Of a DNA stretch of 42,658 nucleotides, positions 1 through 42,658 are shown piece after piece. Under the pieces are notes generated by a model, which worked only from the letters and a program-made list of their open reading frames with translations, did not search any database and was not told where the DNA came from. Numbering within the stretch: the stretch's first letter is position 1; each line of letters opens with the position of its first letter. This DNA comes from SAR11 cluster bacterium PRT-SC02 (lineage in GTDB: Bacteria; Pseudomonadota; Alphaproteobacteria; Pelagibacterales; Pelagibacteraceae), in NCBI GenBank assembly GCA_001321855.1, contig JPUP01000053.1, positions 1 through 42,658 on the forward strand. The letters run 5' to 3'. Both the position numbers and the translations under genes were made by a program.

Positions 1-1508
1 ATATTGAACAAAACACGAAAGAAACTAGTCCCTCAAATATAAACGGCGAGGATATAAAAAATCAAAATTTAGATGATGATATAAAAAAGAAAGAATACAG
101 AGAGGAATTAAAAAATACTTACGGTATAAAAAGATATAGGATACAGGAGGTAATTAAGCCGGGACAAGTTATTCTGGTTCAGGTTCTTAAAGAGGAGAGA
201 GGTCAGAAAGGATCTGCATTAACAACTTTTATCTCTTTAGCAGGAAAATATATAGTATTAATGCCCAACACACCAAAAGGTGGTGGAATATCAAGAAAAA
301 TATTTAATTCCTCTGATAGATTTAAAATTAGAAAAATTTTAAACGAAATTGAAATCCCAAAAAGCATGGGGATAATTGTAAGAACAGCTGGTGCAAACAA
401 AACCAAAAACGATATAGACAAAGATTTTAAAAATACTCTTTTAACCTGGGATACAATCAAAGAGAAAGCTTTAGAGTCAAACGCTCCCTCGATGATTTAT
501 GAAGAGGGAGATATTATTAAAAGAGCTATAAGAGATATTTATGATAATGACACCAAAAATGTTTATGTTGAGGGCAATGAGGGATACCAAAAAGCCAAGA
601 AATTTATGAAAGAATTAGTACCTCGGAACGTAAAATTTATTAAAAAATTCAGAGGAAAAATTCCATTATTTCATGAACATAATATTGAAAAAGAGTTAAA
701 TAAAATTTTTGAACCTACTGTTAAATTAAAATCAGGTGGTTATCTTGTAATTAACCCAACTGAAGCTTTAGTGGCTATTGATATAAATTCAGGTCAATCA
801 ACAAAACAAATAAATATTGAAAAAACTGCATTAAATACAAATTTAGAAGCAGCAGAAGAAATAGCAAGACAAATAAAACTTAGGGATTTGTCAGGGCTTA
901 TCGTAATAGATTTTATCGATATGCTTAATTTTTATAATAGAAGAAATGTTGAGAGAAAACTAAAGGAATGTATTAGAAATGATAGAGCCAGAATCCAAGT
1001 GGGAAGAATAAGTAATTTTGGATTATTAGAGATGACAAGGCAAAGACTTAGAGAGGGATCTATAAAATGGGAAACAAATCTTTCTGTCGAGTCTTTTTCT
1101 CAAAAAATAATCAAAAAAGTTGAATCGCTCGCATTCACAGAAAAAGTGAAAACTATAAATGCCTATTTGCCAGAGAAAATAATTACTTACATAGATTCTT
1201 TTTTAGTTGAAGAGGTTTTGTATTTTCAAAAAAAATATGCAATCAAAATAAAATTCTCAGCCAACTCCCTCATGGTAATTCCAGAGTATTCTTTGGAGTT
1301 GGTAAATAAAAACGGTAAAATTATTAATAAAATTGAAAATATAAATTTTTTTAAAACTGAGACATTGTCTGCACACACTAATTATAATGGAAAAATTAAT
1401 GGCGCTGGAAAAACTAAAGAAGAAAGAGACAACAAAAAGAAGACTAAAATTTCTAAGATTAAAAAGAAAGCAAAAACATTGTGGATGAGAAAAAAAAGAC
1501 CTAGATAA
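1..1508 (+). CDS. rne: Ribonuclease E/G, 5'-truncated by the window edge
   Basis: This endoribonuclease processes rRNA and tRNA precursors and starts mRNA decay. The reading frame is open from base 3, so the start lies upstream; about 501 residues are visible. The first ~45 residues are Asn/Asp/Glu/Lys-rich, like the acidic insert inside the S1 domain of alphaproteobacterial RNase E. The S1 segment [19 protein letters not shown] follows, then the conserved [14 protein letters not shown] stretch. The DNase I-like catalytic part carries both expected Asp motifs, [10 protein letters not shown] and [11 protein letters not shown]. Downstream of [13 protein letters not shown] the usual CPxC zinc-link motif is not visible. 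The protein ends in a short Lys/Arg-rich tail with no long degradosome scaffold. The last 8 bases overlap the convergent thiG. Family assignment is secure; the E versus G label rests on the S1 insert. Confidence 0.93.
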
Positions 1509-2274
1509 TTCCTTTGCTACTTGAAGAAGCTCTTCCAATTACAGATTTTTTCATTCTTCCTGCCAAAAAAGACTGACGACCTGCAATTACCGAATTTTTA
1601 AATGCTTGTGCCATCAAAACTGGTTTATTTGCTTGTGCAATAGCACTGTTAACTAATACAGCATCACATCCCATCTCCATCGCAACGGTTGCTTCTGATG
1701 GTGTTCCCAAACCAGCATCAATTATAACTGGGACTTTAGAATTTTTTATAATCAATGAAATATTTAATTTATTTTGAATACCCAATCCTGATCCTATAGG
1801 AGATGCTAAAGGCATAATTGCAGAAGCGCCTAGATCTTCAAGCTGTCTAGCGTGTATTGGATCATCAGAGCAATAAACTAAAACTTTAAAACCCTCTTTG
1901 ACTAAAATTTTTGTAGAGTTAATAGTTTCAATCATATCTGGGTAAAGCGTTTTTTTATCTCCTAAAACTTCTAACTTTACAATGTTCCAACCTCCCATTT
2001 CTCTTGCTAATCGTAAAGTTCTTAACGCCTCTTGAGAATTAAAACATCCTGCTGTATTTGGTAAATAAAGATATTTTTTTGGACTCAAATAATCCATTAA
2101 AATTGGTTTTCTTTTATCTAAAATATTTACTCTTCTTACTGCAACAGTTACCATATCTGCTCCTGAAGCTTCAATTGCTTGAGCGGTTTCTTTAAAATTT
2201 TTGTATTTTCCTGTTCCAACTATAAGTCTAGACTTAAGTTTTTTATTCACGATGGTGAAATTATCCTCTTTCAA
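1501..2274 (-). CDS. thiG: Thiazole synthase ThiG
   Basis: ThiG builds the thiazole phosphate of thiamine from 1-deoxyxylulose 5-phosphate, dehydroglycine and sulfur carried on ThiS. The 257-residue length is normal. Visible hallmarks are [13 protein letters not shown] near residue 15, the Schiff-base lysine in [10 protein letters not shown] (K100), and the C-terminal phosphate-binding stretches [14 protein letters not shown] and [11 protein letters not shown]. The start is a TTG directly after the thiS stop, with GGAGG (also encoding the ThiS tail) about 8 bases upstream. A GTG nine codons in is possible, but it would remove the N-terminal strand. It is cotranscribed with thiS. Its 3' end overlaps rne. 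Confidence 0.95.
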
Positions 2275-2478
2275 TCAACCACCTCCAATAAAATGAACGA
2301 CTTCAATCTTATCTTTGTCATTTAAAAGTTTTTTATTATAATTAGGTCTTGGTATTATTTCACCATTAAGCTCTATCGCAACTTTATTTTTGTCTAATTT
2401 ATATTTTTTTAGCAAACTAAAGAGTGTTGTTTTGCTTTTTAAAACAATTTTTTTACCATTTAATTGTATTTTTGCCAT
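2275..2478 (-). CDS. thiS: Sulfur carrier protein ThiS
   Basis: A 67-residue ubiquitin-fold protein that carries thiocarboxylate sulfur to ThiG for thiazole formation. It begins MAKIQLNGKKI and ends in HFIGGG, so the C-terminal Gly-Gly required for adenylation and thiocarboxylation is present. Its stop codon abuts the TTG start of thiG, which implies translational coupling. Only 33 bp separate its start from the divergent aroQ, leaving no room for a TPP riboswitch. Other thiamine genes (thiC, thiE, thiD, thiF, thiO) are not in the window. Confidence 0.9.
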   Translation of the reverse strand: MAKIQLNGKKIVLKSKTTLFSLLKKYKLDKNKVAIELNGEIIPRPNYNKKLLNDKDKIEVVHFIGGG

Positions 2479-2511
2479 AATTCAGCTAATTAATTAATTT
2501 ATATCAAAAAC

Positions 2512-2958
2512 ATGAAAAACAATATCATAATTATTAACGGTCCTAATTTAAATCTTTTAGGCGAGCGAGAGAAGGATCAATATGGTAGCATCACACTGAA
2601 GGGGATTGAAGAAAATTGCTCAAAATTTGCCAATTCAAACAATATAAAATTATCCTTTTTTCAATCAAATATTGAAGGCGAAATAGTTGAAAAAATTCAA
2701 GAAATAAGAAAAATTCAAAATGGTTTAATAATAAATGCTGGCGCGTACACCCATACTTCGGTTGCAATTCACGATGCATTAAAAATTTTAAAAATACCAA
2801 TTATTGAATTGCATATAAGCAATATATATAATAGAGAGGAATTTAGACATAAATCATTAATTAGTAAAGTAGCTAATAGTGTGATTTGTGGTTTTGGTGC
2901 CGATGGATACATAATGGCACTAAAAGCAATGAAAAATTTTTTAAATAATGAAAATTGA
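2512..2958 (+). CDS. aroQ: Type II 3-dehydroquinate dehydratase
   Basis: Catalyses the third step of the shikimate pathway, 3-dehydroquinate to 3-dehydroshikimate. At 148 residues it has the length of the dodecameric type II family. The N-terminus IIINGPNLNLLGERE is diagnostic, followed by the catalytic tyrosine loop (Y24 in DQYGS), the NAGAYTHTSVAIHDAL segment, and the catalytic histidine in IELHISNIYNREEFR. The ATG start follows a 33-bp divergent gap with thiS. The 3' end overlaps accB by 11 bases, and aroQ-accB-accC is a common alphaproteobacterial operon. Confidence 0.97.
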   Translation: MKNNIIIINGPNLNLLGEREKDQYGSITLKGIEENCSKFANSNNIKLSFFQSNIEGEIVEKIQEIRKIQNGLIINAGAYTHTSVAIHDALKILKIPIIELHISNIYNREEFRHKSLISKVANSVICGFGADGYIMALKAMKNFLNNEN

Positions 2959-3373
2959 TAAAAAATTAATTAAGGAATTAGTAGACAATCTTCAAGAGTT
3001 CAATTTATCAGAGTTAGAATATCAAGAAGGTCAAACAAAAATTAAAGTTTCAAGAGCCTCAAAAAGTTTAGAGCAGTCCAAAACTGGAGCTATTGTTTCT
3101 CCAAATAAAGCTGTGCTAAATACAAGTGATGACTCTGATGGAATAAGAGTAAAGTCTCCAATAATAGGAACTGCTTATTTGGCACCTGAACCTGGAGCAA
3201 AAAAATTTGTTCAGGTCGGAGATAAAATAAAAAAAGGACAAACCGTGATGATTGTTGAAGCAATGAAGACAATGAATCACGTTCCATCTACAAGCGATGG
3301 TATAGTAAAGAAAATACTTGTAGGTGATGGTCAGCCAGTTGAGTTTGGACAGACATTGATTCTTTTAAAATAA
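2948..3373 (+). CDS. accB: Acetyl-CoA carboxylase biotin carboxyl carrier protein
   Basis: This is the biotin carrier subunit of acetyl-CoA carboxylase, which makes malonyl-CoA for fatty-acid synthesis. It has 141 residues. An N-terminal helical region (about 1-30) is followed by a Ser/Thr/Asn-rich linker and a biotinyl domain from about residue 66. The biotin-accepting lysine is K107 in VEAMKTMN. The C-terminal VGDGQPVEFGQTLI is typical of the domain. It overlaps aroQ by 11 bases and ends 7 bases before accC. The carboxyltransferase subunits AccA and AccD are not in the window. Confidence 0.96.
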   Translation: MKIDKKLIKELVDNLQEFNLSELEYQEGQTKIKVSRASKSLEQSKTGAIVSPNKAVLNTSDDSDGIRVKSPIIGTAYLAPEPGAKKFVQVGDKIKKGQTVMIVEAMKTMNHVPSTSDGIVKKILVGDGQPVEFGQTLILLK

Positions 3374-3380
3374 ATTCAAA

Positions 3381-4718
3381 ATGTTTAAAAAAGTTTTAAT
3401 TGCAAATAGAGGTGAAATTGCAGTTAGAATAATAAGAGCTTGTAAAGAATGGGGTATTGGAACAGTTGCGGTGCACTCGGATGTAGACTCAGACTCAATG
3501 CATGTTAGATTAGCTGACGAAAGTGTTTGTATTGGATCCCATCAGCCTCAAAATAGTTATTTAAATATTTCATCGATTATGTCTGCGGTAGATTTGACTG
3601 GGGCGGAAGCTATTCATCCAGGCTATGGATTTTTATCTGAAAACGCGAAATTTTCAGAAATTGTTAATAAACATGGAATTAAATTTATTGGTCCTAGAGC
3701 TGATATAATCTCAAAAATGGGAGATAAAATAGAAGCAAAAAGAATTGCAAAAAAATATGGCTTACCAATTATAGAGGGATCAGAAGGTGGAGTTAAAAAT
3801 TTTCAGTCTGCAAAATCAATTTGTAAAGAAATTGGTTACCCTGTTTTAATAAAAGCTGCAGGTGGAGGAGGTGGAAAAGGTATGAAAATAGTTGAAGCCG
3901 AGGAAAAATTGGAGGAACTTTTTTTAATAGCAAAAACAGAGGCTAAAAAATTCTTTGGCAATGATGAACTTTATATAGAGAAATATTTTAAAAATCCTAG
4001 ACATATTGAAGTTCAGGTTATGTCTGGAAAGAATAGAACGGTTCACTTAGGTGAAAGAGACTGTTCAGTGCAAAGAAGACATCAAAAATTAATTGAGGAA
4101 ACTCCCAGTCCAGTTTTAACAGAAACTCAAAGAAAAGATCTTTTGGAAAAAACTGTTAAAATGGTTGAACAAATAAATTATGAGGGAGCAGGTACGGTCG
4201 AATTTATTTACGAAAATGGAAAATTTTATTTTTTAGAAATGAACACAAGGGTTCAGGTTGAACATCCGGTAACTGAAGTTCAGACTGGGATTGATATAGT
4301 GAAAGAACAGTTATGGATTGCATACTCTGGGGATACAGCTTTAAAACAAAGCGATATTGATCCTAGGGGACATTCAATAGAGTGTAGAATTAATGCTGAA
4401 AATCCTGCTTTAGATTTTCAGCCAAGTCCAGGAATAATAAGTGTATGTCATCAACCCTCAGGATTTAGAACTAGAGTAGATGGATCAATTTTTCAAGGAT
4501 GTAAAATTACTCCTTATTACGATAGCTTAATTGCAAAAGTTATTTGCAAAGGACGAAATAGAACTGAAGCAATTCAAAGAACTTTGAGATCATTAGATGA
4601 ATTTGTTTTAGAGGGAATAACAACAACAATAGACTTACACAAAAAAATTTTAAATCATAAAAAATTTATTAATTCTGATTTTGATACTAATTGGTTAGGT
4701 AAAGAAAAATTTTATTAG
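3381..4718 (+). CDS. accC: Acetyl-CoA carboxylase, biotin carboxylase subunit
   Basis: An ATP-grasp enzyme that carboxylates the biotin on AccB using bicarbonate. The 445-residue length is normal. It starts MFKKVLIANRGEIAVRIIRA, carries the ATP-binding glycine loop AAGGGGGKGMKIVE, the RDCSVQRRHQKLIEE segment and the active-site motif FLEMNTRVQVEHPVTE. The C-terminal domain contains RGHSIECRINAE and RVDGSIFQG. It is the last gene of the aroQ-accB-accC operon. Its TAG stop overlaps the stop of the convergent DUF2155 gene by 4 bases, with no terminator between them. Confidence 0.98.
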   Translation: MFKKVLIANRGEIAVRIIRACKEWGIGTVAVHSDVDSDSMHVRLADESVCIGSHQPQNSYLNISSIMSAVDLTGAEAIHPGYGFLSENAKFSEIVNKHGIKFIGPRADIISKMGDKIEAKRIAKKYGLPIIEGSEGGVKNFQSAKSICKEIGYPVLIKAAGGGGGKGMKIVEAEEKLEELFLIAKTEAKKFFGNDELYIEKYFKNPRHIEVQVMSGKNRTVHLGERDCSVQRRHQKLIEETPSPVLTETQRKDLLEKTVKMVEQINYEGAGTVEFIYENGKFYFLEMNTRVQVEHPVTEVQTGIDIVKEQLWIAYSGDTALKQSDIDPRGHSIECRINAENPALDFQPSPGIISVCHQPSGFRTRVDGSIFQGCKITPYYDSLIAKVICKGRNRTEAIQRTLRSLDEFVLEGITTTIDLHKKILNHKKFINSDFDTNWLGKEKFY

Positions 4719-5218
4719 CTTTTTAAACATTCTACAAGCCATATATCATATATTGCATGGTCAATAGGATTAAGTGATGGATTTGAAGCAAAAGTCCAAC
4801 CGTTAAAAATAAAAACTTTCTCATTTGCTTTATCTGAATTGTCCTTCACTTGAATGTATGCAACATGATCGGGTAAATTTAATGACTTGGTTTCACCACA
4901 TTTTACAGCTTTTATTTCTAAGATACCCAAATTATATTTTTCACCTAATTTAATTTTTATTTCGTTTGTTTTTGCAGTAATCTTGTCTAGCCCTTTAAGT
5001 TTAACATATGAGAAATTACCCCCTGAATCATTATATAATTTTGTTTTTATTTTTAAATCTGATTTTTTAATTTCGCTTTCTATTTTTTCTTCCTCTTCAA
5101 AACTTGGTTCTAAATTTTCTAAATTTATTAAGGGACTTGTTTTTATTTGTTCTTGAGCCAAAATATTAGGGATCACTAAAAAAAAAATAAAAAGAATTTT
5201 AATTTTTCCAAGTTTCAT
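4715..5218 (-). CDS. DUF2155 domain protein, exported
   Basis: A 167-residue protein with an N-terminal signal peptide (hydrophobic stretch about residues 5-21, IKILFIFFLVIPNILAQE) and an acidic linker. The C-terminal DUF2155 domain is recognised from KCGETKSLNLPDHVAYIQVKD and VFIFNGWTFASNPSLNPIDH, ending in a YDIWLVEC motif. The family is mostly alphaproteobacterial, has no settled function, and is often found beside the NDUFA12-like gene, as here, where the two overlap by 20 bases. A periplasmic location is inferred from the signal peptide. Any link to respiratory complex I is only positional. Confidence 0.85.
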   Translation of the reverse strand: MKLGKIKILFIFFLVIPNILAQEQIKTSPLINLENLEPSFEEEEKIESEIKKSDLKIKTKLYNDSGGNFSYVKLKGLDKITAKTNEIKIKLGEKYNLGILEIKAVKCGETKSLNLPDHVAYIQVKDNSDKANEKVFIFNGWTFASNPSLNPIDHAIYDIWLVECLKS

Positions 5219-5552
5219 ATTTTTTTTTTATTTTTTTTGTTATTTTATTTGGCTTATAAGCTTTTTGAGTTCCTGTAAGATTTTCCTCATGTTTTTTTTG
5301 CCAATTATATTTGACATTATTAATATTTGGAGTTTCGTTTACGGTATGATGCATCCATAAATACCAGTCGGATGGTATTTTAGTTGCCTCTATATTATTA
5401 GAGTATATAACCCATCTTTCATTTTTTTTACTTTTGTAATATTTATTACCATATTCATCTTTTCCGACCAATTTTCCAAAAAATAAAGTTTTTAAAAAAG
5501 TCCCAAAAGTTTGTTTATGCCACCAAGTAAAAATTTGTTTAAGTCCTAACAT
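5199..5552 (-). CDS. NDUFA12-family NADH:ubiquinone oxidoreductase accessory subunit
   Basis: A 117-residue homologue of mitochondrial complex I subunit NDUFA12 (B17.2), an accessory subunit shared with Alphaproteobacteria. Supporting stretches are WWHKQTFGTFLKTLFFGKLVG, DEYGNKYYKSK, RWVIYSNNIEATKIPSDWY and WLWMHHTVNETP-like text (here LWMHHTVNETPN), which match the family core. The core nuo genes are not in the window. It is the first gene of a two-gene unit with DUF2155, overlapping it by 20 bases. The divergent TSCPD gene starts 95 bp away. Confidence 0.9.
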   Translation of the reverse strand: MLGLKQIFTWWHKQTFGTFLKTLFFGKLVGKDEYGNKYYKSKKNERWVIYSNNIEATKIPSDWYLWMHHTVNETPNINNVKYNWQKKHEENLTGTQKAYKPNKITKKIKKKYETWKN

Positions 5553-5565
5553 ACATTAAATCCAC

Positions 5566-5580
5566 ACAATTCAAAATTGT
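5566..5580. repeat. Short inverted repeat upstream of the NDUFA12 gene
   Basis: ACAATTCAAAATTGT is a perfect 6-bp inverted repeat around a 3-base centre, lying 14 bases before the NDUFA12-like start codon in the divergent gap 5553-5647. It could be an operator, but such short palindromes arise by chance in DNA this AT-rich. Confidence 0.25.
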
Positions 5581-5619
5581 ATCATATTTTAAGTAGACAC
5601 CTATAATATTTTATATATA

Positions 5620-5632
5620 TCTTAAATTAAGA
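5620..5632. repeat. Short inverted repeat upstream of the TSCPD gene
   Basis: TCTTAAATTAAGA is a perfect 6-bp inverted repeat around one central base, ending 15 bases before the ATG at 5648. It sits where a repressor could cover the transcription start. No family match is claimed, and chance is a real alternative. Confidence 0.25.
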
Positions 5633-5647
5633 GATTCCAGCAAATTT

Positions 5648-6484
5648 ATGAAAAAATATTTAGTTGAAACATTTTATACGTGTACCTTCAAAACAGTACA
5701 TAAACTAGACGAAATAAACGACCAAAGTTTAAACTCTTTGGACGAGAGAAACGACGGTGATGTTGAGCTAATCGAGGTAAAATTAAATAAACGAAAAACT
5801 AAACGAATTGGTAAAACTTCAACTAAGGAAGTTTCTGGAAGATTGGATGATATAAAATTAGAGAATAATTTAAACCTTAAAGATAAATTAAAAAAAAGTG
5901 AAAAAATATTATCATCAAATCCTTTGGAGTCCCAAAAAAATATAAAACCACAACCTCATTCAAGATTTAAGATGCCTGATAGAAGGAAAGGTTATATTCA
6001 GAAAGCATCCATCGGAGAGCACAAAATTTATCTTCATACAGGCGAATATGATGATGGAAGAATTGGTGAAATATTTATAGATACAAATAAAGAGGGTGAA
6101 CTTGTGAAGGCGCTTATGAATAATTTTGCAATAGCTATTTCATTAGGATTACAATACGGAGTTCCGTTAGAAGAGTTTGTAGATGCATTTATTGATACAA
6201 AGTTTGAACCATCTGGAAAAATAATTGGAAATGATAGAATTTTAAGTGCTACATCAATTTTAGATTACGTATTTAGAGAGTTGGCTATTTCTTATCTTGG
6301 TAAAGAGGAATTAGCTCACACACCATCAATTTCAAATAAATCTGATACAACTCGAAATTCAGAAAATGAAAAGTTCCTCAAAATAGTAAAAAATATTACT
6401 TCAAAAGGCTTTGTTAGAAGCAACTATGAAGAAAAATTAGTTGATTTAAGCGATATAAGGTTAAATTTGAAAACTAAAAATTAG
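5648..6484 (+). CDS. Stand-alone TSCPD-domain protein related to the C-terminus of B12-dependent ribonucleotide reductase
   Basis: A 278-residue protein. Residues about 105-222 closely resemble the C-terminal segment of alphaproteobacterial vitamin B12-dependent ribonucleotide reductase (NrdJ). Key stretches are [37 protein letters not shown], the [20 protein letters not shown] region, and [16 protein letters not shown]. The catalytic barrel and cobalamin-binding parts of NrdJ are absent, so it cannot be the reductase itself. The N-terminus ([17 protein letters not shown], then a Lys/Asn-rich linker) looks like an authentic start, not a broken edge. The frame opens at an ATG with a normal divergent gap upstream. 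Its stop is immediately followed by the convergent aspS stop. Function is unknown; a regulatory or dNTP-related role is only a guess. Confidence 0.75.
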
Positions 6485-8275
6485 TTATTTCTTAAGATTT
6501 ATTTTAATATTTAATTCTTTTAATTGATTTTGATTAACTTCGGAGGGGGCCTCCATTAATAGATCCTGGGCATTTTGTGTCATGGGAAACAAAGTAACCT
6601 CTCTTATATTTTTCTCATTTGCCAACAACATTACTATTCTATCAATACCTGGCGCCATACCACCGTGTGGGGGTGCGCCATAAGAAAGTGCTTTGATCAT
6701 ACCAGAAAATTTCTTATCTACTTCACTCTTTTTATATCCGACTTTTTCAAAAACTTTATACATTAAATTCGGTAAATGATTTCTTATCGCACCAGATGAA
6801 AGTTCATAACCGTTACAAACTAGATCGTATTGATAGGCTAGTATTTTAAGCGGATCAGATTTATCAAAATTTTCTAATTTTACTTGCGGCATTGAAAATG
6901 GATTATGGCTAAAATCTATTTTTTTCGCTTCCTCATCATAGTGATACATTGGGTAGTCAACTATCCAACAAAATTTAAAGTTTTTTTCATCAATTAATTT
7001 ATTTTCTTCAGCTATTTTTTGTCTAGCGATACCTGAAAATTTTTCAGCTTCATTTTTTTTATTACATATAAAAAAAACTGAGTCTTTTTCTGATATATTG
7101 CAAATTTTAATTAATTCTTTTAAAGCGGTTTCGTTAAAAAATTTAGCTATTGGTCCTTTACCAATAATCTTATCTCCTTTTCTTTCAAAAATAATATATG
7201 CCATACCACTAGCACCCTCGCCTATCGCCCAATTATTAAGACTATCAAAAAAACTTCTAGGTTTTGAATGTGTATTAGGAACTGGGATAGCTTTTACAAT
7301 TCCACCTTTGCTTATAGTGTCTTTAAATATTTTTAATGAAACATTTTCAGATCTAAATAAATCAGTTACATTTTTAAGTTTTATTGGGTTTCTTAAATCG
7401 GGTTTGTCAGTTCCATATTCATCAATGGCTTCACTATAAGTTATCCTTGGAAAAGGTATTTGGTTAACTATTTTTCCATTTCCAAATTTTGTAAATAAAT
7501 CATAAAAAATTGGTTCTACCACATTAAATATGTCATTCTGCTCTACAAAAGACATTTCCATATCTAATTGATAATGCTCTCCAGGGCTTCTATCTGCTCT
7601 TCCATCTTCGTCTCTAAAACAAGGTGCAATTTGAAAATATTTATCGAACCCCGAAATCATTATTATTTGTTTAAATTGTTGAGGTGCTTGAGGCAGAGCG
7701 TAAAATTTTCCTGGATGCACTCTACTTGGTACTAAAAAATCTCTTGCGCCCTCAGGACTCGAAGCTGTTAAAATGGGTGTTTGGAATTCTAAGAAACCAT
7801 TTGCAATCATTTTATTTCTTAAGAAAGTAATGACTTTTGATCGTAATATTATATTATTGTGAATCGTCTCTCTCCTCAAATCTAAAAATTTGTATTTTAA
7901 TCTTATTTCTTCTGGATAGTTTTGTTCACCAAAAACTGGCATTGGTAAATCTTTAGCCTCTGATAAAACGCTAACCTCATCAATTTTTACCTCGATACTT
8001 CCTGTTTTTAATTCAAGGTTTTCTGTTTCTTTATCTCTAGGTGTTACAGTACCACTAATTGTAATGACTGTTTCTGGCTTTAACTTTTCAACAAGTTTGA
8101 AATTTTTATTTTTGTTTTCAATTACACATTGAGTTATTCCATAATGATCTCTTAAATCAATGAAAACTAAATTACCGTGATCTCTTTTTCTATGCAACCA
8201 TCCTGATAATTTTACTTTTTCTAACTTATTTTTGAGATTTAATTCTGAGCAGTTGTGAGTTTTATATATGTTCAT
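6485..8275 (-). CDS. aspS: Aspartyl-tRNA synthetase, probably non-discriminating
   Basis: A class II aminoacyl-tRNA synthetase of 596 residues, the usual bacterial length with the GAD insertion. The N-terminal anticodon-binding OB fold contains [19 protein letters not shown]. The catalytic core has [24 protein letters not shown]-loop-like [30 protein letters not shown] (motif 2), and a C-terminal motif 3 ending [15 protein letters not shown]33 in the RDHG turn corresponds to the histidine found in non-discriminating AspRS, where E. coli has Leu; this suggests it also charges tRNA-Asn for GatCAB. It overlaps the 3' end of hda by 14 bases and is the last gene of DUF2066-hda-aspS. Confidence 0.97.
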
Positions 8276-8924
8276 TTTTTAAAACTTTTTTTACCAATTT
8301 TATAGAAATAGATTTACCACTTATCAATGATTCTTTATCAATTTCTTTAATAAATTTAAATACATTATAATAAGAACGATCTATATTTTTAATTATATAT
8401 TCTAAAATTTTACTGTCTATTTGAATTTGATTGTCAGAAAAGTACTTAGTTATTATAACTTTTAATAAATCATCAGTAGGTAAGGAGATACCTAGGCTCA
8501 AAAAACTCTTAAAACGTGATTTTAAATCTACTAGTTTTATATTAAATCTTTGTAAAGGTTTTGTTGATATAATCATTAAATAAATATCTTGTTGGATACA
8601 TGTGTTTATAAATGAATATAATATTTCATCTTTGATGTTATTTTCATAATTATCAATTATTATGCATTCTAATTCATTAATATTTTTTTCAAGAATTTTT
8701 TCTATAGTTTCGGCATTTATAATTATTGAATTAATTTTTGTTTTTAAAATTTGGGATAAATAAGTTTTTCCAGAACCTGAGGGGCCGTATATATTTAAAA
8801 ACTTATTTGGCCATTTTGGCCAACTTTCTATAAGTTTGTAAGCTTCAAAATTATTCGATGAGACATAAAAGTCTTTCTTCTCATAAACGGTTTTAAATGG
8901 AAACTGAAATGTCAATTGATTCAT
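8262..8924 (-). CDS. hda: DnaA-family ATPase, Hda/HdaA-like replication regulator
   Basis: A 220-residue AAA+ protein resembling DnaA without its DNA-binding domain IV. Hda-type proteins promote DnaA-ATP hydrolysis with the sliding clamp to prevent re-initiation. The N-terminus [10 protein letters not shown] resembles the clamp-binding leader. The Walker A motif is [12 protein letters not shown] and the Walker B region IIIDNYEN; a sensor-like [20 protein letters not shown] stretch follows. A TTG codon lies five codons upstream in frame, but the ATG at 8924 gives the canonical start. The gene sits between a DUF2066 gene and aspS, and DUF2066-hda adjacency is typical in Alphaproteobacteria. The usual neighbour ppk is absent. 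Confidence 0.85.
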
Positions 8925-8925
8925 T

Positions 8926-9948
8926 TTAAGTAAGCTCAATTAACCAAGAATTATTAATATTTTTTATACTTAATCCCTTCTCCTCTAGGACCTTTATAAT
9001 TTTATCTATTCTACCGTAATACTTTATTTTTAGTTTTACTTCTTTGTTAATTATTTCTTCCACTGAGAAATATTCTATCAAATCAATTTGATCTAAAATC
9101 TTCTGAACGTTCATCAGGTTGTTCAAGTTATTTATTTTTAATTTGGAGTTAAAAAAAGCGGGGGTACTAAGATCTATTAAATTCTGAGATTTTGAAATTT
9201 CTAAAATTTTATTTTTAATTTCTATGATTACTTTATTTTTAGTTACTAAATTATTTTGATTACGCTTATTTATTGAAAAATTATAATTAACTTTTTTATT
9301 TGAAACAATAGATTTAATAAAAACTTTAAATTCATTTTCTCTCTCAAAAATTAATATTAAAGCTGAATTTTTTAAGTCATAATCTTTAAGCACCTCCTCT
9401 AACTTTAAATCCTCTAAATTATCTTTGTAATTTTTTATTAATCTAATATTTTCAATATTTTCAATGGGCATCACATATTGCAATACTTCGCTATTATTTT
9501 GATTATTTAGGACCCAATTATCATAAAAAAAATTTTTATTATATATATAGATATCATCTTTAATCTGATGCACCGGCATTATAACAAAATCAAGATTAAA
9601 AAGATCACTGTAAGATACATTTTTTTTAAGAAAAAATTCATTTATTTTTTTTTTATCAAAAAATAAATTAAGTGTGGCAACATCTTTATTATTTTCTTTT
9701 TTATTTACTATTTGATAGTGTGAAATCAAATTTTTGATTTGATTACTATTAATTTTTGACACTATTCTTGAGTCTTCCTCTAAAAGCACTCGCTGTGAAA
9801 ACTTTTCGAAGGCTTTTTTAAAGCTATTTTCCAAGGTTTGTGTGTCATTTTTCTCAATTTTGATATTATTAACATTAAAGATGCTTTCGCTTGATAAAAC
9901 ATTTCCACAAAGCAAAATTAGTATTATTATATACAAATAAATTTTCAT
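8926..9948 (-). CDS. DUF2066 domain protein, exported
   Basis: A 340-residue protein with a clear signal peptide: hydrophobic residues about 3-18, then LSSES. The N-terminal portion (NIKIEKNDTQTLENSFKKAFEKFSQRVL) matches the start of DUF2066 proteins, which are periplasmic or envelope-associated and of unknown role. The rest is very Lys/Asn/Ile-rich and poorly conserved, so the assignment leans on this motif and on the position before hda and divergent from purM. Its stop lies 1 base before the hda ATG. Only 25 bp separate its start from purM. Confidence 0.75.
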   Translation of the reverse strand: MKIYLYIIILILLCGNVLSSESIFNVNNIKIEKNDTQTLENSFKKAFEKFSQRVLLEEDSRIVSKINSNQIKNLISHYQIVNKKENNKDVATLNLFFDKKKINEFFLKKNVSYSDLFNLDFVIMPVHQIKDDIYIYNKNFFYDNWVLNNQNNSEVLQYVMPIENIENIRLIKNYKDNLEDLKLEEVLKDYDLKNSALILIFERENEFKVFIKSIVSNKKVNYNFSINKRNQNNLVTKNKVIIEIKNKILEISKSQNLIDLSTPAFFNSKLKINNLNNLMNVQKILDQIDLIEYFSVEEIINKEVKLKIKYYGRIDKIIKVLEEKGLSIKNINNSWLIELT

Positions 9949-9973
9949 ATTTATTTTATAATCATTTTTATCG

Positions 9974-10996
9974 ATGGATAAAACAATAAATAGTTATAAA
10001 AAAAGTGGTGTTAATATTGATTTAGGAAATCAGTTTGTCAAACATATTTCGAAGCTTACTAAATCAAAAGGAAATAATCCCATGTTATTTTCCAAAAATA
10101 TAGGTTCATTTGGTGCAATTTATGATATCGGAAAATTAAAATATAAAAAGCCTTTAATTGTATCTAGCACTGATGGCGTAGGCACAAAGTTAGAACTAAG
10201 TAATAAGTTCAAAAAATTTGACACTATTGGGATCGATCTTGTTGCTATGTGCGTAAACGATATTATTGTTTTAGGTGCTAAACCAATTTTCTTTTTAGAT
10301 TATATGGCACTTAATAAAATTGAATTAAATAAAACTAAAAAAATTCTTAAGGGAATCATAAAAGGTTGTAAATTATCAAATTGTAGTCTCATCGGTGGTG
10401 AGACAGCTGAAATGCCTGGGGTCTATGAAAAAAATAAATTTGATTTAGCTGGCTTTAGTGTTGGTATTGTAGAAAAAAACAAAATTTTAACTTCAGAAAA
10501 AGTAAAAAATGGAGATATAATTTTAGGAATACCATCAAGTGGGATTCATTCTAATGGCTATTCATTAGTGAGAAGTATTTTAAAGAAAAAAAAAATTAAT
10601 AATAAATTAAAAAAAAATCTTCTTAAACCAACGAAGATATATGTCCCTGAAATTTTAAAGATTGTAAATAAAAATTATGTTAACGCTGCAGCTAATATCA
10701 CTGGCGGTGGAATAGTTGAAAATATAACAAGATCAGTTCCAGATAAACTTACAGTAAATATTGATTTATCAAAAATAAAAATTCATAAAATTTTTAGATG
10801 GATAAAACAATCAGGGATAACCGATAATGAAATGTTGCGAACATTTAATTGTGGAGTAGGATTTTGTTTGATAGTTAACAAGAAATACAAAAAAAAAATA
10901 CAAAGATATTTTTCAAAAGATTATAAGCCTTATACAATAGGTTATATTTCTAAAGGAAATAAGAAGTTGAGATTGTTTAATAAATTAAAATGGTGA
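9974..10996 (+). CDS. purM: Phosphoribosylformylglycinamidine cyclo-ligase (AIR synthetase)
   Basis: Catalyses ATP-dependent closure of FGAM to aminoimidazole ribonucleotide in purine synthesis. The 340-residue length is normal. Diagnostic stretches are YKKSGVNIDLGN at the N-terminus, LIVSSTDGVGTKL, MCVNDIIVLGAKPIFFLDY, LIGGETAEMPGVY and GIPSSGIHSNGYSLVR, with ITGGGIVENI in the C-terminal domain. The ATG lies 25 bp from the divergent DUF2066 gene. It overlaps purN by 7 bases, the usual purMN pairing. Confidence 0.98.
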   Translation: MDKTINSYKKSGVNIDLGNQFVKHISKLTKSKGNNPMLFSKNIGSFGAIYDIGKLKYKKPLIVSSTDGVGTKLELSNKFKKFDTIGIDLVAMCVNDIIVLGAKPIFFLDYMALNKIELNKTKKILKGIIKGCKLSNCSLIGGETAEMPGVYEKNKFDLAGFSVGIVEKNKILTSEKVKNGDIILGIPSSGIHSNGYSLVRSILKKKKINNKLKKNLLKPTKIYVPEILKIVNKNYVNAAANITGGGIVENITRSVPDKLTVNIDLSKIKIHKIFRWIKQSGITDNEMLRTFNCGVGFCLIVNKKYKKKIQRYFSKDYKPYTIGYISKGNKKLRLFNKLKW

Positions 10997-11544
10997 AGAA
11001 GAATGCATCGGTGTTTATTTCTGGGGAAGGTAGCAACCTAAGATCGCTTATTAAAAATTCAAGAGATTACACCTTCCCTGTAAAGATTAAATTAATAGTT
11101 ACAGATAATAAAAATGCCAAGGGAATTAAATATGCTAAAAAATATTCAATACCATATTTAATTTTTAAAGATTCTTTAATTTCAGAAAAAATGATTTTGA
11201 ATGAGCATTTTAAAAGAAATATATCAATAATTTGTTTAGCGGGTTTTATGAAAATCTTGAGCAGAAATTTTATAGCGAATTTTAAAAAAAAAATAGTTAA
11301 TATACATCCGTCGATTCTTCCAAAATATAAAGGTTTAAATACTTATAAGAGAGTATTGAAAAATAAAGAAAAATTTACAGGAAGTACAGTGCATTATGTA
11401 AATGAAAAATTAGATTCTGGAAAATTAATTTTAAACAAGAAATTTTTTATTGAGCCAGATGATAGTATTGAAACTCTTACAAAAAAAACAAAAAAGATTG
11501 AACATATTCTTTTTTCGAAATCATTGATAAAAGTTTTTAATTAA
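10990..11544 (+). CDS. purN: Phosphoribosylglycinamide formyltransferase
   Basis: Transfers a formyl group from 10-formyl-tetrahydrofolate to GAR in purine synthesis. It has 184 residues, slightly short for the family. FISGEGSNLRSLI is the phosphate-binding N-terminus. The catalytic Asn and His are in VNIHPSILPKYKGLNTYKR, and the catalytic Asp in NEKLDSGKLI. It starts inside the 3' end of purM. Its stop overlaps the stop of the convergent ndk by 4 bases. Confidence 0.96.
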   Translation: MVKKNASVFISGEGSNLRSLIKNSRDYTFPVKIKLIVTDNKNAKGIKYAKKYSIPYLIFKDSLISEKMILNEHFKRNISIICLAGFMKILSRNFIANFKKKIVNIHPSILPKYKGLNTYKRVLKNKEKFTGSTVHYVNEKLDSGKLILNKKFFIEPDDSIETLTKKTKKIEHILFSKSLIKVFN

Positions 11545-11951
11545 TTTTTAAAAAAAAAGTTGATTTCTTTTTTTGCATTATCTACCGAATCTGATCCGTG
11601 CACAGAGTTTTTATCAATTGACAAACCATAAAGTTTTCTAATTGTATTTGGTTCTGCGTTTTTGGGGTCCGTCGCTCCCATTATTCTTCGATTTTCTAAA
11701 ATTGCGCTTTTTCCCTCTAATATCATTACAACTATCGGTCCGGAAGAAAGATAGGAGCACAATCTATCGTAGAAAGGTTTAGATTGATGTACCTTGTAAA
11801 ATTCAGCTGCTTCATCTTTTGATAATATAATTTTTTTTGTGTTTTTTATTATTAAATTATTTCTTACAAAAATTTCTTTGATCTGTTCAACTAAATTTCT
11901 TTCAACGGCATCAGGTTTTATTATTGAAAGTGTTTGCTCAACTTTACTCAT
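11541..11951 (-). CDS. ndk: Nucleoside diphosphate kinase
   Basis: Exchanges the terminal phosphate among nucleoside di- and triphosphates through a phosphohistidine. The ATG at 11951 gives 136 residues starting MSKVEQTLSIIKPDAVERN; an in-frame TTG four codons upstream is less likely. The catalytic histidine is H118 in NSVHGSDS. The IMGATDPKNAEPNTIRKLYG stretch is diagnostic. The start overlaps the 3' end of pepA by 8 bases, so translation is probably coupled. The alphaproteobacterial neighbour holC is missing. Confidence 0.97.
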   Translation of the reverse strand: MSKVEQTLSIIKPDAVERNLVEQIKEIFVRNNLIIKNTKKIILSKDEAAEFYKVHQSKPFYDRLCSYLSSGPIVVMILEGKSAILENRRIMGATDPKNAEPNTIRKLYGLSIDKNSVHGSDSVDNAKKEINFFFKN

Positions 11952-13401
11952 AGTTTTCTTCAATCAACTGATTTAATAATCTTACACCAAATCCTGTTGC
12001 ACCACCTGAGTTTAAAGCTCCACCATATTTTGAAAATGCCATACCAGCTATATCTAGATGAGCCCAGGGTGTACCATTTAAGATAAATCTTTGTAAAAAT
12101 TGAGCTGCTGTCGTTGATCCTGCTCCACCAACATAATTGATATTTTGTACGTCGGCATTTTTGGAGTTCATAAGTTTATCATAATTTTTATGTAGTGGCA
12201 TTCTCCAGACTTTTTCCTCAACTATTTCTCCTGCATCAAAAATTTGTTTTGATAACTTATCATCATTCGAAAAAAGTCCTGCGTATTCTGATCCTAAACA
12301 AACTATAATTGCACCAGTTAAAGTCGCTAAATCAACAATAAATCTTGGTTTAAATTTTTTCTCTGTAAATGTTAAAGCATCAGCCAAAACAAGTCTTCCT
12401 TCTGCGTCAGTATTTAATACCTCTATAGTCTTGCCACTATAAGATTTGACAATATCTCCGGGTCTTTGAGCATTACCACTTACCATGTTTTCTACAAGGC
12501 CTACCACACCGACAGCATTAATTTTTGCTTTTCTTAACGCAAGGTTTTTCATTAATCCAACTACAGCAGCTGAGCCTGCCATATCATATGTCATATCCTC
12601 CATAAATTTTGCAGGTTTAAGAGAGTATCCGCCGGTATCAAAGCAAACACCTTTTCCAACGAAAGCTAATGGCTTAGAATTATTTTTTGCTCCATTCCAC
12701 TCCATAGTTACTAAGTAAGATCCTCTTATACTTCCCTGGCCTACTCCAAGTAAAGCATGCATTCCAAGTTTTTTTAATTTTTTTTCGTCATAAATATTTA
12801 TTTTCAAACCGTCTTTCTTCAAAGTTTCTAATCTTTTTGCATACTCATCAGGATGTAAAACATTACCTGGCTCAGAAACTAAATCTCTAGCAAAAAAAGT
12901 ACCCTCTTCTAAAGCTCTAAATTTTAATTGAGTAATTTTTGAGGGTTTATTTTTAATACCGATTATACTTATTGAAATAATTCTTTTTTTATTTTTTTTT
13001 TTATATTTTTTAAATTCATAAGATTTCAATTTTAGTCCGTGGAGAAAATAGCCTAAGAAATTTTCTTGTTTACTATTTATAGAATCTGAAACCAAAAAAT
13101 ACTCACTGTTTTTTCCATGATTAACACGCCCAAAAAATTCTGCCCCCAAACTTTCTATATCAGATTTCTTGATATTATTTTTTATTGAGATCAAAACTAT
13201 CTTTTTTTTTGAGCTTAACTCAAAAACAAATATATTTTTTTTTAAATCACTAGTTTTCAATAAGTCATTGATATAAGATAACTCAACATCAGAGAGATGT
13301 TTTTTTAATTTATCTGTGCTAAATTTCTCGTTAGAAAATAGGACTAAATTTGAGTTAGGCTTACTGATAGACTTATTTTTGTGATCTATTTCAATTGTCA
13401 T
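11944..13401 (-). CDS. pepA: Leucyl aminopeptidase (M17)
   Basis: A two-metal cytosolic aminopeptidase of 485 residues. The C-terminal catalytic domain is well conserved: VGKGVCFDTGGYSLKPA holds metal-binding Lys and Asp, TYDMAGSAAVVG another Asp, and NTDAEGRLVLADAL the Asp/Glu ligands and catalytic Arg. HLDIAGMAFSKYGG and TGFGVRLL close the domain. The N-terminal domain (about 1-165) is Lys-rich and divergent, as usual for M17. It leads a pepA-ndk unit and is divergent from lptF across 137 bp, the longest gene-free stretch in the window. Confidence 0.97.
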   Translation of the reverse strand: MTIEIDHKNKSISKPNSNLVLFSNEKFSTDKLKKHLSDVELSYINDLLKTSDLKKNIFVFELSSKKKIVLISIKNNIKKSDIESLGAEFFGRVNHGKNSEYFLVSDSINSKQENFLGYFLHGLKLKSYEFKKYKKKNKKRIISISIIGIKNKPSKITQLKFRALEEGTFFARDLVSEPGNVLHPDEYAKRLETLKKDGLKINIYDEKKLKKLGMHALLGVGQGSIRGSYLVTMEWNGAKNNSKPLAFVGKGVCFDTGGYSLKPAKFMEDMTYDMAGSAAVVGLMKNLALRKAKINAVGVVGLVENMVSGNAQRPGDIVKSYSGKTIEVLNTDAEGRLVLADALTFTEKKFKPRFIVDLATLTGAIIVCLGSEYAGLFSNDDKLSKQIFDAGEIVEEKVWRMPLHKNYDKLMNSKNADVQNINYVGGAGSTTAAQFLQRFILNGTPWAHLDIAGMAFSKYGGALNSGGATGFGVRLLNQLIEENYE

Positions 13402-13499
13402 AAATTTAAATTATCCTCATAGTGGTTGAATGGTATATATGTACAAATATATCATATTTCAATGAAAAACTGGTAATTCTTAAACCATAGATTGAATTT

Positions 13500-13528
13500 T
13501 TGTGATACTTGATTTATTTATATATACA
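13500..13528 (+). promoter_or_regulatory. Candidate sigma-70-type promoter for lptF
   Basis: TTGTGA at 13500-13505 and TATACA at 13523-13528 are separated by 17 bases within the pepA/lptF divergent gap. The -10 ends only 10 bases before the lptF ATG, which would leave an almost leaderless transcript. The call is therefore weak. Confidence 0.25.
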
Positions 13529-13538
13529 CATTTTTCTT

Positions 13539-14681
13539 ATGTTAAAAAACAGAATTTATAACTATTTTTTTAAAGAGGTTTTTAAGTCTTTCTTCATAAT
13601 ATTATTCGCGCTATCTATAATAGCATGGACGGCTAGAGCTGTTAATTTCTTAGATTTGATAATTGAAAATGGATACTCGGTAACATCATATTTCAAATTC
13701 ACTTTGTTATATTTGCCCAATATTGTAACAAAATTTATACCAATTTCTTTTTTAATATCTCTATTAACATCAATAATAAAATTTAAAAGACAAAATGAAT
13801 TTTCAATTCTTTGGACTTCAGGTATTAGGAAAATAAAAATAATTAATCTCTTTTTATATATCTCAATAATAGTTTTAATTTTTCAATTAATATTATCGAC
13901 TTTTATTAATCCGTTTTACCTAGACCAATCAAGAAAAATGCTGAACAAATCTGAACTTAATTCTCTAAATGCCGTAATAAAGTCGAATGATTTTATAGAT
14001 ATATTCAAAAATACGACATTTTTTGTCGGCAAAGTAAATGAAAATTTAGAAATGGAAAACTTACTAATTAGAGATGAGTCTAATGTTTTCAATAGTTTGG
14101 TAAAAGCAACTGAAAATAATTCAGATGTAACAATACTTGCTAAAAAAGGTTTATTTAAAGATGGAAAATTAATTTTAATTGATGGCTTAATACAAACTAA
14201 ATCTTCTAAGGACGAAATAGATAATCTAAATTTTTCTAAAACAGAATTATTCATAGATAATTTTAACTCAAGAACAACTCCATTACCGAAGGTAAAAGAA
14301 GTTTCTACTATTAACTTATTTAAATGTATAAATCAAAAGGAGAACCAAGATACGGAGAACTTAATATTTAATTGTAATGAACAAGCATTAAAAGATAATG
14401 CTTTGGAAAATCTATCTAGAAGAATTGGTATGCCATTCTATATTCCTTTGATTACTTTAATTTTATCTTTTTTTGTTTTATCAAACGTCAAAAATGAAAA
14501 TAATTTTATAAAAAAATATTTTTATTTTTTTATATGCTTTATAGTTCTCGTTGCAGCTGAAATTTCTGTTAGGTTTACTGGTCATTCAATAATAAATACG
14601 TATATTTATTTTTTGATGCCTCTAATACTTTGTCCTTTAGTATATCTTCTTTTAATTTTTAAACTTAGGAAATCAATATAA
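13539..14681 (+). CDS. lptF: LPS export ABC transporter permease LptF
   Basis: An inner-membrane permease that, with LptG and the ATPase LptB, extracts LPS and passes it to LptC/A/D. The ATG at 13539 (MLKNRIYNYFFKEVFKSFF) gives 380 residues; an in-frame TTG at 13509 would only add a short extension. Three hydrophobic segments lie near residues 14-34, 50-77 and 100-125. A periplasmic beta-rich region spans about 130-270, and three more membrane segments follow. EFSILWTSGIRKIKI is the cytoplasmic coupling region typical of YjgP/YjgQ proteins. Its stop overlaps the lptG start by 1 base. Confidence 0.92.
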   Translation: MLKNRIYNYFFKEVFKSFFIILFALSIIAWTARAVNFLDLIIENGYSVTSYFKFTLLYLPNIVTKFIPISFLISLLTSIIKFKRQNEFSILWTSGIRKIKIINLFLYISIIVLIFQLILSTFINPFYLDQSRKMLNKSELNSLNAVIKSNDFIDIFKNTTFFVGKVNENLEMENLLIRDESNVFNSLVKATENNSDVTILAKKGLFKDGKLILIDGLIQTKSSKDEIDNLNFSKTELFIDNFNSRTTPLPKVKEVSTINLFKCINQKENQDTENLIFNCNEQALKDNALENLSRRIGMPFYIPLITLILSFFVLSNVKNENNFIKKYFYFFICFIVLVAAEISVRFTGHSIINTYIYFLMPLILCPLVYLLLIFKLRKSI

Positions 14682-15763
14682 TGAATAAAATTCTTAATAA
14701 TTATCTTATATTCAACTATTTAAAAATTGTACTCAATACTATTTTAATATTTTTATGTTTAGGGGTTATTCTTAATTTATTTGAGGAGATAGAATTTTTT
14801 AAAAAATTTCAAATGGGGTTTAGTTTGCCAATTTTTGTTACTTTGCTTTACTTGCCAAATTTAATTTTAAAATTGGCACCGTTTCTAATTTTTATTTCAG
14901 CCATGTGGTACTTTAGATCGATTAACATTAACAAAGACTTGCTTTCACTTAAAATTTTTGGGTATTCTAACTGGAAAATAGTTTTACTTTTATCTTCATC
15001 AGCAGCAATTTTAGGAATTTTATTTCTTTTGATGCTTAGCCCGATTACTTCTTCTCTTATAAAATATTATGAAGAAATTAAAGCTGAATACTCTAGAGAT
15101 ATTGATCACTTAGTTTCTGTAAATAAAAACGGAGTTTGGATTAAAACCTCAGGAACGCCTAAAAAGATTATTACTGGAAAAAAAATTATAGCCGATCAAT
15201 TAATTGACCTTACAGTTTATGAATTAGATGATGAAAATAAAATAATTTCAAGAATTGAGTCGAAGAGAGCTGATATTGCAAATTATAATTGGATAATAGA
15301 CAAACCAATCATTTATAAGTTTAAAGGAGAGGTAAAAAAGGAGTTAAAAAATAAAATTATTTTAGAAACTGATTATAATGCTGAAAAAATCCAGTCTTTA
15401 TTAAAAAATACTGACACAATCTCGTTCTTAGATTTGATAACAGAATATAATTTATTAATTCAAAAAGGTTATAGCGAGACTACCTTAAACCATAAAATAC
15501 ACTCTTATTTAACACTTCCCTTTTTTCTTTTTTTAATGGTTATTTTAGCATCAATATTTACTCTCACTCCAGCTATAAATACTCAAAACGTAAAGTTAAG
15601 TTTCATAGCTATAATAACATGTGTGGTAACTTACTATCTAAACGATTTATCACTAGTTTTAGGAAAAACAAATAGAGTCCCTATGGTTCTTGCCATATGG
15701 ATACCTATATTATCATTGTCATTATTTTGCGGGATAGGAGTATTACAAATAAATGAAAAATAA
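14681..15763 (+). CDS. lptG: LPS export ABC transporter permease LptG
   Basis: The partner permease of LptF, 360 residues. The fold is the same: membrane segments near residues 12-32, 46-75 and 95-120, a periplasmic beta-jellyroll between, and three C-terminal membrane segments. The coupling region LLSLKIFGYSNWKIV and the periplasmic HLVSVNKNGVWIK stretch, matching the LptG pattern of a conserved W-x-K, support G over F. It overlaps lptD by 11 bases, so the three transport genes are one unit. LptB, LptA and LptC are not in the window. Confidence 0.92.
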   Translation: MNKILNNYLIFNYLKIVLNTILIFLCLGVILNLFEEIEFFKKFQMGFSLPIFVTLLYLPNLILKLAPFLIFISAMWYFRSININKDLLSLKIFGYSNWKIVLLLSSSAAILGILFLLMLSPITSSLIKYYEEIKAEYSRDIDHLVSVNKNGVWIKTSGTPKKIITGKKIIADQLIDLTVYELDDENKIISRIESKRADIANYNWIIDKPIIYKFKGEVKKELKNKIILETDYNAEKIQSLLKNTDTISFLDLITEYNLLIQKGYSETTLNHKIHSYLTLPFFLFLMVILASIFTLTPAINTQNVKLSFIAIITCVVTYYLNDLSLVLGKTNRVPMVLAIWIPILSLSLFCGIGVLQINEK

Positions 15764-18080
15764 ATATTCTTTTTTAATTTTTATTTTTTTTCTTTTTAAT
15801 AATAATGCTTTATCCGAACTAAATATAGAGGCTTTAAATATCTCAGTTAATAAGGAAAAAAATGAAGTGATGTTTAAAAATAATGTTTCTGCAAAAGATG
15901 ATTTGGGAAATACTTTTTATTCAGAAAGTGCAACTTATAATAAAAATAAAAAAACTTTTACCTCATCTGGGCAAACTGAAATAATTACGTCTCAAGGATA
16001 CAATGTAATAACTTCTAATATATTTTTCGATAATTCGGTGGGTAAAGTATCCTCTAAGGAAGTGACAACTATAATTGATACTTCCAAAAATAAAATTTAT
16101 TTACAAAGCTTTGAATATGATAGAAATAAAAATTTATTTTTCTCATCTGGAAAAATAAAAGTAAAAGACGTTAATGAAAATGAGTTTTTTTTCTCTGAAA
16201 TTTATATTGATGAAAATAAAAAAACAATGGTGGGATCAGATATTAAAGCTTTTATAAATGATGAAAAATTAAAATTTAATAAATTAAATGAGCCAAGAAT
16301 TTTTGCAAACAGTTTGCTTATTTCAGAAAACAAGAGTTCTGCTCATAAGGGAGTATTTACATACTGTAAAAACAGAGGTAAAGATAAATGTCCCCCGTGG
16401 TCGATACAAGCCAGTAAAATTGAACATGTGTCCTCAAAAAAAACAGTATATTACGACAATGCAGTATTAAAAATATACGATATACCTATATTTTATTATC
16501 CAAAACTATTTCATCCAGACCCAACAGTCGATAGAAGAACGGGATTCTTGATACCGTCGTTCTCAGATAATTCAAACATAGGATTTGGAGTCGGAATTCC
16601 ATATTTTTTAAATTTAGGAGCTGACAAAGATTTAACGATAACACCCAAATTTTATTTTGATGAAAATCCAGTTTTATTAGCTGAATATAGGCAAGCAAAC
16701 AAAAACTCTTTTTTTGTAGCTGATTTTGGTTTTACAGATGGATACAAAAATAAAACACAAACAAAAACAGATGGAGGGAGAGCTCACATTTTTATAAATT
16801 ACGTAAAAAGTTTCATCAATACTGAAGATGTATCCAGTAATCTAGAGCTGAATTTGCAACACGTTTCGAATAGAACATACTTTAAAATTTATGATGTAAA
16901 TACTTCACTTGTTAACAAAGATATAGATCAGCTAGAAAGTAACCTAATTTTTGATTATCAAAGCGAGGATTTATATTTTAAATCGTTATTTGGTTTATAT
17001 GAAAAGCTTAATATAAATGACAATAAAAAATATGAATATCTTCTTCCTTATCTGTCTTTAGAAAAAAATATTTTAACAGATGATAATATTGGAAATTTTG
17101 ATTTTATCTCAAATTTTAGAGTAAGAAATTATGACGTAAATAAACAAACTGAGTTTTTAGTAAATGATATTAAATGGACATCAAACAAATGGCTGTTTAA
17201 TAATTTATTTGAAAATCAATTTATTGGTGTAGTCAAAAATACTAATTATAACGCTAGAAACACATCAAATTTTAAAAATGAAGAAACTAATAATGAATTG
17301 TCAGGTGTATTAGGTTTTTATTCTTCCTTGCCTTTAGTTAAAAAACATAAATCAAACAAACAAAATTATCTTTTTACTCCAAAGTTCTTATTAAGATACG
17401 CGCCAGGTCATATGAGAAACTTAAATGAGTCAAAAAAACTAAGCTATACTGATTTATTTGAACTTGATAGAGCAAGTGAATTTGATGTGATTGAGACTGG
17501 TTTGAGCGCAACATTAGGTTTTGAATACAAAATTAATGAAATTCAAGGCTCAAAAATTGGAAGACAACAAATGTCGATTTCTATGGCGCAGATAATTCAT
17601 GAAAGTGAAGATCCTGACAGACCAGCTCCTTTAAATCAAAGATTTTCAGATATAGCAGGTAATGCATCATTTTCGCCAAATGAAAAAATAAAATTCAATT
17701 ATAATTTTTCTATCGATGAAAATTTAAGCGATATTAACCAAAATGATTTTGGGATAGATTACAAATTTGGAAACATAGGTTTTAATTTATCTTATTTAGA
17801 AGAGAAAAAACATATCGGAAATGAAGAATATATCTCCTCTGGTTTAGAAGTGCCTTTGGGAAGCGGACAATTAACTTTATCTACAAAACGAAATCTATTA
17901 TTAAATTCAGCAGAGTACTATAAGTTGAGCTATCAGTATATTAATGATTGTCTTAAAGCTGGACTTGTTTTCAGAAGAGAGTTTTATACTGATAATGACA
18001 TAGAACCAGATAATTCATTAATGTTTACTATTTCAATTATGCCTTTTGGACAAATAGACTCAATGAAATTCAAAAAATGA
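15753..18080 (+). CDS. lptD: LPS-assembly protein LptD
   Basis: The outer-membrane beta-barrel that inserts LPS in the outer leaflet. It has 775 residues with an N-terminal signal peptide (hydrophobic about 6-20). The OstA/LptA-like jellyroll spans about 24-190 (SESATYNKNKKTFTSSG and repeats of it). A cysteine pair, YCKNRGKDKCPPW, precedes the barrel; PIFYYPKLFHPDPTVDRRTG and FLIPSF mark the start of the LptD domain. One further cysteine occurs near the C-terminus (INDCLKAGL), fitting the disulfide-linked architecture of LptD. The strands after residue 270 are AT-biased in composition. It overlaps the SurA-like gene by 4 bases. Confidence 0.93.
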   Translation: MKNKYSFLIFIFFLFNNNALSELNIEALNISVNKEKNEVMFKNNVSAKDDLGNTFYSESATYNKNKKTFTSSGQTEIITSQGYNVITSNIFFDNSVGKVSSKEVTTIIDTSKNKIYLQSFEYDRNKNLFFSSGKIKVKDVNENEFFFSEIYIDENKKTMVGSDIKAFINDEKLKFNKLNEPRIFANSLLISENKSSAHKGVFTYCKNRGKDKCPPWSIQASKIEHVSSKKTVYYDNAVLKIYDIPIFYYPKLFHPDPTVDRRTGFLIPSFSDNSNIGFGVGIPYFLNLGADKDLTITPKFYFDENPVLLAEYRQANKNSFFVADFGFTDGYKNKTQTKTDGGRAHIFINYVKSFINTEDVSSNLELNLQHVSNRTYFKIYDVNTSLVNKDIDQLESNLIFDYQSEDLYFKSLFGLYEKLNINDNKKYEYLLPYLSLEKNILTDDNIGNFDFISNFRVRNYDVNKQTEFLVNDIKWTSNKWLFNNLFENQFIGVVKNTNYNARNTSNFKNEETNNELSGVLGFYSSLPLVKKHKSNKQNYLFTPKFLLRYAPGHMRNLNESKKLSYTDLFELDRASEFDVIETGLSATLGFEYKINEIQGSKIGRQQMSISMAQIIHESEDPDRPAPLNQRFSDIAGNASFSPNEKIKFNYNFSIDENLSDINQNDFGIDYKFGNIGFNLSYLEEKKHIGNEEYISSGLEVPLGSGQLTLSTKRNLLLNSAEYYKLSYQYINDCLKAGLVFRREFYTDNDIEPDNSLMFTISIMPFGQIDSMKFKK

Positions 18081-19003
18081 AAAAAATATTTATAATAACT
18101 TTTTTATTTTTTTTTAACTTTTGCTCAGTTCTTGGTGAAATTAATAATTCAATTATTTTAAAGGTAAATAATAATATAATAACAAAAATCGACTTAAATA
18201 ATGAAATTAAAGCAATTTTAATTTTACGAAATCAAGAATTCACTAGAGAAAATGTAATTAATAATCAAAAATTAGCTTACCAATCTTTAATAAGAAAAGT
18301 TATTAAAAAAGATGAGTTAAATAAATATGAAGTAAAAGATTATGATCAAGAAAGTTTCATTTCTTATTTGAATAATCTGTACACCAGTAGAAATTTATCA
18401 CAAGAAGAATTTAAAAGTTTATTAAAAAAAAATAACTTAAGTTTTGAAAAAATTTTGGATGATTTAAAAATTGAATTTAAATGGAATTCCCTTATTTACA
18501 ATTTATATAAAAATGAACTTAACCTAAACAAATTTGAAATAGAAAATGAAGTAACTAATCAAATAAAAAACTATTCAAAAATAAGAAAATATAAATTATC
18601 AGAAATTGAAGTTGGTCTTAGTGCAGACACTGATATCATACTTAAGTCAGCCTACAGGGAACTGAAACAAAATGGTTTTTTATCTGCCGTAAAAAAATTT
18701 AGTATATCTCCCTCGGCAGTACAAAATGGTTCTATAGGATGGGTCAATGAAAAACAAATGTTGCCTCAAATTCTAGAAGAAATTAGCAAAATGAATGTGG
18801 GCGATATTTCAAGACCTATACGAAGGTCTGACTCAATAACAATTTTCAGATTAGATGATATGCGATTAATTGAAAATAAAAATATAGATAGAGCAAAAAT
18901 AAAAGAGAAAGTAATTTCGGATTTAAAAAATCGAAAACTTGATTTTTTTTCTAGATCGCATTTTAATAAAATAAAAAGCACAAGTTTAATAAGAAAATTA
19001 TGA
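18077..19003 (+). CDS. SurA-like periplasmic peptidyl-prolyl isomerase/chaperone
   Basis: A 308-residue exported protein with a signal peptide (hydrophobic about 4-20). A SurA-N-like helical region follows (LKVNNNIITKIDLNNEI). A single parvulin rotamase domain spans about residues 175-275: RKYKLSEIEV, FSISPSAVQNGSIGWVNEKQ and VGDISRPIRRSDSITIFRL. Its place between lptD and pdxA is the usual surA position, and SurA helps LptD and other barrels fold. It overlaps lptD and pdxA by 4 bases each. Sequence is too divergent to exclude a generic PpiC-type protein. Confidence 0.85.
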   Translation: MKKIFIITFLFFFNFCSVLGEINNSIILKVNNNIITKIDLNNEIKAILILRNQEFTRENVINNQKLAYQSLIRKVIKKDELNKYEVKDYDQESFISYLNNLYTSRNLSQEEFKSLLKKNNLSFEKILDDLKIEFKWNSLIYNLYKNELNLNKFEIENEVTNQIKNYSKIRKYKLSEIEVGLSADTDIILKSAYRELKQNGFLSAVKKFSISPSAVQNGSIGWVNEKQMLPQILEEISKMNVGDISRPIRRSDSITIFRLDDMRLIENKNIDRAKIKEKVISDLKNRKLDFFSRSHFNKIKSTSLIRKL

Positions 19004-19959
19004 AAAAAAAAATATGTATAATTGCTGGAGAGCCTGAAAGTATAAATACTGAGATAATCGCAAAATCTTGGAAAAAACTAAGTAATAATTTGAAAAAAAA
19101 ATTTTTTGTTATTGGAAATTTAAATCTTATAAATGATCAATTTAATGGTATTGGAATAAAAATTAAAACTAATAAAATAAACAGCATTAGTGACAAATTT
19201 GATTATAAAAAAATTAACATTTTAAATGTAAATTTAAATTATAAAAAACCATTCAAAATAAATATAAAAAAAAAATCTAAATACATTAACAAATGTTTCC
19301 ATTTAGCTCATAATTTGTGTATGGAAAAAAAGCTTATTGGTTTTATAAACTGTTCAATTGATAAAAATATATTCAAAAACTATGATGGAGTCACAGAATT
19401 CTTGGCAAGAAAAAATAAATTAAATAATACTCAAAATATGCTTATTTATGGAAAAGAGTTTTCGGTCGTTCCAATTACCACACATCAAAACCTAAAAAAT
19501 GCTTTGAAAAAAGTTAACAAGCAACTTTTAATGAAAAAGATTTATTCATTAAGTGTTGATTATAAAAAACTTTTTGGAAAAAGACCCAAGATAGCTGTGC
19601 TTGGATTGAATCCGCATAATAGTGAATTTAGGCATTCCTCAGAAGAAAATCAAATTATCAAACCTTGCGTAAATAATTTAATTAAGAAAAAGATTAAAAT
19701 TTACGGGCCGTTTTCTTCAGATCAAATGTTTTTAAATAAAATGTATAATAAGTTTGATGTAATTGTAGGCATGTACCACGATCAAGTTTTGACACCATTA
19801 AAAATTATTTCTGGTTTTAATGCAATAAATATAACTTTAGGATTAAAATATATTCGAGTCTCACCTGATCATGGTACGGCAAAAAATCTAATAAAAAAGA
19901 ATTTGTCAAATTACAAAAGTTTACTTAATGCGATATTTTTTTTAAATTCAAAGTTATGA
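19000..19959 (+). CDS. pdxA: 4-hydroxythreonine-4-phosphate dehydrogenase
   Basis: An NAD-dependent step of pyridoxal 5'-phosphate synthesis in the DXP-dependent route. It has 319 residues. The metal-binding histidines lie in ITTHQNLKNAL, GLNPHNSEFRHSSEE and MYHDQVLTPLK. NITLGLKYIRVSPDHGTA is diagnostic. The N-terminal TPGDPxGIGPE motif is degraded to AGEPESINTEI. Position in lptD-surA-pdxA-rsmA is canonical, and the gene overlaps both neighbours by 4 bases. Assignment is firm; catalytic efficiency cannot be judged. Confidence 0.93.
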   Translation: MKKKICIIAGEPESINTEIIAKSWKKLSNNLKKKFFVIGNLNLINDQFNGIGIKIKTNKINSISDKFDYKKINILNVNLNYKKPFKINIKKKSKYINKCFHLAHNLCMEKKLIGFINCSIDKNIFKNYDGVTEFLARKNKLNNTQNMLIYGKEFSVVPITTHQNLKNALKKVNKQLLMKKIYSLSVDYKKLFGKRPKIAVLGLNPHNSEFRHSSEENQIIKPCVNNLIKKKIKIYGPFSSDQMFLNKMYNKFDVIVGMYHDQVLTPLKIISGFNAINITLGLKYIRVSPDHGTAKNLIKKNLSNYKSLLNAIFFLNSKL

Positions 19960-20762
19960 AGATTAGTTTTTTAAAACCAAAAAAATCTTTGGGTCAAAAT
20001 TTCCTTATTGATAATAATATATTAAAGAAAATTGTTACTACAACAAAAATAGAAAAAAGTAATATATTAGAAATTGGCGGAGGTGAAGGAGCTCTAACAA
20101 AATTTATATTAATGGAAAATCCAAAAAGTATAACTGTTATTGAAAAAGATAAATATCTTTATCACACTTTGTCTAAAAAATTTAATGATAAAAAAAATGT
20201 AAAAATACTTAAAGGTGACATTTTAAAATTTCGCTTTGATGATTACTTAAGTGAAAATTCAATAATTTTTGGTAATTTACCTTATAATATTTCAACCAAA
20301 ATCTTTACGAACCTGGTAACAAAAATTAGTTGGCCTCCTAAATATAAATCTTTAATTTTAATGTTTCAAAAAGAAGTTGGGGAAAAAATTATTGCAAAAT
20401 TTAAAACAAAAAATTATGGGAGACTATCACTTTTAAGTAATTTTAGATTAGACGTGCTAAATAAATTTATTGTTTCTAAAAATTGTTTTTTTCCTAAACC
20501 AAAAGTAGACTCGATGGTAATACATTTTAAACCAAAAAAAAATAATAAGTTTGAAATTAAAGAAATTAAAAATATTGAAAAAATAAGTAATATATTTTTT
20601 TCTAAAAGACGTAAGATGATAAATAAGTCTATGAATAAATTGTTTAATAACCCGGAGAAAATTTATAAAAGTATTAAAATATCGCCTTACAATAGGCCTT
20701 CAGATATAAACGATTATCAATTTTTTCAATTAATAGAGGCTTATGAAAAAGAGGGTAACTGA
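19956..20762 (+). CDS. rsmA: 16S rRNA adenine dimethyltransferase RsmA/KsgA
   Basis: Dimethylates two adjacent adenines (A1518/A1519 in E. coli numbering) in the 3' hairpin of 16S rRNA using SAM. It has 268 residues. PKKSLGQNFLIDNNILKKI is the family N-terminus, NILEIGGGEGALT the SAM-binding loop and GNLPYNIST the catalytic NLPY motif. FFSKRRKMINKSM and RPSDINDYQFFQL mark the C-terminal domain. It ends the lptF-to-rsmA operon. Its last 22 bases overlap the convergent gmk. Confidence 0.97.
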   Translation: MKISFLKPKKSLGQNFLIDNNILKKIVTTTKIEKSNILEIGGGEGALTKFILMENPKSITVIEKDKYLYHTLSKKFNDKKNVKILKGDILKFRFDDYLSENSIIFGNLPYNISTKIFTNLVTKISWPPKYKSLILMFQKEVGEKIIAKFKTKNYGRLSLLSNFRLDVLNKFIVSKNCFFPKPKVDSMVIHFKPKKNNKFEIKEIKNIEKISNIFFSKRRKMINKSMNKLFNNPEKIYKSIKISPYNRPSDINDYQFFQLIEAYEKEGN

Positions 20763-21337
20763 AATTTGTTTGAATAATTTTTAATTATTTTTTTTAATTG
20801 AGAGTAACAAATTTCTAAATCTTTATTCACCAAAACTACATCGTATTCTTTCCAATGAAGTTTATCTTCCTCGTATGCTTTGAGTCTTTTTGAAAGTGAT
20901 TTATCATTATCTTTATTTCTATTTATTAATCTTTTTTCTAATTCGTTTTTACTTGGTGGTAGTAAAAAGATTTTTAAAAATTTTAAATTTGAGAATTTCA
21001 CTAATTGCTGTGTACCTTGCCAATCGATATCAAATATTATATTTTTATTTTTTTCTAAGAGATCGTTTACAGCTTTTTTTGAGGTTCCATAATAATTATC
21101 GTATATTTTTGCATATTCGTAAAATTCATTATTATTAATTTTTTTTAAAAATTCTTCTTGAGAAATAAAATGATAATCTTTACCATTAATCTCATCGTTT
21201 CTAGGTTTTCTAGTTGTGTGAGATATTGAAATTTCAAAATTTTTGATTTCTTCTTTTATTTTTTTTGACAAACTTGTTTTACCTGCACCAGATGGAGAGG
21301 AGAGGATTAGTAAAACACACTCTTCCTTAATGCTCAT
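20741..21337 (-). CDS. gmk: Guanylate kinase
   Basis: Phosphorylates GMP to GDP, linking the guaB/guaA products to GTP. It has 198 residues. The P-loop is SSPSGAGKTSLS (residues 13-24), followed by the GMP-binding SHTTRKPRNDEINGKDYHFIS region. IIFDIDWQGTQQL and IFLLPPSKNELEKRL are conserved. It begins 6 bases after acpP, so it looks co-transcribed with fabD-fabG-acpP. In many Alphaproteobacteria fabF, mltG and a YicC-like gene lie between acpP and gmk; none is here. Confidence 0.97.
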   Translation of the reverse strand: MSIKEECVLLILSSPSGAGKTSLSKKIKEEIKNFEISISHTTRKPRNDEINGKDYHFISQEEFLKKINNNEFYEYAKIYDNYYGTSKKAVNDLLEKNKNIIFDIDWQGTQQLVKFSNLKFLKIFLLPPSKNELEKRLINRNKDNDKSLSKRLKAYEEDKLHWKEYDVVLVNKDLEICYSQLKKIIKNYSNKFQLPSFS

Positions 21338-21343
21338 TAAAAT

Positions 21344-21580
21344 TTATGAAGATTTGCTCTCAATAAACTTTATTGCGTCACCTACAGTAAGTATTTTTTC
21401 TGCTTCACTATCTGAAATCTCAGACCCAAACTCCTCTTCAAAAGCCATTACTAGCTCCACAGTGTCTAAACTGTCTGCTCCTAAATCGTCGATAAAACTT
21501 GCTTCATCTACAACTTTTTCAACTTCTACTCCAAGGTGGTCTGCAACTATTTTTTTTACTTTTGATCCTATTTCTGACAT
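21344..21580 (-). CDS. acpP: Acyl carrier protein
   Basis: A 78-residue acidic carrier of fatty-acyl intermediates. The 4'-phosphopantetheine attaches to S37 in [13 protein letters not shown], the universal motif. The [19 protein letters not shown] helix that contacts partner enzymes is intact. It is the third gene of fabD-fabG-acpP-gmk, 58 bp after fabG and 6 bp before gmk. Its codon composition is less AT-biased than its neighbours, as expected for a highly expressed gene. Confidence 0.98.
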
Positions 21581-21638
21581 AAAAATAATCCTCTATTGAT
21601 TTAAATGTAATTTCTTATTAAAGAATTCATTGCAATTG

Positions 21639-22373
21639 TCAAGACATATACATACCACCATTAACATGTATAGTTTCTCCCTTGATATAATTAGATAAAT
21701 CTGATGCTAGAAATGCTGCACAATTAGATACGTCTTCACCAGATCCTAGATTTCCAGAGGGTATCCTATCAATTAATTTTTTTTTGAAGTCTTCATTAAT
21801 TTTATCAGTCATATCAGTTTGTATAAAACCTGGGGAAATACAATTAACATTAATTTTTTTTCTAGAATATTCCAAAGCTAAACTTTTTGAGAATGCTACA
21901 ATTCCAGCTTTTGATGCAGAATAATTTGCTTGACCAATGTTTCCAGTATGCCCAACAATGGAGGTTATATTAATTATTTTTCCTTTTTTTTGTTTAAGCA
22001 TTTTTTTTATAGAATATTTGCACATTAAAAAAGTAGATGTTAAATTTAAATCAATAACTTTTTTCCAGTCTTGTTCGGTTAATCTTAGAGAAATATTATC
22101 AGAATTAATACCAGCGTTATTAATTAAAATATCGAGACCGCCTAAAACCTCATGGCATTTCTCTATAAATTTTTCAATATTTGAATGTTGATCTAGTTTA
22201 AAATCAATTATTTTTATTTGAGAGAATTGTTTAGTTAATTGATCTAATTTTTCTTTTTTTGTTCCAGTAGCTAAAACTGTTGCATTTAAATCTAAAAATT
22301 TTTTAACCAAAGAGTTTCCAATTCCACCAGTGGCTCCAGTGATTAAAACTTTTTTATTTTGTAAGTTAAACAT
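21639..22373 (-). CDS. fabG: 3-oxoacyl-ACP reductase FabG
   Basis: The NADPH-dependent keto-reduction step of type II fatty-acid synthesis. The 244-residue length is exact for FabG. The dinucleotide loop is ITGATGGIGNSL, with DILINNAGIN, the catalytic S138 in INITSIVG, and Y151/K155 in ANYSASKAG. The C-terminal SNYIKGETIHVNGGMYM is typical. It overlaps the 3' end of fabD by 8 bases and precedes acpP, as in the canonical fab cluster. Confidence 0.97.
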   Translation of the reverse strand: MFNLQNKKVLITGATGGIGNSLVKKFLDLNATVLATGTKKEKLDQLTKQFSQIKIIDFKLDQHSNIEKFIEKCHEVLGGLDILINNAGINSDNISLRLTEQDWKKVIDLNLTSTFLMCKYSIKKMLKQKKGKIINITSIVGHTGNIGQANYSASKAGIVAFSKSLALEYSRKKINVNCISPGFIQTDMTDKINEDFKKKLIDRIPSGNLGSGEDVSNCAAFLASDLSNYIKGETIHVNGGMYMS

Positions 22374-23295
22374 TTATACTTTTAATATCACTAATTGAAT
22401 TTATACTAAAGTTTTTAGTATCCTTTGAAATCCTTCTCATAAGGCCTGTTAATACTTTTCCGGGTCCAATTTCCAAAAATTCGTTTACCCCATTTTCTAT
22501 CATATAGATAATACTCTCTCTCCATCTAACTCGTGAAAAAATTTGTTTAATAAGCAGTTTTTTAAATTCATCTGGAGAACTGCAAGATGTAGCATTTACA
22601 TTTACTATTATCTCTTTTTTTGGTTTTCTAAAAACGGTTTTGTTTATTTTGTCTTCCATTCTATCAGAAGCAGCTTTCATCAGTGAGCAGTGAAATGGAG
22701 CGCTCACTGGAAGCAATATATTTTTAATTTTGTTGTTTTGGCAGTATGATTGTAATTTATTTATCGAATTTATTTCCCCGCTTACAATAATTTGGCTATT
22801 GTTATTATCATTTGCTATTTCAATTATTTCTTTATCAGTTTTAATTTCTTTTAAAATTTTTTCTAACTCATTAACGGGAGTATTTATAATTGCTAGCATG
22901 GCGCCCTTTCCGACTGGGACGGCCTCTTGCATTGCTAAGCCTCTCTCGTAAACTAATTTAATCGTATCTGAAAATTTTAATGCTTCAGCACAAAGTAGGG
23001 CGCTATATTCACCTAATGAATGGCCTGCATGAAATTTTACTTTATTTAAATCATAATTAAATTCTTTTTTTAAAACCTCAAAAATTGAAAAGCTAGCAGT
23101 TAGAATTGCGGGTTGAGTATTTTTTGTAAGCTTTAAGTCTTCTTCAGGACCTTCTAAAATTATTTTACTTAAATTAAATTTCAGATTATCATCCGCTTCT
23201 TCAAAAATACTCTTTACAATCTTAAATTCATTATGAAATTCCTTAACCATCCCAACTGATTGAGAACCCTGACCTGGAAACAAAAGTGCTTTCAT
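22366..23295 (-). CDS. fabD: Malonyl-CoA:ACP transacylase
   Basis: Loads malonyl groups from CoA to ACP, using the malonyl-CoA made by the Acc enzyme. It has 309 residues. The N-terminal LLFPGQGSQSVGM and nucleophile S93 in AGHSLGEYSAL are present. The catalytic H202 lies in VSAPFHCSLM, and EIGPGKVLTGLMRR closes the domain. It is the first gene of the fab unit and is divergent from rpsF across 85 bp. Confidence 0.97.
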   Translation of the reverse strand: MKALLFPGQGSQSVGMVKEFHNEFKIVKSIFEEADDNLKFNLSKIILEGPEEDLKLTKNTQPAILTASFSIFEVLKKEFNYDLNKVKFHAGHSLGEYSALLCAEALKFSDTIKLVYERGLAMQEAVPVGKGAMLAIINTPVNELEKILKEIKTDKEIIEIANDNNNSQIIVSGEINSINKLQSYCQNNKIKNILLPVSAPFHCSLMKAASDRMEDKINKTVFRKPKKEIIVNVNATSCSSPDEFKKLLIKQIFSRVRWRESIIYMIENGVNEFLEIGPGKVLTGLMRRISKDTKNFSINSISDIKSINV

Positions 23296-23325
23296 TTATT
23301 ACTTTAATATACATATATTATCATG

Positions 23326-23354
23326 TTGAAAAGCTTATTTTATAATAGTATAAA
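23326..23354 (+). promoter_or_regulatory. Candidate sigma-70-type promoter for rpsF operon
   Basis: TTGAAA at 23326-23331 and TATAAA at 23349-23354 are separated by exactly 17 bases. The -10 ends 26 bases before the rpsF ATG, which gives a plausible short leader. It lies in the fabD/rpsF divergent gap. It is read by eye; AT-rich DNA yields many -10-like matches, so the call is moderate. Confidence 0.45.
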
Positions 23355-23380
23355 TCCGCCACGAAATAATTAAAAATTAT

Positions 23381-23710
23381 ATGAATTTTTACGAGCACAC
23401 TATTATTGCTAAACAAGATCTATCGCAAAATGATCTCAAAGCAGTTGAAGAAAAATACGCCAGTGTAATTAATGATAATGCTGGAAAAGTTCTTAAAGTA
23501 GAAAAATGGGGTATTTTAAATTTCGCTAGAAAAATTAAAAAGTACAATAAGGGTTTTTACATTCATTATAAGTTTGAAGGAACAAATGATACTATTAACA
23601 ATATTAAAAAGAATACTAAAGTCGATGGTTCTATATTAAGATTTTTAATTATTAAATATAAAAAGCTAGATTTGAATAAAGAGTACTTTAATAAAAATGA
23701 AAAGAAATAA
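23381..23710 (+). CDS. rpsF: 30S ribosomal protein S6
   Basis: A 109-residue small-subunit protein that pairs with S18 on the platform. MNFYEHTIIAKQDLSQ and the KWGILNFARKIKKYNKGFYIH region are typical of S6, as is the DGSILRFLIIKY strand. It leads the rpsF-rpsR-rplI-dnaB unit and overlaps rpsR by 14 bases. The family's long acidic tail is missing, so the protein is compact. Confidence 0.97.
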   Translation: MNFYEHTIIAKQDLSQNDLKAVEEKYASVINDNAGKVLKVEKWGILNFARKIKKYNKGFYIHYKFEGTNDTINNIKKNTKVDGSILRFLIIKYKKLDLNKEYFNKNEKK

Positions 23711-23969
23711 AAAAAAAATAAATAAAAGAAGTCAAAACCCACTTAATAAACTTAGTCTTTTTCAAAAGAATGATGTGCGATTTTCAAAAAAATGTCCTTT
23801 CTCTATAAAGGATGCTCCAATAATAGATTATAAAAATATAAAACTCTTAAGAAAATACGTAACAGAAAGTAATAAAATTTTATCATCAAGAATAACTGGA
23901 GTTTCTTTAGGAAAACAAAAAAAGCTAGCTAAAGAAATTAAAAAAGCTCAAATTTTAGGTTTATTATAA
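23697..23969 (+). CDS. rpsR: 30S ribosomal protein S18
   Basis: A 90-residue partner of S6. CPFSIKDAPIIDYKNIKLLRK and SRITGVSLGKQKKLAKEIK are the family signature, with the Lys/Arg-rich N-terminus. The ATG lies inside the 3' end of rpsF, and its stop overlaps the rplI start by 1 base (TAATG). Production is likely coupled to both neighbours. Confidence 0.97.
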   Translation: MKRNKKKINKRSQNPLNKLSLFQKNDVRFSKKCPFSIKDAPIIDYKNIKLLRKYVTESNKILSSRITGVSLGKQKKLAKEIKKAQILGLL

Positions 23970-24412
23970 TGCAAGTAATACTATTAGAAAATATTTCAAA
24001 ATTGGGAAAGATTGGCGATCAAGTAAATGTAAAAAATGGATTCGGAAGAAATTATTTATTAAAATTTAACAAAGCTTTAAGAGTAAATAAAGAAAACGTT
24101 GATTATGTAAATAAAAAGAAAGATGAGCTTACAAAAAAAAATAATGAATTAAAAAGAAAATTTAAAGAAATTGCATCAATAATAAATAATAAAAAAATTA
24201 ATTTCACCAAGGAAAGTAAAGATAATGGGGAATTATACGCCTCACTTAAACCTAGAGAGATAGCATCGCAGATTAATAAAAACTTTAAAACTGATGTTGC
24301 TCCTTCCCAGATTGTATTAAAGGAAGATCTTAATAAAATTGGATCGTTTAAAATTCAATTAGATCTTTTTTCTGAAGTATCTGCTAAATTAATTATTGAA
24401 ATAAATAAATAA
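23969..24412 (+). CDS. rplI: 50S ribosomal protein L9
   Basis: A 147-residue large-subunit protein with the N-terminal RNA-binding domain MQVILLENISKLGKIGDQV and VKNGFGRNYLL. A long Lys/Asn-rich helix spans about residues 40-75, and the C-terminal domain follows (SLKPREIASQINKNF). It directly precedes dnaB with an 85-bp gap that contains a DnaA-box-like site. Confidence 0.97.
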   Translation: MQVILLENISKLGKIGDQVNVKNGFGRNYLLKFNKALRVNKENVDYVNKKKDELTKKNNELKRKFKEIASIINNKKINFTKESKDNGELYASLKPREIASQINKNFKTDVAPSQIVLKEDLNKIGSFKIQLDLFSEVSAKLIIEINK

Positions 24413-24425
24413 TCTACAAAACAAC

Positions 24426-24434
24426 TTTTCCACA
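24426..24434 (+). other. DnaA-box-like 9-mer upstream of dnaB
   Basis: TTTTCCACA fits the relaxed DnaA-box consensus TTWTNCACA. It lies in the rplI-dnaB gap, 63 bases before the dnaB ATG. Only one copy was noticed, and no cluster of boxes was seen, so this is not an origin. DnaA-controlled dnaB expression is possible but unproven. Confidence 0.3.
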
Positions 24435-24497
24435 GGTTGAAAAAACAGTGTGTAACTTTTTTTACATGTCTGTCTAAATATCTATTATTATTTATTT

Positions 24498-25925
24498 ATG
24501 CAGCAAGTTGAAGTAAATCAAAAAAAAGATAACCATTCTAATATTCCTCACAACATAGAAGCGGAACAATCATTAATTGGATCTGTATTAGTAAACAATG
24601 AAATCTTAGATGAAATATCAAATATTGTAAATGCTAGCAAGTTTTATGATCCAGTGCATGTAAAAATTTTTGAGACAATTGAAAATTTGAATGCAAAAGG
24701 TATGATAGCTAATCCTATAACCTTAAAAAATTTTTTTGAAAATGATGGAGGTTTAAAAGATGTTGGTGGAGTTGAGTATTTGATAAAACTAACAAGATTC
24801 TCTTCATCAGTCAAACAAGCGGTGGATTACTCAAAAATTATTCATGAAAATTATATTAAAAGACAACTTATAAATATATCAGAGGAAATAAAATATGACT
24901 CTGTAAATGTTAAAGATGATAAAACCTCTGAAATAATTATAGAGGAGGCTGAAAAATCTCTTTTTGATTTGGCAGAAAGGGGTAATTTTTCCCAGACATT
25001 TATTAAATTCAATCAAGCATTAGATGAAACTATAAAAATGGCAACCCTGGCAGTTAAGAATGAAAAAGGTATTGTGGGGGTTCCAACTGGTCTAAGTGAT
25101 TTGGATGAAAAATTAGGTGGTCTTCATAAATCAGACTTAGTAATAATTGCGGGCAGACCATCTATGGGTAAAACTGCATTAGCGACAAACATAGCTTATT
25201 TTGCTGCAAAAAAAATTAAAGAATCCCAAGAAAAATCGTCAGTAGCTTTTTTTTCTCTTGAAATGTCTTCTGAGCAATTATCAACAAGAATTTTGTCAGA
25301 ACAAGCTAGAATAATATCAAACGATATTAGAAGAGGGAAAGCTACCTCTGAAGAGTTGGATAGGTATATTGAGACGTCAAGAGATATATATGATTTACCA
25401 CTTTATATAGATGAAACTCCAGCGATTACAATATCTACTTTAAGTAACAGAGCTAGACGTATAAAAAGACTTTTTGGATTAGACTTAGTTGTTGTTGATT
25501 ATATTCAATTAATGAGAGTTAAGAATAATCGTTATGATAATCGAGTACAAGAAATATCAGAAATAACTCAGGGCCTAAAGGCTTTGGCAAAGGAGTTAAA
25601 TGTACCTGTCTTGGCTTTATCTCAGCTCTCACGAGCTGTGGAGCAAAGAGATGAAAAAAAACCTCAATTAGCTGACTTAAGAGAGTCGGGTTCAATAGAG
25701 CAAGATGCTGACGTTGTGCTTTTTGTTTATAGGGATGAGTATTATCTGGAAAAAAAACAACCAAAATTAGGGTCGATTGAGCACGCAGAATGGCAATCCA
25801 AAATGAATGATGTTTCTGGATTAGCTGAAATAATAATAGGTAAACAACGTCACGGACCTACTGGAAATATACATGTTGAGTTTGAAGGTATGTATACAAA
25901 ATTTAAAGATTTGACAAAAAAATAA
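24498..25925 (+). CDS. dnaB: Replicative DNA helicase DnaB
   Basis: The hexameric replication-fork helicase, 475 residues. The N-terminal domain begins near NIPHNIEAEQSLIGSVL. The RecA-like domain has Walker A AGRPSMGKTALA, FSLEMSSEQL, Walker B region LDLVVVDYIQLM, and LALSQLSRAVEQRDEKKP. The arginine-finger segment DVVLFVYRDEYY and the KQRHGPTGNIHVEF tail complete it. No intein insertion was seen. It lies downstream of rpsF-rpsR-rplI, a common bacterial order. Confidence 0.98.
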   Translation: MQQVEVNQKKDNHSNIPHNIEAEQSLIGSVLVNNEILDEISNIVNASKFYDPVHVKIFETIENLNAKGMIANPITLKNFFENDGGLKDVGGVEYLIKLTRFSSSVKQAVDYSKIIHENYIKRQLINISEEIKYDSVNVKDDKTSEIIIEEAEKSLFDLAERGNFSQTFIKFNQALDETIKMATLAVKNEKGIVGVPTGLSDLDEKLGGLHKSDLVIIAGRPSMGKTALATNIAYFAAKKIKESQEKSSVAFFSLEMSSEQLSTRILSEQARIISNDIRRGKATSEELDRYIETSRDIYDLPLYIDETPAITISTLSNRARRIKRLFGLDLVVVDYIQLMRVKNNRYDNRVQEISEITQGLKALAKELNVPVLALSQLSRAVEQRDEKKPQLADLRESGSIEQDADVVLFVYRDEYYLEKKQPKLGSIEHAEWQSKMNDVSGLAEIIIGKQRHGPTGNIHVEFEGMYTKFKDLTKK

Positions 25926-25981
25926 TCAGTATATTGTTTTTAAGATATTATATATAAATGAGTTATATCTAATAAATTTAT

Positions 25982-28444
25982 ATGTTTCATAAAGCTTACA
26001 AATTTACAATAAATAGTTTATCTAAATTAAATTTAATTGTTATTTCATCTCTTTTACTAATTGCTTTATTTTTCTCAAAAAATTTTAATCTAGATGCTTC
26101 GTCTGATGCTCTGTTATTGGAGGGTGATAAAGATTTAAGCTACTTAAGGGAGATAAATGAAAGATATGGTTCTAAAGAGTACTTATTCTTAACGTATACT
26201 CCAATTTCTAGCTTTACAGAGGAAGAAACAATTGTAAATTTACAATTTTTTAAAACTAAAATAGAACAACTCACTTGGGTTGATAGCGTAATTACAATTA
26301 TTGATGTTCCATTATTAAAAAGTAGTGATGAACCCTTAATGGAAAGATTAAAAAATTATAAAACATTATCCCATCCAGAAATCGATAAAACTCGTGGTCT
26401 AGAAGAAATTCTTAAAAGTCCAATTTATAAAGATTATGTTGTAAGTAGTAACGGTAAAACCTCCGCTATTGTAGTTTATCTAAAAGAAGATCAAAGACTT
26501 AAAGAATATATTAAAATTAAAAATAATTACTTTACTTCAATTCAAAATAAATCATTAAACGATAAAGAGAAGGAAAAATATAAAATTTTTCTGAGAGAAT
26601 ATGAAGATTACAAAAATCTATATAATAAAAGAAATCATCAAAATATAAATGAAATAAGAGAAGTAATAAGTAAATATGGTGAAAACGCAAAAATACATCT
26701 CGGGGGCATTCCCATGATTGCTGACGATATGATGACATTTATTAAAAATGACATAATTGTCTTTGGTGTTGGTGTATTTCTGTTTATTATAACTACTCTC
26801 TGGTTTATTTTTAAAAATATCAAGTGGGTAATAATACCATTAGCTGGATGTATTACATCTGTAATCTTTATGATGGGTTTGTTAGGTTTTATAGGATGGA
26901 AGGTTACAGTTATTTCATCAAATTTTATTGCTCTTATGTTAATACTCAACATGGCAATGAATATTCATTTTACTGTTAGATTTCTACAATTAAAAAAAGA
27001 AAACTTAAGTATTTCTAAATTAGATACAATTGTTGAAACCAGTAAAAAAATGTTTTACCCAATTTTTTATACTGTATTGACTACAATTTGCGCATTTCTC
27101 TCATTAATATTTAGCGGGATAAAACCAATTATCGACTTTGGATGGATGATGACACTAGGTCTTAGTGTATCATTAATTGTTACATTTTATTTTTTGCCTT
27201 CTCTTATAATGGTGTTTTCAAATGACGATGATATTGAACTTCAAGAAACAAAAAAATCTATAATTACAAATTTCTTGGCTAACATCGCTAAAAAAGCAAA
27301 TTACACTGTGTATGTGATTACATTTTTTATATTAATTGCAAGCATGGTTGGAATTCTAAAATTAGAAGTTGAGAATAGTTTTATAAATTATTTCGATAAA
27401 GAGACTGAAATTTACAAAGGTATGAAAAAAATTGACGATGATTTGGGTGGAACTACTCCTTTAGAAATCATCATAAAATTTGCAAAAAAAGAGGAAAAAG
27501 GTTTAAATAATGATAATGAGTTTGAAGAGTGGGAAGAAGAGGATCAAAAAAATAAGGCTGCTTATTGGTTTACGAGAAACAAGATTGATAAAATTTTAAA
27601 AGTGCACGACTATTTAGATACTCTTCCAGAAATAGGAAAAGTTTTGTCATTTGGTTCTATAATTAGAGTCGCTGAAGATTTGAATAAAAAACCTCTACAA
27701 AGTTTGGAAATAGCAGTTCTTTATAGTAAGATCCCAGAGAGTATAAAGAGTCAAATAATTTCACCTTATATTTCAGTAGAAAATGATGAGGCCAGAATTA
27801 GTGTGAGAATAAAAGATTCATTAGAGGATCTAAGAAGGGATAAATTAATAAGAAAAATTCAAAATGACCTTGAGTCAGAATTAAAACTTAGTAAGGACGA
27901 ATTTAAATTAGTGGGTGTGCTTATTTTATTTAACAATTTGCTTCAAAGTTTATTTAAATCACAAATATTAACTTTAGGAATTGTGATGTTAGGTATCTCT
28001 TTAATGTTTTTATTATTGTTTAGAAATTATGTTTTAGCGTTAATAGGTGTGGTCCCAAACTTTTTAGCTGCTTTTTTTATTCTTGGAATAATTGGTTTGC
28101 TTGAAATTCCTTTAGACATGATGACTATTACTATAGCAGCAATTACAATAGGAATAGCAGTGGATAACAGTATTCATTATATTTATAGGTTTAGAGAGGA
28201 GTTTGAAAAAAATAATAATTATATTCTCACAATAGACAAATGTCATAATACTGTTGGTATAGCAATACTAAATACTTCAATCACTATAGTTTTCGGTTTC
28301 TCAATTTTAGTTTTATCAAACTTTATTCCCACAATCTATTTTGGTATTTTCACTGGGATTGCAATGTTGCTTGCAATGATCTCAGTACTAACCTTGCTGC
28401 CAAAACTAATTATTTCCTTTAAACCATTTGGAAAAGGTGTTTAG
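25982..28444 (+). CDS. RND superfamily exporter (MMPL/HAE3-like)
   Basis: An 820-residue inner-membrane protein built from two repeats. Each half has one N-terminal membrane helix (about 17-33 and 437-458), a large periplasmic loop, and a five-helix bundle (about 253-410 and 660-815). The MMPL-like stretches are NFIALMLILNMAMNIHFTVRF in the first half and TITIAAITIGIAVDNSIHYIY in the second. RND relatives of this kind export lipids, hopanoids or amphiphiles; the substrate cannot be named here. Loop 2 has a highly acidic run (EFEEWEEEDQKNK). No membrane-fusion partner lies beside it. It precedes cvpA by 9 bases. Confidence 0.85.
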   Translation: MFHKAYKFTINSLSKLNLIVISSLLLIALFFSKNFNLDASSDALLLEGDKDLSYLREINERYGSKEYLFLTYTPISSFTEEETIVNLQFFKTKIEQLTWVDSVITIIDVPLLKSSDEPLMERLKNYKTLSHPEIDKTRGLEEILKSPIYKDYVVSSNGKTSAIVVYLKEDQRLKEYIKIKNNYFTSIQNKSLNDKEKEKYKIFLREYEDYKNLYNKRNHQNINEIREVISKYGENAKIHLGGIPMIADDMMTFIKNDIIVFGVGVFLFIITTLWFIFKNIKWVIIPLAGCITSVIFMMGLLGFIGWKVTVISSNFIALMLILNMAMNIHFTVRFLQLKKENLSISKLDTIVETSKKMFYPIFYTVLTTICAFLSLIFSGIKPIIDFGWMMTLGLSVSLIVTFYFLPSLIMVFSNDDDIELQETKKSIITNFLANIAKKANYTVYVITFFILIASMVGILKLEVENSFINYFDKETEIYKGMKKIDDDLGGTTPLEIIIKFAKKEEKGLNNDNEFEEWEEEDQKNKAAYWFTRNKIDKILKVHDYLDTLPEIGKVLSFGSIIRVAEDLNKKPLQSLEIAVLYSKIPESIKSQIISPYISVENDEARISVRIKDSLEDLRRDKLIRKIQNDLESELKLSKDEFKLVGVLILFNNLLQSLFKSQILTLGIVMLGISLMFLLLFRNYVLALIGVVPNFLAAFFILGIIGLLEIPLDMMTITIAAITIGIAVDNSIHYIYRFREEFEKNNNYILTIDKCHNTVGIAILNTSITIVFGFSILVLSNFIPTIYFGIFTGIAMLLAMISVLTLLPKLIISFKPFGKGV

Positions 28445-28453
28445 TTTTAAATT

Positions 28454-28999
28454 ATGGAAAGTTTTTTAGAAAACACTTTGTTAAAAATCGGATGGTTTGA
28501 TGGTGCAGTATTTTTAATTTTAGCACATAGTATTATACAATGCACAATTAGAGGTTTTACTTTGAGTTTCATTACTTTTTTAAAATGGATTATAGCTTTA
28601 GTAATTACAATTTTTTTGTTTCCAATGTTTCAACCTTGGGTTTCAGATTACATTGACTCTCCTTTTATAAACAATTTTGGTCTAGGTATTTTCATTTATT
28701 TTGTATCACTTTTTTTAATCATTTTAATTGGAAAAGCTTTTAGTAGTTCAATAAAATGGACTGGATTCGGACCTCTAGATAAAACTTTTGGTTTTTTTTT
28801 TGGTGTATTCAGAGGTTATATAGTAAATGTATTTATATTCACAATTTTAAATTGGTTTTACCCTTTTAATAATTGGAGTATAGATATAAATAATTCTTTA
28901 ACTTTTGAATTAGTTAAAAAAAGTAGTGAAATTCTTGTTAATGAGTTTCCTGACATTAAAGAATTTGAGGATACAAAGGAGAGAATTGAGAAAATCTGA
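28454..28999 (+). CDS. cvpA: CvpA family membrane protein
   Basis: A 181-residue membrane protein with four hydrophobic segments (about 10-30, 35-55, 72-92 and 105-130). CvpA is required for colicin V production in E. coli and is nearly always upstream of purF, as it is here. RGFTLSFITFLKWI and FGPLDKTFGFFFGVFRGYIV match the family. The function outside that context is unknown. Its 3' end overlaps the chosen purF start by 14 bases. Confidence 0.88.
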   Translation: MESFLENTLLKIGWFDGAVFLILAHSIIQCTIRGFTLSFITFLKWIIALVITIFLFPMFQPWVSDYIDSPFINNFGLGIFIYFVSLFLIILIGKAFSSSIKWTGFGPLDKTFGFFFGVFRGYIVNVFIFTILNWFYPFNNWSIDINNSLTFELVKKSSEILVNEFPDIKEFEDTKERIEKI

Positions 29000-30437
29000 T
29001 ATTGATAAATTAAATGAAGAATGTGGTATATTTGGAATATCAAATCACGAGGACTCTTCTAAACTTGTTGCTCTTGGTTTGCATGCTTTACAGCATAGGG
29101 GTCAAGAAGGGTGTGGGATTGTGTCTTATGATGGAAAAAATTATCACTCAGAAAAAAAGCAAGGTCTAGTAGGAGATCACTTTACAAAAAGTCAGGTAAT
29201 TGAAAACTTGCCAGGTAGTTTTGCTATTGGACACAATAGGTATTCAACAACAGGAGAAACATCACTTAGAAATATCCAACCTTTCTTTGCAGATTTACAT
29301 GGAGGTGGTATAAGCATTTCTCATAATGGAAATTTAACTAATGCAATTACGTTAAGAGAAACATTGGTTAAAGAAGGTGCTATATTTAGAACAACAAGTG
29401 ATACAGAGACAATTGTACAATTAATAGCTAAGTCAAAAAGAGGAAAAATAGTTGACAAAATAATTGATACTCTTTTTCAGATTAAAGGTGGCTATTCTCT
29501 AGTAATATTGACAAACAAAAAACTTATAGGAGTGAGAGATCCTTTTGGAATTAGACCACTGGTCATTGGAAAATTAAATGACTCATATATATTCACATCA
29601 GAGACTTGCGCTTTGGATATAGTGGGAGCGAAATTTGTCAGAGAGGTTGAAAATGGGGAAATAGTTGTAGTAGAAAATAAAAAGCTTACTTCTATAAAGC
29701 CTTTCCCTAAACAAAAACAAAGGCCTTGTGTATTTGAATATATATATTTTGCCAGACCAGATAGCATTATTGATGGAAAATGTGCTTACGAATATAGAAA
29801 AAATTTAGGGGTACAATTAGCTAAAGAAAATGATTTAAAAGCAGACATAATAGTTCCTGTTCCTGACTCTGGAGTGCCCGCAGCAATAGGTTTTTCAAAA
29901 GAATCGAATATAAAATTTGAGTTAGGTTTAATAAGAAATCATTATGTAGGAAGAACTTTTATTGAACCAGCACAAAGTATTCGAAGTTTTGGAGTAAAGC
30001 TTAAATTAAGTGCAACTAAAAGTATTATTAAAGATAAATCAATAATTTTAATTGATGACTCACTAGTAAGAGGCACTACCTGTTTTAAAATTGTTAAGAT
30101 GCTATATGACTCTGGCGCTAAAGAAGTTCATGTCAGAATTGCGTGTCCAGAAATAAGATTTCCTGATTTTTATGGTGTTGATATGCCGACAAAAGAGGAA
30201 TTATTGGCGTTTAATAAAAATAATTCAGAAATGTGTAAACATATTAATGCAAAATCTTTGAAGTTTTTGACGTTAAGTGGTTTATACAAAGCCTTAGGAA
30301 AGGGAGAAAGAAATAACTCTTATCCTCAGTTTAGTGATCATTATTTCACTGGCGAATATCCTGTAAAACCCGCTGATATATTAGGTGACCAGAAAATCAC
30401 TCAACTTTCTTTATTAAGTGGAAAGTCGAATAATTAA
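28986..30437 (+). CDS. purF: Amidophosphoribosyltransferase (PurF)
   Basis: Commits PRPP and glutamine to purine synthesis. The TTG at 28986, preceded by AAGGAG, gives 483 residues. MRKSDIDKLNEE is a 12-residue propeptide before the catalytic Cys in ECGIFGISNH, as in autoprocessed PurF. An upstream start would give an overlong leader; no in-frame ATG lies close to the cysteine. LGLHALQHRGQEGCGI and GHNRYSTTGE are glutaminase motifs, and IILIDDSLVRGTT is the PRPP loop. The Cys positions that bind the Fe-S cluster in Bacillus PurF appear lost (FPDFYGVD, HYFTGEYP). Its stop overlaps the convergent bamB stop by 4 bases. Confidence 0.95.
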   Translation: MRKSDIDKLNEECGIFGISNHEDSSKLVALGLHALQHRGQEGCGIVSYDGKNYHSEKKQGLVGDHFTKSQVIENLPGSFAIGHNRYSTTGETSLRNIQPFFADLHGGGISISHNGNLTNAITLRETLVKEGAIFRTTSDTETIVQLIAKSKRGKIVDKIIDTLFQIKGGYSLVILTNKKLIGVRDPFGIRPLVIGKLNDSYIFTSETCALDIVGAKFVREVENGEIVVVENKKLTSIKPFPKQKQRPCVFEYIYFARPDSIIDGKCAYEYRKNLGVQLAKENDLKADIIVPVPDSGVPAAIGFSKESNIKFELGLIRNHYVGRTFIEPAQSIRSFGVKLKLSATKSIIKDKSIILIDDSLVRGTTCFKIVKMLYDSGAKEVHVRIACPEIRFPDFYGVDMPTKEELLAFNKNNSEMCKHINAKSLKFLTLSGLYKALGKGERNNSYPQFSDHYFTGEYPVKPADILGDQKITQLSLLSGKSNN

Positions 30438-31762
30438 CTTATTATAACTAGTTTATTTCCATTAATTATATTAAAAATTTTACCTTCAATTATAATAAAA
30501 TCTTTTTTAAGTTTTACAGGTGTTTTGTCTACACTTATTATTTTTTGATTTAAAGGACTTATTTTTATTAAATAACCTTTTTTAGTAAATAGGAATATAT
30601 TATCATTTATAAATTTCATACTACTAATTTTTCCAATTTTCTTTTTCAATTTCACAAATTCTTTTTTTTGTAAAGCTTTATCAATATTTTTTGACCACAA
30701 TATTTTTCCAGTTTGATTATTAAAACAAATTAAAAAATTTTTATTAGAAATAGAACACAGTAAATTTCCCGAAGATATTATATTAATATCTGATTTTATT
30801 GGTAGTGACCTTTCTATCAGAGCATTTTTGTTATCAACTATTTGAATTTTGTTGCTTTGTGAAATAATCAATTTATTTTTATTTGCAACAAAATTGTTAA
30901 TAGTATTTGATGTACTTTCTTCAAACCTGTTTGTGATAAGACTTGATACCCATACAGGTGAGCTTAAATTGTGTTTAAAATTATAAATATTTAGGAAATT
31001 ATTTAAATAGTAAATGTTGTCATTTTGGATGAGAATAATGCTTTTAAAACTTGATCTTACAATTTTATTTTCTGTTTTGTATGACCACAAAACTTCACCA
31101 TTTTTTTTGTTGATTGAAAAAAAGGTGCTATTGCTATTTGCTAAGTAAATACTATCATCTTTTTTTAAAATATTGGTATTAAATGGAACTCCAAAATTTT
31201 TAGCCCATAATATTTTATTTGTTGAATAATTTAGCGCGTATAGATATCCAAAATTATCTGATGCATAAATAATATTGTCATCTACTAGAATATTTAATAT
31301 TTTTTTTCTTTTATAACTAAATTTTTTATAAAAGTTATATTTAAATATAGTTTTGTTTTGCTCGATTGAATAAACAAATATTTCACCATTAAAATTATTA
31401 AAAATTATTTTTTGGTTTAAATAAAATATTTTATCTGACAACTTTCTTCTAGAGAGTTTATTGCTCTTGAGGTCAATTTTAAGATTATTAATATAATTTA
31501 AATTATGTAGCTGATAATTAGAGTCATAATTCTCTACAGTCCATTTTGAGGTATTTGTTAATTTTGAAAGTTGAATTTCATTTTTATTTTTAAGTTTTAT
31601 TTCAGTGTTTAAATATTTTTCCTTTTCAAATACAGGTATGTAATTCTTATTTGCCGCTATCTTCTCTTGATTTTTAATTTTTTGGTTTTCCCAAATACCG
31701 CTTTTGTTATCAAATGAGCAACTAGTTAAAAATAAAATTAAAATAAATAATAATTTTTTCAT
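30434..31762 (-). CDS. bamB: BamB-like outer-membrane assembly lipoprotein
   Basis: A 442-residue beta-propeller protein. The N-terminus MKKLLFILILFLTSCSFDN is a lipoprotein signal with a lipobox ending at C15. Repeating blades are visible, with motifs such as IIYASDNFGYLYALNYSTNKI, INKKNGEVLWSYKTE and FNNQTGKILWSKNI, the PQQ-like repeats of the BamB family. BamB assists beta-barrel assembly by BamA. It is the last gene of the psd-to-bamB operon and follows the YfgM-like gene by 6 bases, a typical alphaproteobacterial pairing. The usual downstream der (engA) is absent. Confidence 0.85.
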   Translation of the reverse strand: MKKLLFILILFLTSCSFDNKSGIWENQKIKNQEKIAANKNYIPVFEKEKYLNTEIKLKNKNEIQLSKLTNTSKWTVENYDSNYQLHNLNYINNLKIDLKSNKLSRRKLSDKIFYLNQKIIFNNFNGEIFVYSIEQNKTIFKYNFYKKFSYKRKKILNILVDDNIIYASDNFGYLYALNYSTNKILWAKNFGVPFNTNILKKDDSIYLANSNSTFFSINKKNGEVLWSYKTENKIVRSSFKSIILIQNDNIYYLNNFLNIYNFKHNLSSPVWVSSLITNRFEESTSNTINNFVANKNKLIISQSNKIQIVDNKNALIERSLPIKSDINIISSGNLLCSISNKNFLICFNNQTGKILWSKNIDKALQKKEFVKLKKKIGKISSMKFINDNIFLFTKKGYLIKISPLNQKIISVDKTPVKLKKDFIIIEGKIFNIINGNKLVIIS

Positions 31763-31768
31763 AAAAAA

Positions 31769-32344
31769 TTATAATTGTTTGAGTAAATCTCTATACTCTT
31801 TCGCCTTAAGAAAATCTCCTTTTTGTAAAAAATATACTTCAAGAAATTTTATGGCATTCTCTTTCCAAATAGATTTAGAATTTATAATTGGATTAAGTGT
31901 TTTTAACATTTCATTTTCTTTTGCTTGATTAGAGAATATTGTGGCTTTTTTAAACCTGTATAAATGTTTCGTTTCTTTATCTAAAGATTTAATATTCAAA
32001 ATTTTATCAAATAGTTCTAATAAGCTATCTTGATTTTCAATTAAGCCATTTTCCACAATTACGTTTAAAGACAAAGGTGAATAAAATAAGTGTTTTTCAT
32101 TAATTAAAGAAATAAATATTTTTTTAGACTCTTGCTTTCTGTCATTCTCTAAAAGTATGTTTGCGTCATTAAATTGGTTAGATATTCTTGTATTTTTTTT
32201 TTCGTTGTAAAAATTATATCCAAAAAAGATTATCAATATTACTGGCAAACTTAATAAGAAAATTAAAATTTTAGTTTTATTTTTTTTGTAAAAAATAGAA
32301 AATTTATTTTGATTTAGATTGTTGTCTATATTTTCAGTTTCCAT
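31769..32344 (-). CDS. YfgM-like membrane-anchored TPR protein
   Basis: A 191-residue protein with an N-terminal cytoplasmic stretch and one membrane helix (about residues 25-46). A periplasmic helical region of TPR-like character follows (QFNDANILLENDRKQESKKIF). YfgM-type proteins associate with the Sec translocon and periplasmic chaperones. The gene order panB-yfgM-bamB supports the call. It shares one base with the panB stop. No catalytic motif was seen. Confidence 0.75.
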   Translation of the reverse strand: METENIDNNLNQNKFSIFYKKNKTKILIFLLSLPVILIIFFGYNFYNEKKNTRISNQFNDANILLENDRKQESKKIFISLINEKHLFYSPLSLNVIVENGLIENQDSLLELFDKILNIKSLDKETKHLYRFKKATIFSNQAKENEMLKTLNPIINSKSIWKENAIKFLEVYFLQKGDFLKAKEYRDLLKQL

Positions 32345-33123
32345 TATTTAAAGCTATTACTAGTTTTTGGAAATTTTCCCAATTTTACATCTTTACTATA
32401 TTTTTTTACAGCTTTATCAATAATCTTGTTTAATTTTGCATATCTTCTTACAAATTTTGGGTAAAACCCACTTAGACCAAGAAGATCATCTGTGACTAGT
32501 ATTTGTCCGTCGCATTTCTTAGACGATCCAATTCCAATGGTTGGAATTTTTAAGGAATTAGTTACTTGCTCGGCTGTTTTTTCAGAAACACACTCCAATA
32601 CAATTGAGAATGCCCCTGCTCTTTGAATTTCGTGAGCTTCTTTTATAAGTTTTTTTTTTTGTGATAAAGATTTTCCCTCGACTTTGAATTTTTTTTTATG
32701 CTGTGGTGTAAATCCGATATGTCCCATAACTGGAATATTTATGGATACTAGGTTTTTGATAATGTTATAATTTTTTTTGTTACTCTCTATTTTTACAGCG
32801 TCGCATCCAGTTTTTTTTAAAATCAATTTGGCATTTTTCTTTGCATCTTTGGCATTTAAGTAAGTATTTTTTGGCATATCAACCACTAATAAAGAATATT
32901 TAATTTTTTTTTTTACAGATATTGAGTGACTTATCATTTGTTCTAAAGTCATAGTGTGAGTATTTGTCATACCATACAAAACATTTGCCATAGAGTCCCC
33001 AACAAGAATTATATCACAATGTTTATCTAAAATGCTTGCGGTATTTCCAGAATAAGAAGTTAAACAAACAATTTTAGTTTTATTTTTCTTATCCAAAATT
33101 TTTTTGATTTTTTTTTTTATCAT
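32344..33123 (-). CDS. panB: 3-methyl-2-oxobutanoate hydroxymethyltransferase
   Basis: Transfers a hydroxymethyl group to ketoisovalerate in pantothenate synthesis. It has 259 residues. [31 protein letters not shown] and [14 protein letters not shown] are typical, as are [11 protein letters not shown] and [15 protein letters not shown]. The Mg-binding Asp of VGDS is present, and [20 protein letters not shown] closes the site. It overlaps guaA by 4 bases. panC and panE/D are not in the window. Confidence 0.96.
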
Positions 33124-34667
33124 TCTAACTCAATAGTACTTGGTGGTTTAGATGTTATATCATAAACTACTCTATTTATACCTGGTACGTTATTTATTAT
33201 TTTATTTGAAATATTGTCTAAAAACCATTGTGGAAATTTAAAATAATCAGCAGACATGCCATCTTCTGAAATTACAGCTCTTAATAAGCATATATGCTCA
33301 TATGTCCTTGTGTCACCCATTACCCCAACAGTTTTAACTGGTAGAAGAGCTGCGTAAGCCTGCCAAATTTTATTATACAATTTTTTATTAATTAGCTCAT
33401 TAATGAAAATGTGGTCTGCGTCTTGAAGAATCCTAATTTTATCTGGCGTAACTTTTCCTAAAATTCTTATGGCTAAGCCTGGTCCTGGAAAAGGATGTCT
33501 ATTATTAATTTTATCAGTCAAGCCTAATGATTTTCCCAATGATCTAACCTCATCTTTAAAAAAATCTCTCAAAGGTTCAATCAATTTTAATTTCATTTTT
33601 TTTGGTAATCCTCCAACATTATGGTGAGATTTTATCTTTGTACTTTTTCCAGTCGTAGACCTGCTTTCTATTATATCGGGGTAAAGAGTGCCTTGAGCTA
33701 AAAATTTTATTTTTTTATTTTTTTTTGCCTCTTTTTCGAAAATATTAATAAACAGCTTACCTATCAATTTTCTTTTTTTTTCTGGATCACTAATATTTTT
33801 CAATTTTGAGTAATATAATTTAGACGCATTGATAAGTTTCACGTTAAGTTTGTACTTTTTTTTAAAGATTTTATAAGTCTTTTTAAATTCATTTTTTCTC
33901 ATCAAGCCAGTATCAACCATAATACATATTAGGTTTGATTTAATAGCTTTGTTAATTAATAAAGCAGATACACTACTGTCTACTCCTCCAGATAGAGCAC
34001 AGATTACTTTATTTCCTTTTACCTTTTTCTTTATAAGATCTATCAATCTTTTTTTTTGCGAACCAATTTTCCATTTTTTTTTAATTTTACAAATATGAAA
34101 TAAAAAATTATAAAACAGTGTCTTTCCATTTTGAGTATGAGTTATTTCTGGATGAAATTGTATACCATAAATATTCAAATTTTTATTTTCTATAATTGTT
34201 AAAGCGGAGTTTTTTGTAGATGCAATTTTATTAAAACCTTTAGGTAAATTTATGACTGCATCTTGGTGACTCATCCATACATTAGTAATCTTTTTATCAA
34301 AAAAATTTTTAGTAAGAACTGATTTTTTTTTTTCAAATAATTTAGCTCTTCCAAATTCTCTTTTTTTTTTATTATTTTTCACTTTTCCTCCAAAAGATTT
34401 TGATATGAGTTGTAAACCGTAACATATTCCAAGAATTGGAATCTTTTTTAAAAATATTTCTTTTGAAATTTTAGGGTATTTTTTTTGTGTCACTGACGCT
34501 GGTCCACCAGATAAAATGATACCTTTGACACTCTCTAAGTTTTTAATATTTTTTAAATGATTTATATTTAAAATCTCAGAATATACGCCAAGTTCTCTTA
34601 CTCTTCTTGCAATTAGTTTTGTAACTTGTGACCCAAAATCAATTATCAAAACTTTGTCTATGTTCAT
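33120..34667 (-). CDS. guaA: GMP synthase (glutamine-hydrolysing)
   Basis: Converts XMP to GMP, the step after IMP dehydrogenase. It has 515 residues. The class I amidotransferase domain has SGGPASV, nucleophile C82 in LGICYGLQ, and the His/Glu pair in [10 protein letters not shown]. The PP-loop of the ATP pyrophosphatase domain is [14 protein letters not shown]. The C-terminal dimerisation domain has [15 protein letters not shown] and the final [16 protein letters not shown]. It lies 14 bp after the small TPR gene and overlaps panB by 4 bases. One gene separates it from guaB. Confidence 0.98.
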
Positions 34668-34681
34668 CTATTAATAAAAAT

Positions 34682-35113
34682 TCATTTATTTAAAGAATTT
34701 TTCAAATCTTTTTCAACTGATAATGATTTAGTACAATCTATTTTACAAATTTTTTTAAATTTATTTATTAGTTTTTGTGTCTCTGAAAAATTTGATTTTT
34801 TTAAATTAAGCTTGGCCAAAGCTAAGGTAGCCTCTTCATTTTGAGGATGAATTAATATTACTGTATTAAGATTTGACTCTTCTTGTTCAACATTTTTTTG
34901 TTCATTAAATATTTTTGCTAAATATAAATAAGATTGATGATTTTTTGGATTAAAAACTATATCTTGTTCAAACTTAAATTTAGCTTTTTCAAAATTTTTT
35001 TTTTCAAAAAAACTAACTGCTTCGTTAAAATAATTTTTTTCACTGCTATTAACATTTTTAAAATTTATAAAAAGAAAAGATATTAAGAATGTAAATATAA
35101 TTAGTATTTTCAT
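34682..35113 (-). CDS. Small exported tetratricopeptide-repeat protein
   Basis: A 143-residue protein with a signal peptide (hydrophobic about 3-19, then NVNSSEK). Two to three TPR-like helical pairs follow: NEAVSFFEKKNFEKAKFKFE, HQSYLYLAKIFNEQKN and ATLALAKLNLKKSNFSET. Two cysteines lie near the end (KKICKIDCTK). The ATG overlaps, as ATGA, the stop of the frame that carries the expected IMPDH C-terminus. Its role between guaB and guaA is unknown; an envelope location is inferred from the signal. Confidence 0.75.
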   Translation of the reverse strand: MKILIIFTFLISFLFINFKNVNSSEKNYFNEAVSFFEKKNFEKAKFKFEQDIVFNPKNHQSYLYLAKIFNEQKNVEQEESNLNTVILIHPQNEEATLALAKLNLKKSNFSETQKLINKFKKICKIDCTKSLSVEKDLKNSLNK

Positions 35114-36188
35114 AATTTAAAATTCAAGCTGCTTTCAATCGCGTCAACACTGTGAACCATGCTTTCATAAAAGCCTGCTTTAGTTATTTTTATAAACTTA
35201 GCATTTTTTTAATATCTTTTAAGTTTTTTGCTCCTATATAACCCATAGACGATCTTAGACCGCCTTGCAGTTGATAAATAATTTTAGAAAGCGGTCCTTT
35301 ATACTCAACACGACCCTCTACTCCTTCAGCAATAAATTTTGATCTATCTTTAAAGTTTTCCTGAAAATACCTATTTGAAGATCCAGCAGACATCGCACCG
35401 ATAGATCCCATTCCTCTATAATTTTTATAATATTTATTTCTAATTTTGAACTTTTTTCCGGGACTTTCTTTTGTGCCGGCAAAAATTGAACCCATCATAA
35501 TAGCATCGGCTCCTGCCGCAATAGCTTTAATAATATCTCCAGAAAATTTAATTCCTCCGTCTGAAATAATTTTAATATTTTTCTTTTTTAATTTTTTCTT
35601 TACATTTGAGAGTGCAGTTATTTGTGGAACACCTATTCCCGCAATCATTCTCGTTGTGCAAATAGAGCCTGGACCTATACCTACTTTAACAATGTCGGCA
35701 CCAACATTGTATAATGAGTTTGCAGCTTCTCCTGTTGCTATATTACCTACACAAATTAAATTCTTTTTATTGATTTTTTTAATATTATAAACTGTTTGAA
35801 ATACTTTCTTACTATCTCCATGAGCTGTATCAATAATTATCATGTCAACATCATTGTCTGACAATAATTTTGCTCTATAAATATCATTTGGGCTCGTGCC
35901 AATCGCAGCCCCGACTTTTAGATTTTTTTTCTTTATTTTCTTAACCTGTAAACTTTGCTCTTGTGCCGATAGATTTCTATGAATAATACCTAACCCTCCC
36001 TGTTTTGCCATTTCTAAAGCCATCTCATACTCTGTGACTGTGTCCATGGCAGCAGATAAGAATGGAACATTTAATTTTAATTTTTTTGAAAGATTTAAGC
36101 TTATATTTGTTTGATTCGGAAGAATTGTTGAGTGTCTAGGTAGCAACAAAACATCATCGAAAGTTAAAGCTTCTTGTATTAGTTCCAT
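35110..36188 (-). CDS. guaB: IMP dehydrogenase lacking CBS domains, with a 3' frameshift at a T7/A7 tract
   Basis: Oxidises IMP to XMP. The uninterrupted frame runs from 36188 to a TAA at 35190 and encodes 332 residues. ALTFDDVLLLPRHSTILPNQ, catalytic C177 in GPGSICTTRMIAGIGVPQ, SDGGIKFSGDI, YRGMGSIGAM and the R273-Y274 flap pair identify IMPDH; GMP reductase differs in these. The two CBS domains, normally between the first barrel strands, are absent: residues 84-90 join the halves directly. At 35204-35210 the coding strand has seven A. One extra A would change MLSL-stop to NAKFIKITKAGFYESMVHSV and continue to a TGA at 35110-35112, giving about 359 residues with the usual C-terminal ES-x-x-H region. 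That stop overlaps the next ATG. Identity is very sure; whether the frameshift is real is not. Confidence 0.9.
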
Positions 36189-36214
36189 ATAAACTTATAT
36201 ACAATTTTATTATT

Positions 36215-36832
36215 TTATAAAGTCTTTAATCCGCAACAATGTATATAAGTTTCTTTTGAGTGATCTTTGCTAGATTTTGGTTTAAAAAATCTTACTTTTT
36301 TAAAATTGCTTAAAGCAAATTTTTTAACCACCTCAAAGTCTTGTCCATTGAATAATTTTGATATAATGACACCATTATTGTCTAAAACATTCAATGAAAA
36401 CTTTAAGGCTTCCATGCAAAGCTCATTGGTCCTTATACAGTCAAGATCTTTATTTCCGGTGGTATTAGCAGCCATATCAGACAAAATAATACTGATTTTA
36501 TCACCAAAAAAATTCTCAATAGCTTTTTTTGATTCGTTTACCCTAAAATCCATCATAAGAAATTTAACATTTTTTAATTCTGTCATTTGCTTTAAATCAA
36601 CAGACATAACCTTTCCTTTGGTGCAATAATTACTTGCAACTTGGGACCATCCACCCGGAGCGGCACCTAGATCAAGAACTTTTGAATTTTTCTTTAAAAA
36701 ATTAAATTTTTTATTTAATTCCAGTAGTTTAAATGCAGCTCTAGATCTGTAACCAAGTGATCTAGATTGTTTAAAGTATTCATCCCTATGTTGATTTATA
36801 ATCCAATTTTTGGAAGATTTATTTTTTTTCAT
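36215..36832 (-). CDS. rlmE: 23S rRNA (uridine-2'-O)-methyltransferase RlmE
   Basis: Methylates the 2'-O of U2552 (E. coli numbering) of 23S rRNA in the 50S subunit. It has 205 residues. RSRAAFKLLELNKKF is the family N-terminus, VLDLGAAPGGWSQVA the SAM loop, and LSDMAANTTGNKDLD the catalytic Asp motif. The C-terminal FFKPKSSKDHSKETYIHC fits. It begins on the last base of the pssA stop codon and lies 26 bp before guaB. Confidence 0.95.
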   Translation of the reverse strand: MKKNKSSKNWIINQHRDEYFKQSRSLGYRSRAAFKLLELNKKFNFLKKNSKVLDLGAAPGGWSQVASNYCTKGKVMSVDLKQMTELKNVKFLMMDFRVNESKKAIENFFGDKISIILSDMAANTTGNKDLDCIRTNELCMEALKFSLNVLDNNGVIISKLFNGQDFEVVKKFALSNFKKVRFFKPKSSKDHSKETYIHCCGLKTL

Positions 36833-37620
36833 TAAAGAATATCTTCATGATCCTCATCATTGAAGTTGTCTTTTAAACTGTTTTTGTTTTTCAAAAACAT
36901 GAAGGCTGACAAAGGTATTGTCAAAACATATATAAAACCAAATAATAATAAAGTTTCAAAAGTATAAAACATTAAAGAAACAAATGATAGCACAGCAAAT
37001 AATAAAATAAATATTGTTAATTTCGGAGGAACAGAAATTTTTTTAAAGGAAAAGGTTGGTATTTTACTTATTAACATAATAGAAACTAGGATGGTGATAT
37101 ATGGTACCAAAATTTTGGGATTGAAAAACTGTTTTAAATCACTTATCTCATAAATTAAAGGAAGTAAAATTAATATAGCACCAATCGGTGAAGGAATTCC
37201 CTCAAAATAATTCATTTTCCAAACCTCATTTTTATTTATGTTTGTTAAATTGAACCTTGCGAGTCTTAAAACGCAACAGACTGAATATAAGAGAGTTATC
37301 GTCCAACCTAATTTACCAAATGTGTTAAGTTCCCAAAAATAAATTATTAAAGCTGGCGCAATACCGAAACTCACAAAATCAGTGAGGGAGTCTAACTCTT
37401 TTCCAAAATCTGAAGTCCCTTTAATTAGTCTTGCTATTCTGCCATCTAAGGCATCTAAAATCGCCGCTAATAAAATGAAAATTACAGCTAGATTAAAATT
37501 TTGATCTATGGAAAATTTAATAGAGCTTATACCTAAGCAAACTCCAACTATTGTTAAAAGGTTAGGGAGCAAATATCTTGTTTTTTTGGAGCCAACTAAT
37601 TTAAATTTTTTTTCTTCCAT
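36832..37620 (-). CDS. pssA: CDP-diacylglycerol-serine O-phosphatidyltransferase
   Basis: Makes phosphatidylserine from CDP-diacylglycerol and serine, feeding Psd. It has 262 residues. The CDP-alcohol phosphotransferase motif is ALDGRIARLIKGTSDFGKEL followed by DSLTDFVSFG, with the conserved Asp residues intact. About eight hydrophobic segments are visible. It follows psd by 10 bp, and psd-pssA pairing is standard in Alphaproteobacteria. The C-terminal tail is charged and probably cytoplasmic. Confidence 0.95.
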   Translation of the reverse strand: MEEKKFKLVGSKKTRYLLPNLLTIVGVCLGISSIKFSIDQNFNLAVIFILLAAILDALDGRIARLIKGTSDFGKELDSLTDFVSFGIAPALIIYFWELNTFGKLGWTITLLYSVCCVLRLARFNLTNINKNEVWKMNYFEGIPSPIGAILILLPLIYEISDLKQFFNPKILVPYITILVSIMLISKIPTFSFKKISVPPKLTIFILLFAVLSFVSLMFYTFETLLLFGFIYVLTIPLSAFMFLKNKNSLKDNFNDEDHEDIL

Positions 37621-37630
37621 TTGATTTTAT

Positions 37631-38281
37631 TTATGAGTCTTTTGCTAATAGAGATTCTCCTGCTGTCACATTTTGTCCGACTTGTGCTAAAATTTTTTTA
37701 TTTTGAATGTATAAATCGACTCTACTTCCAAATCTGATCATTCCAATTCTTTGTCCCTGAGATAAATTTTCATTTATAGAAACTTGTGTAACTATTCTTC
37801 TAGCTATTAAGCCTGCAATCTGTACAACAATAATTTCCTCTCCTTTTTTGGATGTGATTTTAAAATAATTTCTTTCATTTTCTTCGCTTGCTTTATCTAG
37901 TGAAGCATTAACAAACTTACCAGGTTTATAAAAAATATCGCTTACTGATCCAGAAACTGGTGATCTATTTACATGGCAATTAAAAACATTCATAAAAATA
38001 CTTATTCTTGTGAATGATGTTTCACTAAGGTTTAATTCTGAAGGACCTTTGGTTTCAACTATTTGAGTTATTAAACCGTCTGCGGGGCTTACATAAAAAC
38101 TATCATTATTAATTGATACTCTATCTGGATCTCTAAAAAAATAATAAACCCATATTGTTAATAATAAAAATATAAGAGTGAGAATTATAGAAAACATTAA
38201 AGAAGCTAAGGTTGCAATTATTGAAATTGCAAGAAATTTGTAGCCCTCATTATGTATTTTAGGAAAAATGTTATTAATCAT
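37631..38281 (-). CDS. psd: Phosphatidylserine decarboxylase, short proenzyme form
   Basis: Converts phosphatidylserine to phosphatidylethanolamine. The 216-residue length is that of the short (PSD-A-like) family. Two N-terminal membrane segments span about 15-45. [20 protein letters not shown] and [15 protein letters not shown] are conserved. Self-cleavage to the pyruvoyl enzyme would occur at G-S in [11 protein letters not shown]. It heads the psd-pssA-rlmE-guaB operon. It is divergent from icd across 66 bp. Confidence 0.95.
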
Positions 38282-38294
38282 ATAGTTTTAAAGT

Positions 38295-38322
38295 TTGATA
38301 ATTTCCCATTAATATGTATAAA
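38295..38322 (+). promoter_or_regulatory. Candidate sigma-70-type promoter for icd
   Basis: TTGATA at 38295-38300 and TATAAA at 38317-38322 are separated by 16 bases, and a TG directly precedes the -10. The -10 ends 25 bases before the icd ATG. It lies in the psd/icd divergent gap and overlaps the candidate psd promoter. Confidence 0.4.
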
Positions 38323-38338
38323 AATTACACATAATCAA
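38309..38338 (-). promoter_or_regulatory. Candidate promoter for the psd operon
   Basis: On the minus strand, TTGATT (38338-38333) and TATTAA (38314-38309) are separated by 18 bases, 27 bases before the psd ATG. It overlaps the icd promoter candidate, so the two may interfere. The match is read by eye and is weak. Confidence 0.3.
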
Positions 38339-38347
38339 TTTATATTT

Positions 38348-39562
38348 ATGTCAAAAATAAAGGTTAAAAATCCAATAGTTGAGTTAGATGGTGACGAAAT
38401 GACCAGAATTATATGGTCTTTTATTAAAGATAAGCTAATAAAACCATATCTTGAGCTTGATCTAAAATATTACGATTTGGGCATGGAAAATAGGGATAAA
38501 ACTGATGATCAGATTACAATAGATGCGGCTAAGGCAATTAAACAATATGGTGTTGGGGTAAAATGCGCGACTATCACCCCAGACGAGGCGCGTGTAGAAG
38601 AATTTAAATTAAAGAAAATGTGGAGATCGCCTAATGGAACCATTAGAAATATTTTAGGTGGGACAGTTTTTAGAGAGCCAATTATTTGTAAAAATGTTCC
38701 AAAATTAGTTCCAGGTTGGACTCAACCGATTGTAATTGGACGACATGCTTTTGGAGATCAATATAGAGCAACTGATTTTTTAGTACCAGGTGAAGGTAAT
38801 CTTGAAGTCAAATGGATTTCAAAAGACGGAAAAAGTAAAAAAGAATTTAAAGTGTTTGATTTTCCTAGCTCAGGAACAGCTCTAACGATGTATAATTTAG
38901 ATGATTCAATTAAAAACTTTGCAAGAGCATGTATGAATTATGGACTCGTTAGAAAATGGCCGGTTTATCTGTCGACTAAGAATACAATTCTTAAGGCATA
39001 CGATGGAAGGTTTAAAGATCTATTCCAAGAAGTATTTGATAAAGAATTTTCTAATAAATTTAAAAAAGCAAATATTTCTTATGAGCATAGATTAATTGAT
39101 GACATGGTTGCCTGTGCTATGAAATGGAATGGTGGATATATTTGGGCATGTAAAAATTATGATGGTGACGTTCAATCCGATACTGTTGCACAGGGATTTG
39201 GGTCTTTAGGACTTATGACTAGTGTACTAATGACGCCAGATGGTAAAACTGTAGAGTCTGAAGCTGCGCATGGAACAGTAACAAGACATTATAGAATGCA
39301 CCAACAAGGAAAAGAAACTTCTACAAATCCTATTGCTTCAATATTTGCATGGACAAGAGGTTTAGCTCACAGAGGAAAACTCGACGGAAATGAAGAACTA
39401 ATTAAATTTTCAACTAATATTGAAGAAGTATGTATTAAAACTGTTGAGAGCGGATCAATGACAAAGGATTTGGCAATCTTAATTGATAAATCAACTAAAT
39501 ATCTAACAACAAATCAATTCTTAGAAGCAATTGATGGAAATTTAAAGAAAAAACTTAACTAA
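38348..39562 (+). CDS. icd: NADP-dependent isocitrate dehydrogenase
   Basis: The TCA-cycle enzyme that oxidises isocitrate to 2-oxoglutarate. The ATG at 38348 ([20 protein letters not shown]) gives 404 residues, which matches the eukaryote-like type common in Alphaproteobacteria; an open frame further upstream has no family match. [19 protein letters not shown] is the substrate loop. [19 protein letters not shown] and [19 protein letters not shown] are the metal- and NADP-binding regions. It stands alone between divergent psd and convergent alaS, whose 3' end it overlaps by 8 bases. Confidence 0.97.
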
Positions 39563-42230
39563 TTTTTTTAGAAATTTCTTTAAAAGCTTCTTTAATTTTA
39601 TCTTTATCTACTCCCCCTGCTTGAGCAAAATCTTTTCTACCTCCACCTCCTTTGCCTCCTAGAATAACAGAAGCAGCTTTTACCAAATCAATAGCATCAT
39701 ATTTTGAAGTTAAATCTTTAGTAATTCCTACAGCTAAACCGACTTTATTTTCAAATGTGGAAATACCTACTACTATCCCTGATTTAATTTCTTTTTTTCC
39801 TTCGTCTATAATACTTCTTAATTCTTTAGAGGGAAAATCTTTCAAAATTTGTTCTCGAATTATTACATCTCCAATTTTTTTGTCCTGTATTATATTTTTG
39901 CTTTTATCTTTCTTAATAATTTCAATTTTTACTTTACTAAGCTGTTTATTTAAATTTTTTAAGTTTTCGGTTAAATCTAAATTATCTTTATAATCTGGAT
40001 TTATTTTTAGTTTATGTAATTCTTTTTTAACTAATATAATCTCATCTTTTAAATTTAACTCTTTTTGGGATTTATCTTGTTTTTGCGTTTTTTCATAAAC
40101 TTCTAATTGTTTATCTCTTAACGCCTCAACTCTCCTAACTCCTGAGGCGATCGAGGACTGGCTTATAACTTTAAATTTACCAACCTCTTTAGTATTTTTA
40201 ACGTGAGTACCTCCACATAATTCAGTTGAGAAAAAACCGTTATTTTCCTTTCCCATAAAAACCACTCTCACTTCTTCTCCATATTTTTCTCCAAATAATG
40301 CTAATGCACCCATGCTTACTGCTTCTTTTGGAGTCATTATTCTTGTCTGTACATCAGTAGAGCCGACTACAATTTCGTTTACAATTTTATTTATTTTTAT
40401 CATTTCATCTTTTTCGATCGGCTTATTATGACTAAAGTCAAATCTTAGCCTCTCAGGTGAAACTAACGAACCTTTTTGAGTGACATGTTTTCCTAAAGTT
40501 CTTCTTAATGCCTCATGTAATAAATGAGTTGCTGAATGATAAGCTTTAGATTCATTTCTTTTTAAAACATCTATTTCTAAATTAACGTTTTGCATAATTG
40601 ATATTGAACCTTTTTCAATTTTTCCATAATGAACAAATAAATCTCCCATTTTTTTCTGAGTATCATTGATCTTTATTTTACAATTTGAGTTAAAAATATA
40701 ACCCTGGTCACCAACTTGACCGCCAGACTCCCCATAAAATGGGGTTTGATTTGTTATAACCTCTACCTCATCTCCAGTGCTAGCTGAATCTACAAACTTA
40801 CCGTCTTTTGAAATTTTGATAACAACACCTTCTGCTTTATCAAATTCATAACCTAAAAATTCAGTTGGATTTATTTCTTCTCTTATTTTAAACCATCTTT
40901 CTTCAACAGATCTATCTCCGGAACCTTTCCAATTAGCTCGTGCAAGAGCTTTGCTTTTTTCCATCTCCTTTTCAAAACCAACATTATCTACTTTAATTCC
41001 CTTCCCTTTTAATATGTCGGCAGTTAGATCTAAAGGGAAACCATAAGTGTCATATAATTTAAATGCTGTTGACCCTGGAAATGTTCTATTTGAAACTTTA
41101 GTCAAATTTTCATCAAGTATTTTCATTCCTCTTTCTAAAAGAGAAGAAAATTTTTCTTCCTCATTTTTTAAAGTCTCAATTATTAATTCTTTTCCAGTAA
41201 TTAATTCAGGATAACTACTTTTCATTTCATTTAATAAAATATCAAATAACTTATAAAAAATAGGATCTTTGCTTCCTAAAGAATGTGCATGTCTCATCCC
41301 TCGTCTCATGATTCTTCTTAAAACATATCCTCTCCCTTCATTAGAAGGTAATATTCCTTCAGCGATTAAAAAACTGCTAGCCCTTAAATGATCTGCAATA
41401 ACTCTGTGACTCGCAATAGTTGACTCATTTAAAGGTGACTTCAATAAATCGGAAGATGCACCCATAATTTTTTTAAAGTGATCAATCTTATAATTATCAT
41501 GGGTCCCTTGAAGGACAGCTGTCATTCGTTCAAGGCCCATCCCAGTATCAACTGATGGTTTTGGTAAATTTATTCTTTTATCTTTTGAGATTTGCTCGTA
41601 CTGCATAAATACCAAATTCCATATCTCAATAAATCTATCTCCATCTTCATCTGGAGTTCCTGGAGGTCCTCCTTTTAATTTTTCGCCGTGATCGTAAAAA
41701 ATTTCTGAGCAAGGACCACATGGACCAGTGTCTCCCATTGACCAAAAGTTATCTGAAGTTGCTATTTTTATTATTTTAACATCACTTAACCCTGCTATTT
41801 TTTTCCAAAGTTTAAATGACTCTTCATCTTCATGATAAACTGTTACAGAAAGTTTTTCTTTAGGCAATTGGAAATCTTTTGTTAATAAATTCCAAGCATG
41901 AATAATTGCCTGCTCTTTAAAGTAATCTCCAAAGGAAAAATTTCCAAGCATTTCAAAAAAAGTATGGTGTCTTGGTGTGTATCCTACGTTTTCTAAATCA
42001 TTATGTTTGCCACCGGCTCTTACACATTTTTGAGATGTTGTGGCTGTTTTATAATCTCTTTTTTCTAAACCTGTGAAAACATTTTTAAATTGAACCATGC
42101 CGGAGTTGGTGAACATCAGAGTAGGATCATTGTTTGGAACTAAGTTACTAGAGTCTACAATCTTATGATTATTTTTTTTAAAGTAATCTAAGAATTTTTT
42201 CCTAACATCTGTAAGTAAAATTTGACCCAT
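39555..42230 (-). CDS. alaS: Alanyl-tRNA synthetase
   Basis: Charges tRNA-Ala and edits Ser and Gly. It has 891 residues, full length. The class II catalytic core has [29 protein letters not shown] and [16 protein letters not shown]. The editing domain has [11 protein letters not shown] and [13 protein letters not shown] with the zinc-binding His/Cys set. The C-terminal C-Ala domain ends [12 protein letters not shown]. In many Alphaproteobacteria recA lies next to alaS; here a DUF779 gene does. Confidence 0.98.
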
Positions 42231-42273
42231 ATTTAATTAAATACAGATATTTTAGAACTTGTCTATAAAGAGA

Positions 42274-42648
42274 TTAGTTTGTAGCTTTTTTATCGTTGTC
42301 AACTACTACGCAAATTTCAGATTTTGTTAAAAATCTTTGCCCTGTTCCATTATCTAGGGAAAACATGCCTCCAATTCCCTTAACAGCATCAATAGTCAAA
42401 TCTGTATGTTTCCATTTTTCATATTGATCCTCATTCATATAAAAAGGTGTTCCATCTACTTCTCCCAGCTTTACGTCGCTATTTCCTACTTTATATTCTT
42501 TTGCTGGAAAGCACATAGGCGCGCTACCATCGCAGCATCCACCCGATTGATGAAACAAAAGATCATTACCGTGAACTTCTTTAATTTCATTGAGTAGTTT
42601 CTTTGCTGATAATGTGAATGATACTTTCATTTGTATATTTCGGCCCAT
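42274..42648 (-). CDS. DUF779 domain protein
   Basis: A small protein of up to 124 residues. The diagnostic cysteine motif is FHQSGGCCDGSAPMCFP, followed by YMNEDQYEKWKHTDLTIDAVKG-type text and GGMFSLDNGTGQRFLTKS. DUF779 genes often lie beside an aldehyde dehydrogenase gene, but their function is unsettled; a metal or thiol role is suggested only by the cysteines. Two starts are possible, the ATG at 42648 or the ATG at 42630 (MKVSFTLSAKK), and the second aligns better with the family. It lies 43 bp upstream of alaS on the same strand. The rest of its operon lies beyond the window edge. Confidence 0.85.
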   Translation of the reverse strand: MGRNIQMKVSFTLSAKKLLNEIKEVHGNDLLFHQSGGCCDGSAPMCFPAKEYKVGNSDVKLGEVDGTPFYMNEDQYEKWKHTDLTIDAVKGIGGMFSLDNGTGQRFLTKSEICVVVDNDKKATN

Positions 42649-42658
42649 GGTTTAGAAT

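Follow-up and report, generated by a model that had tools for sequence, protein, structure and literature searches.

Gene organisation of the locus

The window (the whole stretch of DNA analysed, 42,658 nucleotides) comes from a SAR11 bacterium of the family Pelagibacteraceae. It carries an open reading frame of 278 amino acids with an ATG start, which diverges from a homologue of NDUFA12 across 95 nt and converges with aspS (Table 1). The extent of the frame, its start and the divergent arrangement are those of the original prediction. The NDUFA12 homologue scores above the Pfam cut-off and below the NCBIfam cut-off. A conserved element, ATCCACACAATT at 5560-5571 followed by AATTGTAT at 5575-5582, lies between NDUFA12 and the tail gene. 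Its ATCCACA core is conserved in 77 of 83 SAR11 upstream regions and resembles a DnaA box. An inverted repeat, ACAATT/AATTGT, is present within this non-coding SAR11 element (5560-5582).

Table 1. Features of the tail gene and its neighbours in the window, and viral loci with separate tail genes
Feature	Position or locus	Strand	Remarks
accC	3381-4718	+	
DUF2155	4715-5218	-	
NDUFA12 homologue, divergent neighbour	5199-5552	-	landmark of the ancestral nrdJ locus
Divergent promoter space, common to the tail gene and NDUFA12	5553-5647	.	conserved element inside
Stand-alone NrdJ-tail gene, 278 aa	5648-6484	+	ATG start, stop included; occurs across SAR11
N-terminal domain, residues 1-55	5648-5812	+	SAR11-specific; predicted two long strands and a short helix
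Lys-rich variable linker, residues 56-103	5813-5956	+	low-confidence prediction; probably disordered
TSCPD/IscU-like domain, residues 104-228	5957-6331	+	NrdJ-tail homologue; no Cys
C-terminal segment, residues 242-278	6371-6481	+	remnant of the NrdJ post-domain stretch
aspS, convergent neighbour	6485-8275	-	locus landmark
HdaA-like gene	8262-8939	-	passes no cut-off
Viral DnaB-group loci	L303, L306-L308, L310-L316, L322, L324, L326, L337, L341		wider flanks L383, L387-L390, L396, L409, L413
Other short tail-only viral genes, 129-170 aa	L346, L354, L357, L362, L364, L369, L370		no Cys-rich end

The protein combines the NrdJ tail with a SAR11-specific N-terminal domain

Pfam detected TSCPD alone in the 278-residue protein (PF12637, residues 118-213, E 2.4e-12, 47.4 bits against a cut-off of 22.8); the catalytic barrel of class II NrdJ, PF02867, was not matched. 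Residues 97-266 align with positions 960-1132 of the 1222 positions in the NCBIfam model of NrdJ, PRK07562 (E 1.7e-66). The score of 224.7 bits is far under the cut-off of 1737, and the protein is therefore not called NrdJ. The window protein retains 57 of the 62 tail residues that are invariant among 24 intact alphaproteobacterial NrdJ proteins, in which the tail is more conserved (mean identity 0.84, lowest 0.77) than the body (0.68). TIGR03905 was not among the NCBIfam matches at E up to 1, and a PDB sequence search with the window protein matched no structure. The original description of a TSCPD protein corresponding to the NrdJ tail, lacking the catalytic part and bearing an N-terminal region of its own, thus stands.

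The best NCBIfam match of the frame carries the name 'vitamin B12-dependent ribonucleotide reductase', far under its cut-off, and there is a risk of misnaming in SAR11 genomes. Naming by this match would wrongly imply that an ocean lineage of very high abundance needs B12 to make DNA.

The N-terminal 55 residues gave no match to intact NrdJ, and this domain was found only in Pelagibacteraceae (5 of 385 genomes sampled across the class). The C-terminal 37 residues resemble the stretch that follows the domain in intact NrdJ (hhalign E 4.5e-5). NrdJ closes with a Cys-rich zinc finger, which is present in proteins of the sister family and missing from the SAR11 protein. The only cysteine of the window protein is C12, outside the TSCPD domain and invariant across 44 aligned SAR11 proteins.

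Structure prediction from SAR11 sequences only was unusable (mean pLDDT 41.7). When viral tails were added, residues 111-220 formed a block with pLDDT 86-95; the N-terminal part reached 46-75 and the remainder was low, so that neither the N- nor the C-terminal part is confident. Foldseek with the predicted model gave no match at E <=0.001. IscU/SufU chains lead the fold list with Z scores of 4.7-2.9, none reaching 5, and are tied with lipoate ligase, PURA and other domains. This weak match of a predicted model agrees with the IscU-like fold predicted for the C-terminal domain of long class II ribonucleotide reductases (RNRs), the role of which was stated to be unreported (PMC9669993).

Distribution and maintenance in SAR11

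From a species-genome collection the best 80 of 188 relatives were kept, giving a comparison set of 81 genomes with the window's own. All of these 80 are Pelagibacteraceae, Pelagibacterales or Pelagibacter records, the closest being 95% identical. Counting the window's own genome, 41 of the 49 genus genomes encode the full-length protein with its N-terminal region, a distribution that places the frame far beyond chance. The eight genus genomes without it are all incomplete (60-86%); it is present in all four that are >=90% complete, and in all eight SAR11 genomes of that completeness. When loci were read directly, 28 of 30 stand-alone proteins were recovered.

The frame is open in 80 of 80 SAR11 copies (268-322 codons; the ORF caller placed the start at an upstream Met in 16 of them). 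Among SAR11 pairs with dS between 0.1 and 1, the median dN/dS was 0.010 for the TSCPD domain (38 pairs), 0.129 for the N-terminal part (131 pairs) and 0.048 for the C-terminal part (188 pairs). The two linkers gave values of about 1.1 from an alignment that is unreliable there. The SAR11 tail protein is thus maintained under strong purifying selection, as had been supposed from the conservation of the matched segment.

The SAR11 lineage uses class I NrdAB. The complete genomes of two sister Pelagibacteraceae genera have both the stand-alone protein and NrdB in 4 of 4 cases, and their sole large-subunit match is an NrdA of about 650 residues adjoining NrdB. Within the genus, PF02867 was found in 36 of 49 genomes, in frames of 246-672 residues, none of NrdJ length. 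The 13 genomes with no match are all incomplete and include the window's own (about 60% complete), in which the search for NrdB likewise gave no match. NrdB was found in 37 of the 49 SAR11-genus genomes, against none of 32 genomes from the sister family of the same order. All 32 of the latter have a tail match, 30 of them in frames of 1180-1218 residues, which are full-length NrdJ, and two in short frames. As far as these data go, the host has no NrdJ, the circumstance under which the gene had been proposed to be a repurposed module.

The gene is nrdJ reduced in place

The sister family has full-length nrdJ between a divergent NDUFA12 and a convergent aspS in four of six loci read; the remaining two end at a contig edge on one side, and the other side agrees. 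At three loci (L280, L296 and L297) the antisense strand of nrdJ contains open frames exceeding 1300 codons, which were taken as coding-bias artefacts. The stand-alone gene occupies the same NDUFA12/aspS slot in 6 of 6 SAR11 loci from three genera. The order accC, DUF2155, NDUFA12, tail gene, aspS, hda was complete in 72 of 80 further SAR11 loci, and one or two marker genes were missing from the other eight. Since full-length nrdJ occupies this slot in the sister family, the SAR11 gene represents the ancestral nrdJ of Alphaproteobacteria after reduction in place. It has lost the catalytic body and the Cys-rich zinc finger, in a lineage with NrdAB, and has retained the IscU-like (TSCPD) domain with a short following stretch, now fused to a new N-terminal domain.

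The original prediction set its reading against that of a gene that is just split or deleted. In one respect this is what was found: in the sister family a single gene at this locus includes the reductase body, so the SAR11 gene is a deleted nrdJ. Very strong selection and the recurrence in other families described below nevertheless make it a maintained module.

A clean tree built on the 119-residue domain was poorly resolved. It neither recovered nor rejected a pairing of SAR11 with the sister family (p-AU 0.304), and a grouping of SAR11 with f10, a family with a stand-alone tail of its own, was likewise unrecovered and not rejected (p-AU 0.121). A single clade of all eroded forms (p-AU 0.033) and one of eroded plus stand-alone forms (p-AU 0.0425) were weakly rejected. 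A first tree that joined SAR11 to the sister family at 91/95 was discarded, as rows G464, L282, L290 and probably G180 had been cut at the wrong motif; the clean tree is without this pairing. Given the poor resolution, it is taxonomy and synteny that speak for an independent origin of the SAR11 and f10 genes: nrdJ is intact in the sister family, which belongs to the same order as SAR11, and f10 shares no rank below the class with SAR11.

Erosion or loss of the catalytic body recurs in other Alphaproteobacteria

Across a class-wide sample of 385 genomes, 248 gave a tail match; 80 of the 85 unlisted tail-positive genomes were re-queried (all except G428, G431, G435, G437 and G439). Twelve short-frame loci were inspected. 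Two proved to be intact NrdJ cut by contig ends (G395 and G462) and were dropped, leaving ten eroded NrdJ from seven families. Other short frames (e.g. G179, G280, G307, G325, G370, G450 and G454) lie outside the inspected set, so the count of eroded forms is at least ten.

The ten retain 37-61 of the 62 invariant tail residues and 32-132 of 307 in the body. The Cys of the NPCSE motif, which we take to be the radical cysteine of NrdJ, is lost in all ten. From the loss of this residue and of the body invariants, the ten proteins are apparently catalytically dead. Six of them have mean identities to intact NrdJ of 0.79-0.84 in the tail, near the values among intact enzymes themselves, and of 0.21-0.36 in the body. 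The other four (three from f28, one from f101) have tail identities of only 0.45-0.54 and keep 37-44 of the 62 residues, indicating that their tails have drifted too. NrdB and NrdA are present in all ten genomes. Two of these genomes (G358, locus L236, and G263, locus L237) have, besides NrdA, an extra gene of another kind that resembles RNR large subunits (PF02867, E 1e-119 or better).

The stand-alone tail of f10 was found in three genomes, as two complete ORFs of 278 residues and one that is cut. The zinc finger is kept in both complete copies, and the SAR11 N-terminal domain is missing from all three. All three genomes have NrdB, which makes NrdB present in 13 of 13 together with the eroded forms. 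Loci cut by contig ends are G356 and, in f10, G402. With wide flanks (a set that does not include G414), NDUFA12 is divergent from the gene in 11 of 12 eroded or f10 loci, the exception being G298. This adjacency indicates that ancestral nrdJ decays in its slot and that the tail is the part kept. In eight other alphaproteobacterial families, therefore, the body or its catalytic residues have been lost, the IscU-like domain has been kept, and NrdB is present.

The tail is not kept everywhere. No tail match at E up to 0.001 was found in 83 of 184 NrdB-positive class genomes, which include relatives of tail-keepers (G143, of the same genus as G358; G222, of f10; and G336, of f28). Its function is thus dispensable in some lineages.

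Viral genes encoding the tail alone

No close relative was confirmed when viral contigs were searched with the single full SAR11 protein. A protein search gave seven phage records covering 41-49% of the protein; four carry a class II or B12-dependent reductase annotation, and for the other three an annotation is either absent or not named. When a diverse tail alignment served as the query, 80 of 302 viral loci were kept, and in 23 of these 80 the tail is a short separate ORF. Searches of the whole records found no reductase body in 22 of the 23, including 11 of the 12 records of at least 15 kb, though each of these records could be fragmentary. In the exception (L346/L418), a separate NrdJ body gene adjoins the tail gene.

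Sixteen of these loci (13 distinct at 98% identity) form one related group in which DnaB lies directly upstream in every case. A small HTH gene and then SSB follow downstream in 13 of the 16, and the other three end within about 400 nt of the match. The tail genes of this group retain the Cys-rich end, and their records hold no RNR body; they may work in trans with a NrdJ of the host. At the seven other tail-only loci, no such DnaB or SSB was found within the flanks read. At one of them, L364, a dCMP deaminase gene lies two genes away and a YspA-like SLOG gene is nearby.

Function of the retained tail

As the body or its catalytic residues have been lost and the domain nevertheless kept in SAR11 and in eight other families, we infer that the IscU-like tail functions independently of ribonucleotide reduction. 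No such function was found among the matches listed in the open-licence literature searched. We consider it probable, as an explanation of the whole, that nrdJ was reduced in place and that its tail has been maintained with a function separate from ribonucleotide reduction. That a slowly decaying, non-functional relic lies at the locus is scarcely credible: the gene is the product of an nrdJ deletion and the tail is missing in some lineages, but this reading is contradicted by the dN/dS of the domain and by the open frame in every copy. The same very low probability attaches to a split class II reductase in which the protein would be the NrdJb-like partner of an NrdJa encoded elsewhere. Free-standing NrdJb exists in Pseudomonas (PMC4520616), and viral record L346 has a separate body beside its tail gene; the reading is contradicted, however, by the four complete SAR11 genomes, in which the NrdA next to NrdB is the sole large-subunit match, and the Cys-rich, electron-shuttling end is absent. 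A role in iron-sulphur or complex I assembly is improbable. It would fit the frequency of IscU/SufU chains in the fold list and the NDUFA12 neighbour kept at nearly all eroded or f10 loci. That adjacency, however, is the ancestral nrdJ slot and is also found with intact nrdJ, and the IscU cluster ligands are absent, since the only cysteine lies outside the domain.

The mechanism that we favour, tentatively, as the most likely one is an adaptor that links deoxynucleotide supply to replication; the replication genes around the tail in one phage group and the nucleotide genes at one further viral locus favour it. A metal-free adaptor that binds proteins or senses nucleotides would couple deoxynucleotide supply to DNA replication. 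It would formerly have tied NrdJ to a partner and would now, as a non-enzyme, remain in touch with this partner or with NrdAB. Somewhat more doubtful is the broader proposal that the tail is a bifunctional module whose RNR-independent, replication-linking role outlived the enzyme, is seen at its purest in SAR11 and was adopted by phage replication cassettes. Several observations weigh against the adaptor. Many NrdB-positive genomes do without the tail; the DnaB phages form a single clade, retain the Cys-rich end and may simply be assisting a host NrdJ, and the seven other viral loci have no such neighbours; the clean domain tree does not place SAR11 with the sister family, nor does it reject that placement; and neither NrdA nor NrdB was found in the genome of the window, which is 60% complete. 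The tests of NrdAB control described next also count against it.

A freed tail could instead act in trans as a subunit of class I NrdAB, binding NrdA or NrdB and standing in for a missing ATP-cone in the control of activity or oligomer state, a reading that we regard as unlikely. Outside the genus, each of the 17 genomes checked (ten with eroded NrdJ, three of f10 and four of SAR11) has NrdB, and all 14 of those searched for NrdA have it too; this co-occurrence is weak evidence, because every cell needs some RNR. The ATP-cone is absent from all six NrdA proteins scanned (two from SAR11 and four from genomes with eroded NrdJ), and the Cys-rich tail of NrdJ has been tied to dATP/dGTP-driven oligomers (PMC5704485). 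Cones were then compared in 63 of the 83 tail-less NrdB genomes, twenty being left out, ten of them for low completeness. Only NrdR-sized cones were found in 17 of 17 tail-keepers and in 47 of the 63 tail-less genomes, of which nine gave no cone match and seven had a cone in an RNR-sized frame. The cone-less state of the tail-keepers is thus common to 56 of 63 tail-less genomes, and tail and cone do not replace each other. Upstream regions were also scanned with a pattern that we assumed for the NrdR box. No NrdR-like site with <=3 mismatches was found in 80 SAR11 upstream regions, whereas three of four SAR11 nrdA loci have a 3-mismatch site adjoining nrdA. At <=5 mismatches, 41 of 80 regions matched, against 157 of 400 single-base shuffles. 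The cone and NrdR-site tests therefore give no support for a link to NrdAB control, and the dNTP- or RNR-related regulator of the original prediction is no more than a candidate. Less likely again is a nucleic-acid or replisome binder with no remaining RNR link. The position between DnaB and SSB in one phage group, the Lys-rich linker and basic motifs of the sequence (PDRRKGY and another of 11 residues) and the presence of PURA, which binds nucleic acid, among the tied fold matches all point in this direction; but the fold matches are weak and tied with unrelated folds, and the phage synteny comes from a single related group.

The retention of the tail suggests that it has an important job of its own in ocean SAR11. 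Lineages with dead catalysis and a surviving domain are in effect a separation-of-function experiment made by nature; they point to a role of the domain beyond aiding turnover of the enzyme. A Caulobacter control genome gave both a TSCPD and an NrdB match, and the question is testable there.

Comparison with known systems

Small stand-alone TSCPD proteins of the TIGR03905 type have about 85 residues and four cysteines. The SAR11 protein is also a stand-alone TSCPD protein, but differs from them in its 278 amino acids and in a domain without Cys. IscU and SufU have three Cys cluster ligands, and the domain offers none. Among the matches listed, the open-licence literature gave no description of a stand-alone or dead alphaproteobacterial NrdJ tail.

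To the IscU-like domain of NrdJ (PMC9669993) the protein is homologous over residues ~97-266, with a weak match in fold class. It differs from NrdJ in being encoded by its own gene, in its additional SAR11-only N-terminal domain, and in lacking the catalytic body and the zinc finger. The Cys-rich tail of NrdJ has also been linked to a possible third nucleotide site (PMC5704485). NrdJb of Pseudomonas aeruginosa is the free-standing tail of a split class II RNR and acts with NrdJa (PMC4520616); the SAR11 protein resembles it as a free-standing NrdJ tail. NrdJb has a redox-active Cys-rich end and its NrdJa partner, neither of which was found for the SAR11 protein: the four complete relatives have only NrdA adjoining NrdB (the window's own genome being incomplete), and the single cysteine, C12, provides no C-terminal zinc finger with a redox pair. 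Because there is no NrdJ beside it and no redox Cys pair, the jobs published for NrdJ tails are not those of the SAR11 protein. Close parallels come from the eroded NrdJ of other Alphaproteobacteria, which have the same domain, lost catalytic residues and NrdAB in the genome, and lie in the NDUFA12 slot in 8 of 9 cases (wide flanks). Unlike the SAR11 gene, they retain an eroded body of several hundred residues, and zinc-finger cysteines are kept in 4 of 10.
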